Translations under genes and position numbers: made by a program
Shown here: positions 1 to 64,000 of the stretch, piece by piece
How positions within the stretch are numbered: the first letter of the stretch is position 1
Layout of the letters: the number at the start of each line of letters is the position of its first letter
The notes under the pieces: generated by a model
Seen by the model: the letters and a program-made list of their open reading frames with translations, nothing else
Databases searched by the model: none
Told to the model about the DNA's origin: nothing
Source: an uncultured Fibrobacter sp.
Lineage (GTDB): Bacteria; Fibrobacterota; Fibrobacteria; Fibrobacterales; Fibrobacteraceae
Assembly (NCBI GenBank): GCA_947165045.1
Contig: CAMUYW010000008.1
Location: forward strand, 1-64,000
DNA length: 64,000 bases
Reading direction: 5' to 3'

Positions 1-2
1 GC

Positions 3-182
3 CGTGCGTATTTGCGCCATCTGTTCAAGGAAAAAGAACCGCTTGGCTGGACGCTTGCTGCGATTCATAATTTGCATTTCTACATCCACTTGATGAAGTC
101 CGTGAAAGCTCATATCGCAGATGATACTTTTGAAGAATGGGCTGATGAACAGATTCGCGTGTTGCAGGGAAATGCGGAATAA
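3..182 (+). CDS. tgt: tRNA-guanine transglycosylase, C-terminal fragment (truncated by window edge)
   Basis: Frame from base 3 reads RAYLRHLFKEKEPLGWTLAAIHNLHFYIHLMKSVKAHIADDTFEEWADEQIRVLQGNAE*; the RAYLRHLF...HNLHFY.LMK pattern is typical of the Tgt C-terminus. Confidence 0.85.
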   Translation, partial: RAYLRHLFKEKEPLGWTLAAIHNLHFYIHLMKSVKAHIADDTFEEWADEQIRVLQGNAE

Positions 183-268
183 AAGGGCGAAAAAGCACAA
201 ATCTTTAAACAGTTTTGTGCTTTGAACAATGAAATGTGATGAATTAGGCAGGGCTTGCAGTTATTTGC

Positions 269-1072
269 CTACAAGGCCTTGATTTCTTCGATAGTAAATC
301 CGGTTTGCTTAGAGATGATGTCTAAAGAAACACCATCATCGCGAAAACCCTTTGCCATAGCTTTTTTCTCTTCCAAAGCCTTGGCCTCGGCTTCCTTTCT
401 TCCTTCTTCCTTGCTTTCGTGAAGATCAAATTCGTAAGTCATATACTTATTCCTTATGAAAGTATCGGTCTTGTAAAAGGACACCTGGTTGTTGATGGTT
501 TCAGTTTCGCGAGAGTCCACATTGTTTGTCGCAAAGTACTTCATGTATGCCTTGACGACAGGATCTGTGAATTCCTCGTATTTTCTAAATATATAATAAT
601 TCTTGAAGGTGAGGTCATTCAATGTAATGTTGAAATCCTCCTTTGCCCTGTTCTCAAAATGGTAAACAGGGAATCCTCCGCCAAAAATGTCTACGGGGCA
701 TAGAAAGATAATATATTGTTCTCTGAGACTTGTGTAAAAATCTCCTTTGGAGAGGGCTACGCCGTCACCGATACTTTGGTAATACCGAGCCCTTTGCGGG
801 AGTTCTTTGGTATCGACCATTTGCATCTCTAAATCAAAAGAACGGATGGTTTCTCCGTCTTCGTTTGTTTCTTTAGCAAATACATCATAACGGACTCCTT
901 TATGTTCTGCATCGTAACTTAGAACTGCCTCCGGTATTGGTGTCTCAAGATGGTCAATTTTGATGCCTAGTAAATGCTCGATGAAGGGCTGCGCGATATG
1001 TTTGTTACTAAACACAAGGCCGAACATGATTGGGTCTGTGATGTCAAGTTCGTCAAAAGATTTTATGCTCAT
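269..1072 (-). CDS. Rpn family / PD-(D/E)XK nuclease family transposase-like protein
   Basis: FDELDITDPIMFGLVFSNKHIAQPFIEHLLG...RYDVFAKE...SFDLEMQM...RARYYQS is the PDDEXK transposase-like family signature; ATG at 1072 with upstream GGAG. Confidence 0.85.
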   Translation of the reverse strand: MSIKSFDELDITDPIMFGLVFSNKHIAQPFIEHLLGIKIDHLETPIPEAVLSYDAEHKGVRYDVFAKETNEDGETIRSFDLEMQMVDTKELPQRARYYQSIGDGVALSKGDFYTSLREQYIIFLCPVDIFGGGFPVYHFENRAKEDFNITLNDLTFKNYYIFRKYEEFTDPVVKAYMKYFATNNVDSRETETINNQVSFYKTDTFIRNKYMTYEFDLHESKEEGRKEAEAKALEEKKAMAKGFRDDGVSLDIISKQTGFTIEEIKAL

Positions 1073-1140
1073 AAATTCTCCTTTAATTGTTTCTGGAGTT
1101 GTAATATATACGTGCAAATTTGGGAAAAGCCCTTGCTTGC

Positions 1141-1165
1141 AAATTTTGCAAACAACCGTTATCAA
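1141..1165 (-). promoter_or_regulatory. 25-bp element TTGATAACGGTTGTTTGCAAAATTT upstream of the Rpn-like gene; identical copy at 19108-19132
   Basis: Exact 25-bp match to 19108-19132 in the same orientation relative to the downstream gene, ~68 bp before the start codon in both cases. Confidence 0.6.
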
Positions 1166-1296
1166 TATGCTTCATTTTGCAAACTGTTGATAGCAAAGAA
1201 ATTTGTAACAATGTATTGAATGAGTGCTCTTATTGTGGTGAGCGTGCTGAATTGCACCCACTTGACGTACACTCATGAAGTAGGAATATAGAGAGT

Positions 1297-1593
1297 ATGA
1301 GTAAGCATATTGAAACACCGACTATCGGAGAAATTCTTAACGAAGAATTCTTTACTCCCATGGGCCTGTCTGCTTATAAGGTTGCTCAGGCAATCAATGT
1401 TCCTGTTTCAAGGATTCAGGATATCCTTCATGACCGTAGGCGAATTACGGTTGATACATCCTTAAGACTTGCCAAGCTCTTTGGCGTGTCCGATAACTAT
1501 TTTATTTCTTTGCACGATGATATTGATATCCGTAACCTTAAAGTGGATTTGGCTGAAGAACTGGATAAAATCAAGACTTTTGTAGTGGTGTAA
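1297..1593 (+). CDS. higA: HigA/VapI-family HTH (XRE) addiction-module antidote
   Basis: TPTIGEILNEEFFTPMGLSAYKVAQAINVPVSRIQDILHDRRRITVDTSLRLAKLFGVSDNYFISLHDDIDIR matches the HigA family pattern. Confidence 0.85.
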   Translation: MSKHIETPTIGEILNEEFFTPMGLSAYKVAQAINVPVSRIQDILHDRRRITVDTSLRLAKLFGVSDNYFISLHDDIDIRNLKVDLAEELDKIKTFVVV

Positions 1594-1643
1594 TTTAGAA
1601 TATTCCCTAGTTCTTCGGATTGAAATTTTAGATATGTATGCGA

Positions 1644-2837
1644 TTAGTCTAGAAACTCAAATTCAATATTCTTTTGTTTTTTGAATTCCTCGATGACTTC
1701 ATTCCATGACTCATGCAATGTTTTGGGGTTGTAAAGAACTATGCATGTAGTTTTGGGAAAAGCTTTAGCAAATTCCAAAACGCTTTCATTTAGAGGAAAA
1801 ACTACTTCTTCTATATTAGGAAAAGTATGTAGTAAACATTTAAACTGTTTGATTATGAACTCTGGATTCCACAAAAAAATGTTGTTATATCGTATTCTGA
1901 ATAGAATGCTTATTTGTTCGTCATCAAAAAAGCGGAACCAATCGAAAAGAATTTCTGTTTTTGTTGATTTCGTTAAACAGAAATTTTTATCTTCAATTTG
2001 TTTTTCAAAATTGGCAAACCATTTTAACTTGTTGTCTATTTCATTGCATTGAATGAAGTTTTTTTCATTAAGAAAGTATTTACAAAAGGGATCGTTTATA
2101 GCATTTTGCATTCCATATGCAAAAGAGCCCATAGTGTGTTTTGTAAAATGCTCAAAGCCTGGTAGAATATTTAAATAAATAGGCTTTTTGCATAAGAAGC
2201 TTGTTCCGCTTAATGAGTATTCGTCTCCATGCATTCTTTCGCTAACAAAAGATACTTCTTCTATTTGAGTGTAGTCAAATAAGAAAAAATCCTTTTTTTT
2301 ATGATGTTCTTGCTTTATTCCGACAACCATATAAATTTTCTGCCCCTTTAATTTTAGGCAATCTCTTTTTCTTGAGACGATGTCGGCATAATCAATTTCT
2401 AGATTGTTTAAATAAGCGTATTCTCCTGGTATGTATTTTCGTTCATTAAGATTATGGTATTGAACATAGCAACATTTTTCAGAAGAATTTTCTTTACGAG
2501 GCCACATTCTGTCTGGACTTGGTGGACACATCATTCGATTGTATTCTGGTTGTATTTCTTCTATTTTGGCGTACTCATTTTCAGTTAGGCTTTCTCTGTC
2601 GCATTCCAAAAGAATTTCAAATTTGAAATTCCCATAGGTTCCAGGTTGTGAAATCTGTTGGCTCAGACCGTATTTACAGAATGCTCTGCGGAGCGGATTT
2701 TCCTCATCAATATTTTTGATTTTATCAAGTGATTGTGTATGCTGCTTCCAACGGTTGGATATGTTGATTGATTGGCCGATGTAGCTTTTGCCATTAACCA
2801 AGTTTGTGATTTTATAAATTCCGCAGATTGATTTCAT
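1644..2837 (-). CDS. GIY-YIG nuclease domain protein with uncharacterised C-terminal region
   Basis: N-terminus GIYKITNLVNGKSYIGQSINISNRWKQH... is a GIY-YIG motif; remainder (~280 aa) not recognised. Confidence 0.8.
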   Translation of the reverse strand: MKSICGIYKITNLVNGKSYIGQSINISNRWKQHTQSLDKIKNIDEENPLRRAFCKYGLSQQISQPGTYGNFKFEILLECDRESLTENEYAKIEEIQPEYNRMMCPPSPDRMWPRKENSSEKCCYVQYHNLNERKYIPGEYAYLNNLEIDYADIVSRKRDCLKLKGQKIYMVVGIKQEHHKKKDFFLFDYTQIEEVSFVSERMHGDEYSLSGTSFLCKKPIYLNILPGFEHFTKHTMGSFAYGMQNAINDPFCKYFLNEKNFIQCNEIDNKLKWFANFEKQIEDKNFCLTKSTKTEILFDWFRFFDDEQISILFRIRYNNIFLWNPEFIIKQFKCLLHTFPNIEEVVFPLNESVLEFAKAFPKTTCIVLYNPKTLHESWNEVIEEFKKQKNIEFEFLD

Positions 2838-2888
2838 AGATCTTAAATTACATTTTTATTTAGGAAATAAGGGAATCTTTTGCTATTT

Positions 2889-3020
2889 GCGTTAGGGATA
2901 GTGACCCCTTGGGGCGGAGACTTGCTTGCAAGGCTCCGTTGCAAGAGTGGCGCGGGTGCACTGGTTGTGCGCACGGGACGCCTTGCGATATAGCCCGACC
3001 CGTGCATGCACGGGGAACGC
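2889..3020. repeat. GC-rich multi-hairpin intergenic element (possible structured RNA or cloverleaf-like repeat)
   Basis: Closing GCGTT(2889-2893)/AACGC(3016-3020); hairpins CCCC-TT-GGGG, GGAGaCTTGC-TT-GCAAGgCTCC (2916-2937), GCAC-TGGTT-GTGC and CCCGTGCATGCACGGG (2999-3014); no convincing ORF. Confidence 0.5.
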
Positions 3021-3144
3021 CCAAAGCGGAAAAGAGAATATTTAAAAAGGTTAATCGTTTTTCCCACCTTATAACAATAATTTCAACTTAAAAACACAAG
3101 TTCGGTTTTCTGATGGTGTGTCGGAATTTTCTACCTTTGGGCGC

Positions 3145-4317
3145 ATGATCAGTATTACTAAGCTTTTGATGGATACCCCGAATTTTGGGGATTCTCTTCG
3201 TTATGAACCTCATGCTCACGCGGCGAAGAATGGCGTTGGTGCGGGGCGCGGTCCTGTGGTTGTGTGGAATTGCACGAAGACTTGTAATTTGAAGTGCGTT
3301 CACTGTTATGCACGTTCCGAGGCGATTAAGTATCAGAACGAACTTTCGCACGAAGAGGGAATCAAGCTTATTGATCAGCTGGCGGAATTTAATGTGCCGG
3401 TACTGTTGTTCAGCGGTGGCGAACCGCTTTTGCGTCCAGATTTTTTTGAGCTTGCGAATTATGCGGCTAGCAAGGGCATCCGTCCGACGATTTCGACGAA
3501 CGGCACTTGCATTACGCCGGATGTGGCGCAGAAGCTCAAGGCGATGGGTGTGGGTTATGTGGGCATCAGTCTTGATGGTTGCGAAGAGACTCACGACAAG
3601 TTCCGCGGTAAGCCGGGTGCTTACCAGCTCGCGTTGCGCGGTATCCGCAATTGTGTGGCGACGGGCCAGAAGGTTGGCTTGCGCTTCACGATTACGCGTT
3701 ACAACGTGCAGGACTTGAATGCGATTTTTGATTTGCTTGAAGCGGAAAATATTGACCGCGTGTGCTTCTATCACTTGGTGTATAGCGGTCGTGGTTCTGC
3801 GATGGTCGCGAACGACTTGAATCACGAAGAAAGCCGCAAGGCGATGGACCTCATCATTGACCGCACTTTGGATTTTAAGAAGCGCGGTGTGAACAAGGAA
3901 ATTTTGACGGTTGACAACCACGCTGATGCTGTTTATCTGTACCAGCGCATGAAGCGTGAAGATCCGGCTCTTGCCGAGCATGTGCTTGAACTGATCCAAC
4001 GCAATGGTGGTAACCGCAGTGGTATGGCGTTTGGCAATATCGATAGTGTTGGCAACGTGCATCCGGACCAGTTTACGCAATATATTACGCTGGGGAATGT
4101 TCGCGAACGTAGCTTTGGCGATATTTGGACGGACTTGTCGAACCCGATTATGGCGGGGCTCAAGGACCGCAAGCCGCTTTTGAAGGGACGTTGTCCGAAG
4201 TGTGCGTTCTTGAATTTGTGCAATGGCAATTTCCGCACGCGCGCCGAGGCGGTGACGGGCGACTTCTGGGCCGAAGATCCGGCTTGCTATTTGACGGATG
4301 AAGAAATTGGGTTGTAG
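3145..4317 (+). CDS. ahbC: Radical SAM/SPASM protein, AhbC-like 12,18-didecarboxysiroheme deacetylase (NirJ family)
   Basis: CTKTCNLKCVHCYA radical SAM motif, FSGGEPLLRPDF, C-terminal CPKCAFLNLCNGNFRTRAE; adjacent to ahbA/B-like gene and hem genes. In-frame ATG at 3118 is an alternative start. Confidence 0.85.
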   Translation: MISITKLLMDTPNFGDSLRYEPHAHAAKNGVGAGRGPVVVWNCTKTCNLKCVHCYARSEAIKYQNELSHEEGIKLIDQLAEFNVPVLLFSGGEPLLRPDFFELANYAASKGIRPTISTNGTCITPDVAQKLKAMGVGYVGISLDGCEETHDKFRGKPGAYQLALRGIRNCVATGQKVGLRFTITRYNVQDLNAIFDLLEAENIDRVCFYHLVYSGRGSAMVANDLNHEESRKAMDLIIDRTLDFKKRGVNKEILTVDNHADAVYLYQRMKREDPALAEHVLELIQRNGGNRSGMAFGNIDSVGNVHPDQFTQYITLGNVRERSFGDIWTDLSNPIMAGLKDRKPLLKGRCPKCAFLNLCNGNFRTRAEAVTGDFWAEDPACYLTDEEIGL

Positions 4318-4324
4318 TTAAAAC

Positions 4325-5446
4325 ATGACCCTGTTTGAACAGCAAATTCTCGATTTGATTCAGGATGCGTTCCCGCTGGTGGAACGTCCGTATAAAGTGC
4401 TTGCGGAAATGCTGAATGAGTTGGCGGCAAATGGTGATGGCTCGAATAACGCTGTCGAAAAGTGCGCAAGTTCTGTTTCGGAACAAGACGTTTTTGAGAT
4501 TGTTGAACATTTGCGTTCGTCGGGCGTGATTCGCCGTATCGGTGGTGTTTACGATTCCAAAAAGCTTGGCTTTATTTCGAGGCTTTGCGCGGGTAAGGTT
4601 CCTGCGTCTTTGCTCGATTTCTCGGCGGAACCGCATGAGCAAACAGCGATGGAAAAGTTTGCTGCTGCTGTGAATGAAATCCCTGCGATTACGCATAATT
4701 ACATCCGTAGTCACGAATACAATGTGTGGTTTACGGTTATAGCCGAGAATGAAGCTGCAATTCAGGCGATTGTCGATAAACTTTGTGCAATAACGGATTT
4801 GCGCGATGTGCATGTGATGTCTGCAACGCGGAAGTTTAAAATCAATACGGTGATGAAGGGCGGGGCTCGCGACAACAGCGAAGGTCGAAAGATGCGCCCA
4901 ACGCAGATGGGCATGGCTGATGCTGCCGAACGTCATTCTGACAACCGTAGGTTGGAAGAATCCAGTGAATTCCGAAAATCAGTTGATGCTCTCTCTGTAT
5001 CCGACAGAATCCGCATCCACACGGCTTGCGAAGACATTCCGCATTCGCTTGCGCCGTTTGCGGATTGGGGCGTTTCGTGCGACGAACTCCGCGAAGACCT
5101 TGCTTCAAAAAGGATGCGCCGTTTTGGGGCGATTCTCCGCCATCAGAACGCTGGCTTTGCGTTTAATGCAATGGTCTGCTTCGGTGTTCCTCCCGAGAAT
5201 GTTGTGGCGGCAGGTTCACTTCTCTCTTTGAATCCGCATATTTCTCATTGCTATGAACGACCGTCTTTTGAAGGCTTTCCGTACAATGTATATGCGATGA
5301 TGCATGCCAATTCTGCTGAGCAACTTGACCAATTCATTGCGGACTGCGTGAAATCCTTGAGCGCTCTTCAATCAACTCCTGTCAATTACGTTGTACTCCG
5401 TTCTGTACAAGAACTCAAGAAGACGAGCTTCAAATTCTTTGCTTGA
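4325..5446 (+). CDS. ahbAB: Fused siroheme decarboxylase AhbA-AhbB (two NirD/AhbA/B-like domains in one chain)
   Basis: Two domains: IRRIGGVYDSKKLGFISRL...THNYIRSHEYNVWFTVIA and MRRFGAILRHQNAGFAFNAMVCFGVPPENV...HCYERPSFEGFPYNVYAMMHA, both AhbA/B-type signatures. Confidence 0.8.
   Translation: MTLFEQQILDLIQDAFPLVERPYKVLAEMLNELAANGDGSNNAVEKCASSVSEQDVFEIVEHLRSSGVIRRIGGVYDSKKLGFISRLCAGKVPASLLDFSAEPHEQTAMEKFAAAVNEIPAITHNYIRSHEYNVWFTVIAENEAAIQAIVDKLCAITDLRDVHVMSATRKFKINTVMKGGARDNSEGRKMRPTQMGMADAAERHSDNRRLEESSEFRKSVDALSVSDRIRIHTACEDIPHSLAPFADWGVSCDELREDLASKRMRRFGAILRHQNAGFAFNAMVCFGVPPENVVAAGSLLSLNPHISHCYERPSFEGFPYNVYAMMHANSAEQLDQFIADCVKSLSALQSTPVNYVVLRSVQELKKTSFKFFA
4931..4963 (+). repeat. GTCATTC...GAATCC palindromic repeat copy inside ahbAB
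   Basis: cgtcattctgacaaccgtaggttggaagaatcc, encodes RHSDNRRLEES in frame. Confidence 0.6.
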
Positions 5447-5449
5447 TTT

Positions 5450-6094
5450 TTAGAATCTATAGCCTAAACCCGCATATACGATTCCTCGTTGGCCGAACGA
5501 AAGTAAACCAAGAGTAAGCGGGAACGTTTTCCCAATTTCTAGCCCCAAAAAGGTGAGGTGGAACATGGGAATCGCGCCATTATCCATGATGGATATGCCC
5601 GCATCCAATTCGACAAATGGATTTACAAAGCCACCGTAATTAAGATTCAACTTAATCTTAGGCATAATTGTATATACGGACCAATCCTCAATGGCGTGAG
5701 CATAGTTAAAGACAAATCCTGATTCAAAAACTTCGTTAAACTTGTAGCCGTAATCGAGAGAAAAAGCGCCTGGTATGGAATTGGATAGATCTCCATTTCC
5801 TAAAGTAAAAATACCTACGGCTGCAGATGCTCCTGCTGCAGCAAAATCCGTAATTGCGATAATTCCGTATGTAACTGAAATGCTGTGTTGCTTGGATGTG
5901 TTTTTCTTTTCGCTTATTTTGGCCACATTCACATCTGTTTTGGCTGTTTTTATTTCGCTAGTTTTGTTTGTTGAATCCGCTTGGATACCTTCGCCTGCCT
6001 GCGCATTTTCGGCATACGAATCCATGTCCCATGCGTTTGCGTGTGCCGCAAAAAATAACGAAATAACAGCGCTGAAGAAAAATCTTTTTATCAT
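5450..6094 (-). CDS. Secreted/outer-membrane beta-barrel-like hypothetical protein
   Basis: Signal peptide MIKRFFFSAVISLFFAAHANAW; alternating aromatic/hydrophobic strands and terminal F (GLGYRF). Confidence 0.6.
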   Translation of the reverse strand: MIKRFFFSAVISLFFAAHANAWDMDSYAENAQAGEGIQADSTNKTSEIKTAKTDVNVAKISEKKNTSKQHSISVTYGIIAITDFAAAGASAAVGIFTLGNGDLSNSIPGAFSLDYGYKFNEVFESGFVFNYAHAIEDWSVYTIMPKIKLNLNYGGFVNPFVELDAGISIMDNGAIPMFHLTFLGLEIGKTFPLTLGLLSFGQRGIVYAGLGYRF

Positions 6095-6249
6095 GCTCTT
6101 GAAACCCTAGCTAAGTTAATTGGTGCCTATAATTTATATATAATATTTTTTTGAAAGAAAAAGCATTTTTTCAATTAAGAAAGCGCTTGTGTCGAGGTGA
6201 AATCCCCTATATTGCGTGTGGTGGAGTGTAATTTTTCTATCTTTACACC

Positions 6250-7518
6250 ATGCGCAAGATTTACATGGCAGGAATGAGCCACAAGGTGGCTGAAATCGCA
6301 ATCCGCGAAAAGTTTTACATCCCGATGGACGTCAAGACCGAGGCGTTGAGTCAATCTCCGTTTGACGAACTTTTGATTCTTGCCACTTGTAACCGTACCG
6401 AGATTTATGTCGCGAGTGACCGCGATTTGGATACTGCCGAATTGGTTCGCTATGTTTGCGGCCTTGCTCACCAGAGTTATGATGATTTTGCAAAGTTCTT
6501 CTACACGAAGGCGGGCGAGGACGTGGTTCATCACGTGATGAACGTGTGTGCTGGGCTTGATTCCGTGGCGATGGGCGAAGATCAGATTTTGCACCAAATT
6601 GATCGTGCTTACGAAACGGCGCACCAGCTCAAGGCGACGGGCAATAGCTTGAATAAACTTTTTCAGAGCGCCATCCATACGACAAAGCGCATCAAGACTG
6701 AAACGAATTTGAGCAAACTCAGTTGCAACATCCCTTTTTTGGCGATGAAACAGGTGCAAAAGACTTTTGATGATTTGGAAAACCGCACGGTTTATATTGT
6801 CGGTCTTGGCGAGATGGGTTCGCTCATGCTCAAGTACGTACAAGAGAATACGACAAAGATTTTTGCGAGCAGCAAGACTTTTGCCAATGCAGAAAAGTTT
6901 GGTGATGTGTTGACTCCGGTCCGCTTTGAAGACCGCTACAGCGTTGTGGGCAAGAGCGATGTGCTGATTCTTTGCAGCGCAAGCCAGGAACCGATTATTA
7001 CGAAGGACGAATTCGAAAAGGCAATTCAGGTCGCGGACGCTTCGTGTCATTCTGAACTGCGCGAAGGATCCTGTTACACTCGTCATTTAGTGGTAGACCT
7101 TGCAAACCCGCGCAATGCGGAATCTTCGATTGGCGATTTGCCTGGCGTGCAATATGTTTGCGTCGATGACTTGGAACAAATTGTGTCTGAAAATCGTCGC
7201 TTGCGCATGATTGAACTCGAAGCTGCGCAAATGATTTTGCAAGAAGGCATCGAAGAATTTATGCAGTGGTATCGCATGGATGATATCGCGAAAGACATTC
7301 GTGTTTTTGCAGAAAAAATGGTTGTGACTGCGAATGAAGAATCTGAAAAATTGTTGCGTTCGCTGCCTGATGTGTCTGATGCCGATAAAAAGCGGATCCA
7401 AATGATGTACGAGCGTTTTGCGAAGAAAATGGCTAATGATTACTTATATAAAGTAAAAGACTCGAATTCGGCGGATGATACGAAAATTTATTTGAAGTGC
7501 CTTCGTGAATGTAATTAA
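6250..7518 (+). CDS. hemA: Glutamyl-tRNA reductase
   Basis: ATCNRTEIY, GEDQILHQ, VYIVGLGEMGSLMLKY motifs characteristic of HemA. Confidence 0.95.
   Translation: MRKIYMAGMSHKVAEIAIREKFYIPMDVKTEALSQSPFDELLILATCNRTEIYVASDRDLDTAELVRYVCGLAHQSYDDFAKFFYTKAGEDVVHHVMNVCAGLDSVAMGEDQILHQIDRAYETAHQLKATGNSLNKLFQSAIHTTKRIKTETNLSKLSCNIPFLAMKQVQKTFDDLENRTVYIVGLGEMGSLMLKYVQENTTKIFASSKTFANAEKFGDVLTPVRFEDRYSVVGKSDVLILCSASQEPIITKDEFEKAIQVADASCHSELREGSCYTRHLVVDLANPRNAESSIGDLPGVQYVCVDDLEQIVSENRRLRMIELEAAQMILQEGIEEFMQWYRMDDIAKDIRVFAEKMVVTANEESEKLLRSLPDVSDADKKRIQMMYERFAKKMANDYLYKVKDSNSADDTKIYLKCLRECN
7046..7071 (+). repeat. GTCATTC...GGATCC palindromic repeat copy inside hemA
   Basis: gtcattctgaactgcgcgaaggatcc, encodes CHSELREGS in frame between ADAS and the VVDLANPRN strand. 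Confidence 0.7.
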
Positions 7519-7524
7519 GGGTGG

Positions 7525-8517
7525 ATGATGAAACTTCGTGTAGCGACTCGAAAAAGTGCTTTGGCTTTGGCCCAGACGACGATGGCCGTGGATGCTATTG
7601 TCGCTGCTAATTCTGTTATTGGGAATGCCGCCGATTCTAATAATGCCCGCGATTCTCTGACTTATGAACTTGTTTCAATGACTACCGAAGGCGACCGCCG
7701 TTTGGACAAGTCGCTGGCGAGTTTTGGCGGCAAGGGCGTTTTCATCAAGGAACTCGAAATTGCGTTGCTCGAAGGTCGTGCTGATATTGCGATTCACAGC
7801 CTTAAGGACATGCCTGCCGAAGTTCTGCCGCAGTTCAAGCTTGCCGCAGTCTTGAAGCGCGAAGATCCTCGTGATGCTTTCCTTTCGCGCAGTGGTGCTG
7901 CAGGTGTTCGCTTTATGGACTTACCGGCTGGCGCTCGCGTGGGCACGGGTAGCATTCGCCGTATCGTTCAACTGAAAGCGCTTCGTCCGGATATTGAATA
8001 TGTTCCGATTCGCGGAAACATCCAGACGCGCATCAGTAAACTTGCGGAACTCGATGGAGTTGTGCTTGCTGCCGCAGGTCTCAAACGCATGGGCTTGGCA
8101 GATCAAGTAACAGAATACTTTAGCACTGAACAGGTGCTCCCCGCTAGCGGCCAAGGCATTTTGGCGATTGAAACTTTGTCGGATAAGGTCGCTGAGCCGA
8201 GCCGAAGCGAACTCGCGCAAATTCTCGCGCAAGCCAATCACGTTGAAACGTTCTGCGTAGCTTCCGCTGAAATGGCGTATTTGAAGGCGCTCAATGCAGG
8301 CTGCCAATTCCCGGTAGCAAGCTTCGCGGAATTTGTTGGCGAGGATGGTGCAATTGCCCAAACATTGAAAATCCGTGGTATTTACTGGGATGAAAAATTT
8401 AGTCGTTTGCTCCGCGCGGAATGTGTTGGTGCAATTGATTTAAACGCGCCGGATTGCGTACAGCAATCGAAAAACTTGGGCGTAGCGTTGGCCCAAGAAA
8501 TCCTGAAGCAACTATAA
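7525..8517 (+). CDS. hemC: Hydroxymethylbilane synthase (porphobilinogen deaminase)
   Basis: LRVATRKSALALAQT, FIKELEIALLEGRADIAIHSLKDMP, GTGSIRRIVQLKALRPDIEYVPIRGNIQTRISKL. Confidence 0.95.
   Translation: MMKLRVATRKSALALAQTTMAVDAIVAANSVIGNAADSNNARDSLTYELVSMTTEGDRRLDKSLASFGGKGVFIKELEIALLEGRADIAIHSLKDMPAEVLPQFKLAAVLKREDPRDAFLSRSGAAGVRFMDLPAGARVGTGSIRRIVQLKALRPDIEYVPIRGNIQTRISKLAELDGVVLAAAGLKRMGLADQVTEYFSTEQVLPASGQGILAIETLSDKVAEPSRSELAQILAQANHVETFCVASAEMAYLKALNAGCQFPVASFAEFVGEDGAIAQTLKIRGIYWDEKFSRLLRAECVGAIDLNAPDCVQQSKNLGVALAQEILKQL
8187..8213 (+). repeat. Second-type palindromic repeat GGTCGCTGAGCCgagCCGAAGCGAACT inside hemC
   Basis: TCGCT...AGCGA arms with GAGCC core; encodes KVAEPSRSE, a related peptide (KVAEPVE) occurs in the hemD domain at ~10201. 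Confidence 0.45.
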
Positions 8518-8523
8518 AAAATA

Positions 8524-8551
8524 GCCCGCGCATTTTGAATGTGCGGGTTTC
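8524..8551 (+). terminator. Intrinsic terminator after hemC
   Basis: CCCGCGCATTTTGAATGTGCGGGTTT hairpin directly after the hemC stop. Confidence 0.6.
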
Positions 8552-8573
8552 ATTTAGTGTAGTTAAGCCTTTT

Positions 8574-8602
8574 CGTCATTGCGAGTCGCGGAGCGACGTG
8601 GC
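8574..8602 (+). repeat. Intergenic palindromic repeat CGTCATTGCGAGtcgcGGAGCGACGTGGCT
   Basis: Related CGTCATTGCGAG...GAGCGACGTGGC sequence between hemC and the deaminase gene. Confidence 0.5.
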
Positions 8603-8612
8603 TATCTATACG

Positions 8613-9170
8613 TTATTTCTTTTCTTGCTTCGACACAACGGGCTTGATTCGTTTGCCGCAAAGTGTTACGATAATTCCTGCCTGTGCGAACATGTAGTAA
8701 GCTGTGTCGCGGTTGTTGTTCAACGTAGATTTCGGATCATAATCGTCCTTGGTCACGAAAACTTCGGCAACACCTGAAAGGCTGATGTCCAAAGAGCAGC
8801 GTTCGCACGGGAATCCAATCACGTAGAGCTTGGAACCTGGAGGAACCTTACCGCGAGCATAGTGGAGTGCGTTGATTTCGGCGTGGACCATGAACGGATA
8901 CTTGTTTGCCTCGAATTCGTGGTGGCTCAAAAGCTCGCCCGAGTCGGCGTCTAGTAAATCGTAAGCGAGGAGTTGCTTTTCGCGCGTGTACGGAACGGTT
9001 TCGTCGTCAAATCCGGCGGGAGCGCCGTTGTAACCCGTGCTGATAACGCGCCCGTCGGCGCTCACAAGAACGGCCCCCATTTGGGTGTTTTGGTCTTTGG
9101 AAAGGCGTGCCTGGGCACACATCATCTGCGTATAGACTTCGTCGCGAAGCTTTGCTCTAGAACTATTCAT
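8613..9170 (-). CDS. dCMP/cytidine deaminase family protein (ComEB-like)
   Basis: MVHAEINALHYA and GFPCERCSLDI zinc-binding deaminase motifs; ATG at 9170. Confidence 0.85.
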   Translation of the reverse strand: MNSSRAKLRDEVYTQMMCAQARLSKDQNTQMGAVLVSADGRVISTGYNGAPAGFDDETVPYTREKQLLAYDLLDADSGELLSHHEFEANKYPFMVHAEINALHYARGKVPPGSKLYVIGFPCERCSLDISLSGVAEVFVTKDDYDPKSTLNNNRDTAYYMFAQAGIIVTLCGKRIKPVVSKQEKK

Positions 9171-9224
9171 GCTAAAAAATATAGGCAAAAATTTAATGGC
9201 GAAGTTTTTCTAAATTTGGTTTCG

Positions 9225-10823
9225 ATGGAAAATTCGAATCATTTTGGCAAAGTTTATTTGATTGGCGCGGGCCCTGGCGATCCTGGGCTTTTAACCGTGC
9301 GCGGAAAGACGATTCTTGAAAAAGCCGATGTTGTGGTTTACGATCGTTTGGTTTCACCGGGCGTGCTCTCGTTATGTAATCCGAAAGCAAAGATGGTGGA
9401 TGTGGGCAAAATGCCGACGCACCACAAGGTGAAACAGTCCGAAATTAATAAACTCCTGGTAAAATTTGCCATTGAAATGCCGGGCGCGACAATTGCACGT
9501 TTGAAAGGCGGTGACCCGTTTGTGTTTGGTCGTGGCGGTGAAGAGGCGTTGGAACTTGTGGCCGCAGGCGTTGAATTTGAAGTGGTACCAGGCGTGACTT
9601 CTGCAATCGCTGTGCCTGCGTATGCGGGCATCCCTGTGAGCCATCGTGGAATCGCGACAAGTTTCCATATCATCACCGGGCATGAACGCGAAGATAAAGT
9701 TGATTCCGGAAATGTCATCCCCGCGCAGGTGGGGATCTCCTTGGACTTCGAAACGCTCGCGCGTTGTCCTGGTACGCTCGTCTTCTTGATGGGCATCGGC
9801 AATATGAACTTTATCGCTCGTCGCTTGATGGAATGTGGCAAGGATCCGAATACTCCGCTTGCGTTTATCGAAAAAGGCACGACTCCGTTCCAGCGTACCG
9901 TTATGGCAACGCTCGACACGGCAGGGAAAACGATTGCCCGCGAAAATGTGACGGCTCCGGCCATTACGATTATGGGCGGCGTCGTTGAACTCGGCAAGTC
10001 GCTTGCTTGGCGTAAGAATTTGCCGCTTTCGGGCAAGCGCTTGGTTGTAACACGTGCTGCAAAACAGGCAAGCGGAATAAGTGCTCGCCTTACCGCTCTC
10101 GGAGCCGAAGTTATCGAAACTCCGATGATCGAAACACGGGATGTTTTCCCTTGTTGTCATGCCGGACTCCGTTCCGGCATCTCCAATTCTTCTGAAAATA
10201 AGGTTGCTGAGCCTGTCGAATTCGAAGACCTCAAAAATTTTGACATTCTTGCTTTCACGAGTACGAACGGTGTTGAATCTTTCTTTACGCAGTTGCTCGC
10301 TTCGGGTAATGACATTCGCATTCTAGCTGGCAAGAAAATTGCAAGTGTCGGAAAAATCACCGAAAAGAAGTTGCTTGAATACGGCATCCGTTGCGATTAC
10401 GTTCCCGAAGACCACACCGGTGAAGGACTAGGTTTGTTGTTGCGCGAAGTGGTTGACGACGAATCTCGTATTCTTCTTTTGCAAGGCAATCTTGCAGACG
10501 ATACTTTGCTCAAATTCTTACCGAAAGCAACACGTTGGATCGTTTACGAAACACTGCCGATTGCTGAACTCCCGGATTGGAAACGTGAAGCTATTGCCTC
10601 TGCTGATGCAGTCGTCTTCGCCAGTTCTAGCGCTGTCGAGAATTTTAGCAGTATTGTTTCCACACATTCCGAAAACGCCTCTCGTCTTTCATTCTGCATA
10701 GGTCGCATGACTGAAGCTTCCGCGAAAAAGCATGGCTTTGAAACCATCACCTCTGATGAAACAACGATGGATTCGCTCGTCAAAAAAATCGTGGAATATT
10801 ACACGATGGGGGAGAATGCTTAA
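9225..10823 (+). CDS. cobA-hemD: Uroporphyrinogen-III C-methyltransferase / uroporphyrinogen-III synthase fusion
   Basis: VYLIGAGPGDPGLLTVRG, RLKGGDPFVFGRGGEEA (SUMT) followed by a HemD domain (VTRAAKQASGISARLTALGAEVIETP...FTSTNGVESFF); ATG at 9225, upstream ORF extension is spurious. Confidence 0.9.
   Translation: MENSNHFGKVYLIGAGPGDPGLLTVRGKTILEKADVVVYDRLVSPGVLSLCNPKAKMVDVGKMPTHHKVKQSEINKLLVKFAIEMPGATIARLKGGDPFVFGRGGEEALELVAAGVEFEVVPGVTSAIAVPAYAGIPVSHRGIATSFHIITGHEREDKVDSGNVIPAQVGISLDFETLARCPGTLVFLMGIGNMNFIARRLMECGKDPNTPLAFIEKGTTPFQRTVMATLDTAGKTIARENVTAPAITIMGGVVELGKSLAWRKNLPLSGKRLVVTRAAKQASGISARLTALGAEVIETPMIETRDVFPCCHAGLRSGISNSSENKVAEPVEFEDLKNFDILAFTSTNGVESFFTQLLASGNDIRILAGKKIASVGKITEKKLLEYGIRCDYVPEDHTGEGLGLLLREVVDDESRILLLQGNLADDTLLKFLPKATRWIVYETLPIAELPDWKREAIASADAVVFASSSAVENFSSIVSTHSENASRLSFCIGRMTEASAKKHGFETITSDETTMDSLVKKIVEYYTMGENA
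9714..9740 (+). repeat. GTCATCCCC...GGGGATCTCC repeat copy inside the cobA domain
   Basis: gtcatccccgcgcaggtggggatctcc with ATCCCC/GGGGAT arms; encodes VIPAQVGIS as an insertion between HERE and the LDFETLARCPGTLVFLMG segment. Confidence 0.75.
10156..10184 (+). repeat. GTCATGCCGGActccgtTCCGGCATCTCC repeat copy inside the hemD domain
   Basis: Perfect 8-bp arms ATGCCGGA/TCCGGCAT; encodes CHAGLRSGIS in frame. Confidence 0.75.
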
Positions 10824-11731
10824 TGAAAGCCATTCTTATTATCGCTCACCATTGCATTTTGCCGGGTGCATTTAAAGGCTTCGAAAATATTCTCGATCGC
10901 CTGCATCATGATATTCCGGGAACGCGCGTCGCGAGCACAAGCCTTTTAGATTTAGAAAATGACTTGCGAACCATCTTGCGCGAAGATGTGGAATCGGTGA
11001 CGCTTTTGCCGTATCTTTTGCTGAACGGTCAGCACACCAAGAATGATGTGCCAAAAGTTGTCGCTCGTTTGCAGACCGAATTTCCGCAAATTCCTATTAC
11101 ACTTTTGCCGTGTCTTGGCGATTGGAAAGAATTTGCAAATATGGTGGTGCAGGGTTTACGTTGTGCTCAAGATTCCATGGCGAAAAATCATGAAGCGCCG
11201 AGTTTTTTGCTTAAACCTCCTTCGGCACGATCCCAAACGTCAAATCTCTTTTCTATTGAACTCAATCTCGAAGGCCGCAACGTGCTTGTGGTTGGCGGTG
11301 GTTCTATCGCCCTCCGTAAAGTCAAAACGCTTTTGCCAACAGGTGCTCGCATTACCGTAGTTGCGCCGCAGATTTTGTCTGAATTTAAGACGCTTGCCGA
11401 AGTGGAACCGCAGCTTTCGCTTAAAGAACGCGAATACGAAACGCTCGATTTATGCGGAGTCTTTATGGTGTTCATTTGCACGGACAAGCCTGCGGTCAAT
11501 GCTCTTGTCAATAATGATGCCCATGCTCGCCGCATCTTGGTGAACAATGCTTGCGATTATCGCAGTGGCGATTTTATTGTGCCTGCCCGAATGAATTTTG
11601 GCGAAAATATCGCAGTGACCGTCTCGACGCAAGGATATGCTCCATCGCTCGCCAAGCAACTTAAGCATAAAATCCAAACGGAATGGGGCGAAAGTTTGGA
11701 AAAAATGGAACAAGATTTTAAAAGTAAATAA
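10823..11731 (+). CDS. CbiX-type sirohydrochlorin chelatase / precorrin-2 dehydrogenase (siroheme synthase N-terminal) fusion
   Basis: N-domain ILIIAHHCILPG...LLPYLLLNGQHTKNDVP (CbiX-like); C-domain RNVLVVGGGSIALRKVKTLLPTGARITVVAP...NNACDYRSGDFIVPARMNFGENIAVTVSTQGYAPSLAKQLK (CysG N-term/Met8-like). Confidence 0.85.
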   Translation: MKAILIIAHHCILPGAFKGFENILDRLHHDIPGTRVASTSLLDLENDLRTILREDVESVTLLPYLLLNGQHTKNDVPKVVARLQTEFPQIPITLLPCLGDWKEFANMVVQGLRCAQDSMAKNHEAPSFLLKPPSARSQTSNLFSIELNLEGRNVLVVGGGSIALRKVKTLLPTGARITVVAPQILSEFKTLAEVEPQLSLKEREYETLDLCGVFMVFICTDKPAVNALVNNDAHARRILVNNACDYRSGDFIVPARMNFGENIAVTVSTQGYAPSLAKQLKHKIQTEWGESLEKMEQDFKSK

Positions 11732-11809
11732 AAATTTATTTGCAATCTGTACTTTTTTATTTGTGATATTTTGTACTTATATATACAAATTTATAAATAA
11801 GGAGTATAT

Positions 11810-12190
11810 ATGAATAAAGTTATGATTATAGCCGCTTTCGGCGCTGTAGTATCACTTACTGCTTGTGGTGATGATTCTTCTTCTAATGCGGGTGGCTCGG
11901 GAAATACAACGCAGCTTGATGGCAAGAGTGTTGTTTCTTGCGATAAGGTGCAGACTATTGCTGGCATGCAGCAACATTACTGCTATGCTATTGCTGCGGA
12001 CGATGCTGCCGTGGAAACGTTCAAGGCAAAGTGCGCTCCGATAAGCAATTTGGATAAGACTGTTTATACAGTTGGCACTGGTTGCGCTCCGGCCAAGCTT
12101 GCTTGTAATGTGCAAAACCAAGTTGAATATTTCTATGACGAAGCTGCTGCTCATTTCTCTTGCACAGAAATGAATCCTGACGCTCTTTAA
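11810..12190 (+). CDS. Small putative lipoprotein
   Basis: Lipobox SLTACGDDSSSNAGG after hydrophobic N-terminus. Confidence 0.65.
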   Translation: MNKVMIIAAFGAVVSLTACGDDSSSNAGGSGNTTQLDGKSVVSCDKVQTIAGMQQHYCYAIAADDAAVETFKAKCAPISNLDKTVYTVGTGCAPAKLACNVQNQVEYFYDEAAAHFSCTEMNPDAL

Positions 12191-12220
12191 TTCTAACTAA
12201 AATATCCTTCTTCATTCAAA

Positions 12221-12247
12221 AAATCTGGTCTCTGTGGCCAGATTTCT
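12221..12247 (+). terminator. Intrinsic terminator
   Basis: AAATCTGG-tctctgtgg-CCAGATTT hairpin followed by T/C tract. Confidence 0.6.
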
Positions 12248-12302
12248 TACGTATAGGGGTGGCGGCTTCCATTATTTTCTATAATTTGAAATATAAAAGC
12301 TG

Positions 12303-12342
12303 TGAATCCTATCGTGCACGCTTCACGCATTCTAGGATGACA
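12303..12342 (-). repeat. Intergenic palindromic repeat (minus orientation)
   Basis: Reverse complement begins GTCATCCTAGAATGCG...ATAGGATTC. Confidence 0.5.
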
Positions 12343-12382
12343 TTGCTAGTAACTAAAAACTATTAACTAGTAATTAACTATT

Positions 12383-13348
12383 ATGATTATCCGTCCTCGT
12401 CGCTTACGTAAAAATGAAGTTATCCGCAATATGATTGCGGAAACTGCCGTGAATCCCGATTCTCTCGTTTACCCGATGTTCGTGGTAGAAGGGGAGGGCA
12501 TTAAAGAAGAAATCGCTTCGATGCCGAACCAGTTCCGTTTTTCGATTGATGAAATTTTGAAGGAACTTGAAAGTTGCGTTGCTATTGGCGTAAAGTCGAT
12601 TCTTTTGTTCGGAATTCCGAATCACAAGGATGAAATCGCAAGCAGTGCGTACGATAAAAATGGCATCGTGCAACGTGCTGTGCGTGCAATCAAGTCGAAG
12701 TTCCCTGCATTGTATGTGATTACAGATGTGTGCCTTTGCGAATACATGAGCCACGGTCATTGCGGAATCATTAAAGATGGTGATGTGGATAACGATCCGT
12801 CGCTTGAATTGTTGGCGAAGACATCGCTTTCGCATGCCGAGGCTGGTGCGGACATGGTTGCTCCGAGCGATATGATGGATGGTCGTGTGGCTGCAATTCG
12901 TGAAATGCTTGATGCAAATGGTTTCTCGAACACGCCGATTATGGCTTACAGCGCTAAGTTTGCTAGTGCATTCTACGGTCCGTTCCGCGATGCTGCTGAT
13001 TCTGCGCCGCATTTTGGAAACCGCAAGTCTTATCAGATGGATGTGCGCAATGGTCGCGAAGCCTTGCACGAAGTGGAACTCGATTTGGAAGAAGGTGCCG
13101 ATATCGTGATGGTCAAGCCGGGGCTTGCATTCCTCGATGTGCTGCGCCAGACTGCTGAAATCAGCAATGTGCCGGTCGCTGTGTACAACGTTAGCGGTGA
13201 ATATTCCATGGTGAAGGCTGCTGCAAAGATGGGCTGGATTGATGAAAATGCAATAATCCGCGAGAACTTGATTGCGTTCAAACGCGCTGGTGCCGACATT
13301 ATCATCACGTATCACGCTAAGGAAGTTTTGGAAAAAGGTCTGGTGTAA
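12383..13348 (+). CDS. hemB: Porphobilinogen synthase (delta-aminolevulinic acid dehydratase)
   Basis: RPRRLRKNEVIRNM, DVCLCEYMSHGHCGI, APSDMMDGRVAAIREMLD, YSAKFASAFYGPFRDAADSAP, MVKPGLAFLDV. Confidence 0.97.
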   Translation: MIIRPRRLRKNEVIRNMIAETAVNPDSLVYPMFVVEGEGIKEEIASMPNQFRFSIDEILKELESCVAIGVKSILLFGIPNHKDEIASSAYDKNGIVQRAVRAIKSKFPALYVITDVCLCEYMSHGHCGIIKDGDVDNDPSLELLAKTSLSHAEAGADMVAPSDMMDGRVAAIREMLDANGFSNTPIMAYSAKFASAFYGPFRDAADSAPHFGNRKSYQMDVRNGREALHEVELDLEEGADIVMVKPGLAFLDVLRQTAEISNVPVAVYNVSGEYSMVKAAAKMGWIDENAIIRENLIAFKRAGADIIITYHAKEVLEKGLV

Positions 13349-13350
13349 AC

Positions 13351-14181
13351 ATGGATTCACAAGAGGTTAAAGTGAGAGCGTTTGTTAAATTCTTAAAAGG
13401 GCTTGGTGTTGAAAATCCTGTTCTGCAAAATGTTATAGAAATTGCAACTGTTGTTGTTGCGATTATCATCATTTTGGCGATTGTCAAGGTTATTCTGAAC
13501 TTTGCGATTAAGAAAGGCGCTGATGCATCCGTAAAGCCGTTACTTTATTCGCTCTTTTCGTATGCGTTGTACATTTGCGGCTTGCTCATGATTCTGCACA
13601 TTCTCGGCGTGAATACAGCTGGGATTGTGACTGTGGTTGGTGCCGCTTCTCTTGCGATTGGCCTTGCTTTGAAGGACACGCTGGGCAACATCGCGTCTGG
13701 TATTCTTTTACTTTTCCTCCATCCGTTCCGCGCTTCGGATTATATCGAATGCGGTTCTTTGAAAGGTAAAATTGTGGGCGTGGGGCTTTTCAATACAAAG
13801 CTTGTTTCGCTTGATGGGCTTTATATTTCTGCGCCGAACAGCATGCTGTGGGGTGCGCCGATTGTGAACTTTAGCCGCAATCCGACTCGCCGTTTGGATT
13901 TGGCTTTTGGTATTGATTACGCCGATTCCGCTGAAAAAGCAATGGCCGAAATGAAGGCGCTTGTGGATGCAGACCCGGATGTATTGAAAAAGCCGGAAGC
14001 TTCGTTTTACGTGTCTTCTCTGGACGATAGCGCGGTTTGCGTGAACATGCGCGTTTGGGTCAAGACCGCAAAATATTGGGATATGCGTTGCAAGTACATG
14101 AAGGCTGTCAAGGAACGCTTTGATGAAGTTGGAATTTCGATCCCGTTCCCGCAGCGTGTCGTGCATATCGTGAAGGAGTAG
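13351..14181 (+). CDS. mscS: MscS-family mechanosensitive ion channel
   Basis: TM segments then ALKDTLGNIASGILLLFLHPFRASDYIECGSLKGKIVGVGLFNTKLVSLDGLYISAPNSMLWGAPIVNFSRNPTRR. Confidence 0.9.
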   Translation: MDSQEVKVRAFVKFLKGLGVENPVLQNVIEIATVVVAIIIILAIVKVILNFAIKKGADASVKPLLYSLFSYALYICGLLMILHILGVNTAGIVTVVGAASLAIGLALKDTLGNIASGILLLFLHPFRASDYIECGSLKGKIVGVGLFNTKLVSLDGLYISAPNSMLWGAPIVNFSRNPTRRLDLAFGIDYADSAEKAMAEMKALVDADPDVLKKPEASFYVSSLDDSAVCVNMRVWVKTAKYWDMRCKYMKAVKERFDEVGISIPFPQRVVHIVKE

Positions 14182-14187
14182 AGATGT

Positions 14188-14228
14188 GTCATCCTGAGCG
14201 GAAGGCGAAGCCTGTAGTCGAAGGATCC
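14188..14228 (+). repeat. Intergenic palindromic repeat GTCATCCTGAGCGGAAG...TAGTCGAAGGATCC
   Basis: Matches repeat ends GTCATCC...GGATCC between mscS and hemL. Confidence 0.65.
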
Positions 14229-14245
14229 ATGTTTAAGGATTTTAT

Positions 14246-15532
14246 ATGAATCATCAGTTAAGTGAAAAACTTTTTGCAGAAGCAAAGATGTTGATGCCGG
14301 GTGGCGTGAATAGCCCTGTTCGTGCTTATGGTAACGTGGGTGCGACTCCTCCGTTCATTGCCCGTGCGAAAGGCAGTCACATCTACGATGTGGATGGCAA
14401 CGATTACATCGATTACGTGGGCAGCTGGGGCCCGATGCTTCTTGGTCATGCTCATGATGCTGTGATTAACGCTGTTGCCGAAACTGCTAAGAATGGCCTT
14501 AGCTTTGGTGCTCCGTGCGGTCTCGAATCGGAACTTGCAAAGCTCGTGATGAGTCTTGTGCCGAGCGTCGAGATGATTCGCATGGTGAACAGCGGTACCG
14601 AAGCGACGATGAGTGCAATCCGTGCGGCTCGCGGTTTTACCGGTCGCGATAAGATTGTGAAATTCGAAGGCTGCTACCACGGTCATAGTGATAGCTTGCT
14701 TATCAAGGCGGGCTCGGGAATGCTCACGACGGGCAAGCCGAGCAGTAAGGGCGTTCCGGCGGATCTGGCAAAGTACACGCTCACACTCCAGTACAACGAT
14801 GTGGCTGGTGTGAAGGAACTCTTCGATAAAATCGGTGACGAAATTGCAGGCGTGATTGTAGAACCTGTAGCGGGCAACATGGGCGTTGTGCCTGCAAAAC
14901 CTGAATTCTTGCAGACGCTTTCCGAAGAAACGAAAAAGCATGGCGCTTTGCTGATTGTGGACGAAGTCATGACGGGTTTCCGCGTGGGCATCCATTGCGC
15001 TCAGGGCTTGTATGGCATTAAGCCGGACTTGACAACGTTCGGTAAGATTATCGGCGGTGGCATGCCGGTGGGTGCTTACGGCGGTCGTTTGGATGTAATG
15101 CAGCAGATTGCTCCGCTTGGTGGAATTTATCAGGCCGGTACGCTTTCGGGCAATCCGGTTGCTATGGCGGCAGGTCTTGCAACGATGCGTGAACTTAACG
15201 CTCATCCGGAATACTATGTGCATGCCGAGGCTATGACAAAGCGTTTGCTCGCGGGCCTCAAGGAAGCAGCCGCTGCGGCGGGTGGCGCCATTTCCACGAA
15301 TCAAGTGGGCTCGATGGGCTGTATCTTCTTCACCGAAGGTCCCGTCACATGCTTTGCCGATGTGCAAAAGTCCGACTTGGAACTCTTCCGTCGCTATTTC
15401 CTCGGGATGCTCGACGAAGGCATTTACCTTGCGCCAAGCCAATTCGAGGCGATTTTCGTAAGCGCCGCACACACCGACGAGGATATCGACAGAACGATTG
15501 AAGCTGCCCGCAAAGTGTTCAAAACGTTGTAA
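14246..15532 (+). CDS. hemL: Glutamate-1-semialdehyde 2,1-aminomutase
   Basis: [82 protein letters not shown]. Confidence 0.97.
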
Positions 15533-15537
15533 TAATC

Positions 15538-15563
15538 GTCATTCCCGCGCAGGCGGGAATCTA
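15538..15563 (+). repeat. Intergenic palindromic repeat CGTCATTCCCGCGCAGGCGGGAATCTA
   Basis: ATTCCCGC/GCGGGAAT arms immediately after hemL. Confidence 0.75.
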
Positions 15564-15624
15564 TTAAGATTTCATGCGACTCTCGCAAAACGCGAATCTC
15601 GCAAAAGCGCATTAACACATAAAA

Positions 15625-15646
15625 GCCTCGCAACCGCGAGGCTTTT
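15625..15646 (+). terminator. Intrinsic terminator after hemL
   Basis: AGCCTCGCaaccGCGAGGCTTTTT. Confidence 0.7.
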
Positions 15647-15680
15647 TGCTTGTTTCCTTTAGGCTTGTCACCCAAAGCCT

Positions 15681-15709
15681 GTCACCCCGGCCATTGTGCC
15701 GGGGCCTCC
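15681..15709 (+). repeat. Intergenic palindromic repeat GTCACCCCGGccattgtgCCGGGGCCTCC
   Basis: CCCCGG/CCGGGG arms, variant of the GTCAT-N-CC family. Confidence 0.6.
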
Positions 15710-15712
15710 TTT

Positions 15713-17455
15713 TTACTTTTCTTCGGTCTTGCTTTCTGCGTTCTCGGCTGTATTTTCTGCAGCGGCATTCTCCGCATCCGCAGCAGTTGTCCCTGCTTCG
15801 GCATCCTTATCGCGAATGGTTGCACGGCGAATCTTACCGCTGATTGTCTTCGGCAGTTCCGTCACAAAGTCGATAATGCGCGGGCTCTTGTAGCTTGCCG
15901 CAATGTTCTTCGCAAAGAGCTGGATTTCCTTCGCGAGTTCCTTAGATGCTTCGTAGCCCTTTTGCAAGACGACTGTCGCCTTCACAGCCTGACCGCGAGA
16001 CTTGTCCTCGACACCCGTCACAGCCACTTCCAAAACGGCTGGGTGCTTGTGCAGAACCTCTTCCACTTCGAATGGGCTAATGCGGTAGCCAGAACTCTTG
16101 ATAAGGTCATCGGTGCGGCCCACAAACCAGAAGAATCCATCCTTGTCGCGAGTTGCCGTATCGCCAGTGTGATACACGCCGCCCTCGAACACTTTTTCGG
16201 TGCGTTCCGGGTCTCTGTAGTAACCGCCAAACATGCCGAACGGTTTGCCCTGGTCAATCTTGATAATCAGTTCCCCGACTTCATCGACTTCGCAAGGCTT
16301 GCCTTCGGCGTTCACGATTTCCATGCGGTAGCCGGGGGAGGGCTTGCCCATAGAGCCGGGGCGCGGTTCGTCAAATCCGAAATTGCCTGTCGTGAGTGTG
16401 AGTTCGGTCTGACCGTAGCCTTCCTGCATGCGGATGCCCGTCTGCTGGTAGAACTTTTCGTAGATGTCCAAGTTCAGCGCTTCGCCTGCGGTCGTGCAAT
16501 ACTTGAGGCTTGATAAATCGTACTTGCTAATCCCGTGTTGCAAAATGTAGCGGTACACCGTCGGTGGCGCACAGAACGTTGTCACCTTGTATTCCGCCAT
16601 CTTTTCGAGCAATTTGCCCGGAATGAACACTGTCATGTCGTAAGTGAATACGGCACTACCGGCAATCCATTGCCCATAAATCTTGCCCCAGAGAGCTTTT
16701 GCCCAACCCGTTTCTGCTACAGTCAGGTGGCGGCCCCCGTCAATCACGTGCTGCCAATATTTGGCAGTAACAATATGGCCAAGCGGGTACGTGTAAGTAT
16801 GCGCCACCATCTTCGGGTTCGAACTCGTGCCGCTCGTAAAATACACAATCATGATATCATCATTGTGAGTCGCGGCATCTCCTGTCGGGCGTTCAAATGT
16901 TGCCGGGAAAAGTTCGTAGTCATCGTAAAAGCTAATCCAGTTCTGGCGTGCCGTTTGGCCCACAGTCACGAGCTTTTCGACAGACTCGCATTTGGTTTTT
17001 GCCTTGTCGACTTCCTTTTGCAAAGCCGGATCGTCGTACGTCACCACCATCTTGATTTCGGCCGCTTTAAAGCGGTATTCCAAATCTTCGGCAGCAAGCA
17101 TGTTCGTTGCCGGGATGGCGATGGCACCAATGCGGTGCAAGGCAAGCAAAAAGAACCAGAATTCGTAACGACGGCGCAAAATAAGCATCACGCGGTCGCC
17201 CTTCTTGATTCCTTGTTCTACGAGAAAATTCGCTGTGCGCTGGGAGGCAAGCGACAAATCCTTGAACGTAAAAATATGGTCTTCGTCATTGTCGTCGCAC
17301 CACACGAGAGCTTCGCGCTTCGGCTCGTTTTTGGCGTATTCATCGACTACATCGTAAGCGAAGTTAAAATCGTTCGGAATCGTTATCTTAAAATTCTTAT
17401 ACAGGTCTTCGTAAGACTTGTAATCAATCTTAGATAAAAATTTATTCAAAATCAT
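15713..17455 (-). CDS. AMP-forming acyl-CoA synthetase
   Basis: VYFTSGTSSNPKMVAHTY, EGYGQTELTLTTGNF, YHTGDTATRDKDGFFWFVGRTDDLIKSSGYRISPFEVEEVL, PKTISGKIRR. Confidence 0.9.
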   Translation of the reverse strand: MILNKFLSKIDYKSYEDLYKNFKITIPNDFNFAYDVVDEYAKNEPKREALVWCDDNDEDHIFTFKDLSLASQRTANFLVEQGIKKGDRVMLILRRRYEFWFFLLALHRIGAIAIPATNMLAAEDLEYRFKAAEIKMVVTYDDPALQKEVDKAKTKCESVEKLVTVGQTARQNWISFYDDYELFPATFERPTGDAATHNDDIMIVYFTSGTSSNPKMVAHTYTYPLGHIVTAKYWQHVIDGGRHLTVAETGWAKALWGKIYGQWIAGSAVFTYDMTVFIPGKLLEKMAEYKVTTFCAPPTVYRYILQHGISKYDLSSLKYCTTAGEALNLDIYEKFYQQTGIRMQEGYGQTELTLTTGNFGFDEPRPGSMGKPSPGYRMEIVNAEGKPCEVDEVGELIIKIDQGKPFGMFGGYYRDPERTEKVFEGGVYHTGDTATRDKDGFFWFVGRTDDLIKSSGYRISPFEVEEVLHKHPAVLEVAVTGVEDKSRGQAVKATVVLQKGYEASKELAKEIQLFAKNIAASYKSPRIIDFVTELPKTISGKIRRATIRDKDAEAGTTAADAENAAAENTAENAESKTEEK

Positions 17456-17469
17456 AATGGTGCTCGGTA

Positions 17470-18240
17470 TTACAGATCCTTGTACATGATTTTTTCACGC
17501 ATCGAGGAGATGTAGCGAACCATGTTCAAAATGCGCTTTTCGCCAATCGTTCTAAAGTCCTTGTCGTGGAAAACCAAACGATGGACCCCGCCCGGCAAAA
17601 GCATCTTGAGGCAAGCGTAAGTCTGCGCAATCCCGAGAAGCGGCGTTGGCAAAATCGAGAAACTGAGCGTGCTCGAACGTGTCTTCTTGATGTTGCCCTT
17701 TACCTTCTGGTAAATGCCGTGGAAATCTTCGTAGTAGTCAAAAATCGAAAGCGCCTGTTCCTTGAGGTACTTGTTCCCGAACCAAATCGGCGGAATAAAA
17801 CCGGACGGCTTGCCCGTGCCATGAGCCTTCCACAACGCAAGACTGCGCTTGAGAAGAGCCTGCGTAAAACGCTCGTCGATGCCTGCGAATTCTGCTTCGT
17901 TGTTCGAAATCAAAAGGGCGAGCTTGCCCGAAATGCTACGCTTCAACGACAAGTCGGCACGGTGACGAGCGCCATGGAGCATAATCTCGTAACCCTCTTT
18001 CACGAACTTTTCGAGTTCTTCACGGAACTGCTCGGCCTCGGATTCCGGAGCCGCACCAAACGCAGGAATCACCGCGATACTGATGGGGGAGCCCGCCGCC
18101 TCGGCAAGCTTACGAATCTGGACCGATGCCTTCTTGAAATTGTTTACGCTAAAACTGTGATAGCAAAGGATGAATTTTTTCTTCTTCTGAAAAGTCGCTT
18201 CGGCAGCCTGGATGTCGGCAATATCCTTGTTCTGTTCCAT
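17470..18240 (-). CDS. Polysaccharide deacetylase-like protein (DUF2334-like)
   Basis: KKFILCYHSFSVNNF...ISIAVIPAFG...EIMLHGARHRADLS...GFIPPIWFGNKYL. Confidence 0.65.
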   Translation of the reverse strand: MEQNKDIADIQAAEATFQKKKKFILCYHSFSVNNFKKASVQIRKLAEAAGSPISIAVIPAFGAAPESEAEQFREELEKFVKEGYEIMLHGARHRADLSLKRSISGKLALLISNNEAEFAGIDERFTQALLKRSLALWKAHGTGKPSGFIPPIWFGNKYLKEQALSIFDYYEDFHGIYQKVKGNIKKTRSSTLSFSILPTPLLGIAQTYACLKMLLPGGVHRLVFHDKDFRTIGEKRILNMVRYISSMREKIMYKDL

Positions 18241-18243
18241 AAT

Positions 18244-18375
18244 TTACTCCTGTTCCTTGGAGTTGGTGGAAACTTCTTCTTCCAACTTTTGGTTGATAAA
18301 AAGGTGGTAAACGAAAAACAGCACTGCACTGCAGATTGAAAACTTCAACCACGATTTAACAAGCTTTTCGAACAT
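18244..18375 (-). CDS. 43-aa small single-TM protein (absent from the supplied ORF track)
   Basis: Reverse strand reads MFEKLVKSWLKFSICSAVLFFVYHLFINQKLEEEVSTNSKEQE*; GGAG 7 nt before the ATG, ends just upstream of the deacetylase start. Confidence 0.55.
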   Translation of the reverse strand: MFEKLVKSWLKFSICSAVLFFVYHLFINQKLEEEVSTNSKEQE

Positions 18376-18543
18376 ACGACGCTCCTTTGCGGTATAGTCC
18401 CGGTCTGGCACAACTGCCGACAAACGGGAACATGCTCAATGGAAAGATATAAATTTTTGCCCGCAAATGCGGCCGACCCGCGCTTTTTCTATGAATATGG
18501 AGGGGGAGGGCTCCCCCTAATTGCAGCCTTGCCCCCCACAATG

Positions 18544-18581
18544 CGTCATCCTCGACAGAGCGAAGCGATGGAGGGGATCCA
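18544..18581 (+). repeat. Intergenic palindromic repeat GTCATCCTCGACAGAGCGAAGCGATGGAGGGGATCC
   Basis: Repeat ends GTCATCC...GGATCC. Confidence 0.55.
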
Positions 18582-18697
18582 TACATTTTATCCCAGCACT
18601 TGTTTTGCCAAGGGGCAAGTCTTTCATTACCCCCTCTGCGGGCTTCAGTCGCCAGCCCGCAACGCCTGGCTCTTCGGACAGTAATTATATTATTCAC

Positions 18698-19030
18698 ATG
18701 AAATCTTTAGCCATTCCTATATTGTGTTTTTCTTTGCTGACTACGAATACGTTTGCAGTATCGCTTACCCCACCTCAGGTTTATGCTGTTAAAGAGGACA
18801 GGTCTATGGCATCGAATGTGGATACTTCCGAAACATCTACTTCAACAAAAATTTTAATCACCACATTATCAGCTGGAATTACTTTTTCTGGACTTATGTT
18901 CCTTCTTATAGGAAGTACGCAACTCGGAAACGAAAATTATAATCAATCAGACGCAAAAAGATCGGTTGGTGTAGGTGCCGGAATGACTGTTCTAGGAACA
19001 TTCGGCATTATCGGAACTTGGACTTTCTAA
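18698..19030 (+). CDS. Small membrane/secreted hypothetical protein
   Basis: MKSLAIPILCFSLLTTNTFA signal-like N-terminus plus two hydrophobic Gly-rich segments; longer upstream ORF passes through repeat DNA. Confidence 0.5.
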   Translation: MKSLAIPILCFSLLTTNTFAVSLTPPQVYAVKEDRSMASNVDTSETSTSTKILITTLSAGITFSGLMFLLIGSTQLGNENYNQSDAKRSVGVGAGMTVLGTFGIIGTWTF

Positions 19031-19107
19031 AAAGCTCATCATTGAATGGGAACCTGACAAATAACAAACTTCCACAGAGTCAACGATTGTTGACAAAATA
19101 ACGAAAT

Positions 19108-19132
19108 TTGATAACGGTTGTTTGCAAAATTT
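19108..19132 (+). promoter_or_regulatory. 25-bp element TTGATAACGGTTGTTTGCAAAATTT upstream of the second Rpn-like gene
   Basis: Exact match to the reverse complement of 1141-1165; same spacing to the start codon. Confidence 0.6.
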
Positions 19133-19199
19133 TCAGTTTTTGTTTTTCTCGAATTCAATTTGTTTAAATTCGACTTCCATAGAACAAATGGAGGTTAAA

Positions 19200-20105
19200 A
19201 TGACAAATAGACATTCGCATGATTCTTACGTTAGGTCTGTTCTTAAAGATCCTGTTCGCACAGCGGAACTCTTACGACTTGCAGCAAGGAAAAACAACAA
19301 TCTTGCTCAATTTCTTGAAACTGTAAAACTTGATACGCTTCAAGAAATTTCTAAAGCATTTAGCGATACTATTTCTCATGGAAATGGTGACTTGGCTTTT
19401 ACCGTAAAGATTGCTAGTGATGACCCCAAACAGGCCGAACTTCTCGTTGGAATTATCGAGGAACATAAGAGCTATCCCGATTCTGGGCTCATTCCTCAAT
19501 TGGTCAAATATTGGTTTCAGATTATGGTTAGGAATCAGAAGAATATCCCGACTGTCGCGATTGTTCTTTATAATGGTAAGGATTCATGGCGCGTTGAACG
19601 TGAAACGATGTTCCCGAATTACCCTGAATACTATCATAAAATTGGTTTGCCATTCTTGCTTGAGGTTATAGATGTTAGGGATATTTTCAATGACGAAGAG
19701 ATTCCTCAAATCTCGCCAAAAATTGCGCTCGCGTTGGTTGCCTTAAAGTATGTTTTTACAGGAGAGAATCTGAAAATGCATCTTAAAGCTGCTATGGCAG
19801 GGCTTAAATCTCTCCCTCGCGAGGAAGCTGAGGATTTTTTGTCGCAAACTTTTATATATTTAAAGCAGTGGTTTAAGGACAACGCCAAGGAGCAATTCAG
19901 AATGGATTTTAAGAAATGCAGTGAAGTTTATGGCTACAAGTCCATTGCCGAAGCTGAAGAAGAAGAGCTTGAGAAGAAAATTGCCGACACCAAGTGGGAA
20001 ATGGTTGATAACATGCTTGATCTTGGCAAAAATTCTGATGAGGAAATTTCTATCATCTCCGGGTTTTCTAAGGATGAAATCGCCTTGCGCCGAGCTTCGC
20101 GATAA
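19200..20105 (+). CDS. Rpn family / PD-(D/E)XK nuclease family transposase-like protein (second copy, divergent)
   Basis: [20 protein letters not shown]...[10 protein letters not shown]...[29 protein letters not shown]. Confidence 0.75.
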
Positions 20106-20144
20106 TTATTTGATTTACATTGGACTTGTATTTATAAAACAACA

Positions 20145-20170
20145 TCCCGCCAATCGGCGGGACATTTTCG
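20145..20170 (+). terminator. Intrinsic terminator after the Rpn-like gene
   Basis: TCCCGCC-aatc-GGCGGGA followed by cattttcgttt. Confidence 0.6.
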
Positions 20171-20189
20171 TTTAAAATCTGTTCTTTAA

Positions 20190-21521
20190 TTACTTCGAAA
20201 GCTTTTCGGTGAGGCCCATAAGCATGTTCAGGCCGACGGCATCCATAGCTGTGCTTGCGCCACCCTTGGAGTCGCCCGTCATCATGATTTCCGGAACGAG
20301 CGGGTGTGCAGACTTGGCGAGAGCTTCGGCAACGCCGACTTTGGTCTTGTAATCCCATTCGGCGCGTTCTTGCGGAGTCAAACCAGCGCTGACGAGAGCT
20401 CTGTTGGCGGCTGCTTCAGCTTCCTTTTCGGCCTTGATTTTCTTTGCGACTTCAAGAGCCTTCAATGCTTCGAGGCGAGAAACTTCCTGTTCCTTTTGTG
20501 CCTGGAGAACGGCCACGTCGCGTTCCTTTTCGGCCTGCGTTACGGCCTTAATCTTTTCCACTTCCTGGTCGGCCTTGGCCTGGGCGATACGTGCCTTACC
20601 TTCGGCTTCGGCGGTGATGGCGGCCTGCTTTGCGGTTTCTGCGGCGGTGGCGTTAGAGACGCGCTTCATTTCACGGTCCTTCACGATGTCGAGTTGCTGT
20701 TGGGCCTTCTGGTCGAGGCGTACGTTCTGGATTTCGAACTGAACGACCTTGATGCCGTAAAGGCGGAGAGCAGACGGCTTCGTGAGAATGCGGTTGCCGC
20801 CTTGATCCAATTTCAGTTTCGTTACTTTGTATTCTTGCGTCTCGGCTTTCTTGATAATCTTTCCTTCGGAATCGTATTCATCTTCGCCAGCCTTTTCGGT
20901 AAGCACTTCGATCGTGGTGAGGTATTCACCTTCGGTGAGCTGGTCTTCGGCGATTCTTCTGAATTCTGCAATCTTTGTCACCTTGGCTTCTTCGGCGGTG
21001 AAGAGCGGAGCGGTCTTTCTAACGGCAGAAAGTACGGAGTTTCGGACAAGGTCATGCTTGAGCTTCTTGTCGGAGCGCTGTTCGCGGTGAATCTTTACGA
21101 GATCTTCGCAGTCCGTCGGGAGCTGATATTTGAGGTAGCCGCTGATTTCGGCATTGGCGTTTCGAGAGAGAGTGACAGAAATATCGTCTTCGTCATCGTC
21201 TCCGCCTTCCCAGTTTTCACCCTTGACTTTTTCGGTCGAGGAATTGAAGTAGAAGTCCTTGGTTCTGTCGTAAGAGTAGATGCTTGCAAAGCCCTTGAAG
21301 TAGAAACCGGCATGATCAATGCAAGAGAGCGTGCCGAACGGGGACTGTTTCACGAGAAGCTGGGTCGCGCTGTTGTAACCGATGGTGCATTTGAATAGAA
21401 TTATCGCGACGATGGCAATTGCAGCCACGATTATCAGTTTCATGTAATTTATGGGGTGTTTTGCTATTATCGATGGCTTTGTTATTATTGGTTGCTTATC
21501 CGTGATAGGTTGCTTTTCCAT
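20190..21521 (-). CDS. SPFH/band 7 (prohibitin-like) membrane protein
   Basis: N-terminal TM, then ...ALRLYGIKVVQFEIQNVRLDQKAQQQLDIVKDREMKRVSNATAAETAKQAAITAEAEGKARIAQAKADQE coiled-coil typical of SPFH proteins. Confidence 0.85.
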   Translation of the reverse strand: MEKQPITDKQPIITKPSIIAKHPINYMKLIIVAAIAIVAIILFKCTIGYNSATQLLVKQSPFGTLSCIDHAGFYFKGFASIYSYDRTKDFYFNSSTEKVKGENWEGGDDDEDDISVTLSRNANAEISGYLKYQLPTDCEDLVKIHREQRSDKKLKHDLVRNSVLSAVRKTAPLFTAEEAKVTKIAEFRRIAEDQLTEGEYLTTIEVLTEKAGEDEYDSEGKIIKKAETQEYKVTKLKLDQGGNRILTKPSALRLYGIKVVQFEIQNVRLDQKAQQQLDIVKDREMKRVSNATAAETAKQAAITAEAEGKARIAQAKADQEVEKIKAVTQAEKERDVAVLQAQKEQEVSRLEALKALEVAKKIKAEKEAEAAANRALVSAGLTPQERAEWDYKTKVGVAEALAKSAHPLVPEIMMTGDSKGGASTAMDAVGLNMLMGLTEKLSK

Positions 21522-21619
21522 TATTTTTTCCTTCTTAAGTTATTGTAACGCCTCAAATATAATTATTCAACCAAAGTCTTTTAAGGCAATTCTTAAATAG
21601 GAATGGATGGAATGCGCTT

Positions 21620-23344
21620 TTAACGTCTAACTAGTTTTGATTTCATGCTGGCTTTCATGTCATACATGCGTTTGTCTGCTAATCGATAAACATCTTCGGC
21701 CTTCGGGTGAATCGCTTCGGATTCCTTATTTTCTTTTATTAAAAGTTCGTGCCTGTAAGCAGAGCCCAAAGCGGCTTCCAACGGAATTGGCAAACCTTTG
21801 CCATGTTTCTTTTGGAGTTCTGCCATTTTAGCTAGAGTTGCATCGACTTCTTCGAGGTGTTCCATGCGCACGATAGCCAAAAATTCATCGCCACCCATAC
21901 GAATACTTGTTCCAACACCTGCAAACGCTTCGTGGAATGCGGTTGCAAAAGCCTTGATTAAACAGTCGCCTTTGTTATGACCGTAACGATCGTTGACGTG
22001 CTTAAGGCCGTTCATGTCGATGCTCACGATGGCGAAATCCGTGGTGGTCTTGTCGAGAATCTCAAAAATTTGTTGGCACTTGGCTCGGTTGTAGAGCCCG
22101 GTCAGCGAATCCCTATAAGCAATGACGGACAGAACATCCTTTTTGGTTTTCTCTGTGAGCAAATAATACATGTAAACTATATAACTCAGGCCGAGTAGAA
22201 TGACGAATGCAAGTGTCCCGATGGGGAGGATTGTAATGGAGAGAATAGTATTGTTCAAGTGGAAATGCGTCATCAAATGGAATCGTGCGAGTTCGAGCAG
22301 CGAGAATGCACCGAATGTTGTTGCGCCTGCGGCTAAAATTTTTGTTGATGCATCAAAGCGATTCTTGGTCGTGATTCCTGCGATGAGTAAATAGAGTAAG
22401 CTTAATCCCGCGTAAGCGTGGAATGCCCACAAGGTTTTGGGGTAATGGACTGAGTCGGTGAAATTCAAGATTGAAGTTATTACGACTACTATTACATCTA
22501 GGCTGGCAATTGCAATGAGTCCCCACAAGCGTTTTTTACTAGTCTGCCCATGGCGCATGTGAATTAGCAGTAGGGTAAATGCAAGAGGGGAAATATAAAG
22601 GGTAAAATATTCAAGATTTGTGTTGAAAGCAAAATCAAACGAGAACAATTGGATGAGCTTTGTATAGCACAAAGTCCAAACCCCTAGGCAAAGGCTTAAA
22701 ATCCCAATCATTAATATTCGGAAAAATGATACTCCATAAAACAACGCGCCTAAGCTCAGGAATAATGTCAAAATGCCAAAAAGCAATAGGAATAGCGCAA
22801 CCGTTAACGATATTGAATGCCTAGCATAATAATCTCCATAGGCGTAGTTGCCCGGGAGCACCACAAACGAGGGGAGGACATTCAATGCATCATTTTCAGA
22901 AAAATGGAACTTGAGGTCGAACGTGCGGCCAGCGAATACCTGTGCATCGGCTCCCATGTAAATAAAGTTAACACCACTTCCAACAAGACTCCCTTTGTTG
23001 TATTTTTCTTCGCCATTGGAATAAAGTCGAACTTCATCTCGGTAAGCTTCTAGAAAGGCATGGTAGGCTGAAAAGCGGAGAACAGAGTTGTTGGGTAAGT
23101 CGGCGCTGAGCGTTCGTCTGAGAATCAGCGAATCGCCTTTGACAATTTTGCCGGACATCGCATACTTGTCTGTAGATTCTATTGCTGTCGTATCGCCATG
23201 GAAAATAAGCGTCCATCCATGATTAAATTCAAGAGCAGAGTCGTATAGACCTTTTTTTCGGAAATCAGCAACGAGAAGGGTGATTAGAACAACTAACACC
23301 ACAGCCCCTACGCATGCAATAATTTTTTGGCGATTATCCGTCAT
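21620..23344 (-). CDS. Membrane-bound GGDEF diguanylate cyclase with multi-TM (7TMR-DISM-like) sensor
   Basis: AYRDSLTGLYNRAKCQ...FAIVSIDMNGLKHVNDRYGHNKGD...IRMGGDEFLAIV; multiple TM helices upstream. Confidence 0.9.
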   Translation of the reverse strand: MTDNRQKIIACVGAVVLVVLITLLVADFRKKGLYDSALEFNHGWTLIFHGDTTAIESTDKYAMSGKIVKGDSLILRRTLSADLPNNSVLRFSAYHAFLEAYRDEVRLYSNGEEKYNKGSLVGSGVNFIYMGADAQVFAGRTFDLKFHFSENDALNVLPSFVVLPGNYAYGDYYARHSISLTVALFLLLFGILTLFLSLGALFYGVSFFRILMIGILSLCLGVWTLCYTKLIQLFSFDFAFNTNLEYFTLYISPLAFTLLLIHMRHGQTSKKRLWGLIAIASLDVIVVVITSILNFTDSVHYPKTLWAFHAYAGLSLLYLLIAGITTKNRFDASTKILAAGATTFGAFSLLELARFHLMTHFHLNNTILSITILPIGTLAFVILLGLSYIVYMYYLLTEKTKKDVLSVIAYRDSLTGLYNRAKCQQIFEILDKTTTDFAIVSIDMNGLKHVNDRYGHNKGDCLIKAFATAFHEAFAGVGTSIRMGGDEFLAIVRMEHLEEVDATLAKMAELQKKHGKGLPIPLEAALGSAYRHELLIKENKESEAIHPKAEDVYRLADKRMYDMKASMKSKLVRR

Positions 23345-23544
23345 AGATTATCGTTAATATAGTGATTCTATATTAATATAATTCCGTTTTTGTGCAATAC
23401 AAACAAAAATGACGGATTACCTCCGCCATTTCTGCAAAAAAAATTGCCATTTTCGCTCGATTTAGTCATTCCTCTTCGAGGCATGACGAGTTCGCCTCGG
23501 ATTTAGAAACATGCAAGCATGTTTCTGCATCACTCGGCTCCAAC

Positions 23545-23570
23545 GTCATTCCGGCCCTCGAGCCGGAATC
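23545..23570 (+). repeat. Palindromic repeat GTCATTCCGGCCCTCGAGCCGGAATC abutting the fabF stop codon
   Basis: ATTCCGGC/GCCGGAAT arms; fabF stop (minus strand TAG) begins at the repeat edge. Confidence 0.7.
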
Positions 23571-24820
23571 TAAGCTTTATATTTTTTGATTACGACAATG
23601 CCGTTGTGACCGCCGAACCCAAGAGAGGCGGAAACCGCGACGTCGATGTTGCCTTCGACGCCCTTGTGCGGAACGTAATCGAGGTCGCATCCTTCGTCTG
23701 GATTGTCGAGGTTTATTGTTGCGGGGTAGAACGAATCGCGGATGGCGAGCGTGCTGATGATCGCTTCGATAACGCCTGCGGCTCCGACACAGTGGCCAGT
23801 CATGCTCTTGGTGCTCGAAACCTTGATTTTGTAAGCATGGTCGCCGAGGGCAATCTTGAGCATTTGCGTTTCGGTGAGGTCGTTTAAGTGTGTGGAAGTG
23901 CCATGTGCATTGTAATAATCGACGTCTGTCGGGGCGATGCCTGCGTCCTTCAATGCCTTGTTCATCGCCTTGGCGCAAGTTTCTCCACCCGGGCGCGGGC
24001 TCGTGATGTGGTATGCGTCTGCAGAAGAACCGTAACCGGCGACTTCGGCGTAAATCTTTGCACCGCGTGCCTTGGCGTGTTCGAGTTCTTCGAGAATGAG
24101 GATTGCACCAGCTTCGCCCATAACGAAACCAGAACGGTCCTTGTCGAACGGGCGGGATGCCTTTTCGGGAGCGTCATTGAACTTGTCGGTGAGGGCATGC
24201 ATGCCGGCAAAGCTCTTGATGGAATAGTCCGTGATGGCGCTTTCGGAACCGCCCGCGAGGCAAACGTCCAAACGTCCGGAACGAACCGCGTCCAAGGCGA
24301 CGCCGATAGCGTCCGTGCCGGAGGCACAAGCGGTGCAAACCGTATGTGCAGAACCCGTGATGCCAAGCGCAATAGATACGTTGGCGCAGGCTTCGTTGGC
24401 TATAAGTTCGGGCATGGCGAGCGGCGAAACGCGGCGTCTGCCACCTTCGAGGTACTTGCAATATGTTTCTTCGACGACGTCCATACCGGCAAGACCGTTA
24501 CCTGCAACAATGCCTGTGGTGTCTTCGGCGAGCATTTCGCGGCTGAGGTTTGCGTCTTTGACCGCTTCGTTTGCGGCCGCCACGAGGAACTGCGTAAAGC
24601 GAGCCATGCGGCGGGCTTCTTTCGGGTCAATGCCGTGTTCTTCTGGCTTAAAATCTTTGACTTCTGCAGCAATTTTCACGGGGCAGTTCGATGCGTCGAA
24701 CAATGTGATGGGCGCAATGCCACACTTGCCTTGCTTGATGGATGCCCAAAGTTCGGGGGCGGACTTGCCAATGGGGCTTACAGCACCCATACCGGTAATA
24801 ACGACTCTTCTTCTATTCAT
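23570..24820 (-). CDS. fabF: 3-oxoacyl-ACP synthase II
   Basis: RRVVITGMGAVSPIG...TVCTACASGTDAIG...NAHGTSTHLNDLTE...SSTKSMTGHCVGAAGVIEAI...ASLGFGGHNG. Confidence 0.95.
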   Translation of the reverse strand: MNRRRVVITGMGAVSPIGKSAPELWASIKQGKCGIAPITLFDASNCPVKIAAEVKDFKPEEHGIDPKEARRMARFTQFLVAAANEAVKDANLSREMLAEDTTGIVAGNGLAGMDVVEETYCKYLEGGRRRVSPLAMPELIANEACANVSIALGITGSAHTVCTACASGTDAIGVALDAVRSGRLDVCLAGGSESAITDYSIKSFAGMHALTDKFNDAPEKASRPFDKDRSGFVMGEAGAILILEELEHAKARGAKIYAEVAGYGSSADAYHITSPRPGGETCAKAMNKALKDAGIAPTDVDYYNAHGTSTHLNDLTETQMLKIALGDHAYKIKVSSTKSMTGHCVGAAGVIEAIISTLAIRDSFYPATINLDNPDEGCDLDYVPHKGVEGNIDVAVSASLGFGGHNGIVVIKKYKA

Positions 24821-24900
24821 CATAATAAGCCAAGATAGCTTTTTTATACTGCGTGCTGGAATCTTCAATTAGATAAAATCGCTTTTTCTATATTTGCAAT

Positions 24901-24928
24901 ATCATTCCCGACTTGTTCGGGGATCGCC
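24901..24928 (+). repeat. Palindromic repeat TCATTCCCGACTTGTTCGGGGATCGCC upstream of ahbD
   Basis: CCCGA/TCGGG arms with repeat-type ends. Confidence 0.6.
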
Positions 24929-24991
24929 ATGCGCGGTATTGATGACAGATACTATTTTGATTGCAAAAACATTTTTTATGAGGTCTATGGC

Positions 24992-25984
24992 ATGATCGTC
25001 TCTTGGATGACAACGAATAAGTGTAACTTGACGTGCAAACACTGCTACCAGGATGCTGGCGAAAACAAGTCGGCAGAACTCACGACTTCAGAAGCGCTCA
25101 AGCTCATTGACGAGATTGCCAAGGCCGGTTTCAAGATCATGATTTTTAGCGGTGGCGAGCCGATGACCCGCCCGGACATCGTGGAACTTGTGGCCCATGC
25201 CCGCGAACGCGGACTCCGCCCGGTGTTTGGCACGAACGGAACGCTCATCACGCACGACCTTGCGTTCAAGCTTAAGGACGCGGGGGCTATGGCTATGGGC
25301 ATCAGTGTCGATAGCATTGACCCAAAACGTCATAACGATTTCCGAGGCCTCCCGAACGCTTTTGAACTGACGTTGCAGGGTATCGAGAACTGCAAGGCTG
25401 CTGGCCTCCCATTCCAGATCCACACGACCATCATGGACTGGAACCAGAACGAAATTTTCGACATCATGGACTGGGTCAAGGAAATCGGTGCCGTGAACCA
25501 CCAGATTTTCTTCCTCATCCCCGTCGGTCGCGGCAAGGAAATTGAAGACCATGCGCTCCGCGTTGCCGAATACGAAGGACTCCTCCGCAAAATTATGGAA
25601 AAGAGCCGCACGCTCGGCATCCCGGTAAAGCCGACTTGCGCTCCGCAGTTCCTCCGCATCGCAGACCAGCTCGACATCAAGACGCGTTATAGCCGCGGCT
25701 GCCTCGCCGGTCTCGACTACTGCATCGTGAGCCCGATCGGTAAGGTGCGTCCGTGCGCCTATATGATGGAAGAAGCGGGCGATGTTCACGATACGCCGTT
25801 TGACGAAATTTGGGCAAATGCTGAAATCTTCAAGCAGTTGCGTACAAAAGCTTACAAGGGCGCTTGTGGCAAGTGTAAGTTCAACGACCGCTGCGGCGGC
25901 TGCCGTGCTCGTGCCGCTTACTACCACGATGGCGACTTCATGCAGGAAGACTCGTATTGCGCATATGGCCGTGGACTTAAGTGA
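24992..25984 (+). CDS. ahbD: Radical SAM/SPASM heme synthase candidate, AhbD-like (Fe-coproporphyrin III decarboxylase)
   Basis: TTNKCNLTCKHCYQ, FSGGEPMTRPDIV, SPIGKVRPCAYMMEEAG, CGKCKFNDRCGGCRARAAYYHDGDFMQEDSYC SPASM cysteines; alternative in-frame start at 24929. Confidence 0.75.
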   Translation: MIVSWMTTNKCNLTCKHCYQDAGENKSAELTTSEALKLIDEIAKAGFKIMIFSGGEPMTRPDIVELVAHARERGLRPVFGTNGTLITHDLAFKLKDAGAMAMGISVDSIDPKRHNDFRGLPNAFELTLQGIENCKAAGLPFQIHTTIMDWNQNEIFDIMDWVKEIGAVNHQIFFLIPVGRGKEIEDHALRVAEYEGLLRKIMEKSRTLGIPVKPTCAPQFLRIADQLDIKTRYSRGCLAGLDYCIVSPIGKVRPCAYMMEEAGDVHDTPFDEIWANAEIFKQLRTKAYKGACGKCKFNDRCGGCRARAAYYHDGDFMQEDSYCAYGRGLK

Positions 25985-26433
25985 TGACTCATTGGCCGAT
26001 ATTCTTCATTATTTTGATTTTCGTCGCTATACCTTTTGTGCTTAAGTCAGAGAAGTATATCGAAAGAGAAAATCTCAAGTGGAAAATTTGGTTTATTTCT
26101 TTACCGGTATTTGCTGCTTTATTCTTTATCGAATTTTTTTGTCTAGACGGTTTTAGCAATTTTGATTCGAGTAATATATTAGGGTGGCTTGGATTAACTT
26201 TAGGTGTTTGGCTTACCTTGATATCTGTTGTTTTTTTAGGTCGTTCCTTTCGTTCAAAATGGGATGTTTCGCCGAGTGAAGCCGATGATAATGCTGATGA
26301 CATTTTCGATATGGCTATGAAAATTGGCAAGGAAAAACGCGAAGGGAAGGATACTTCGGAATTGCAAGTCGAATACGAACAAAAAGTGAAAAATTTTGAA
26401 GAAACTGGCGATCCGAATAAGACTAATTGGTAG
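25981..26433 (+). CDS. Small membrane protein of unknown function
   Basis: Three hydrophobic segments, charged C-terminus; overlaps the preceding stop codon (ATGA-type). Confidence 0.55.
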   Translation: MMTHWPIFFIILIFVAIPFVLKSEKYIERENLKWKIWFISLPVFAALFFIEFFCLDGFSNFDSSNILGWLGLTLGVWLTLISVVFLGRSFRSKWDVSPSEADDNADDIFDMAMKIGKEKREGKDTSELQVEYEQKVKNFEETGDPNKTNW

Positions 26434-26443
26434 AGAAACGGAA

Positions 26444-26758
26444 ATGATTGATTTTATAACGCAATATCATGATGTAATTCTTTGGTTTTGCTTTGGTGTG
26501 GCGGGATTGGTAATTCCTGGTTTAATGGGGTGTGATGAATATCCGGGCGATGAATCGAAACTGTGGAAAGTTCGTCTAGTTGGTTTGCTGATAATATTTG
26601 GTTGTATTTGTTATTTTTTTAGAAATTTCTCTTGGGATGCTAATGGTGTTTTTGCAAGAATTTTGGCGTCAGTAGCGTTTTGGCTTGTCTGTTTTTTTCC
26701 TCGAAATTACTTTTGGCTTTTGCTTACTCGTGATAAAGGCGACAATAAAAAGAAATAG
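26444..26758 (+). CDS. Small membrane protein of unknown function
   Basis: MIDFITQYHDVILWFCFGVAGLVIPGLMGC... hydrophobic segments; lies between the above ORF and tadA. Confidence 0.55.
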   Translation: MIDFITQYHDVILWFCFGVAGLVIPGLMGCDEYPGDESKLWKVRLVGLLIIFGCICYFFRNFSWDANGVFARILASVAFWLVCFFPRNYFWLLLTRDKGDNKKK

Positions 26759-26766
26759 GTTGTAAT

Positions 26767-27261
26767 ATGGATAACATAAACAATGACGACGTGAAATTTA
26801 TGCGCATGGCGCTTCGCCAGGCCCAGATTGCTTTTGACATGAAGGAAATTCCCATCGGTTGCGTTATCGTGAAAGACGGAGTGGTGATAGGGAAGGGCTA
26901 CAACCAGGTCGAACAGCTCAAGGACGCGACCGCCCATGCCGAAATCATTGCGATTGGAACTGCCGCAAGTACGCTCGACAACTGGCGTCTGGACGATTGT
27001 ACGCTCTACGTTACGCTCGAACCGTGCCCGATGTGTGCGGGAGCTATCCTCAACAGCCGCGTTTCCCGTGTAGTTTACGGTTCCCCCGATACGCGTTTTG
27101 GCGGTTGCGGCACGACGGTCGATGTCATCAACGGCAATGCCCTCAAGCGCGATGTGCAAGTCACAGGCGGAATCCTCGCCGACGAATGCCTCGGCCTCCT
27201 TAAAGGCTTCTTCCAGCAAATGCGCCTTGAAAAAGGCGATTCCGGCAATAAAGGCGTTTAA
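26767..27261 (+). CDS. tadA: tRNA-specific adenosine deaminase
   Basis: MRMALRQAQIAFDMKEIPIGCVIVKDG, ATAHAEIIAI, LYVTLEPCPMCAGAILNSRVSRVVYG. Confidence 0.93.
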   Translation: MDNINNDDVKFMRMALRQAQIAFDMKEIPIGCVIVKDGVVIGKGYNQVEQLKDATAHAEIIAIGTAASTLDNWRLDDCTLYVTLEPCPMCAGAILNSRVSRVVYGSPDTRFGGCGTTVDVINGNALKRDVQVTGGILADECLGLLKGFFQQMRLEKGDSGNKGV

Positions 27262-27324
27262 AACTTAAAGCCTTTAACAATACGTCATTCTACGTTAGGA
27301 GAAACCATTATTTCCTGATTTTAA

Positions 27325-27349
27325 GGATCCTCGCCTGCGCGAGGATGAC
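27325..27349 (-). repeat. Palindromic repeat (minus orientation) GTCATCCTCGCGCAGGCGAGGATCC
   Basis: ATCCTCGC/GCGAGGAT arms. Confidence 0.75.
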
Positions 27350-27423
27350 GAATGCCGCGATTATAGTCCTAACTCCTAATTCTTAATTCCTAATTTCTAA
27401 TTACAATATTCTATATTCAAAGC

Positions 27424-28254
27424 ATGAATTTTATAAAGTTTAGTGCTCTCTCTCTTGCTTTAGTGTGCCTCTGTTCCTGCGAACGGAACGAAATTCATCT
27501 TGCTTTTAACACGCAGACGGTTGGTCCTCAGTCGTTCATTCTCGAATCGACTCTGAATGCAAGCCTGCCGGGCGATTCTGTGAACGTCCCCGAATCTATG
27601 CGCACTCACGTGAGTGTCCGCAGTACCATGAGCCTTCTCATGTCGTACGATGATGGCTCGGGCCGCTTCGAAATGAAAATTGATTCCGTCGATTACACGA
27701 GCGACAAGCGCTCCGTCGACGAATTCCGCAATATTGAAAAGTACTTGTCCATTCAAAATTTCCAGTTCAAGCTGGACCACGATGGCATCATTACCGACCC
27801 GACCATCGAAAACGCTTTAGACATGCCTTCCGAAGACGAACTCAACTTGATTCCGCTTTTCCTCAAGGCTCAACCGCTACTCCCCGAAAAGCCGGTGAAA
27901 CTCGGTGAATCCTGGGAACGCCAGATGCCGATTTTCGGTAAGGGCAACAGTTCTACGACGGTCTACAAAACATTCACGCTTCAAGATGTGTACTTGCAAG
28001 ACGGCGTTCGCATGGCGAAAATCCACATGGGCATGAAGTATTTGGAACTCCCGGACACAACTTCGAATTTGCAATTGAAGAGCAGTGATTACGTGATTGG
28101 CGATGGCATGGTTCTCTTTGACGTGACGCACGGAACCATCTCTTCTGCCGAAATGAATATCGTAGCTGTTCTTGACGTGCGCGACCTGGTTGCAGGCGAC
28201 ACGCTCCCGAGCTTGAATGTCAATCAGAAAATCACCTTGAGGAACCAGCAATGA
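27424..28254 (+). CDS. Putative lipoprotein, first gene of motor-like operon
   Basis: Lipobox VCLCSCERNE; overlaps the next gene by ATGA. Confidence 0.65.
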   Translation: MNFIKFSALSLALVCLCSCERNEIHLAFNTQTVGPQSFILESTLNASLPGDSVNVPESMRTHVSVRSTMSLLMSYDDGSGRFEMKIDSVDYTSDKRSVDEFRNIEKYLSIQNFQFKLDHDGIITDPTIENALDMPSEDELNLIPLFLKAQPLLPEKPVKLGESWERQMPIFGKGNSSTTVYKTFTLQDVYLQDGVRMAKIHMGMKYLELPDTTSNLQLKSSDYVIGDGMVLFDVTHGTISSAEMNIVAVLDVRDLVAGDTLPSLNVNQKITLRNQQ

Positions 28255-28967
28255 TCCGTAGTTTTATGCGTTCCTCGATTTTGACCGTTCTTGCGGCTAG
28301 CGCTTTGTTCGCTTCGGGTATGCCATTCCCAGTGGCCGAAAATGGTAAAGTTCTTTTGAAAGAAAAAGACAGTCCTTACGTGCTCGAACAGGGCGTGGTT
28401 GTCGGCGAAAATGATTCGCTCGTCATTGAACCGGGTGTGACCGTTCTCATGGGCGAGTTTGCAAAACTCATGATCCAGGGTACGATAAAAATTGTAGGCA
28501 CGAACGAAAAGCCGGTTGTCTTTAGCGGTGCAGATTCTGTGGCGAACTGGAATGGCTTCCACATCATGTCTAGTGCGCGCCCCTTTGAAATCAAGAACCT
28601 GACGGTCGAGAATGCTTTTCGCAATACGATTTTCCGTTCTAGCGGCACGCTCGAAAACGTGAATTTCTTCAATAACTATTATGGCCTATGGGTTGATGAA
28701 AGCCCCGATGTCACTCTTGCGCGTTGCACGTTTGCTCACAACCGCTATGCGATTTCTGTGAGGGCAGGCCGCGTTGTCTCGAATGGAACAAGTGTTTCCG
28801 AAAACGTTTATGGGCTTTATCTCGAATCCGGTGGCAAGCTCGATGGCGATACGGACTTGATTCGTAATAACCAGGAATCCGATATCCGCAGTGAAGCCAT
28901 GGACCTTAAGCTTTCCAAAAAGCGAGTTCGCCGCAACGTGTGGCATAATATTGAGTCTCGTTTTTAA
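28251..28967 (+). CDS. Exported parallel beta-helix-like protein
   Basis: Signal peptide; repeated short strand pattern (NLTVENAFRNTIFRSSGTLENVNFFNNYYGLWVDESPDVTLARCTFAHNRYAISVRAG). Confidence 0.6.
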   Translation: MIRSFMRSSILTVLAASALFASGMPFPVAENGKVLLKEKDSPYVLEQGVVVGENDSLVIEPGVTVLMGEFAKLMIQGTIKIVGTNEKPVVFSGADSVANWNGFHIMSSARPFEIKNLTVENAFRNTIFRSSGTLENVNFFNNYYGLWVDESPDVTLARCTFAHNRYAISVRAGRVVSNGTSVSENVYGLYLESGGKLDGDTDLIRNNQESDIRSEAMDLKLSKKRVRRNVWHNIESRF

Positions 28968-28976
28968 GGGGTAGTC

Positions 28977-29894
28977 GTGGAAGAAGCTTTTCGTAGAGCC
29001 ATACGCAAAATGACGGGGGCAAGCGTACGCTTGGCTGTTCGTCCGAATCGCTCGGCTATTGTCGCTACGCTTTCTCAATCCATGATGGTTACGTGGTCTA
29101 TCGCGCTTTTTGAACATCTCGATGCCATGCTCAACAATCCGAATGCGAACGTCGGTAGCTCCGAATTGATTTCGTTCAGCGAGTCGGCATGGAAACTTTG
29201 CGAATCGGGATTCCCGCAGATTTTCAAGGATTGTGAAAAACTTTACAGCGAGTTCCGCGCCAAGTGGATCCAGCGCTTTTCGACCGACGAAGTGTTGCGC
29301 CTCTTGCTTGAAGGCGGCGACTTCTTGGTGCATGACGAAGAAAAAGGCTGGGCCTTAACGGTCAAGAATAATAAGCAGGACATCAACAACTTTTACTCGG
29401 CTACGATTCATTTGTTGGTGAGCGATGCCGAACCGTTGTTCGTGCGCATGCATGGCCGCGTGATGCAGTTGCAAGAAAAACTCTGCAAATATTGGCTTTC
29501 TGAAAGTGCGGTGGACCCGGTGTCCAAACTTTTGCCGTGCCTCGAAGCCTCCTTGCGTGAAAAAGAAAATGCAATGGTCGTTTCGCTCCGTACGTCTTTG
29601 AATTCGCTTGCCAAAAAGCGTTTTGCGGCGGCGTTCTCCTCGAAAGGTCCGGTGCGCTATTATTCGTCCGCGATGTCTTGTGCAAGGAATGTCGGGCGTT
29701 TCTGGAATCCGCATTACGCATACGAAAATTGCTTCCTTGCTTTTACGGATGACTTTTGCGATTACGCGCAGGGCCTTACAACGCAAATTATTGAATGGTA
29801 CCAGAGCAAATGGTCCCTCTTCCTTCGCGGGTTCTCTCGCGGTCAGTTAAACTTGTTTGAAACAGTCGCTCCTTATCAAGCGCAGAATGTGTAG
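28977..29894 (+). CDS. Uncharacterised protein in motor-like operon
   Basis: Operonic GTG-start ORF, 305 aa, no recognised domain. Confidence 0.6.
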   Translation: MEEAFRRAIRKMTGASVRLAVRPNRSAIVATLSQSMMVTWSIALFEHLDAMLNNPNANVGSSELISFSESAWKLCESGFPQIFKDCEKLYSEFRAKWIQRFSTDEVLRLLLEGGDFLVHDEEKGWALTVKNNKQDINNFYSATIHLLVSDAEPLFVRMHGRVMQLQEKLCKYWLSESAVDPVSKLLPCLEASLREKENAMVVSLRTSLNSLAKKRFAAAFSSKGPVRYYSSAMSCARNVGRFWNPHYAYENCFLAFTDDFCDYAQGLTTQIIEWYQSKWSLFLRGFSRGQLNLFETVAPYQAQNV

Positions 29895-29901
29895 GTAAAA
29901 A

Positions 29902-31767
29902 ATGAAAAATGCATTCAATACGATTATTCTTTTGACGGTGGTGGGTTTTGCAACCCTTATCGTAGGAGCCCTTTACTTTGGTGCTCCTGCATTCGGTTGG
30001 ATAATCATGATCGCCATCATGGCCGTTTACTTGGTGGAACAGCTTTCTGCGATCCGCAAGATGAAGCAGATTATCGCCGAAAACGAAATTATCGATGCTT
30101 GCGAAAAGGACCACGTTTTCCCTGAACTTGACAGCGGCGTAGTTGCCAAACGCGTTGAACTTGCCAAGCGACTCTTGCAAAAAAACATTCACCTCGATTC
30201 TCCGATTGCTTTCGAAGTGCTCTCGTCGGGTTCTTCAATTCCGCTCAACCGCAGCGTAGGTTCGACGGTTATTCTCCTTGGTTTGATGGGTACGTTCTTC
30301 GGCCTTATGCAGTCCGTAGCAACCGCCGGTGGTGCAATTGATAACTCGACTACGCAAGGCACGCTTGATACGATTCAGGTACTCTTCCAGAACATGAAGG
30401 GCATCTTCGGTACAAGCCTTTGCGGTTTGTTTGCCGCTTTGATTTTGGGTGCAACCCGCACGGTGCTTAGCTCCAAGCGTGATGAATTTATGGCTCACCT
30501 TGATGCCTTTACACTCGATATGCAAGACTCTGTGAGCGAAAAGGGTGTGATTGAAGAAGACAAGAGTGAACTCGAACGCCTCTTTGATTCTGTCGAAAAG
30601 AATTTGTCCGTGATTGCATCTTCTGTCAAGGAAGGTTTGGCTGGCGTTGTTTCGATGGTTGGCGAGGAACTCTCTGCCATGACTTCGAAACTCAATCAGG
30701 ATGTCGTAGAATCGGTCCAGAAGGTTTCTACTGAAATGACATCTTCGATTAAGACCGTGAACGATTCTCTCGCTGGCGCTGTTGCCAACATGAATGAATC
30801 TTCTCAAAAGTTTGGCGAACTTGTGGGCGCTTCTGTTACGAATGCGTTTAACCCGATTAATGAAAATATCGTTGCTCTTTCTGCTTCTGTCGAATCGATT
30901 CCTTCTAAGCTGGACGAAAAGCTCAATGGCATTTCTAGCGCCTTGAACGTAGGCCTCGAAGGCATCTCTTCTGGCGTTAAATCTTCGCTCGAAAGCGTGG
31001 CTTCCGATGTTAAGGCCGGTCTCGATGGTGTTGCTTCTGATGTGAAGGCCGGACTCCAAGATGTGGCGAAAGGCACCATGGATGTGGCATACCTTACTAA
31101 AGATGCAATGGACGAAGCTTCTAAGAGCATTGGTGATTCTGTTGCCGAACAGGTCAAGCAGTCCAGCGAACAGTGGGCAAACTTCATGCAGCGTCTCGAA
31201 TCCGAAACGACTGCCAATGTGGATTCCCAGCGCGAAGGCCTCGAAACGCTCAAGAACGTTGCCTTGCAAGTTGCCGAAAAGGCTCAGGCCGGTTCTGCTG
31301 AACTCTCGCAGAACGTTTCCGAAAAACTCGGCACGCTTTCTTCCGACATTCTCGGTGCATTCCAAAAGCTCTCCGAAACTTCTTCCGTGCTTCTCGAAGC
31401 GCAAAAGGCACTCACCGAAAGCATTGACAACCGCGTGGTCAAAGAAAAGGAAGCTACGGACGCTCTTGGCGGAAACATTGTGGAAACCGCAGAACTTATG
31501 CGCGTGAACCAGTCCGAACTCAGCGCCAACCTTGAAATGCTGCGTAGCGGCCTCGAAACGATTCTCGAAAAGCTCTCGGGCGATACGGCTGAACACGAAG
31601 AAGAAGACAACTTTGTCGAACATCTCAACCAGTCTCTCGAAGCATTCCACGAACGCGCAAGCGAAGTGCTCATGGAAAATGCGGTCAAGACTCAGGAAAT
31701 CTTGCTCGAAGTGCTTGAACAGACCCAGCGTTCTGCAATCCCCGCTCAACCTAAAGCTGAAGGTTAA
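29902..31767 (+). CDS. MotA/TolQ/ExbB-family (ZorA-like) membrane protein with long coiled-coil tail
   Basis: TM pairs; STVILLGLMGTFFGLMQSVATAGG and GIFGTSLCGLFAALILGATRTVL; ~400-aa helical tail with internal repeats (SVASDVKAGLDGVASDVKAGLQDVA). Confidence 0.8.
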   Translation: MKNAFNTIILLTVVGFATLIVGALYFGAPAFGWIIMIAIMAVYLVEQLSAIRKMKQIIAENEIIDACEKDHVFPELDSGVVAKRVELAKRLLQKNIHLDSPIAFEVLSSGSSIPLNRSVGSTVILLGLMGTFFGLMQSVATAGGAIDNSTTQGTLDTIQVLFQNMKGIFGTSLCGLFAALILGATRTVLSSKRDEFMAHLDAFTLDMQDSVSEKGVIEEDKSELERLFDSVEKNLSVIASSVKEGLAGVVSMVGEELSAMTSKLNQDVVESVQKVSTEMTSSIKTVNDSLAGAVANMNESSQKFGELVGASVTNAFNPINENIVALSASVESIPSKLDEKLNGISSALNVGLEGISSGVKSSLESVASDVKAGLDGVASDVKAGLQDVAKGTMDVAYLTKDAMDEASKSIGDSVAEQVKQSSEQWANFMQRLESETTANVDSQREGLETLKNVALQVAEKAQAGSAELSQNVSEKLGTLSSDILGAFQKLSETSSVLLEAQKALTESIDNRVVKEKEATDALGGNIVETAELMRVNQSELSANLEMLRSGLETILEKLSGDTAEHEEEDNFVEHLNQSLEAFHERASEVLMENAVKTQEILLEVLEQTQRSAIPAQPKAEG

Positions 31768-31769
31768 TC

Positions 31770-32459
31770 ATGCGTCGCAATAGAGACGAAAATAGCAATC
31801 CATGGATGGCGTACACGGACTTGGGCGTAGCCCTTGTTTCGCTCTTTATCCTTGCGTTTGTGGCCATGGCGACCCTCAAGGAACAGAAAGCGGAAGACTT
31901 GACGCGTACCGAAGAAGAAGTGTTGAGCTGCCAAGAACAGATGCGAAAAATCGCCGCCGAACGCAATGCGCTTTTGTCCAAGAGCTTGCAGACTTCCATC
32001 GAAGCTGGCCTTATCGCACTCGAAGATGGCAAGATCCAGATCCAGGCCAGTTTCCTTTTCCCGATTAACGGCGCAAATCTCACTAAAGAAGGCGAGGGCG
32101 TGATTCGCGGTATCAGTAAGGGCCTCTTGGAAGCGCTTGATTCGACCGACGTAATCATGGTGAGCGGATTTACGGACGACATTCCGTTTAGCGGATCTAC
32201 TTCGTACACGAACTGGAATTTGTCTACGGAACGTGCCGTGAACGTGGTCAAGATGCTTGTGAAAATGGGTTTCCCGCCCGACAGACTTTTTGCCGCAGGC
32301 TTTGGCGAACACCGCCCGAAGTATCCGAACGACAGCGAAGAACATCGTCGTTTGAACCGTCGCGTGGAAATCGGTGTCACGCCGCTCCAGTCGAACAACA
32401 GCAATAATGAACCTGTTGCAGAAACTGTTAAAAAATCTGCAAAAGAGGTGAAGCGTTAA
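31770..32459 (+). CDS. MotB/OmpA-like (ZorB-like) protein
   Basis: N-terminal TM with Asp (YTDLGVALVSLFILAF) and OmpA-C domain (SGFTDDIPF...NWNLSTERAVNVVKML...GFGEHRPKYPNDSEEHRRLNRRVEI). Confidence 0.85.
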   Translation: MRRNRDENSNPWMAYTDLGVALVSLFILAFVAMATLKEQKAEDLTRTEEEVLSCQEQMRKIAAERNALLSKSLQTSIEAGLIALEDGKIQIQASFLFPINGANLTKEGEGVIRGISKGLLEALDSTDVIMVSGFTDDIPFSGSTSYTNWNLSTERAVNVVKMLVKMGFPPDRLFAAGFGEHRPKYPNDSEEHRRLNRRVEIGVTPLQSNNSNNEPVAETVKKSAKEVKR

Positions 32460-33124
32460 TGGAAGAGCTCACCGAAAAGCTATCTGCAATTAAGGAAAGT
32501 ATCGACGCCATTCGCAAGACTGGCAAGCTTTCGCATTGGCGGATGGTTTATGCGGATACGCTTTGCACGCGTGCGCAAGAATATGTTGCGGTGGACCGTT
32601 ACCCGGAAGCAAAGCTAGTCGCTCAAAAGCTGGAACGCTGGATCAAGGCGCATGAACCTGCTCTTGTAACGAACACTGGTGACACGCGCCCGCCGATGAT
32701 TTTCTGGAATGCAGATTTGTTGCGCAATATTGTGGGCCGTATCCGTTCGACATTGGCAGCAAAGCAAATGTTGGTGCCTTCGACGGAACGTGATTCTATC
32801 AATCGTCGCTTGAATGTTGTCGAAGACTGGATTCAGAAAGGCGAATTTCTCGTCGCTCACGATGAACTCTTGGCACTCCGCAGTGCGTTGATTGCGCGCC
32901 TCCGCCGTAGTTACCGTGCTCGCGTTGTCGCTTCGTCTGCCTATAGTGGCGGTTATGTGCAACCGGCTGGTTCTATGGTCGGGCTTTACAACTCGCTCCA
33001 TACGCTCGAAGAAACATTCCACATCGTGGGCGAACACGACCCGATTTGGATTGAAGACTTCCTCGAAATCTACAACGATTTGTTCCGAATCGTTGACCGC
33101 CTTGTCCCGCAAGACAAAAAGTAA
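32459..33124 (+). CDS. Uncharacterised protein, last gene of motor-like operon
   Basis: Start overlaps the preceding stop; 221 aa, helical, no recognised domain. Confidence 0.65.
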   Translation: MEELTEKLSAIKESIDAIRKTGKLSHWRMVYADTLCTRAQEYVAVDRYPEAKLVAQKLERWIKAHEPALVTNTGDTRPPMIFWNADLLRNIVGRIRSTLAAKQMLVPSTERDSINRRLNVVEDWIQKGEFLVAHDELLALRSALIARLRRSYRARVVASSAYSGGYVQPAGSMVGLYNSLHTLEETFHIVGEHDPIWIEDFLEIYNDLFRIVDRLVPQDKK

Positions 33125-33137
33125 TCCTTTACAAGAT

Positions 33138-33350
33138 GGTGATGCCGGAATAAATCCGGCATCACCGCAATGGACGTTGTCACCCCGCACTTGTTGCGGG
33201 GTCGGCATATTTGTCTTGTCATGCCCGACTTGGTCGGACATCTCCAGCGTCATCCCGGCCTTGAGCAGGAATCGCCATTTTGTTTTGCAAAAAAAATGCC
33301 CACAAAATGCGAGCATGAAAATTTATGGATCCTCCTTGCGGAGGATGACT
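33138..33350. repeat. Cluster of five palindromic repeats downstream of motor-like operon
   Basis: GGTGATGCCGGAataaaTCCGGCATCACC (33138-33166); gtcaccccgcacttgttgcggggtcggc (~33179-33206); gtcatgcccgacttggtcggacatctcc (~33218-33246); gtcatcccggccttgagcaggaatcgcc (~33249-33276); minus-oriented ggatcctccttgcggaggatgac (33328-33350). Confidence 0.75.
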
Positions 33351-33383
33351 CGGTCTAAGTTCTGCTAACTAAGTTCTAATAAC

Positions 33384-34787
33384 TTATTTCTTGATCTTCT
33401 TGAGGATCGCAGCCGCCTTCGTGAACTGCTGCTTCACGGACTTCGGACCCGTACCACCTTCGATGTTACGCTTGCTGATGCTGTATTCAAACGTGAGCGT
33501 CTTCTTCATTTTGGCGACGTCCGGGACGCCAGCGGCGGCCCAAGCCTCGTCGGAAAGTTCTGTAAACTGCTTGCCCTCACGTGCGGCATCACCGACGAGG
33601 CTTCCCACGACGTGGTGGGCGTCGCGGAACGGAACGCCAGCTTCGACGAGCAAGTCTGCAAGGTCTGTAGCGAGGAGTGCTGGGAGCATCTTGGCGTGCA
33701 TCGTTTCGAAGTTGAAACGAGCCGTTTCCAAAGCCTCCTTCATCACGCGGAGAATCACCTTCACGTTGTGGACGCTGTCAAAGACCGGTTCCTTGTCTTC
33801 TTGCAAGTCGCGGCTGTAGCTGAGCGGAGCGCCCTTCACGAGCGTGTAGAGTGCGGTGAAGTTTCCGAGCATGCGGCCAGACTTTCCGCGGATGAGTTCC
33901 ATGGAGTCCGGATTCTTCTTCTGCGGCATCATCGAAGAACCGCTGGAGAATGCGTCGTGCAATGTGAGGTAGCCAAATTCGCTAGAGCTCCAGTTCACAA
34001 AGTCTTCGGCATAACGGCTCATCGTGTTTGCGATGATGGCGAGGTCTGCGTTGAATTCGAGCATCATGTCGCGATGGCTTACGGCATCAATGCTGTTCGG
34101 GCTCACGTCATTAAAGCCAAGGGCTTCGGCAACGAGTGCGCGGTGGTACGGGAATGCAGAACCTGCCATAGCGCCACTGCCGAGTGGGAGCTGGCTGTGC
34201 AATTCCAAGAAGTTGTCGAGACGCTTCACGTCGCGGCTCACGGCAAAGAACATGCTCATGAGGTAATGGCTAAAGTAAATCGGCTGTGCCTGCTGCAAGT
34301 GCGTGTAACCCGGCATCATCTTGCCAAAGTACTTCTTCGCAAGGTCCAAGACCGTTTCCATGAGTTCTACTTCGAGTGCGCGGATTTCGGCAGCGCGGTG
34401 ACGCATGTAAAGCTTAAAGTCTGTGCAGACTTGGTCATTGCGGCTACGGCCCGTGTGGATCTTCTTGCCAAGAGCGCCGATGCGTTCGGTGAGCACGCGT
34501 TCTACGGCCATGTGGATGTCTTCGTCGCTATCGCACCAGAGGTTCTTGCCGGCGTGGTAGTCGTCGAGGATGCTCTTGAGGCCATCGCAAATTTTTTTGT
34601 AGTCGGCCTTAGAAAGAACTCCAGATTCAACAAGACCCTTGCCATGTCCGATGCTACCTTCGATATCTTCTTCGATGAGTTCTGCATCAAACTGCAAGCT
34701 GAAACTTAAATCGACCATGCTCTGAGCCATGCCACTAGCAAAGCGGCCCGTCCACATGTTAGTCTGGGTATCTTTCTTCTTAGCCAT
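33384..34787 (-). CDS. argH: Argininosuccinate lyase
   Basis: MWTGRFASGMAQSMVDLSFSLQFD, HTGRSRNDQVCTDFKLYMR, PGYTHLQQAQPIYFSHYL, GSSMMPQKKNPDSMELIRGKSGRM. Confidence 0.95.
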   Translation of the reverse strand: MAKKKDTQTNMWTGRFASGMAQSMVDLSFSLQFDAELIEEDIEGSIGHGKGLVESGVLSKADYKKICDGLKSILDDYHAGKNLWCDSDEDIHMAVERVLTERIGALGKKIHTGRSRNDQVCTDFKLYMRHRAAEIRALEVELMETVLDLAKKYFGKMMPGYTHLQQAQPIYFSHYLMSMFFAVSRDVKRLDNFLELHSQLPLGSGAMAGSAFPYHRALVAEALGFNDVSPNSIDAVSHRDMMLEFNADLAIIANTMSRYAEDFVNWSSSEFGYLTLHDAFSSGSSMMPQKKNPDSMELIRGKSGRMLGNFTALYTLVKGAPLSYSRDLQEDKEPVFDSVHNVKVILRVMKEALETARFNFETMHAKMLPALLATDLADLLVEAGVPFRDAHHVVGSLVGDAAREGKQFTELSDEAWAAAGVPDVAKMKKTLTFEYSISKRNIEGGTGPKSVKQQFTKAAAILKKIKK

Positions 34788-34801
34788 TGTAAACCTCAAA
34801 T

Positions 34802-34835
34802 AAAAAAGCCGTGAAATCGGCTGAAATTCCACGGC
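34802..34835 (-). terminator. Intrinsic terminator (minus strand) between lipoprotein gene and argH
   Basis: Minus strand: GCCGTG...CACGGC followed by TTTTTT. Confidence 0.65.
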
Positions 34836-34852
34836 AAAAGATAAAAAATTTT

Positions 34853-35272
34853 TTAATCCCAGGGGCTTTTATCCCAAGAACTCGTGTATTTGGGTTTCTG
34901 TTTTTCTCGCGGCATGTCAACGTTTCTTGTCTTTCGAACATTATCAATCATACATGTTCTCAAGTTTGTGAGCCTGTTGCCATTTGCATAACAGAGTGTT
35001 TCCATTTCTTGGTCACGAGTGTATTTGGTGCGTGCGATTTGGTATCCATCGATATAAAATTCAAAGAATCCGTGCTTCATGCCTCGGCTGCATCGTCCGT
35101 ATGCAATAATTTCCTGGTTGTATTCATCTACAAAATGCCATGTTGCACGCTCCATGTGTAAACCAATACAGTTGTAAGGCTGGTTTATGTCCGCTAATGT
35201 TTGGAATTTTTGATAAGAAGAACAAGCGCAAAGCAGGAACGCTATTGTACAGAATGCAAAAAATTTAGTCAA
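34853..35272 (-). CDS. Putative lipoprotein ending in ...SSWDKSPWD
   Basis: Lipobox FLLCACSSYQ; TTG start at 35272 with GAGG upstream (35284 alternative). Confidence 0.6.
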   Translation of the reverse strand: MTKFFAFCTIAFLLCACSSYQKFQTLADINQPYNCIGLHMERATWHFVDEYNQEIIAYGRCSRGMKHGFFEFYIDGYQIARTKYTRDQEMETLCYANGNRLTNLRTCMIDNVRKTRNVDMPREKQKPKYTSSWDKSPWD

Positions 35273-35286
35273 CTCATACCTCAAAT

Positions 35287-35320
35287 AAAAAGGCCGAGAA
35301 ATTCAAAAGAACTTCTCGGC
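35287..35320 (-). terminator. Intrinsic terminator (minus strand), similar to that at 34802
   Basis: Minus strand: GCCGAGAA...TTCTCGGC followed by CTTTTT. Confidence 0.65.
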
Positions 35321-35341
35321 AAAAGATAAAAAATAATTGTA

Positions 35342-35911
35342 CTAGTCCCAAACGCTCTTTTTGGCTGGAGCTGCTTCATCATAAGATTCCGCATCTTCGC
35401 CACGAACTGCTTTGGGTTCTTCATATTCGCTAGGCTGCATAACCGATTCTTGTTGTTTTACAGTTTTCTTAACTTTGTAAGATGAACTGTAAGGACGGTC
35501 CCAAACGCTGCCACCTTGCTCGTTATTGTTGCTATAGCTAGGCCTTGTCACGTACGTATCAATTGGGATTTCGATATCGTCAGGGTAGGCTTTGTACAAG
35601 AACAATGACATTCCGTAGGTCAACGGTATCCACAAAATGGATGCGGCCGAAATGCTACGATGTACTTCAACAGCACCGACTCTTTGACCATCAAGGTAGG
35701 CTTCTAACATGCCGCCAGCTCTAGTGCCTCGTGTCTGGAACGAACAGTCTTCATCGCTACCCATTCTGCAGACCGGTTGACCATTGAGGTAAATGTCGTA
35801 TGGCCTGGAGGCATATTGACTGGCGGTAACGCTTGTACGCCCGGCAAAGCAACCGGTCAGGCTAAGCGATACGGTTGCAAGCAACAGGGTTGATATTACC
35901 TTGGTATTCAT
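35342..35911 (-). CDS. Putative lipoprotein ending in ...KKSVWD
   Basis: Lipobox LSLTGCFAGRT; two SVWD motifs. Confidence 0.65.
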   Translation of the reverse strand: MNTKVISTLLLATVSLSLTGCFAGRTSVTASQYASRPYDIYLNGQPVCRMGSDEDCSFQTRGTRAGGMLEAYLDGQRVGAVEVHRSISAASILWIPLTYGMSLFLYKAYPDDIEIPIDTYVTRPSYSNNNEQGGSVWDRPYSSSYKVKKTVKQQESVMQPSEYEEPKAVRGEDAESYDEAAPAKKSVWD

Positions 35912-35913
35912 TA

Positions 35914-36945
35914 TTAGAATCCTATGGCAAGACCTGCACCAAACTTAAAGCCGTTCATGTGGTGCTTTTTCGGAGAAGGATCCTGTTTTACCTTATTGCC
36001 TTCGGTGTCCTGAACATCCTTGTAGAAGGCTGTTTCGAAGAAGTCAACAAAGTAGGTTGCCTGAACGAGGAACATTACGCGGCTTGCGCGGTTGAACAAA
36101 ACACCGCCACCAACTTGCATGGAAAGACCGCTGGATTCATTTTCTTCTTCGTCAGAATATCCATAGCTGGAATAATGGGTATAGTAGGTGTAACGCCAGC
36201 TATAGGAGAGACCGCCACCCACGAATGGAGAAATATTCGATGTCGTGAACGGGTAGAAACCAGAAAGCGATACATCAATAAGCATTGGATTGCCATTGGA
36301 ATTTCCCGGATTGCTTACGGACCAGTCTAGGCCGAAAAGGAAGTCCTTGGCATCATACAAAACGAAGAGTCCAAGACCTGCATCCATTTTTGCTTCAGAC
36401 GGATTGAGCGGAAGTTCGCCCAAAATCTTGCCACCCCAGTAAGAGGTTACGCCTTTTTTCTTAGGATTCTTGGTTTCTTGTTCGGTGACAGTGTAGATGT
36501 CATCGTCATTGGTTGCTTTTTTCTTAGTGCCAATGTTTTTTGCAACACGCTGGATGATTGGATCGAAATCGTCGGGATTCTTTGCCTTGAGACGGTCGCT
36601 CCAAACCGGAGCTTCGTTATTGACGTCGTAGAGTTTAAAGGCTGTGATGACGTTTTCGCCAAGGCGCGTAAATTCAGCCATGATGAACTTGGTGCAGTTC
36701 TTTTGCATTGCAATCTTGTTTGCTGATTCGCGGTCACCAACTTTTATGGAATCATCTTCGGCATAGTTAACCAAAACATAGCGTCCGTTATCGTCAATAT
36801 AGGCGTTCATGAGTTTTTCGGCTGCGATGCCAAAATCATCATTTAAGCCGACCATACTGAATGGAGCCAAGTAAACACGTTCGGCTGCATAAATAGAAGC
36901 AGCAAGAGCAAGTGTTGTGGCGAAAAATTTTTTGATGCAGTTCAT
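35914..36945 (-). CDS. Secreted/outer-membrane hypothetical protein
   Basis: Signal peptide, soluble N-domain, barrel-like C-terminus ending FKFGAGLAIGF. Confidence 0.6.
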   Translation of the reverse strand: MNCIKKFFATTLALAASIYAAERVYLAPFSMVGLNDDFGIAAEKLMNAYIDDNGRYVLVNYAEDDSIKVGDRESANKIAMQKNCTKFIMAEFTRLGENVITAFKLYDVNNEAPVWSDRLKAKNPDDFDPIIQRVAKNIGTKKKATNDDDIYTVTEQETKNPKKKGVTSYWGGKILGELPLNPSEAKMDAGLGLFVLYDAKDFLFGLDWSVSNPGNSNGNPMLIDVSLSGFYPFTTSNISPFVGGGLSYSWRYTYYTHYSSYGYSDEEENESSGLSMQVGGGVLFNRASRVMFLVQATYFVDFFETAFYKDVQDTEGNKVKQDPSPKKHHMNGFKFGAGLAIGF

Positions 36946-37078
36946 ATAAGAATCTCCTTTAAGTAAGAATTTAGCAATTAAAGGGTAAAAAGAAAAGTGT
37001 TTTTTTTCCCAAATGGATGATTTGGCGATGAATGGATAGAATTTTAGGCTAAAATGCGCGATAGGGTGATGAAAATGC

Positions 37079-37849
37079 TTAATTTGGCAGTTCTTTTTCG
37101 AGAATTTCTTTCATCTTGTGGGTCAATTTAGTTGCACTCTTGGTCATCGGCATATCGATGTATTCATTTATAGAAATAGGAGCAAGGACCTTCAGGTTGT
37201 ACAAATATTTTTCTGTTGGATGAAATTGCAATAATTTATCGTGTTTGCGGAGGCCAATTTTGTCGTTTCCGCCAAAGAAAATAGGAATGACATCGTTTTT
37301 GGAATAAAGCGCAAATCGAGCGGCCCCTTTTTTGAAATCCCACGGTTCGCCGGGTTTTGTACGCGTGCCTTCTGGGAATATGATGAGGTTGTTGCCTTCG
37401 TCCATCGATTTTTTTGCTTGTTTCAATTGATCTTCGAACGGAATGTTATTGGGAATATAGAGATTCTTTATAATAAGCGAAATAAATTTATTTTGGATGA
37501 GTTCGCCTTTTACAATGCAATCGGCGTTTGGAACGAGCGAAAATAGAATCACCACGTCGAAAAGCGAAGGATGATTTGCAATGACAACTTTGGATCGGAT
37601 TTTTTTGAGCGATTCTTTGTTCTCTACGGTGAGACGGACTGCTCCGAAAATGCTTGTGATTTTGACGAAAAATTTAAAGTATTGGTGGTTGAATTTTCGC
37701 ACCATTTTCTTGAATCTTGTTTCTGAAAATCCTGACAGAATGTGCATAATCGGAAATAGCAAAATGGCCAAAATTAAGCTACAAATGCCGAAAAACGCAA
37801 AACAAAAGAGTTTTACGAAAACGCGACGGATGTAGCGGATTTTTGCCAT
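37079..37849 (-). CDS. Lysophospholipid acyltransferase-family (LPLAT/PlsC-like) protein
   Basis: VVIANHPSLFDVVIL (NHxxxxD), IIFPEGTRTKPGEPWDFKKGAARFAL. Confidence 0.88.
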   Translation of the reverse strand: MAKIRYIRRVFVKLFCFAFFGICSLILAILLFPIMHILSGFSETRFKKMVRKFNHQYFKFFVKITSIFGAVRLTVENKESLKKIRSKVVIANHPSLFDVVILFSLVPNADCIVKGELIQNKFISLIIKNLYIPNNIPFEDQLKQAKKSMDEGNNLIIFPEGTRTKPGEPWDFKKGAARFALYSKNDVIPIFFGGNDKIGLRKHDKLLQFHPTEKYLYNLKVLAPISINEYIDMPMTKSATKLTHKMKEILEKELPN

Positions 37850-37854
37850 GTGCG

Positions 37855-38532
37855 TTACGCCCGTTGCATGTTGATGGCGCAGAGAAAAGCTATTGCTTGT
37901 TCTGCGGCCGTGTCAAAGTTGTTGTGCAACATTTTAAGGTACGAAAGTTGGCTTAAAATGTCGATGTTTTTCAGTGCCAGGTCTGCTTTCGATTCGTCGG
38001 TCGTGAGGCGGAGCGCTAAGGCGCAGACGGCGTTCGGGCAAGGGACTCCTGCAACAGGCGCATAAACTTCTGGAATAAGTTCGTCTGCAAAAATGAATGT
38101 GCGCGTGTCTGCATTTTCGACTTCGAGTGCGGCAAGGCAATCCGTGAGGCCTGTGGTGAACGCATCTTTCCCGGAGAAAACGGCGGAGTACCCGGCGGTG
38201 TTGGCTTCGAGAATCGATGCGTTTGCAATGGAGGCGTTAAATACCGAAAGGCTGAAATGCGCGGGTGAGACCATTCCCGTATCAATAAGTGTCTGCGAAA
38301 TTTTAAGCTGCTGGTTGATTTCGCCAAATTGCGATGCAAATGTCACTTTGCATGGTTCAAGTTTGTTGCCGCGAGAATCGCGCGAAACTTGATCGCTCAC
38401 GAGCACGACCATGCGCGAAATGGAGCTTAAACGGCGGCGCGTAAGCATCGGGACGAACGACACATCCGGTTTGGGTTGCGCTTCGGTCGGGATAAAGCTT
38501 GCCATTCTTTCGATAAAAACTTTACGGGCCAT
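37855..38532 (-). CDS. Beta-ketoacyl synthase-like protein lacking the active-site Cys (aryl-polyene cluster type)
   Basis: FVPMLTRRRLSSISRMVVLVSDQV...SLSVFNASIANASILEANTAGYSAVFSG...PNAVCALALRL; ketoacyl-synt_2-like. Confidence 0.7.
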   Translation of the reverse strand: MARKVFIERMASFIPTEAQPKPDVSFVPMLTRRRLSSISRMVVLVSDQVSRDSRGNKLEPCKVTFASQFGEINQQLKISQTLIDTGMVSPAHFSLSVFNASIANASILEANTAGYSAVFSGKDAFTTGLTDCLAALEVENADTRTFIFADELIPEVYAPVAGVPCPNAVCALALRLTTDESKADLALKNIDILSQLSYLKMLHNNFDTAAEQAIAFLCAINMQRA

Positions 38533-38533
38533 G

Positions 38534-39637
38534 TTATTTTTTGCGGAAACGGAGGAGGGAATAGGCGTTCGGGCCCACGTTGTGGTGCGCTTCTTTCAAT
38601 TCGAATCCGGCAATTTCGATGGCGCGTTTGAGCTCGGCGTAGCGGTACATTTTGCTGTTGCCGTTCGCGATGCAAGTGAAGTAAAGCGATGTGGCTTGCA
38701 AAGAGTAGGCCGCGGCTTCAAAACGTTGTTTGTCCCAAAGCGGTTCGAGCACGTAAACGTCTGTTTCTGGCGTGACTGCGCTGTGGATTTTCGTCAAGAT
38801 TTTTGTGACTTGTTCGAGCGAAAAGCAATCCAAGAATTGGCTCATCCAAACTGCATCAGCGCCTTTCGGAAATTCGGTTGTATCGTCGAGAACGTTGCAG
38901 GCGACAGTGTCGATGCGGTCGGAAAATCCTGCGGCTGCGGCATTCTTTTCGGCAACCGCGGTTTGCCCCGGCAAGTCGATGATGGAAACTTTAACGTCTG
39001 CGTTGTATTTGCAGCAGGCGATTGCCCATTTTGCGGTGTTTCCGCCGATGTCAAAAAGGCGGGGCGATTTGCGTTCAGCGAGTGTTTCGAAGACAATCGG
39101 GAGTGCTTCGGGGAATGCTAAGTCGGAGTAAAAATGATCAAAGCCGAACCAGCTCTTCTTTTGCTGTTCGGTCAGTTGCGAAAGGCCTTCGTAAACTGTT
39201 TTCCAGGGGCCCAAGTGGGGGAGGCCGGCGGGTTTTCCGCTGCGGATGGACTGCTCAAGATTCTCGGCTCCGCGATAGCAGATGTCTTCGGAAAAGTCCA
39301 TGTTCACTTGAGTCATTTCGTCTTTCATGAGAAAAAATCCGATTTTCCCGAGCGTGAGGCGCAAGTCATCTTCGCCAGAATCTTTGTGGATTTTGATGGC
39401 TCCCATGCCAAGTCCCATCTCCACAAGTACGCCAATACCGTAAAGCGAAATGCCCAGTTTTTGGGAAAGTTCCGAAATCGTGATTCCCTTTTTGCGGGCG
39501 TTGCTGATTTCGTCTAGGATGCCCATGTTTCTGAGGGCGCGTGCGGCTTGGAAACTGAGTGGCGCAAATGCGATTTTTTGGGCTTCGAACTTGGCGTTTA
39601 CGGCATCGATGGAATCGTTTTTATAAAAATCGAACAT
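38534..39637 (-). CDS. SAM-dependent O-methyltransferase-like protein
   Basis: N-terminal winged-helix-like region, RLFDIGGNTAKWAIACCKYNADVKVSIIDLPGQTAVAEKNAAAAG SAM-binding segment. Confidence 0.8.
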   Translation of the reverse strand: MFDFYKNDSIDAVNAKFEAQKIAFAPLSFQAARALRNMGILDEISNARKKGITISELSQKLGISLYGIGVLVEMGLGMGAIKIHKDSGEDDLRLTLGKIGFFLMKDEMTQVNMDFSEDICYRGAENLEQSIRSGKPAGLPHLGPWKTVYEGLSQLTEQQKKSWFGFDHFYSDLAFPEALPIVFETLAERKSPRLFDIGGNTAKWAIACCKYNADVKVSIIDLPGQTAVAEKNAAAAGFSDRIDTVACNVLDDTTEFPKGADAVWMSQFLDCFSLEQVTKILTKIHSAVTPETDVYVLEPLWDKQRFEAAAYSLQATSLYFTCIANGNSKMYRYAELKRAIEIAGFELKEAHHNVGPNAYSLLRFRKK

Positions 39638-39748
39638 GTTATCTCTGTAGCGAATTCATGATAGAAAATTACAACATTAATATAAAATTATTTTTCTATA
39701 TTGCCTATCCAAGAAAGAACAAACCTTGATTGAGGTCGCTAGAAATAT

Positions 39749-40024
39749 ATGTCCGATTTGAATACCCGTATTAAGGAAGTCATTATTGAATCCCTTGAAC
39801 TGGAAGATATTACCCCAGCCGATATAGTCGATTCTGCTCCGATTTTTGGGAAGAATGCTGCTGGTGAAGGGCTTGGTCTTGATTCGATTGACGCTTTGGA
39901 ATTGGGCATTGCCATTAAGGAAAATTTTGGTGTGACGTTCTCGACCGTGAAGGAAGAAACCAAGAAGCATTTTGCATCGGTGAACGCACTTGCAGACTAC
40001 ATTTCTGCAAATTCTAAGGGCTAA
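39749..40024 (+). CDS. Acyl carrier protein 1
   Basis: LGLDSIDALELGIAIKENFGV phosphopantetheine attachment motif. Confidence 0.88.
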   Translation: MSDLNTRIKEVIIESLELEDITPADIVDSAPIFGKNAAGEGLGLDSIDALELGIAIKENFGVTFSTVKEETKKHFASVNALADYISANSKG

Positions 40025-40027
40025 TCC

Positions 40028-40285
40028 ATGGACAAAAATGTCATTTTCGAAAAGATAAAGGCGGCCCTTATCGAAGATTTCGACTTGGAAGAAGAACGCA
40101 TTCTCCCGGAAGCCAAGCTCTACGAAGATTTGGAACTGGACAGCATCGACGCTGTGGATTTGATTGTCAAGTTGAAGTCGTTTTTGCCGAGAAACATTGA
40201 CCCGGAGGCGTTCAAAAAAATGCGCACTCTACAGAACGTGGTCGATGGCGTATACAATCTTGTTCGAAATTCGGAATCCAAGTAA
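40028..40285 (+). CDS. Acyl carrier protein 2
   Basis: LELDSIDAVDLIVKLKSF phosphopantetheine attachment motif. Confidence 0.88.
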   Translation: MDKNVIFEKIKAALIEDFDLEEERILPEAKLYEDLELDSIDAVDLIVKLKSFLPRNIDPEAFKKMRTLQNVVDGVYNLVRNSESK

Positions 40286-42681
40286 TGAAACAGATGGCGG
40301 GAAAGATTTTCTTTACCGCGATTTCTGTTCTGTATCCGGTAATTGTCTATTGCGGGTATAGATACTGGGGGCTTTCTCCAAGGCGCTTGAGCTTGATGCT
40401 TTTAGCGCTTGCCTTTTATCATTTTTTGAATTTTACGCGGAGTAAGTCGCAAGTGGAGCGCGGGCGGACCGGCATTTTTGTTGTGTTGGTTCTCGTGTGT
40501 GCGCTTGTGGCGTTTTTTGCGGATAACATTTTATTCGTCAAGTTTTACCCGGTGCTTGTGAACTTGAGCTTGCTCTCGTTCTTTGGCTTTACGCTGTGGA
40601 AGCCGCCCAGTTTTGCATTCCGCATGGCTAGCCTTCATGACAAGTCGCTAGAGAAATCACCTTCGTTTAAAGCGGTGGAGCGCTACTGCCGGAATGTGAC
40701 GGTGGGCTGGTGCATTTTTTTCATTGTGAACGGTTCTATCGCCACTTTTACAGTTTTTGTAGGGTCTGACAAAATTTGGTCGCTGTACAATGGTTTGATT
40801 TCTTACATTTTAATCGGTTTAATTTTTATGGTGGAATATTTGGTTCGAAAAATGGTGCAGAGTAAAATGCAATCGTATGTTCCGGTTTGCGATTTGGAAC
40901 TGGATTCCCGCCCGAATGGGGCTCTTGTAAGTTTTGATGCTGGCGCGGATGCTGCGAATGTTGGCGGAGCGGTCGCAGGGAATAGGACTTGGGGCGATTT
41001 TGTAAGCGATGTTTCCAAGGTGCGCTATTATTTGGAAGCGCGTGAAAATACGCCATGGATTTTGCATTGCGAAGATTCATATTTCTTTACGGTGGCGTTG
41101 ATCGCGATGCTCCAGAGCGGGCGTAAAGCGCTTGTAACTGCGAACCGCCAAGAAGCTTTTATCAAAGAAATCAAGAAGCCGGAATACGGATTTTTGACGG
41201 ATGAACCGTTTGCGGGTGATGATTCTGCAACGATGATTCAGGACGTGCTTGCAGGTACAGCGAGCGGGGAATGCGTGGAAGAAAAATGCGCGCCGCTTAA
41301 ATTCGGCAAGTTTGACAAGTCTAAAGCCGAAATGGTGATGTACACGTCTGGCACGACAGGCGAACCGAAAGCTGTGTACAAACTTTTCTTGCAATTTGAG
41401 AATGAACTTTTTGAATTGGTGAAAGTTTTTGGAAACGATTGGGTGAATCGCAAGGTTTATAGCACGGTCAACCATCATCATATTTACGGTTTATTGTTTA
41501 CGGCACTGCTCCCGATTGCAACAGGCCTTCCGTTCCGCAGGCATCGCATTGATTTCCCGACTGAACTTGCAAATATTGCAGGCGAAACCGCTGTGATTGC
41601 ATCGAGCCCTGCGTTCTTGAAGCGTTTGTCTGCTGAAACGGATAAGGCCATTGGCTTTAAGTGCCCGCCGATTATTTATTCGTCCGGTGGCCCGCTCCCC
41701 GAAGATGTTGCACGCAAAGCTAGTGAACTTACGGGCTATTGGCCGATGGAAATTTATGGCAGCACAGAAACGGGCGGCATCGCGTATCGTCAATCCAAAA
41801 ATGGTCCGGTGTGGAAACCGTTTGAAGTTTGCAAAATGTGCCTTGCGGAGAATGGATGCTTGAATATCAAGTCGAGCTACATTCTTGAAGCGGATGGATT
41901 TACCACGGGTGATTTGGCGGACCTTTACGATGACGGTCGCTTTTTGCTCAAGGGGCGTTCGGATTCGATTGTGAAAATTGAAGAAAAGCGCATTTCGCTC
42001 CCTGAAGTGGAAAATCGCTTGAAGCAGACCGGCTTAGTGCAAGATGTTCGCGTTGTACCGATGGTGGGCAAGCGCCAGTATTTGGCGGCTGCTATTGTGC
42101 TGAATGATGCTGGTCGTGAAAAATTTGCAGGCGCTCCGAAGCTTGCTGTCAATAATTTCTTCCACGATTATTTGCTGAAGTTTATTGAAAATACGGTCTC
42201 GCCCAAAAAATGGCGCTATCTCGAAGAATTGCCGCAGAATACTGAAGGCAAAATTCGCATGCGCGATATCCAAGCGCTTTTTGGACTTGCTGAAAGCCCG
42301 AATTTTAAGATTCTCAAATTCCGCAGAGAGCCAGGCGTGTTAACGGCGAAAATTTTGTTCCCTGCGACAAGCGATTACTTTGACGGGCATTTCCCAGAAT
42401 TCAAATTGCTGCCAGCGGTTGTGCAAGTGGATATGGTTTTGCGCTTGGCACGGAATTTCTTGGATGTACCCAAGGATCTTTCGAAGATGAACCGTACGCG
42501 TTTCGCAAACCCCATTCTGCCTGATGTTCCGGTAATGGTGAAAATCAGTTACGACGCGGATGCAGGCAAGGTGACTTTTGCATTTACGAGCGTTGATGGA
42601 GAGACCTCGTTCTCGAACGGCTCGATGATTATGCAGACGAGTGTTGCAACCGTTGCGGGTGCAGGAGAAAATCGTGAGTAA
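40285..42681 (+). CDS. Tri-domain fusion: COG4648-like membrane domain + AMP-dependent acyl-ACP ligase + ApeI-like hotdog dehydratase
   Basis: Multiple TM helices (1-200); MVMYTSGTTGEPKAVYK, EIYGSTETGGIAYRQS, FLLKGRSDSIVKIEEKRISLPEVE; C-terminal FPATSDYFDGHFPEFKLLPAVVQVDMVLRLA. Confidence 0.85.
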   Translation: MKQMAGKIFFTAISVLYPVIVYCGYRYWGLSPRRLSLMLLALAFYHFLNFTRSKSQVERGRTGIFVVLVLVCALVAFFADNILFVKFYPVLVNLSLLSFFGFTLWKPPSFAFRMASLHDKSLEKSPSFKAVERYCRNVTVGWCIFFIVNGSIATFTVFVGSDKIWSLYNGLISYILIGLIFMVEYLVRKMVQSKMQSYVPVCDLELDSRPNGALVSFDAGADAANVGGAVAGNRTWGDFVSDVSKVRYYLEARENTPWILHCEDSYFFTVALIAMLQSGRKALVTANRQEAFIKEIKKPEYGFLTDEPFAGDDSATMIQDVLAGTASGECVEEKCAPLKFGKFDKSKAEMVMYTSGTTGEPKAVYKLFLQFENELFELVKVFGNDWVNRKVYSTVNHHHIYGLLFTALLPIATGLPFRRHRIDFPTELANIAGETAVIASSPAFLKRLSAETDKAIGFKCPPIIYSSGGPLPEDVARKASELTGYWPMEIYGSTETGGIAYRQSKNGPVWKPFEVCKMCLAENGCLNIKSSYILEADGFTTGDLADLYDDGRFLLKGRSDSIVKIEEKRISLPEVENRLKQTGLVQDVRVVPMVGKRQYLAAAIVLNDAGREKFAGAPKLAVNNFFHDYLLKFIENTVSPKKWRYLEELPQNTEGKIRMRDIQALFGLAESPNFKILKFRREPGVLTAKILFPATSDYFDGHFPEFKLLPAVVQVDMVLRLARNFLDVPKDLSKMNRTRFANPILPDVPVMVKISYDADAGKVTFAFTSVDGETSFSNGSMIMQTSVATVAGAGENRE

Positions 42682-43423
42682 CGCGGTAAAAATTTGCGCT
42701 ATTGTGCCGGTTTACCGCCACGAAAACGTTTCACGAAATGTAGTGAAATCGCTTGTTGCATTGGGTGTTCCCGTGATTCTTGTGGATGATGGCAACACTC
42801 CCGAAGGCCATGAAATCCTTGAATCTGTTGCGGATGAGTTCTATGATGTGGAACTTGTAACGCACAAATGCAATCTCGGAAAAGGGGCGGCAATGCGTTC
42901 TGGCATGGAGGCTGCAGTATCCGCAGGTTTTACACATGCGCTGCAAGTCGATGCTGATGGCCAGCATGATATGGAATCGATTCCTTTCTTCATCAAGGAT
43001 GCTAAAGAACATCCTGAAGATTTGATTTGCGGTTACCCCAAGTACGATGAATCGGTGCCGAAAGCGCGTGAACAAGGCCGCAAAATTACGAGTTTCTGGG
43101 TCGCAATTGAAACGCTCTCGTTTGAAATTCCCGATGCTATGTGCGGTTTCCGCGTGTACCCGCTGGCGACATCTTGGCCGATTATGAAGCGCTTGCGCAA
43201 TAAACGCATGGGTTTTGACATTGAAATGATTGTAAGGCTTTCGTGGGCTGGCGTGAAAATGCGCTTTTTCCCCGTGAAGGTGCATTACCCGAAAGATGGT
43301 GTTTCGAATTTTAGAATGTTCCATGACAACGTTGTGATTTCGATGACGCATACGATGCTTTGCATTGGCATGGTGTTTAGACTCCCGTTAATTTTGTGTC
43401 GTCGCTTGTTTAAAAAGAAATAG
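42674..43423 (+). CDS. Family 2 glycosyltransferase
   Basis: CAIVPVYRHENVSRNVVKSL...VILVDDGN...NLGKGAAMRSGMEAAVSAGFTHALQVDADGQHD; GTG start, 8-bp overlap with previous gene. Confidence 0.88.
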   Translation: MSNAVKICAIVPVYRHENVSRNVVKSLVALGVPVILVDDGNTPEGHEILESVADEFYDVELVTHKCNLGKGAAMRSGMEAAVSAGFTHALQVDADGQHDMESIPFFIKDAKEHPEDLICGYPKYDESVPKAREQGRKITSFWVAIETLSFEIPDAMCGFRVYPLATSWPIMKRLRNKRMGFDIEMIVRLSWAGVKMRFFPVKVHYPKDGVSNFRMFHDNVVISMTHTMLCIGMVFRLPLILCRRLFKKK

Positions 43424-43425
43424 AT

Positions 43426-44379
43426 ATGAGCGAGCATTGGTCCGAAATTGAAGAAGTTGGCGGGAGCCCTTGGCATTTTCGATTTATGCTTTGGGTCGTG
43501 TGCCATTTGCCGCTGTTTTTGGTTGAATTTTGTACGGCAGTAATTTGCTTCTTCTTTTGGCTTGGGGCAGCTCCGGTTCGCGCTCGTTCTAAAGTTTATC
43601 TTAATCATTTGCGCAAAATGGGTGTACGCGTTGGTGTGTTTGGAACGTACAAACACATCCTTTCGTTTGCGCTTTCGATGATGGAAAAATTGCTTGGTTG
43701 GAAAGGCGCGATAAAGCTGAACCACATTGAAAAACAAAATGATGATTTGCCTTTGCTGGTAGAACAAATTAATAAAGGCGAAGGCGCTTTTTTGTTGTGT
43801 TCGCATTTAGGGAACATGGAAATGTTGCGCTCGCTGACGGGTTATGGCGAGTACCATACTGCAAAGAATTTTCGAGTTTATCCTGTGGTCGATTTGTCGG
43901 GCTCGAAAAAGTTTAATGCGCTCCTTCGTGAATTGAATCCTGAGTTGATGGAAAATATGATTGATGCTAATTCAATTGATGTGGATTCTGCAATTTGGAT
44001 GAAGGAAAAAATTGTTGAAGGAAATCTTGTGGTGATTGCTGGAGATCGCACTTCGGCAAATACGAGAGATCGTGTCATTGAAACGGAATTTCTTGGCGAA
44101 AAGGCGAACTTTCCGGAAGGCGCTTTCTCGCTTGCGGGCATTTTAAACGCGCCTGTTTATTTTGTTTTTGGTATTCGCAAGCATGACTTCAATATCCGTT
44201 CGCCTTATGAAATGCATGTGGTGCGAGCCAAGACTTCTCTGGAATGCTCGCGTAAGGAACGGCCCGAGCGTTTGAAAATGCTCTTGCGTGAATATTCGGA
44301 AATCTTGGAACATCTTTGCAAAGCGCATCCGTACCAGTGGTATAATTTTTACAATTTCTGGGAAGGTTTTGAAAAATAG
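43426..44379 (+). CDS. LpxL/HtrB-like lysophospholipid acyltransferase
   Basis: GAFLLCSHLGNMEMLRSL; VVIAGDRTSANTRDRVIETEFLGEKANFPEGAFSLAGILNAPVYFVF. Confidence 0.83.
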   Translation: MSEHWSEIEEVGGSPWHFRFMLWVVCHLPLFLVEFCTAVICFFFWLGAAPVRARSKVYLNHLRKMGVRVGVFGTYKHILSFALSMMEKLLGWKGAIKLNHIEKQNDDLPLLVEQINKGEGAFLLCSHLGNMEMLRSLTGYGEYHTAKNFRVYPVVDLSGSKKFNALLRELNPELMENMIDANSIDVDSAIWMKEKIVEGNLVVIAGDRTSANTRDRVIETEFLGEKANFPEGAFSLAGILNAPVYFVFGIRKHDFNIRSPYEMHVVRAKTSLECSRKERPERLKMLLREYSEILEHLCKAHPYQWYNFYNFWEGFEK

Positions 44380-44394
44380 GTGGAGAACATTCAG

Positions 44395-45921
44395 ATGAAA
44401 ACAGTAGTTATCGGAAACGGTAAACTTACTATTGAAGATATTGTTGCCATTGCGAAAAAGCAAGCGACTGTTAAACTTGATGATTCTGCGGAATTCCAAA
44501 GAAAGATTGATTCTGGCGCGGAATTTCTGGATGAAGCTTTGGCTGAACATGGGGGCATTTATGGCGTAACGACGGGTTATGGCGATTCTTGTACGCAGGT
44601 TTTGCCGCCGGAACATTATAGCCAACTCCCGATTAACTTGACTCGTTTTCATGGATGTGGTCTCGGCAATTATTTTGATGAAGAAACGACTCGCGCGATA
44701 ATGGCAGTTCGCCTGAATACATTAGCGCAGGGCTTTTCCGGCGTTAGCTACGCACTTTTGAAGATTATTACGCTGTTCTTGCAGAACGATATTTTGCCGC
44801 TGATTCCGCAGGAAGGCTCTGTGGGCGCAAGTGGTGACTTGACTCCGCTTTCTTATTTGGCTGGTGCAGTCATTGGTGAACGCGATGTGATGTACAAGGG
44901 TGAACGTAGGCCTTCTTTGGATGTAATGAAGGAATTGAATATTGCGCCCCACAAGTTCCGCCCTAAAGAAGCGATTGCTATTATGAATGGAACGGCTGCG
45001 ATGAATGCTGTTGCATGCATGGCGTTTTCGCGCGCTGAATACTTGTGCGACCTTGCTTGCCGAATTACGGCAATGATAACGGTTGCCATGAAGGGGAATG
45101 CGTATCACTATTACGAACGCTTATTCGAGGCTAAACCGCATCCGGGATTGGGCTTGGCTGCAAAGAAAATTCGCAGTGCGCTGAATCTTGATGTTGCCAA
45201 GAATGTTGTTCCCGAAAAGATTCAAGACCCGTATTCCTTGCGTTGTGCTCCGCATATCATTGGGCTTTTCTATGATTCTAGTGCATTCTTGCGCCAACTG
45301 ATTGAAATTGAACTCAATAGCGCAAACGACAATCCGATTGTCGATCCGTTCACTCGGAACATTTTCCATGGTGGGCATTTCTATGGCGGTCATATTTGCC
45401 TTGCAATGGATACTTTGAAGAATATGGTGGCCAATGTTGCGGATCTTCTTGATCGTCAGCTCGCTATGATTGTCGATATCAAGTTTAATCGTAACTTACC
45501 GCCGAATCTTGCGGGTAGCAAGGGCGATTACGATATCAATCACGGCTTTAAGGCTGTGCAGATTGGAGTCTCGGCGTGGACTGCAGAAGCGCTCCACCTT
45601 ACAATGCCGATGAGCGTGTTTAGCCGTTCTACGGAATGTCACAATCAGGACAAGGTCAGCATGGGGACAATTGCGGCTCGTGACTGCATTCGCATTTTGG
45701 AGCTTACGGAACAGGTGGCTGCGGCGGTGCTTTTGGCTTCGGCTCAGGCGCTCCGCATTCGCTTGGAACGTAATGAAATTGACATGGACCGTCTCAAAAA
45801 TCTCAAGGATACGTACGATCAAGTTTTTGCAAAATTTGAACCGCTTGAATGTGACCGTCAACTTGAAAAGGACTTGCGCAACACATTGGAACTCATTCGT
45901 AGCAAGTATTATGCGGTATAG
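44395..45921 (+). CDS. Aromatic amino acid (histidine/tyrosine-type) ammonia-lyase
   Basis: YGVTTGYGDS; GSVGASGDLTPLSYLAGAVIGE with MIO-forming ASG; AMNAVACMAFSRAEYLCDL; ELNSANDNPIVD. Confidence 0.92.
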   Translation: MKTVVIGNGKLTIEDIVAIAKKQATVKLDDSAEFQRKIDSGAEFLDEALAEHGGIYGVTTGYGDSCTQVLPPEHYSQLPINLTRFHGCGLGNYFDEETTRAIMAVRLNTLAQGFSGVSYALLKIITLFLQNDILPLIPQEGSVGASGDLTPLSYLAGAVIGERDVMYKGERRPSLDVMKELNIAPHKFRPKEAIAIMNGTAAMNAVACMAFSRAEYLCDLACRITAMITVAMKGNAYHYYERLFEAKPHPGLGLAAKKIRSALNLDVAKNVVPEKIQDPYSLRCAPHIIGLFYDSSAFLRQLIEIELNSANDNPIVDPFTRNIFHGGHFYGGHICLAMDTLKNMVANVADLLDRQLAMIVDIKFNRNLPPNLAGSKGDYDINHGFKAVQIGVSAWTAEALHLTMPMSVFSRSTECHNQDKVSMGTIAARDCIRILELTEQVAAAVLLASAQALRIRLERNEIDMDRLKNLKDTYDQVFAKFEPLECDRQLEKDLRNTLELIRSKYYAV

Positions 45922-45938
45922 AGGAGTCTTGGAATTTT

Positions 45939-46379
45939 ATGGCAATAAAGAGAATTAAAGAAAGTGTCGAATTTCAAGTTGAATTTTACGATGTCGATTC
46001 TATGAAGGTCGCATGGCATGGCAACTATGTGAAGTTTATGGAAGTGGCTCGTTGTGCGTTGCTTCGCAAAATTGGCTATGATTACAACGAAATGACACGT
46101 AGCGGCTATATCTGGCCGGTTGTAGATTTGCATATTAAATATGTACGTCCGATGATTTTTATGCAGAAAATCCGTGCCGAAGTGACTCTCATGGAATATG
46201 AAGTTTGCATGAAGCTCTCGTATAAATTTGTCGATGCAGAAACTGGTGTTGTGCTAACAAAAGCTGAAAGCACCCAAATGGCGGTCGATATGAAAACGAA
46301 GGATTCGCTGTGGGCTTGCCCACCTTGTTTTGTCGATAAGGTGAAGGCACTTTTAGCGAAGGAGTCTGCAAAGAAATAA
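45939..46379 (+). CDS. 4HBT hotdog thioesterase
   Basis: VEFQVEFYDVDSMKVAWHGNYVKFMEVARCALLRKIGYDY. Confidence 0.85.
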   Translation: MAIKRIKESVEFQVEFYDVDSMKVAWHGNYVKFMEVARCALLRKIGYDYNEMTRSGYIWPVVDLHIKYVRPMIFMQKIRAEVTLMEYEVCMKLSYKFVDAETGVVLTKAESTQMAVDMKTKDSLWACPPCFVDKVKALLAKESAKK

Positions 46380-46389
46380 GGAGTTTGCT

Positions 46390-47037
46390 ATGTTGTTTAA
46401 ACGAAATATTTTCGTTTTGTTGTTGTGCGTGATTTATGGCTGTGGCGTAGCGATGGCTGATGTTTTCGACCATCCGGTAAATAAAAAGACAAAGCCGGAA
46501 TTAGAAAAAGCTTTAGCAAAAGTCATGAATTACGAAGTGGCCTCTGGCGACTTTAAGCAGACTAAATCAATTAAGAAAAGAAATCGCAAATTCGTTTCAA
46601 CGGGAACGTTCATGATTTCTAAAAAGAATGGCATTATTTGGAAAACGCAAAAGCCTATTTTTTCGGAATTGGCGCTTAATAATGGCGGTATTTTCGAACG
46701 CGATTCTAGCGGCCAGTCGCACATGCTTTTGCCCAAAGATAATCCTATTTTTGCAGATTTGTCTAAAAATATTCAATCGTTTTTTTCTGGGAAAATATCA
46801 GAATTGGAGACAAAATTCCAGGTATTCTATGAAAAAAAATCTTGTGGTTTTATAATGGGGCTTGTTCCGCAAGAAGCTATGGTCCGCATGGTTATTGATA
46901 ATGTTGTCATTGAAGCATGCAAAAATATTGATAAAGTCACTATCACAGATGGTGAAAAAACACCTGTGATGCTTGATTTCCTAAATTACAAGATTGTAGG
47001 GAAGGCTATGCAGAATCGCACAAGTTCTGTGCCATAA
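46390..47037 (+). CDS. LolA-like outer-membrane lipoprotein carrier family protein
   Basis: Signal peptide; SGDFKQTKSIKKRNRKFVSTGTFMISKKNGIIWKTQKPIFSEL. Confidence 0.75.
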   Translation: MLFKRNIFVLLLCVIYGCGVAMADVFDHPVNKKTKPELEKALAKVMNYEVASGDFKQTKSIKKRNRKFVSTGTFMISKKNGIIWKTQKPIFSELALNNGGIFERDSSGQSHMLLPKDNPIFADLSKNIQSFFSGKISELETKFQVFYEKKSCGFIMGLVPQEAMVRMVIDNVVIEACKNIDKVTITDGEKTPVMLDFLNYKIVGKAMQNRTSSVP

Positions 47038-47048
47038 CATGAGTTTTT

Positions 47049-49454
47049 ATGAAATTCTTTAACGGAAGACGATTGAATGCAAAAACGGGAATTATCCTAT
47101 GGGTGGCAATTCACGCCATCTTGATAGTTCTCGGTCTTTCTGTTCCGTGGAAGATGGATTCCGACTTGTATTCAATTCTGCCGGATTCCAATGAAATCAA
47201 GAATGTGAGTGCTGCGGAAAAAACGCTTAGCGCGTGCACCATGCGAAACATTACAGTTCTTGTCGGGCATGAAAATTTTGATGTGGCGCGTAGTGCGGCT
47301 GTGGCGCTGGATAGCGTATTTAAAGGTATTTCTTCGTTCGAAGAAACTCGTCTTTTCGTGAATGAAAAATCGATGGACGAAACGCGCGAATTTTTCTTTA
47401 ATCATCGTTATACGTTGCAGGGGAGGAATGTTCGCGAAATCCTTGCAAGTGGTGATTTTGATGCTTTAAAGAAACGAGCGTTGCAGAAAATTTATGGTTC
47501 ATTTTCTACTGCGAATTTGAATCATCTTGACGAAGATCCATTTTTGCTGGGTGATGCGGCGTTTGAAAATTTTGTACAAAATTCACCGATGGCGATGAGC
47601 CGTTTTAGCATACGTGAAGGCGTACTTTATGCGGTTGATTCTGGTGTGACTTATGTGATGTGGAATGCGGTTCTCTCGGAGAAAGTCTCTTCGATTTCAT
47701 CTGGAGACCATATCATTGCGCGATTGAATCATGTGCTTGATTCTTTAAAAAAGGTGCAGCCGGGGCTTCTTGTGGCTAAATCGGGCGTTCCGTTCCACAG
47801 TTACGAAAGCTCTGACCGTGCGAAGAGCGAAATTGCTTGGATTTCGGGCGTTTCAATCGTGCTGATTTTACTTTTACTGTTATACGTTTTCCGCTCGACG
47901 ATTCCGATTGTTGCAACTCTTTCGACGATTGCGATTGCCATTTTCACGGCGCTTGCTTTTACGTGGTTTATCTTTGGCAAGGTTCATGTCTTTACGCTTG
48001 TTTTTGGCACCAGTATAATTGGCGTAAGTATCGATTACGCGGTACACTTTTTTGTCCATAAAAAAGCGGGCGTGCGGAATGTGCGTTCGAGTATTATCAA
48101 GGGGCTTCTGCTCGGCTTCTTGACGACGGAACTCAGCTATATCGCGCTTACATTTGCGGATTTTTCGCTATTGCGCCAAATGGCTGTGTTTTCGATTGTG
48201 GGTCTGTTGAGCGCGTTCTTGACGATTACGCTGTTGTTCCATGCGGTATTTGAAAATGCAGATGGTCTCAAAAATGCCGCAAAATCGGAGCCCCAAAATC
48301 TCCCGACAAAATTCCCAAAAGTTTTTCTTGATGCTTATTCAAAGCTCCCCAAGTGGGGTGCTCGATTGATATTAGCGCTGTTTATTGCCGCTCTTTTGCC
48401 TGGGCTTAAATTGCTTAATGTCCATACGGATATCGGCAATTTTTACACGATGAATGATGAGATTAAAGCCTCGGAAGCGTTGACCTCGAAACTGAATAAT
48501 TTGGGTGTTTCACCGACTTATTTTATTGTGGAAGGGAAAGATGAAAATGACGTTTTGGAAATGGAGGAAAAACTTACACAACGCCTTGCAAATGCTGAAA
48601 ATGAGGGGCTTTTAAAATCTTATTTGGCTGTATCAAATATTATTCCGAGCAATGAAAATCAGGAAAAGTCATATCGTGGCTTTCGAAAAATGATTTATGG
48701 AAATACGGGACTATTAAAAATTATAATTGAAAAACCAGGTAGCTATGCTACATCTAAAGCTAGCAATTATTTCACCGAGATTGGTGTAGAAAATGATTCT
48801 GCGATTATTGCTAGTTTTGGAAAAGAGAATCCTTTTGTATGGATGAATAATTTGCCTGATTTACCTCAGTCATTGAATTCTCTTCTTCGCATGCTTTGGA
48901 TTGGCAAAGTTGGTGATAAATATTACAGCGCCGTTATCTTGCTTCACGTGTCCGATAAATTCGATGCTCAAAAAATTGCAGAAGATTTGCCGAGCGTTCA
49001 CGTTGTCAACAAAATGCAAAACATCAATAACGCTCTTACAAAAATTTCGCATATTTCGCTCGTCTTAGTTGGTGCTGCTTATTCTGTTGTTTTCTTGATT
49101 CTTGTGGCTGTGTATAAATTCAAAGATGCTGTGCGGATTATCCGTGCGCCAGTTTTAGCGAGCCTTTTTGTTGCGGGTGTTTTTGGATACATGAGTATCG
49201 ACTTCAATTTCTTTGCGATTGTCGGTGTGATTCTTACGCTTGGAATTGGGATTGATTATGCATTGTTCTTTAGAGAAGGTGGCCGCCAAAATCTGATAAC
49301 GACTCTTGCGATTATGCTTTCGTCGATGACAACGCTTATTTCATTTGGCAGCCTCGCTTGCAGTGCTTTTGTGCCTGTCCATACATTCGGTCTTGCGGTA
49401 TTGCTTGGCATTTCTTGCTGTTTTCTCATTTCGCCGTTTAGCGCTAAACGTTAA
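47049..49454 (+). CDS. MMPL/RND-family exporter
   Basis: Two TM blocks: TIAIAIFTALAFTWFIFGKVHVFTLVFGTSIIGVSIDYAVHFFVHKK and FFAIVGVILTLGIGIDYALFFREGG. Confidence 0.85.
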   Translation: MKFFNGRRLNAKTGIILWVAIHAILIVLGLSVPWKMDSDLYSILPDSNEIKNVSAAEKTLSACTMRNITVLVGHENFDVARSAAVALDSVFKGISSFEETRLFVNEKSMDETREFFFNHRYTLQGRNVREILASGDFDALKKRALQKIYGSFSTANLNHLDEDPFLLGDAAFENFVQNSPMAMSRFSIREGVLYAVDSGVTYVMWNAVLSEKVSSISSGDHIIARLNHVLDSLKKVQPGLLVAKSGVPFHSYESSDRAKSEIAWISGVSIVLILLLLLYVFRSTIPIVATLSTIAIAIFTALAFTWFIFGKVHVFTLVFGTSIIGVSIDYAVHFFVHKKAGVRNVRSSIIKGLLLGFLTTELSYIALTFADFSLLRQMAVFSIVGLLSAFLTITLLFHAVFENADGLKNAAKSEPQNLPTKFPKVFLDAYSKLPKWGARLILALFIAALLPGLKLLNVHTDIGNFYTMNDEIKASEALTSKLNNLGVSPTYFIVEGKDENDVLEMEEKLTQRLANAENEGLLKSYLAVSNIIPSNENQEKSYRGFRKMIYGNTGLLKIIIEKPGSYATSKASNYFTEIGVENDSAIIASFGKENPFVWMNNLPDLPQSLNSLLRMLWIGKVGDKYYSAVILLHVSDKFDAQKIAEDLPSVHVVNKMQNINNALTKISHISLVLVGAAYSVVFLILVAVYKFKDAVRIIRAPVLASLFVAGVFGYMSIDFNFFAIVGVILTLGIGIDYALFFREGGRQNLITTLAIMLSSMTTLISFGSLACSAFVPVHTFGLAVLLGISCCFLISPFSAKR

Positions 49455-49475
49455 TATTCTAAATTGTCGATATCT

Positions 49476-50771
49476 ATGGAAGTCGAAAAAAGCAAATTGA
49501 CGGGCGACCAGAGCCGTTCAAAACCTGTGTACATCAATGATTTTGGCCTTTATTGCATTTTAGGTGGCGATAAAGCTCAAGTTCTTGATGCGCTCAAGAA
49601 TGGCGAACGTGGCAATTTTACCACGTACGATGTGGCTGGCGTTCAGCGCCCTGCGGCAACGATTGATTCCGAAACGCATCCTTCAATTGCTGATAAAAAG
49701 TTTGATAATCGCGTCAATCGACTTTCTCAAGCGGCTTTAGTCAGCGTCGAAAAGACTGTTAAAAAAGCGGTTGAAAAATACGGCGCAAACCGCGTAGGAA
49801 TTTTTATCGGTTCCTGCGACAATGGCTCCGAAGCATCGATGGCCGCGCTCAAGTGCTTTAAAGAAACGGGAACTTTCCCGGAAGGCTACGTTCTCGATTA
49901 CCAGCGGACTGATTTCCCGGCGCAATTTATTGCGCAACGATTTGGAATTACGGGATTGCTTTCGGTGCATTCTACAGCGTGTGCTTCTAGCGCGAGTGCT
50001 TTTGTTTCGGCGCGTAACAGCCTTTATGCCGGCAATTGCGATGTTGCGATTGTGGGCGGCGTCGATATTGCGTCCCTTTCGGTGATTCTTGGTTTTGCTT
50101 CGCTCGAAGCCATGAGCGATAAACCGACGAATCCATTTAGCGCGAATCGTTCTGGCCTTACGCTTGGCGATGCGGCCGTGTATTTTGTGGTGACCCGCGA
50201 GCCTGATGCTGATCTTTGCACGGTTGATTGCGAAAATCTCAAAGTAATTGGTTTTGGCGAAAGCGCCGATGCAGACCATATCACGGCTCCACGTGCCGAT
50301 GGGGAAGGCGCTTATCAGGCTATGAAAGCTGCGCTTGCAGATGCTGGCCTTAATGCCTCTCAAATTGGTTACGTAAATTTGCATGGAACAGGGACGGAAT
50401 TGAACGATGCTATGGAAAGCCGCGCTGTTCATCGAATTTTTGCTGACGACATTGGTGTGGCAACCGCTGATGTTCCGGTAAGCTCCACAAAAGCATTGAC
50501 CGGTCACACGCTTGGTGCTGCTGGCGCGTTGGAACTTGCATTCTGTTGCTTGGCGTTAAAGAGCGGTAACAAAAGCGGCGCATCTCGTAATAACGAAAAT
50601 GGCTGCGTTCTCCCGGCGCATCTTTTTGATGGCGTTGTTGATCCGAATCTCCCTCCGTTGCATTTGGTAAAAGCGGGCGAGACTGCAAAGAATCTCAAAT
50701 ATTGCATGAGTAATTCATTTGCCTTTGGTGGTTGCAACGTTTCCTTGATTGTCGAAAATGGTAGTGTATGA
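49476..50771 (+). CDS. Beta-ketoacyl-ACP synthase
   Basis: STACASSASAFVSARNSLYAG; NLHGTGTELNDAME; VSSTKALTGHTLGAAGALEL. Confidence 0.92.
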   Translation: MEVEKSKLTGDQSRSKPVYINDFGLYCILGGDKAQVLDALKNGERGNFTTYDVAGVQRPAATIDSETHPSIADKKFDNRVNRLSQAALVSVEKTVKKAVEKYGANRVGIFIGSCDNGSEASMAALKCFKETGTFPEGYVLDYQRTDFPAQFIAQRFGITGLLSVHSTACASSASAFVSARNSLYAGNCDVAIVGGVDIASLSVILGFASLEAMSDKPTNPFSANRSGLTLGDAAVYFVVTREPDADLCTVDCENLKVIGFGESADADHITAPRADGEGAYQAMKAALADAGLNASQIGYVNLHGTGTELNDAMESRAVHRIFADDIGVATADVPVSSTKALTGHTLGAAGALELAFCCLALKSGNKSGASRNNENGCVLPAHLFDGVVDPNLPPLHLVKAGETAKNLKYCMSNSFAFGGCNVSLIVENGSV

Positions 50772-51232
50772 CAGATGTTTTTGATACAAAAGAATCGGTA
50801 AGTGAACTCGTTCCTCACAAGGGCAAAATGTTTTTGCTGGACCGCGTTCGTGATTACGATTTGAAAGAAAATTCCATTACGACCGAAATCGACATTTCTC
50901 GTGACAACTTGTTTTACGAAGAAGAACTCGGCGGCGTTCCTGCTTGGGTTGCTTTTGAATACATGGCACAAAGCGTTTCTGCTTTGTCGGGGCTTCATGG
51001 GCGCGCCAAGGGCGAAAAACCGAAAGCAGGCTTTATCATGAGTGTTTCAGGCTTTAAAGCGGATGTTCCTGTTTTTAAATCTGGCGAAACGGTCGTTATC
51101 AACGTGCTTGAAAATATCCGCATGGATAAAGCAGTTACGTTTGAAGGTTCTGCAACGGTCAATGGAACGCTTGCGGTCACGGTAAAACTCAATACAGTTG
51201 AAGTGGATGACCCTAAAAGTTCTTTAAATTGA
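50768..51232 (+). CDS. 3-hydroxyacyl-ACP dehydratase-like hotdog protein
   Basis: LVPHKGKMFLLDRVRDYD; GVPAWVAFEYMAQSVSALSG. Confidence 0.85.
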   Translation: MTDVFDTKESVSELVPHKGKMFLLDRVRDYDLKENSITTEIDISRDNLFYEEELGGVPAWVAFEYMAQSVSALSGLHGRAKGEKPKAGFIMSVSGFKADVPVFKSGETVVINVLENIRMDKAVTFEGSATVNGTLAVTVKLNTVEVDDPKSSLN

Positions 51233-51250
51233 TTTTTGAGGTATGGTATA

Positions 51251-51979
51251 ATGGAAAATGCAAAGTCTGTTTTAATTACGGGTGCAAGTGGCGGTATTGG
51301 GCTTGCTATTGCCGAAGCTGTTGCCAAAGAAGGCTACACGGTTGTCGCACATTACAATAAGAATTCTGCTCCGATTGATGCTCTTGCCGAGCGCATCCGC
51401 GAAAGTGGCGGAAACATTCGCACATTGCAATTCAACATTTGTGACCGTGAGCAATGCCGTGAAGTTCTAGAAAAAGACATTGCCGAAAACGGCGTGTACT
51501 ATGGCGTTGTTACAAATGCGGGCGTCTGTGCAGATGCTGCGTTCCCTGCCATGACCGATGGATACTGGGACAAAGTTTTGAACACCAATTTGAACGGATT
51601 CTACAATGTCGTTCATCCAATTGTGATGCCCATGTGTCGCAAGCGCAAAGGCCGCATCATCACGATTTCTTCTGTTTCTGGCGTGATTGGTAACCGCGGC
51701 CAGGTCAACTACAGTGCTTCCAAGGCAGGCCTCATTGGCGCTACAAAGGCTCTTGCTACAGAACTTGCTAGCCGCAATATCACGGTAAATAGCGTGGCTC
51801 CAGGCGTGATTGAAACCGAAATGATTAAGGATGCTCCGCTCGACATGATTCTGCCGACCATCCCCATGAAGCGCGTTGGCAAACCTGAAGAAGTTGCTGC
51901 AACGGTTGTGTTCTTGCTTTCCGAAGGCGCTGCGTATATCACTCGCCAGGTCATTTCGGTGAATGGAGGATTGGCGTGA
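51251..51979 (+). CDS. 3-ketoacyl-ACP reductase (SDR)
   Basis: VLITGASGGIGLAIAEA; VTNAGVCADAAFPAM; YSASKAGLIGATKALATELASRNITVNSVAPGVIETEM. Confidence 0.93.
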   Translation: MENAKSVLITGASGGIGLAIAEAVAKEGYTVVAHYNKNSAPIDALAERIRESGGNIRTLQFNICDREQCREVLEKDIAENGVYYGVVTNAGVCADAAFPAMTDGYWDKVLNTNLNGFYNVVHPIVMPMCRKRKGRIITISSVSGVIGNRGQVNYSASKAGLIGATKALATELASRNITVNSVAPGVIETEMIKDAPLDMILPTIPMKRVGKPEEVAATVVFLLSEGAAYITRQVISVNGGLA

Positions 51980-53205
51980 TTCGCAGAGTTGTTGTTACCG
52001 GAGGCAGTTGCGTTTCATCTTTAGGGATGGAACTCGATGAAATTTTTGCGCAACTCAAGACTTTGAAAAATCACATTGTCCGTATGGATGATTGGGACAA
52101 GTATGCACAAATAAACACGCGTTTGGCAGGCCCAATTCTCTATGATTTGCCGGAGTATCCTCGCAAAAAGATTCGTGGTGCAGGGCGCGTTGGCGTGCTT
52201 GCTATAGCATCTGCAGACAAGGCGATGCAAATGGCTGGGCTAGTGAGCGAAAAAGAACTCCTTAAATCGGGGCGTGTCGGAGTTGCTTACGGCTCTTCTA
52301 TGGGTAGCGTGCGTCCGCTTCTCGATTTTGTTTCCATGCAGAATCCGCCCTATGATTGCTCAAAAGTTTCGGCAACAACGTATATCCAGTCGATGCCGCA
52401 AACAACGGCAGTCAATGTGAGCTTGTTCTTTGGTTTGACCGGCCGACTCATTACGACAAATACCGCATGTACGAGCGGTAGCCTTTCGATTGGTTATGCT
52501 TACGAAGCGATTAAATATGGCATGCAAGATGTAATGATTGCAGGCGGTGCCGAAGAGTTGGCTGCAACAGAAACGGCAGTGTTTGACTCGCTTTTTGCAA
52601 CGAGTGTCAAGAACGATTCTCCTGAAATTACGCCGGCTCCGTACGACCGCGACCGAGACGGCCTTGTTATCGGCGAGGGCGCGGGAACGCTTGTGCTCGA
52701 AGAATACGAGCATGCGAAGGCTCGCGGTGCGCATATTTATGCGGAACTTGTTGGCTTTGGGCACAATACGGATGGCGAACACATCACGCAGCCCAAGAAA
52801 GAGACTATGCAAAAATCTCTTGAAATTGCTCTTGATGATGCGCAAATTTCACCGGATGCCATTGGCTATGTGAATGCACATGGAACGGCAACGCATTATG
52901 GCGATATCGCCGAAAGCTGGGCTACGTTCAATGCGTTCAAGCAACGTTCAGTCGCTATTTCAAGCCTTAAGAGCTACATCGGGCATACGCTTGGCGCGTG
53001 CGGCGGAATTGAAGCATGGCTCGGCATTAACATGATGAATCGCGGTTGGTTCAGCCCCAACTTGAATTTGAAAAATATCGATCCGGAATGTGCTCCTCTC
53101 GATTACATTACCGGTGACGGGCGTGAAATTGACACGGAATATGTAATGTCAAACAACTTTGCATTCGGCGGCATCAATACTTCGCTCATTTTCAAACGAA
53201 TGTAG
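51976..53205 (+). CDS. Beta-ketoacyl-ACP synthase (second)
   Basis: TNTACTSGSLSIGYAYEAIKYG; VNAHGTATHYGDIAES; ISSLKSYIGHTLGACGG. Confidence 0.92.
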   Translation: MIRRVVVTGGSCVSSLGMELDEIFAQLKTLKNHIVRMDDWDKYAQINTRLAGPILYDLPEYPRKKIRGAGRVGVLAIASADKAMQMAGLVSEKELLKSGRVGVAYGSSMGSVRPLLDFVSMQNPPYDCSKVSATTYIQSMPQTTAVNVSLFFGLTGRLITTNTACTSGSLSIGYAYEAIKYGMQDVMIAGGAEELAATETAVFDSLFATSVKNDSPEITPAPYDRDRDGLVIGEGAGTLVLEEYEHAKARGAHIYAELVGFGHNTDGEHITQPKKETMQKSLEIALDDAQISPDAIGYVNAHGTATHYGDIAESWATFNAFKQRSVAISSLKSYIGHTLGACGGIEAWLGINMMNRGWFSPNLNLKNIDPECAPLDYITGDGREIDTEYVMSNNFAFGGINTSLIFKRM

Positions 53206-53220
53206 GAGTCTTTCTGAGTA

Positions 53221-53244
53221 GTCATCCTCGCGTTGCGAGAATCC
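53221..53244 (+). repeat. Palindromic repeat GTCATCCTCGCGTTGCGAGAATCC at the cluster end
   Basis: Repeat ends GTCATCC...GAATCC with CTCGC/GCGAG arms. Confidence 0.6.
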
Positions 53245-53276
53245 GTAATTTCTAGGTCCTGCATTTGTCGAAAAAT

Positions 53277-54161
53277 CTAGGACTTTTCTAGTAATTTTTC
53301 TACGGTCGCGATAATCTTGTCGCGTTCACCGCACCAGTTCGGAGCAATCAAAAGTTCGCTCGAGCTTTCACCACTGAATCGTTCAATGGCGATGTTCTTG
53401 CCGATAATCTTAATCATCTCGGCAACCGCTTCGCAGTATTCTTCAAACGAAAGCAATTTGATTTCGCCGTTGGCAAAATCTTGTGCCATCACCGTTCCCA
53501 CAACAATATGGAGCGGGTGAATTTTCACCGCGGCAAGATTCAAATCGTAAACGACTTGTGCCGTGTGCTTGAAGTCTTCCATCTTTTCGCCAGGGAGCCC
53601 GACAATCACATGTGTCGTTACTGTGAGGCCAGCAGCTTGGCAACGCTTTACGGCATCTTCGAATTCGGCAAGTGTATGACGGCGATTAATGCCTGCGAGC
53701 GTCAAGTCGTTTGCAGTCTGGAGGCCTATTTCAACGATTATCGGCTTTTTGCGGTTGAGCTCGGCGAGGTATTCGACCTTCTCGTCTTCAAGGCAGTCCG
53801 GTCGCGTACCAATCGCAAGCCCAGCAATTTCTGGATGCTTGATAATCGGGTCGATGATGCCTTTCAAATGTTCAAGCGGCGCATGCGTATTCGTGTATGG
53901 CTGCAAGTAGGCGAGGATGCCTGCATTCGGGTACTTGTCGCGAAGCTTTGGAACAAATTTTTCGAGCTGTTCTTGAATAGAAACTTTAGCTTCGTCAAAA
54001 ACAGGACTGAAACTGCGGTTGTTGCAGTAGCTGCATCCCGAAAATCCCTTGGTTCCATCGAGGTTCGGGCAGCTCATTCCGCCATTGAGCGGGAGCTTGC
54101 GTACCTTGAGGTAGTTCGGGAATAGTTCCAAAAGTAAATCGCGATAAGGTTTGTAATGCAT
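53277..54161 (-). CDS. yhcC: Radical SAM protein, TIGR01212/YhcC family
   Basis: CPNLDGTKGFSGCSYCNNRSFSP; YLQPYTNTHAPLEHLK; IVEIGLQTANDLTLAGINRRHT; HVIVGLPGEKMEDFKHTA. Confidence 0.88.
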   Translation of the reverse strand: MHYKPYRDLLLELFPNYLKVRKLPLNGGMSCPNLDGTKGFSGCSYCNNRSFSPVFDEAKVSIQEQLEKFVPKLRDKYPNAGILAYLQPYTNTHAPLEHLKGIIDPIIKHPEIAGLAIGTRPDCLEDEKVEYLAELNRKKPIIVEIGLQTANDLTLAGINRRHTLAEFEDAVKRCQAAGLTVTTHVIVGLPGEKMEDFKHTAQVVYDLNLAAVKIHPLHIVVGTVMAQDFANGEIKLLSFEEYCEAVAEMIKIIGKNIAIERFSGESSSELLIAPNWCGERDKIIATVEKLLEKS

Positions 54162-54197
54162 GGCCTAAAGATATAAATAAATCGAGTGTGAAAAATG

Positions 54198-54689
54198 TCA
54201 ATGATGCGTAGATGGGACGATTGTATCAATTTTTATGTTTCGTTTAATCAAGCTATCTTTAATAAAAAATGATTTCATTTTTAACTGATAGGTGGTGTCA
54301 TGAATGGTCGTGTCAAAAATGAATTTTTCGTTATATCTTCGACCTTTAATTTTTTCATTTGTTTCGTATACTATTCCATTTTTATATAAGAACTCTTTCT
54401 TTAATTTAACTTTTATGGAATCGGGTTTTATAGAATCTGTATTATCGGTTTTGTTCAAATTCTTACAACTTATGCGATCATAACAATTCATTTGTTTTGC
54501 TTCAACCCATCCGTGTAATTGGAGTGAAAATCCAGGACATTCTTCTGCACGATAAAGAAATGTTATATGATTGCAATCAATTGTGGTGTCTTTTAATATC
54601 GTTGGCGGAATTTCAGAATAGCAAGAACTTTCGACATAAACGAAAAAAACAAATATAAAGAGAAATGATAATTTATTCATCTTGAGCAT
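54198..54689 (-). CDS. Secreted hypothetical protein
   Basis: N-terminal hydrophobic signal segment; no recognised domain. Confidence 0.45.
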   Translation of the reverse strand: MLKMNKLSFLFIFVFFVYVESSCYSEIPPTILKDTTIDCNHITFLYRAEECPGFSLQLHGWVEAKQMNCYDRISCKNLNKTDNTDSIKPDSIKVKLKKEFLYKNGIVYETNEKIKGRRYNEKFIFDTTIHDTTYQLKMKSFFIKDSLIKRNIKIDTIVPSTHH

Positions 54690-54899
54690 CCTTTTTATCG
54701 AAAGTCTCTACAATCATACAAAAATTTTAACTATTTGAATAGGTTTTCTTTTAAAAGGTGGGAGGGGTGTCTTGAGTCTCTCCTCTATCCAAATACACTT
54801 GCTACACATTTTACAATGTTCGTATTATACTTGGGCTAAAAAGGGGCTTTGTGCTCGCGGAATTCCCTGTTCAAGTATATATTTAAGCTAGAAATAATT

Positions 54900-54926
54900 G
54901 GATCCTTCACTGTCGTTTAGGATGAC
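54900..54926 (-). repeat. Palindromic repeat (minus) GTCATCCTAAACGACAGTGAAGGATCC
   Basis: Repeat ends GTCATCC...GGATCC on the minus strand. Confidence 0.6.
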
Positions 54927-54985
54927 ACTAAAGATGTTGTCGACGGCTGTTGAATGTTCCTGATTAAATCATAAATGAGGTTTTC

Positions 54986-56635
54986 ATGATTTTAAAGAAC
55001 AAAAAGGCTCTTGCGATTGCGGCGACCGTTGCCATGGCATTTTCTGTGCCGTCTTTTGCACAGTTGAATAATGGTGATATGGAGTATGGTGACGGTGGCT
55101 GGTATTTGTGGAACAATCCCGATGGCCCGGCAAAAGCAGAATCGCAGATTGCCGTGCAGGGGCTTGGTGTCGATGGCTCTCAGGGCGCAAAGGTCGTGGT
55201 GAAGGAACTGCCGAATCCGTGGTGGGGCTTGCAGCTTCAACCGCCTAAATTCCTTGCTGATTCAGGCTTTTACAAGCTTACCTTCAAGGCTAAGGGCAAT
55301 ATGCCGATTAATTCCGTGGTGCAAGGTGGCCCGCCGGACTACCGCCAAAAAGAAAGCGCTTCGTTTGACTTGACGGACAAGTGGCAGACTTATGAAATGA
55401 TTTTCCTTGCTGACCAGAAGGGTTACGGCCTCAACAACATTACGTTCCAGATTGGTCTTAAGAAGGGCTGGATTCAGCTCGATGATGTCGAGGTCGAAAA
55501 GATGGACGAAATGTCAGACCCGGCATGGTACGAAGCAGCAGACTCTCGCATCGATAGCCTCCGCAAGGCGGATTTCACGGTCAAGGCGAATCCGGGCGAA
55601 AAGGTCCATGTGAAGCTGTTGCGCCATTCGTTCCCGTTCGGTACGGCGCTCGCTCTCTACGACACCAAGGACAGCACTGAAAACTGGTACCGCAATGCCG
55701 CCAAGAAGTACTTCTGGCATGGCGTCTCTGAAAACCAGTTCAAGTGGCCGGAATACGAACCGAAGAAGGGCAAGATCAAGCGTGAAGAAATGAAGGAATA
55801 CACCGACTTCACGGCTCAGAATCACTGGAAGCTTCGCGGTCACGCTCTCATGTGGAGCCACCAGGGCTACGGTTTCGACAAGCACTACAGCAACAAGGGT
55901 AGCTGCGAAGAAATGGCTGAAAAGCTCAAGGCACGCATCAATCGCGACCTCAAGGAATACAAGGGCAAGATTACGGAATACGACGTGTGGAACGAACCGA
56001 TTCATGAATCCTGGACTTTCAACAAGTGTGGTTGGGAAATTCTCGATAGCGCATTCGTATGGGCTCACAAGGCTGACCCGAAGGCAATCCTCTACATCAA
56101 CGATTACAACGTCGTCGCCGCTGGTGAAACGGACCGCTATTACGGTTTGATCAAGGGTATGCTTGACCGCAAGGTGCCTGTGATGGGCATTGGCGTGCAG
56201 TGCCACTTTGGTCTCCGTCCAGTGATTCCGGGACTTATTAAGGCTCGTCTCGACAAGCTCGCTTCTCTCGGCCTCCCGATTAAGGTGACTGAATTTGACG
56301 TGGGCGATTGGCAGCTCGGCATGAACGATACCGAAGAAGTCCAGGCCGAAAAGTTCGAAACCTTCATCCGTACTGCCTTTAGCCACCCGGCTGTGAACGG
56401 CATTGTGCTCTGGGGTTTCTGGGACAATCGTCACTGGGTCAAGAACGGAGGCATGATTGCTTCTGATGGTCGCGAAAAGCCCGCTGCAAAGCGCGTCTAC
56501 GACTTGTGGCACAAGGTCTGGACGACTGACCTCTACGCAACTGCCGACGAAAATGGCGAAGCCAAGTTCCGCGGATTTAAGGGCTACTACCAAGTCAACG
56601 CTGGCGACAAGAAGTACCAAATTACCGTGAAGTAG
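54986..56635 (+). CDS. Endo-1,4-beta-xylanase, GH10, with N-terminal carbohydrate-binding-like domain
   Basis: Signal peptide; KYFWHGVSENQFKWPEYEP, LRGHALMWSHQ, TEYDVWNEPIHESW (acid/base), IKVTEFDVGDW (nucleophile). Confidence 0.93.
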   Translation: MILKNKKALAIAATVAMAFSVPSFAQLNNGDMEYGDGGWYLWNNPDGPAKAESQIAVQGLGVDGSQGAKVVVKELPNPWWGLQLQPPKFLADSGFYKLTFKAKGNMPINSVVQGGPPDYRQKESASFDLTDKWQTYEMIFLADQKGYGLNNITFQIGLKKGWIQLDDVEVEKMDEMSDPAWYEAADSRIDSLRKADFTVKANPGEKVHVKLLRHSFPFGTALALYDTKDSTENWYRNAAKKYFWHGVSENQFKWPEYEPKKGKIKREEMKEYTDFTAQNHWKLRGHALMWSHQGYGFDKHYSNKGSCEEMAEKLKARINRDLKEYKGKITEYDVWNEPIHESWTFNKCGWEILDSAFVWAHKADPKAILYINDYNVVAAGETDRYYGLIKGMLDRKVPVMGIGVQCHFGLRPVIPGLIKARLDKLASLGLPIKVTEFDVGDWQLGMNDTEEVQAEKFETFIRTAFSHPAVNGIVLWGFWDNRHWVKNGGMIASDGREKPAAKRVYDLWHKVWTTDLYATADENGEAKFRGFKGYYQVNAGDKKYQITVK

Positions 56636-56648
56636 CTGTGAGGCTTGC

Positions 56649-56725
56649 GTCATCCTGAGCCCGTTAGGTGAAGGATTCAGTCAAGTCAAAACTTCACTGG
56701 ATTCTTCGCTACGCTCAGAATGACG
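56649..56725. repeat. Two inverted palindromic repeat copies head-to-head
   Basis: gtcatcctgagcccgttaggtgaaggattc (+) and ggattcttcgctacgctcagaatgac (-), ~20 bp apart. Confidence 0.65.
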
Positions 56726-56744
56726 AGTTGCGAATGCCTTTTTC

Positions 56745-56770
56745 AAAAGCCGCTTCATGCGGCTTTTTCT
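56745..56770 (+). terminator. Intrinsic terminator after xylanase
   Basis: AAAGCCGC-ttcat-GCGGCTTTTTC. Confidence 0.7.
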
Positions 56771-56781
56771 ATTTTATAAGC

Positions 56782-56958
56782 ATGAAACAGAAAATCCCCG
56801 GAATCCTCTTTTTACTTGCCATGCCTCTCTCAGTCCTCTTGTACATCAAGGTAGAGGCGTTCTCGGGTTCCGAAATTCTCGGGCTCTTTTCTGCCGTAGC
56901 ACTTTACGTAGTTGTTGCGCTTGTCATCGCGCTATTATTCAATAAAAAAGAGCAGTAA
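56782..56958 (+). CDS. Small two-TM protein
   Basis: MKQKIPGILFLLAMPLSVLLYIKVEAFSGSEILGLFSAVALYVVVALVIALLFNKKEQ. Confidence 0.5.
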   Translation: MKQKIPGILFLLAMPLSVLLYIKVEAFSGSEILGLFSAVALYVVVALVIALLFNKKEQ

Positions 56959-56964
56959 CCAACC

Positions 56965-59094
56965 TTATTCTTTAACGAATTTATGCGGCAGTAGTCTAAC
57001 CCCAACAGGGTTTAGCTTAGCATGGCCGCCTACATTTGAAGGCAATTGTAAGCCAAATCCCGAAGCTCTTAGACGCTCGTCACTAATTCCTTTGTTTACA
57101 AGAAATTCGTAAATAACAGTCGCACGCGCTTCGGACAGAGCTTGAGGAACCATTGCTTCTCCAGGCTTTACACTGCATTGAATTTCAATTGCAATTTGCT
57201 TGTTATGGCGCATGATCGAAACCACATCGCTAAACGCCGTGTAAGCCGAATTAAGCGGTTTGTCAGTCCCCTTGTGGAACTGAATACGCCTTGCAATCTT
57301 ATCGAGGTTTTGTTTTTCGCGGATGGGGCATCCGTTTTGGTCTACTTCTGTCCCTTCAAGAGTGTTGGGGCAATTGTCGAGATAGTCGAAAATACCATCC
57401 TTGTCAGAATCAATGGGGCAGCCCCTCTTGTCTACAGGTGCATTTTCTGGAGTTGCTGGGCATTCATCTTCTTCATCGAAAACGCCATCGCGGTCAGTAT
57501 CTACTCGACAACCTAAACGGTCTACTTTCACTCCTGTTGGTGTGTTTTCGCATTTGTCAACATTGTCGGGGACACCGTCTTCGTCAGAATCAATGGGGCA
57601 GCCATACGTGTTTACAATTTCTTTAGGCATGCTTGTTGGGCACTGATCCCATTCATCAGGAACACCGTCTTCATCGCGATCCAAGAAACATCCATATTTA
57701 TTGACCATAAGTCCAGATGGCGTGTTGGGGCAGGAGTCCTGTATATCAGGAATTCCGTCTTCATCTGTATCCAAAATACAGCCTCGATCGTTAACTTGTT
57801 CTCCAGGAGCTGATTTGGGGCATTTGTCTAGTTCGTCCGGAATACCATCTTTATCGGCATCACGAATACATCCAAATTCATCAACAGGATACCCTTGCTT
57901 TGTGTCAGAGCATTCGTCCATGTAGTCCGGAACGCCGTCTTCATCATTATCAAACGGGCACCCGCTTTCGTCGATAAGCACTTCTGGGGGTGTGTCTGGA
58001 CATTTGTCTAAGTCATCAGCGATACCATCGCTATCTTCGTCTGGGGCGCAACGGTACTTGTTTTCCTTTAAAGTGCGACCGGACTTAGGGCACGAGTTCA
58101 AACGCTGCTTGTAGTCTTCAATCCTTCCACTGAGGTCGAATGTTCTACTGAGCTTGATAGAAACTGCAATTGGAGGGCTTCCCGGAACGGTGTAAGAATA
58201 TTCATGCCCCTTGTTCTTTATTGTAATTGCTTGTCCGCGACTGACTTTACGCTTTCTGAAGAGATCCATGCCAAGATCGGCGTTGATTGAAAGCGTTGTG
58301 AATTTTGGAAGTCTAAGTTTCAAGCCTGGAGAAAATCTCAATTGATCGTTCAAGAAACCTTGGAAGATATCTTTTGAACGAATTCGTGTCTCTCCAGATG
58401 TTTCTAGGACAAGCGATACCCATTCGTAGGGGAACAAATTGATACCCGTACCCCAGATAAAAATATTCTCGCCATTTTCAATGTTTCTAAGAATACCGGC
58501 GTAATTATTCCAGTTGATATTTCGATGAATGTTCATCGTTAAGTATAGCGTTCCGGCAACAGCTAAATCGGCTGCAGAATAGGAGTTTGTGTAGCCACCT
58601 TTATGGATATACCAAAGATGTCTTGGACGTAAACCTTTTTCGTTTGTTCCCGTTGGGAGAAACACTTCAAGTGCTGCCGCCGCATTAAACAAGTCTCTCA
58701 GCGATTGGTTGGGAAGTTGAGCCCTGACCAAGAGTCCTAGGTCGCCAAAGCCAAGTCCCTTGAGTCTTGTTCCACCGGCATCACCATCGTAGTGGACACT
58801 CACATTAAGTCCAACTTCCAAGTAATCGAGAATTCCGTATCCGACGTAGCCGATAACGGAGTTCGAGGGGGATTTGGTCAAATCTCTTTTATTGCCGTTT
58901 TCATCGACGATATAGCCTTCGATACTGGCAGGCTTATTGCTGCTAGCCATTTCGAAACCACCCATGATGAACAGGTCGCCAGGACTGAGAGTGCGGGCTC
59001 CGGGGACATGGATTCCGCTGTTATTGATGAAAAATCCAGATTGCGCGAACAGAAAAACGGCGCTAACGAGAAGTGTTAATAGAAATTGTTTCAT
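56965..59094 (-). CDS. OmpA-family outer-membrane protein with thrombospondin type-3 repeats
   Basis: Signal peptide, barrel-like N-domain, ~8 units of (DxDxDGxxDxxDxCPxTP...GCPxD), C-terminal OmpA-like domain (SEARATVIYEFLVNKGISDERLRASGFG). Confidence 0.85.
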   Translation of the reverse strand: MKQFLLTLLVSAVFLFAQSGFFINNSGIHVPGARTLSPGDLFIMGGFEMASSNKPASIEGYIVDENGNKRDLTKSPSNSVIGYVGYGILDYLEVGLNVSVHYDGDAGGTRLKGLGFGDLGLLVRAQLPNQSLRDLFNAAAALEVFLPTGTNEKGLRPRHLWYIHKGGYTNSYSAADLAVAGTLYLTMNIHRNINWNNYAGILRNIENGENIFIWGTGINLFPYEWVSLVLETSGETRIRSKDIFQGFLNDQLRFSPGLKLRLPKFTTLSINADLGMDLFRKRKVSRGQAITIKNKGHEYSYTVPGSPPIAVSIKLSRTFDLSGRIEDYKQRLNSCPKSGRTLKENKYRCAPDEDSDGIADDLDKCPDTPPEVLIDESGCPFDNDEDGVPDYMDECSDTKQGYPVDEFGCIRDADKDGIPDELDKCPKSAPGEQVNDRGCILDTDEDGIPDIQDSCPNTPSGLMVNKYGCFLDRDEDGVPDEWDQCPTSMPKEIVNTYGCPIDSDEDGVPDNVDKCENTPTGVKVDRLGCRVDTDRDGVFDEEDECPATPENAPVDKRGCPIDSDKDGIFDYLDNCPNTLEGTEVDQNGCPIREKQNLDKIARRIQFHKGTDKPLNSAYTAFSDVVSIMRHNKQIAIEIQCSVKPGEAMVPQALSEARATVIYEFLVNKGISDERLRASGFGLQLPSNVGGHAKLNPVGVRLLPHKFVKE

Positions 59095-59171
59095 TTTTCA
59101 TAAAGAATTTAGACATTTTTTGGGATTATCTGTTTGCATTTAAAAAATTATGTATATATTTCACTTCCGAA

Positions 59172-59327
59172 GTGAGAAACAAGAATTCCACAAACAAATT
59201 GCCGTCATGGCATAGAAAATCGCAAACGGCCTACAAGGTCAACAGGGTGATTATTATCCTGCAAATTGTAACGGCTATTGCGATGTGTGGTGTTATTCTT
59301 TACGGTATGAACAGATTGATGCAATAA
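59172..59327 (+). CDS. Possible small single-TM protein (GTG start)
   Basis: ...NRVIIILQIVTAIAMCGVILYGMNRLMQ hydrophobic segment; weak start-site evidence. Confidence 0.35.
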   Translation: MRNKNSTNKLPSWHRKSQTAYKVNRVIIILQIVTAIAMCGVILYGMNRLMQ

Positions 59328-59344
59328 ACTGGAGGAAAGCTTAT

Positions 59345-59560
59345 ATGAGCATAGCTTACTATTGTGGTCGTCGTCCTAAGAGTGATGCGTTTGATGATAC
59401 TCCCGATCCATCTTTCTTGGGCGAAGAAGACGATCTGATCAAAGAAGAAGAAGAAGAACCGCAAGAAGAAGTTGACGAAGAAGTTGATTTTGACAAGCCA
59501 TCCTTTGGCCGTAATCCCATTTGGTCTGACTACGGCGAAGACATGGATTTCGACCAGTGA
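59345..59560 (+). CDS. Small, highly acidic protein
   Basis: MSIAYYCGRRPKSDAFDDTPDPSFLGEEDDLIKEEEEEPQEEVDEEVDFDKPSF...; GGAGG upstream and 4-bp overlap with the next gene. Confidence 0.6.
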   Translation: MSIAYYCGRRPKSDAFDDTPDPSFLGEEDDLIKEEEEEPQEEVDEEVDFDKPSFGRNPIWSDYGEDMDFDQ

Positions 59561-61914
59561 TATGGTCGAATACATTTCTTAGACTCGGCTTCGCACTTGT
59601 TTTTTTAATGTTGTCCGCCTGCGCTTCCAAGCAGGCGAAGGTTGCCGCGTCTTCGCAGGGGAGGCCTATTCCTACGGAAAAGGTCTCTATCGATGTATCC
59701 GGAACAAATCCAGGCAAAGAAATCGTTGGAGATTCTACTAGGCCTTCCTGGGTCTATTATCAGTATGGTCTTCAAGCTATCGATAACAATGAATGGGCTG
59801 TTTCCAAGCATTACCTCGAAGAATCGCTCCGATTGTTAGTCACAGAAAAGTACGACTCTTCCAAGAGCCGCCTTACGCGTTCCGAAGACTCGATTTATAG
59901 AATGCAGATGCCTGTGCGCATTGTCCAGGCGCTAGAAGATGTTTACCCGAACCTTTCACAGGATGGGGATGATTCTACTTCTGTCGATAGTCTTTCGATT
60001 GATGGCGTGGACGCTTACGACGAAAATGCGGCGGACAGTGCTTCGATGCGCGTCATCGAAAACTTCTTGGATACGGTGGATGCAGGGCGATTCTCGCTCC
60101 CGGTTCGCTTTAACGAGCGCGTCATGCAAGAAATCTACTACATGACAACGACTGCACGCGGCTTTATTACAAGGTCTCTTACTCGCAAAACCGCTTACGA
60201 TTCCTTGATTTATACAAAGCTCGCGCAAAAACGCATGCCGCGAGACCTCATCTATTTGGCATTGGTTGAATCCGGCTTTAACGTGAAGGCTTACAGCCGT
60301 GCAAAAGCGGCGGGCATGTGGCAGTTTATCCCTGAAACGGGTATCCGCTATGGCTTGGAAGTTGATTTTTGGGTCGATATGCGTCGCAATCCGGAACTTG
60401 CAACCGATGCTGCATTGAGTTATCTCTCCAGCTTGTATGCTGAATTTGGCGATTGGCTTTTGTCGATGGCGGCTTATAACTGCGGTGAAGGCCGAATCCG
60501 CCGTTTGATTCGCGAAAAGAAAGCTGATTCCACGTGGGGGGACCGTCCAGTCACTTATTGGGACTTGCAGCTCCCGCAAGAAACCATGCACTACGTGCCA
60601 CGAATTCTTGCTGCAATGGTCATTGGGCACTTCCCAGACCATTATGATGTTGCAATTGAAAAGCGCCATTTGCCGGCGTACGATACCGTGACCGTATTTG
60701 ATTCGTTCTCGATGGATGAAATTGCAAAATTCTTGAAAGTCCCCGAAGACACTCTTCGTACGTTGAACATGGAACTTACCATGTGGTGTACGCCTCCTAA
60801 TCGTGATGCTTATTTGCTCCGATTGCCGTATGGAACGCGAGCCGCCTTTGTCCAGAATTACGATCGCATGGAAAAGAACGGATTTTCAAGCTGGAAACAG
60901 CATAAGGTCCGTAAGGGTGAATCTATAGGCAATATCGCCCAACAATATGGCGTTCGAGTAGCTGAAATTCAGCGAGCAAACGACATGAAGAAGAACGCGA
61001 AACTTAAGGTGGGCAGAACACTTTTGATTCCCGTGAAGGTTGCTCCACGTCGTTCTACAGGCAAAAAACCGACCAAAGTCCGTACGTATGTTGTTCAGCT
61101 AGGGGATAATTTGGGCTCAATATCTCGGCGTTTTGGCGTTTCTCAGGAATCATTACGTGTTTGGAACAACATTGATGCCGGTTATAACGTCAAAAAAGGT
61201 GATACCATTTATGTTTCCAAGCCGGATTTGAAGCCGAGCAGTTTTGTACAACAGCGTGTAGCACTCAAGAAAGGCGAGAAATATATCGTCAAGGAAGGCG
61301 ATACCTACGCGCTCATCGCAAAACAGTACAAAGTTCCGGTGTTCCTCTTATTGCAGGCCAATAGCGGCTTTACCAAGCGCTTGACCATCGGTGATTCCCT
61401 TTCTATCCCGGTTTACGTTCGTCCGCCGCGTAAAATGTCTAAGGCTATTGATGACGAAGTTCCAGTTGTAGAAGTGGCCAAGGCTAATGAAACTACCGAT
61501 TCCAAGAAGTCGAACAAAAATTCCAAGAAAGCCGCAGAACCGGCTGCGTCTAAAAAGCAGCCGGTCAGCACGACGATTATCTACACAGTTGAATCCGGAG
61601 ATAATCTGTTTGCAATTGCCAAAAAGTATTCGACAACGGTTAACGCAATTCGTGAAATGAACGAAATGGGTAATTCCTCGAACATCAAGGTCGGGCAAAA
61701 ACTCAAGATTCCGGGCTCTGCAGCTCCGGCGCCAAGCACCCCGAAGGTCGAAGAAATCACCCACGTTGTTAAAAAAGGCGAAGGTCTTTGGGACATTTCG
61801 CGCCAGTACGGCGTGACGATTGAAGATATTGTGAAGTGGAACGGACTCAAAGACACGAAAATCAAGATTAATGAGAAGCTAAAAATCAAGACAACAAAGA
61901 AAAACAAGAAGTAG
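59557..61914 (+). CDS. mltD: MltD-like membrane-bound lytic transglycosylase lipoprotein with LysM repeats
   Basis: Lipobox MLSACASK; ALVESGFNVKAYSRAKAAGMWQFIPETGIRYGLEVDFWVDMRRNPELATDAALSYL; several LysM units (VRKGESIGNIAQQYGV..., VQLGDNLGSISRRFGV..., VKEGDTYALIAKQYKV..., VESGDNLFAIAKKYST..., VKKGEGLWDISRQYGV...). Confidence 0.92.
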   Translation: MIWSNTFLRLGFALVFLMLSACASKQAKVAASSQGRPIPTEKVSIDVSGTNPGKEIVGDSTRPSWVYYQYGLQAIDNNEWAVSKHYLEESLRLLVTEKYDSSKSRLTRSEDSIYRMQMPVRIVQALEDVYPNLSQDGDDSTSVDSLSIDGVDAYDENAADSASMRVIENFLDTVDAGRFSLPVRFNERVMQEIYYMTTTARGFITRSLTRKTAYDSLIYTKLAQKRMPRDLIYLALVESGFNVKAYSRAKAAGMWQFIPETGIRYGLEVDFWVDMRRNPELATDAALSYLSSLYAEFGDWLLSMAAYNCGEGRIRRLIREKKADSTWGDRPVTYWDLQLPQETMHYVPRILAAMVIGHFPDHYDVAIEKRHLPAYDTVTVFDSFSMDEIAKFLKVPEDTLRTLNMELTMWCTPPNRDAYLLRLPYGTRAAFVQNYDRMEKNGFSSWKQHKVRKGESIGNIAQQYGVRVAEIQRANDMKKNAKLKVGRTLLIPVKVAPRRSTGKKPTKVRTYVVQLGDNLGSISRRFGVSQESLRVWNNIDAGYNVKKGDTIYVSKPDLKPSSFVQQRVALKKGEKYIVKEGDTYALIAKQYKVPVFLLLQANSGFTKRLTIGDSLSIPVYVRPPRKMSKAIDDEVPVVEVAKANETTDSKKSNKNSKKAAEPAASKKQPVSTTIIYTVESGDNLFAIAKKYSTTVNAIREMNEMGNSSNIKVGQKLKIPGSAAPAPSTPKVEEITHVVKKGEGLWDISRQYGVTIEDIVKWNGLKDTKIKINEKLKIKTTKKNKK

Positions 61915-62025
61915 AGTCGTGTTTTTAATAAAAAAAAGTGTAAATTCGTGTTTTTTTTGTTATAAATCGAAAAAAATAGTGTAGTTTTAACTTGAAAATT
62001 CAAAAAAAATTCATTGGAGTATAAT

Positions 62026-62766
62026 ATGAAGAAGAAACTCTTGGCTCTCTGTGCTGCTGGTCTCATTTTTTCCTTGACCGGTTGTGAAGAAACCATGGAC
62101 CCGAACGATCCGCAGTCTGTTCGCAGATATTTGACGAAAAAGCAGATTGGCTTTACGCCGAATCAGTTCGTCTCTTACGCCGTCAATAGCGATACCGCCA
62201 AGATGACACTTTTCCTTCAGGCTTCTTTTGAAATTGACCAGCCGGCTGACAATGGCAACAACGCTGTTGCTATCGCAGCAAACAAGGGCAACATGATGGT
62301 GCTCAACTACTTGTTCGATCATGGTGCTAAGGCTAATGTCAATAACGGTAATGGTGAACCGGTGATTGATAACGCCGTCATGATGGGCAATAAGGAAGTT
62401 GTCCTTCGCCTTTTGGAACAGCTCAAGAAGGAAGGCGTAGAACCGCAGAACCTCGCTACGGCAGTGCTTATCGCCGCAAAGACCGGCAAGGCCGACATGC
62501 TCGAAGTTCTTGCTAACGCTGGCGCTCCGCTTGAAAACCGCAGCCCGGATGGTTACATGCCGATTCATTGGGCTGTCAAGTCTGGCAACTACGACGCTAT
62601 GATGTTCCTCATCCAGAAGGGTGTTGATGTGAACGCTAAGTGCGGTCAGGGCTATTCTGTGCTCGACTGGGCAACGAACGAAGGTTATACTCGTTTGATT
62701 AAGGCTTTGAAGAAAGCAGGTGCTAAGCTTACAGCAAAGTATAAGATTGACTCTCGTGGCAAGTAA
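62026..62766 (+). CDS. Ankyrin-repeat lipoprotein
   Basis: Lipobox FSLTGCEE; NNAVAIAANKGNMMVLNYLFDHGAKAN..., DGYMPIHWAVKSGNYDAMMFLIQKGVDVNAKCGQGYSVLDWATNEGYTRLIKALKKAGA. Confidence 0.85.
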   Translation: MKKKLLALCAAGLIFSLTGCEETMDPNDPQSVRRYLTKKQIGFTPNQFVSYAVNSDTAKMTLFLQASFEIDQPADNGNNAVAIAANKGNMMVLNYLFDHGAKANVNNGNGEPVIDNAVMMGNKEVVLRLLEQLKKEGVEPQNLATAVLIAAKTGKADMLEVLANAGAPLENRSPDGYMPIHWAVKSGNYDAMMFLIQKGVDVNAKCGQGYSVLDWATNEGYTRLIKALKKAGAKLTAKYKIDSRGK

Positions 62767-62786
62767 TTAGTTTGCTTTTTTAACAC

Positions 62787-62818
62787 GTCATCCCGGCTTG
62801 GAAGCCGGGATCTTTTTT
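62787..62818 (+). repeat. Palindromic repeat / terminator GTCATCCCGGCTTGGAAGCCGGGATCTTTTTT
   Basis: ATCCCGGCTTggAAGCCGGGAT perfect arms followed by a T-tract. Confidence 0.8.
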
Positions 62819-62859
62819 ATTTTTTCTAACTTTATTCCAAAAGATTAACAGGAGTTTTT

Positions 62860-63690
62860 ATGTCCGTTCAAGTGATGGTTAATGGTATTCCGGGAAGCAT
62901 GGGCCGCATCGTGGCCGAAACTTGCGTAGCCCGCGGTTTGGAACTTGTCCCGTATTCTTTGACAGGTGAAATAATTGTCGAAAACGAAGCCGAAGTTGCA
63001 GGCAAGACGATTCAGCTCTTGAAGCCGAGCAACCGTGAAGCCCGCATCGGTGAAGTGCTTGCCAAGTATCCGAACATGATTTGCATTGACTACACGCACC
63101 CGAGCGCCGTAAACGACAACGCAGCTTTCTATGTGAATCACAAGATTCCTTTCGTGATGGGTACGACCGGCGGTGACCGCGAAGCACTTGCTAAGCTTGT
63201 TGCCGACGCCAACCATCCGAGCGTGATTGCTCCGAACATGGCTAAGCAGATTGTTGCTTTCCAGATGATGATTGAATACCTCGCTAAGGAATTCCCGACG
63301 GCGTTCAATGGCTACAAGCTTTCTGTTGTCGAAAGCCACCAGAAAACCAAGGCCGACACGAGCGGTACCGCAAAGGCTGTTGTCGGTGATTTCCAGAAAA
63401 TGGGCTTTGATTTCTCCGTCGATGATATTGAAAAAGTTCGCAACGAAAAGGAACAGATGGAACGCATGCACGTACCCGAAGAATATCTCGGTGGCCACGC
63501 TTTCCATACCTACAGCCTCGATAGCGAAGATGGTACGGTGCATTTCGAATTCCAGCATAACGTTTGCGGCCGTAAGATTTACGCCGAAGGCACTGTAGAT
63601 GCAGTGAACTTCCTCGCATGCCACATCGCAAACGGCACCGCCAAGCCGTTCAACATGATGGACGTCTTGCGCTCTGGAAAGATGCGTTAA
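62860..63690 (+). CDS. dapB: 4-hydroxy-tetrahydrodipicolinate reductase
   Basis: VMVNGIPGSMGRIVAETC; FVMGTTGGDREAL; VVESHQKTKADTSGTAKAVV; HFEFQHNVCGRKIYAEGTVDAVNFL. Confidence 0.9.
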   Translation: MSVQVMVNGIPGSMGRIVAETCVARGLELVPYSLTGEIIVENEAEVAGKTIQLLKPSNREARIGEVLAKYPNMICIDYTHPSAVNDNAAFYVNHKIPFVMGTTGGDREALAKLVADANHPSVIAPNMAKQIVAFQMMIEYLAKEFPTAFNGYKLSVVESHQKTKADTSGTAKAVVGDFQKMGFDFSVDDIEKVRNEKEQMERMHVPEEYLGGHAFHTYSLDSEDGTVHFEFQHNVCGRKIYAEGTVDAVNFLACHIANGTAKPFNMMDVLRSGKMR

Positions 63691-64000
63691 TGCGCTCCTA
63701 TATCCTCCGTCGTTTGCTGCTAATGATCCCGACGCTCATCGGGATTTCATTGGTGTGTTTTATCTTGATTCAGCTCTTGCCCGGCGGCCCCGTGGAAGAG
63801 TTGATTTCTCGTGCGCAGCAGGCGGCTTCGATGAAGGGAGGGGTAGATGCATCCAAAGCGCTTTCGCCCGACCAAATTGCGCAAATCCAAGCGTACTTTG
63901 GCTTTGACCAGCCCGCGTGGAAACGCTACCTCACGTGGCTTTGGAACGTGTTGCATTTGAATCTCGGTGAAAGTTATACGTACGGACTCCCCGTGTGGGA
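63690..64000 (+). CDS. ABC transporter permease (peptide/YejB-like), truncated at window end
   Basis: MRSYILRRLLLMIPTLIGISLVCFILIQLLPGGPVEEL...FGFDQPAWKRYLTWLWNVLHLNLGESY. Confidence 0.88.
   Translation, partial: MRSYILRRLLLMIPTLIGISLVCFILIQLLPGGPVEELISRAQQAASMKGGVDASKALSPDQIAQIQAYFGFDQPAWKRYLTWLWNVLHLNLGESYTYGLPVW

What the first reader, a model, noticed from the sequence alone, without database searches (positions are those of the whole stretch)
27424..33124. Six-gene envelope operon built around a ZorA/ZorB-like ion-driven motor pair
Six ORFs are packed with overlaps or <12-bp gaps: lipoprotein, exported beta-helix-like protein, unknown 305 aa, MotA/ExbB-like protein with ~400-aa coiled-coil tail, MotB-like protein with TM Asp and OmpA-type peptidoglycan-binding domain, and unknown 221 aa. 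The long tail and OmpA partner resemble Zorya ZorA/ZorB, but there is no ZorC, ZorD or ZorE-like helicase/nuclease nearby. The partner set suggests a different, possibly undescribed motor acting at the envelope (secretion, adhesion, surface movement or defence).
Basis: partly seen in the sequence, partly recalled or inferred. Interest (0 to 1): 0.72.

Follow-up and report, generated by a model that had tools for sequence, protein, structure and literature searches.

The report
Zorya III-like motor operon in Fibrobacter
This is a real six-gene operon for a membrane ion-driven motor, a distant and inherited-as-standard relative of the 'Zorya type III' anti-phage system, and it matters because some related bacteria have lost the motor but kept its three other parts, hinting that the system is more than a phage defence.

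Summary
The six ORFs are real and packed as described. Zorya type III uses a DUF3348 and a DUF2894 protein, in the order DUF3348-ZorA-ZorB-DUF2894. That is the layout here: 305 aa-ZorA-ZorB-221 aa. ZorB matches the PADLOC ZorB3 model (E 6e-42). The 221-aa protein is a distant DUF2894 relative (well above a shuffled null). The 305-aa protein is probably a distant DUF3348 relative (weaker evidence). Two envelope genes, a lipoprotein and a beta-helix protein, are added upstream.

The operon's 305-aa gene is single copy in 106 of 109 sampled genomes of its class and absent from the rest of its phylum. The operon tracks the neighbouring tadA gene, so it behaves like core genome, not a mobile defence island.

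In 23 loci of the same class the channel part of ZorA and all of ZorB are missing, while the membrane-anchored rod with its conserved tip, the 305-aa and the 221-aa proteins are kept.

Best reading: a divergent Zorya-III-type 5:2 rotary motor, core-encoded, whose tail tip carries the two soluble proteins. Defence versus envelope maintenance is unresolved.

The parts
27424..28254 (+). Gene 1: outer-membrane-type lipoprotein, 276 aa, weak DUF6263-like
   Evidence: Lipobox Cys conserved in relatives; DUF6263 7.2e-6, just under the cut-off; homologues kept next to the operon also in six motorless loci of one genus, g14
28251..28967 (+). Gene 2: exported right-handed beta-helix protein, 238 aa
   Evidence: Beta_helix 1.4e-8 and NosD 2.7e-6; no detectable homologue in one motor-form genus (L047) and in the motorless loci
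28977..29894 (+). Gene 3: 305-aa predicted cytoplasmic protein, probable distant DUF3348 (Zorya III) counterpart
   Evidence: Same position as DUF3348 in Zorya III; hhalign E 0.002, score 30.4 against shuffled-column maximum 26.7 in 100; no Pfam or PADLOC hit; single copy throughout the class
29902..31767 (+). Gene 4: ZorA-like, 621 aa; MotA/ExbB-type channel, about 400-aa coiled-coil tail, conserved C-terminal tip (about residues 520-612)
   Evidence: PADLOC ZorA3 1.3e-12; profile comparison with Zorya III ZorA 2.9e-13; LGLMGTFFGLM and GIFGTSLCG motifs conserved; tip conserved with motorless relatives, 6.5e-26
31770..32459 (+). Gene 5: ZorB-like, 229 aa; one TM helix with Asp17, OmpA-type peptidoglycan-binding domain
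   Evidence: PADLOC ZorB3 5.9e-42; profile comparison with Zorya III ZorB 8.8e-38; Asp17 and OmpA-domain residues invariant across Fibrobacteraceae and Burkholderiales/Rhodocyclales
32459..33124 (+). Gene 6: 221-aa predicted cytoplasmic protein, distant DUF2894 (Zorya III) counterpart
   Evidence: Shared G-P/L-x-N motif and following helix; hhalign 4e-4 to 9e-5 and score 33.2 against null maximum 20.9; below Pfam/PADLOC detection

Best explanation
The block is a divergent Zorya type III-like motor operon with two added envelope genes, inherited vertically as a core operon of its class. Shown by sequence: gene order, channel motifs, the TM Asp, the OmpA domain, the tail and its conserved tip. 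Inferred from solved ZorAB and MotAB complexes: five ZorA and two ZorB form an ion channel; when the OmpA domains grip peptidoglycan, ion flow turns the ZorA ring and its cytoplasmic tail. Inferred from conservation: the 305-aa and 221-aa proteins dock at the tail tip and are the output or control parts, and the lipoprotein and beta-helix protein act on the outer side as a sensor or anchor. I judge a standing envelope-maintenance or surveillance role more likely than a dedicated, mobile phage-defence role, but this last step is not shown. The confidence given is for the identity and motor mechanism; for the envelope role over defence it is about 0.55.
For: ZorB3 5.9e-42 and ZorA3 1.3e-12. In five annotated Burkholderiales/Rhodocyclales plasmid loci the order is DUF3348-DUF802-OmpA-DUF2894, and proteobacterial loci with all four genes in range keep the four genes together on one strand. 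Profile comparisons: ZorB 8.8e-38, ZorA 2.9e-13, 221 aa to DUF2894 8.6e-5; matched pairs were reached by 0 of 100 shuffles with scores 30.4 and 33.2, against 19.8 and 22.9 for mismatched pairs. Class-wide single copy: 106 of 109 genomes, the three misses being 88%, 71% and 65% complete; no match listed in the rest of the phylum. Operon genes track tadA, Mantel r 0.61-0.85, above all permutations. No convincing defence genes among ten neighbours scanned. In Burkholderiaceae the DUF2894 gene is one per genome in 98 of 147, against 2 of 147 for a strong type I ZorA hit.
Against: The 305-aa to DUF3348 link is weak (E 0.002, about 44 aligned columns) and one mismatched pair also beat its null, though with a lower score. 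Neither soluble protein reaches any Pfam or PADLOC model, while a true Zorya III locus does. The DUF802 repeat is not detected in gene 4. The tail tip is not significantly similar to proteobacterial ZorA3 tips. No experiment touches function here, and a Zorya III clone reduced phage plating in E. coli (PMC8565338), which favours defence.
Confidence: 0.72

Rival explanations
1. It is a bona fide anti-phage Zorya III system that became fixed in the class: the motor senses envelope disturbance by an incoming phage and the two soluble proteins act as effector or regulator.
For: Same four-gene layout as Zorya III; the Stenotrophomonas Zorya III locus lowered phage plating when expressed in E. coli (PMC8565338); ZorA/B mechanism in types I and II (PMC11890865).
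Against: Class-wide single-copy vertical presence, matching divergence with tadA, no convincing defence neighbours, and absence of the motor in relatives that keep the rest.
Confidence: 0.3
2. The pair energises secretion, adhesion or surface movement (for example as the motor of a type 9-like secretion system) through the lipoprotein and beta-helix protein.
For: Envelope-exposed genes 1 and 2 in the operon; type IX secretion has been proposed for F. succinogenes S85 (PMC6851124).
Against: ZorA/ZorB here match Zorya models; gene 2 is undetectable in one motor-form genus and motor-free relatives exist. A GldLM-type motor was not searched for.
Confidence: 0.1
3. Standard flagellar MotAB or Tol-Pal pair with unrelated neighbours.
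For: Weak MotA_ExbB, TolQ and MotB matches.
Against: TolQ only 0.026 against ZorA3 1.3e-12; the flagellar MotB models score well below the ZorB3 model; six-gene synteny conserved across genera.
Confidence: 0.02

Closest known systems
Zorya type III (DUF3348-ZorA-ZorB-DUF2894; PMC8565338)
   Same: Gene order; ZorB3-type motor subunit; long-tailed ZorA with the same channel motifs; two soluble partners, the second detectably and the first probably homologous.
   Different: Soluble partners below model thresholds, no DUF802 repeat detected, two extra upstream envelope genes, class-wide vertical presence, motor-free derivatives. Naming caution: the paper calls DUF3348 ZorF and DUF2894 ZorG; the PADLOC models label them the other way round.
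Zorya types I and II (ZorABCD, ZorABE)
   Same: ZorA/ZorB motor with long cytoplasmic tail and peptidoglycan-binding ZorB.
   Different: No ZorC, ZorD or ZorE counterpart in the operon; weaker model scores.
Flagellar MotAB/PomAB, TolQR, ExbBD, GldLM
   Same: Same ion-channel superfamily (established knowledge; ZorB matches PomB and MotB structures).
   Different: Much longer ZorA tail, different partners and operon.

Membership tests
Zorya type III | ZorB of the type III kind | tested here: met
   PDLC00651 5.9e-42 over residues 6-212; control Azoarcus ZorB 1.4e-114
Zorya type III | ZorA with MotA-like channel and long tail | tested here: met
   PDLC00648 1.3e-12; profile 2.9e-13
Zorya type III | DUF802 repeat in ZorA (seen in the annotated loci; not in the published definition) | tested here: not met
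   No DUF802 match at E<=1 though the control has it (2.3e-32)
Zorya type III | DUF3348 protein | tested here: inconclusive
   No model hit; profile E 0.002, 0 of 100 shuffles as high
Zorya type III | DUF2894 protein | tested here: inconclusive
   Below model thresholds, but profile E 8.6e-5 and 4e-4 and 0 of 100 shuffles as high; one relative hits the PADLOC DUF2894 model weakly (0.019)
Zorya type III | Gene order DUF3348-A-B-DUF2894 | tested here: met
Zorya type III | Protects against phage | not testable with these tools
   Needs infection assays
Zorya type I or II | ZorC/ZorD or ZorE | tested here: not met
   None among the six genes or ten nearby proteins

The most novel reading that the evidence does not exclude
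The tail tip and its two soluble partners form an ancient core-genome machine in which the ion motor is an optional part: several lineages run it without any motor. 'Zorya III' in proteobacteria would then be a housekeeping envelope system whose phage protection is one consequence.
Probability: 0.4. Interest if true: 0.72.

Novelty: new variant of a known kind. Interest (0 to 1): 0.52.

Why it matters
It carries a Zorya III-type layout into a second phylum, where models for its soluble proteins miss it. It offers natural motor-free versions that point to the tail tip plus two soluble proteins as the conserved working core, and it makes the question of whether Zorya III is defence or housekeeping directly testable.

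Tried and rejected
Tol-Pal or flagellar identity: rejected on model scores. Fold searches with proteobacterial DUF3348 and DUF2894 models: no PDB match at E<=0.001, so no functional hint; both models are all-helical. Direct homology of the tail tip to proteobacterial ZorA3: not significant (scores 15-21 against a heptad-block null maximum of 19.5). Promoter and terminator scan: at or below chance. PDB search with ZorA: nothing useful. Literature search for Zorya III as core genome: nothing on point. S85 proteome papers list a 23.9-kDa OmpA protein, FSU_0151, of suitable size; identity with gene 5 not established. The window protein itself was not folded: the two structure jobs went to the proteobacterial relatives.

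Full report
Observation. The six ORFs lie at 27424-33124 on the + strand with overlaps or gaps of at most 9 bp. Gene 4 carries ZorA-type matches, gene 5 OmpA and ZorB-type matches, gene 2 beta-helix matches, gene 1 a weak DUF6263 match; genes 3 and 6 match nothing curated at E<=0.01.

Identity. The best models are ZorA3 (1.3e-12) and ZorB3 (5.9e-42). Zorya type III was defined by a DUF3348 and a DUF2894 protein (PMC8565338). Five annotated loci from plasmid records show DUF3348-DUF802-OmpA-DUF2894, the same order as genes 3-6. Of 28 further proteobacterial loci scanned, one gave no match, and those with all four genes in range keep the four together on one strand (long ORF extensions blur some start points); a few stop short of the first gene.

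Homology of the soluble proteins. With 31-34 proteobacterial sequences per family, gene 6 against DUF2894 scores 33.2 (null maximum 20.9) and gene 3 against DUF3348 scores 30.4 (null maximum 26.7); mismatched pairs score 19.8 and 22.9. I treat gene 6 as homologous and gene 3 as probably so; a control Zorya III locus hits all models strongly, so these are far relatives.

Motor features. The channel motifs and the ZorB Asp are conserved in Fibrobacteraceae and present in Burkholderiales, and Asp17 is invariant in a joint ZorB alignment. Solved relatives of gene 5 are MotB and PomB. The 5:2 stoichiometry and rotation are inferred from published ZorAB work (PMC11890865).

Distribution. The gene 3 family is found once per genome, some split by contig ends, in 106 of 109 sampled genomes of the class and in none of the listed rest of the phylum (the single-sequence search gave 107 of 151 with one marginal extra). 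The 109 is my count: matches plus the three same-genus misses, since the list runs by kinship and the next misses are of other classes. Pairwise distances of all six genes follow those of tadA (r 0.61-0.85, above all 500 permutations). In Burkholderiaceae, DUF2894 occurs in 98 of 147 genomes, one copy over cut-off each, all in genomes of at least 3.3 Mb, while 17 of the 20 listed genomes without it are 2.6 Mb or smaller; type I ZorA gives only two strong, sub-cut-off hits in the same set. Across Pseudomonadota as a whole it is in 24 of 398, so it is lineage-restricted.

Motor-free forms. Of 38 loci examined, 15 show the motor form (one, L052, cut by a contig end) and 23 do not: the ZorA homologue there has one or two TM helices (none predicted in one), no hit to the channel profile, a rod, and the conserved tip; no ZorB profile hit lies in the locus; the gene 6 homologue is present in 22. 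A ZorB search of ten such genomes found only weaker OmpA or MotB-like hits (at most 90 bits, none at all in one 98%-complete genome) against 196-386 bits in three motor genomes. Because genera g7 and g11 lie inside the motor-bearing family, loss there is the simplest reading; the state in f3-f5 could be loss or ancestral absence. No species tree was built. The tip matches between the two forms at 6.5e-26.

Interpretation. A divergent Zorya III-type motor operon, core-encoded, with extra envelope genes. Defence, envelope maintenance or both remain open; I lean to a standing envelope role because of vertical core presence and motor-free derivatives, but fixed defence systems are possible and a Zorya III clone does protect E. 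coli.

Noticed in passing
window 34853-42681: Ketoacyl synthase, acyltransferase, O-methyltransferase and AMP-binding genes resemble an aryl-polyene or flexirubin-type pigment cluster.
   Followed up: no
window 24929-27261: A radical SAM/SPASM protein, two small TM-like ORFs and tadA lie directly upstream; tadA stays next to the operon in most Fibrobacteraceae loci. The radical SAM protein also hits viperin models, probably as a generic family match.
   Followed up: partly
L056 10019-10561: In genus g7 the motor-free ZorA homologue has a rod of P-K-I-E-V/I type repeats in place of the coiled coil, with the tip kept.
   Followed up: partly
L055 6434-7387, L060 8021-9037: An ORF resembling a pseudouridine synthase lies upstream of the motor-free operon in two lineages (seen by eye).
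   Followed up: no
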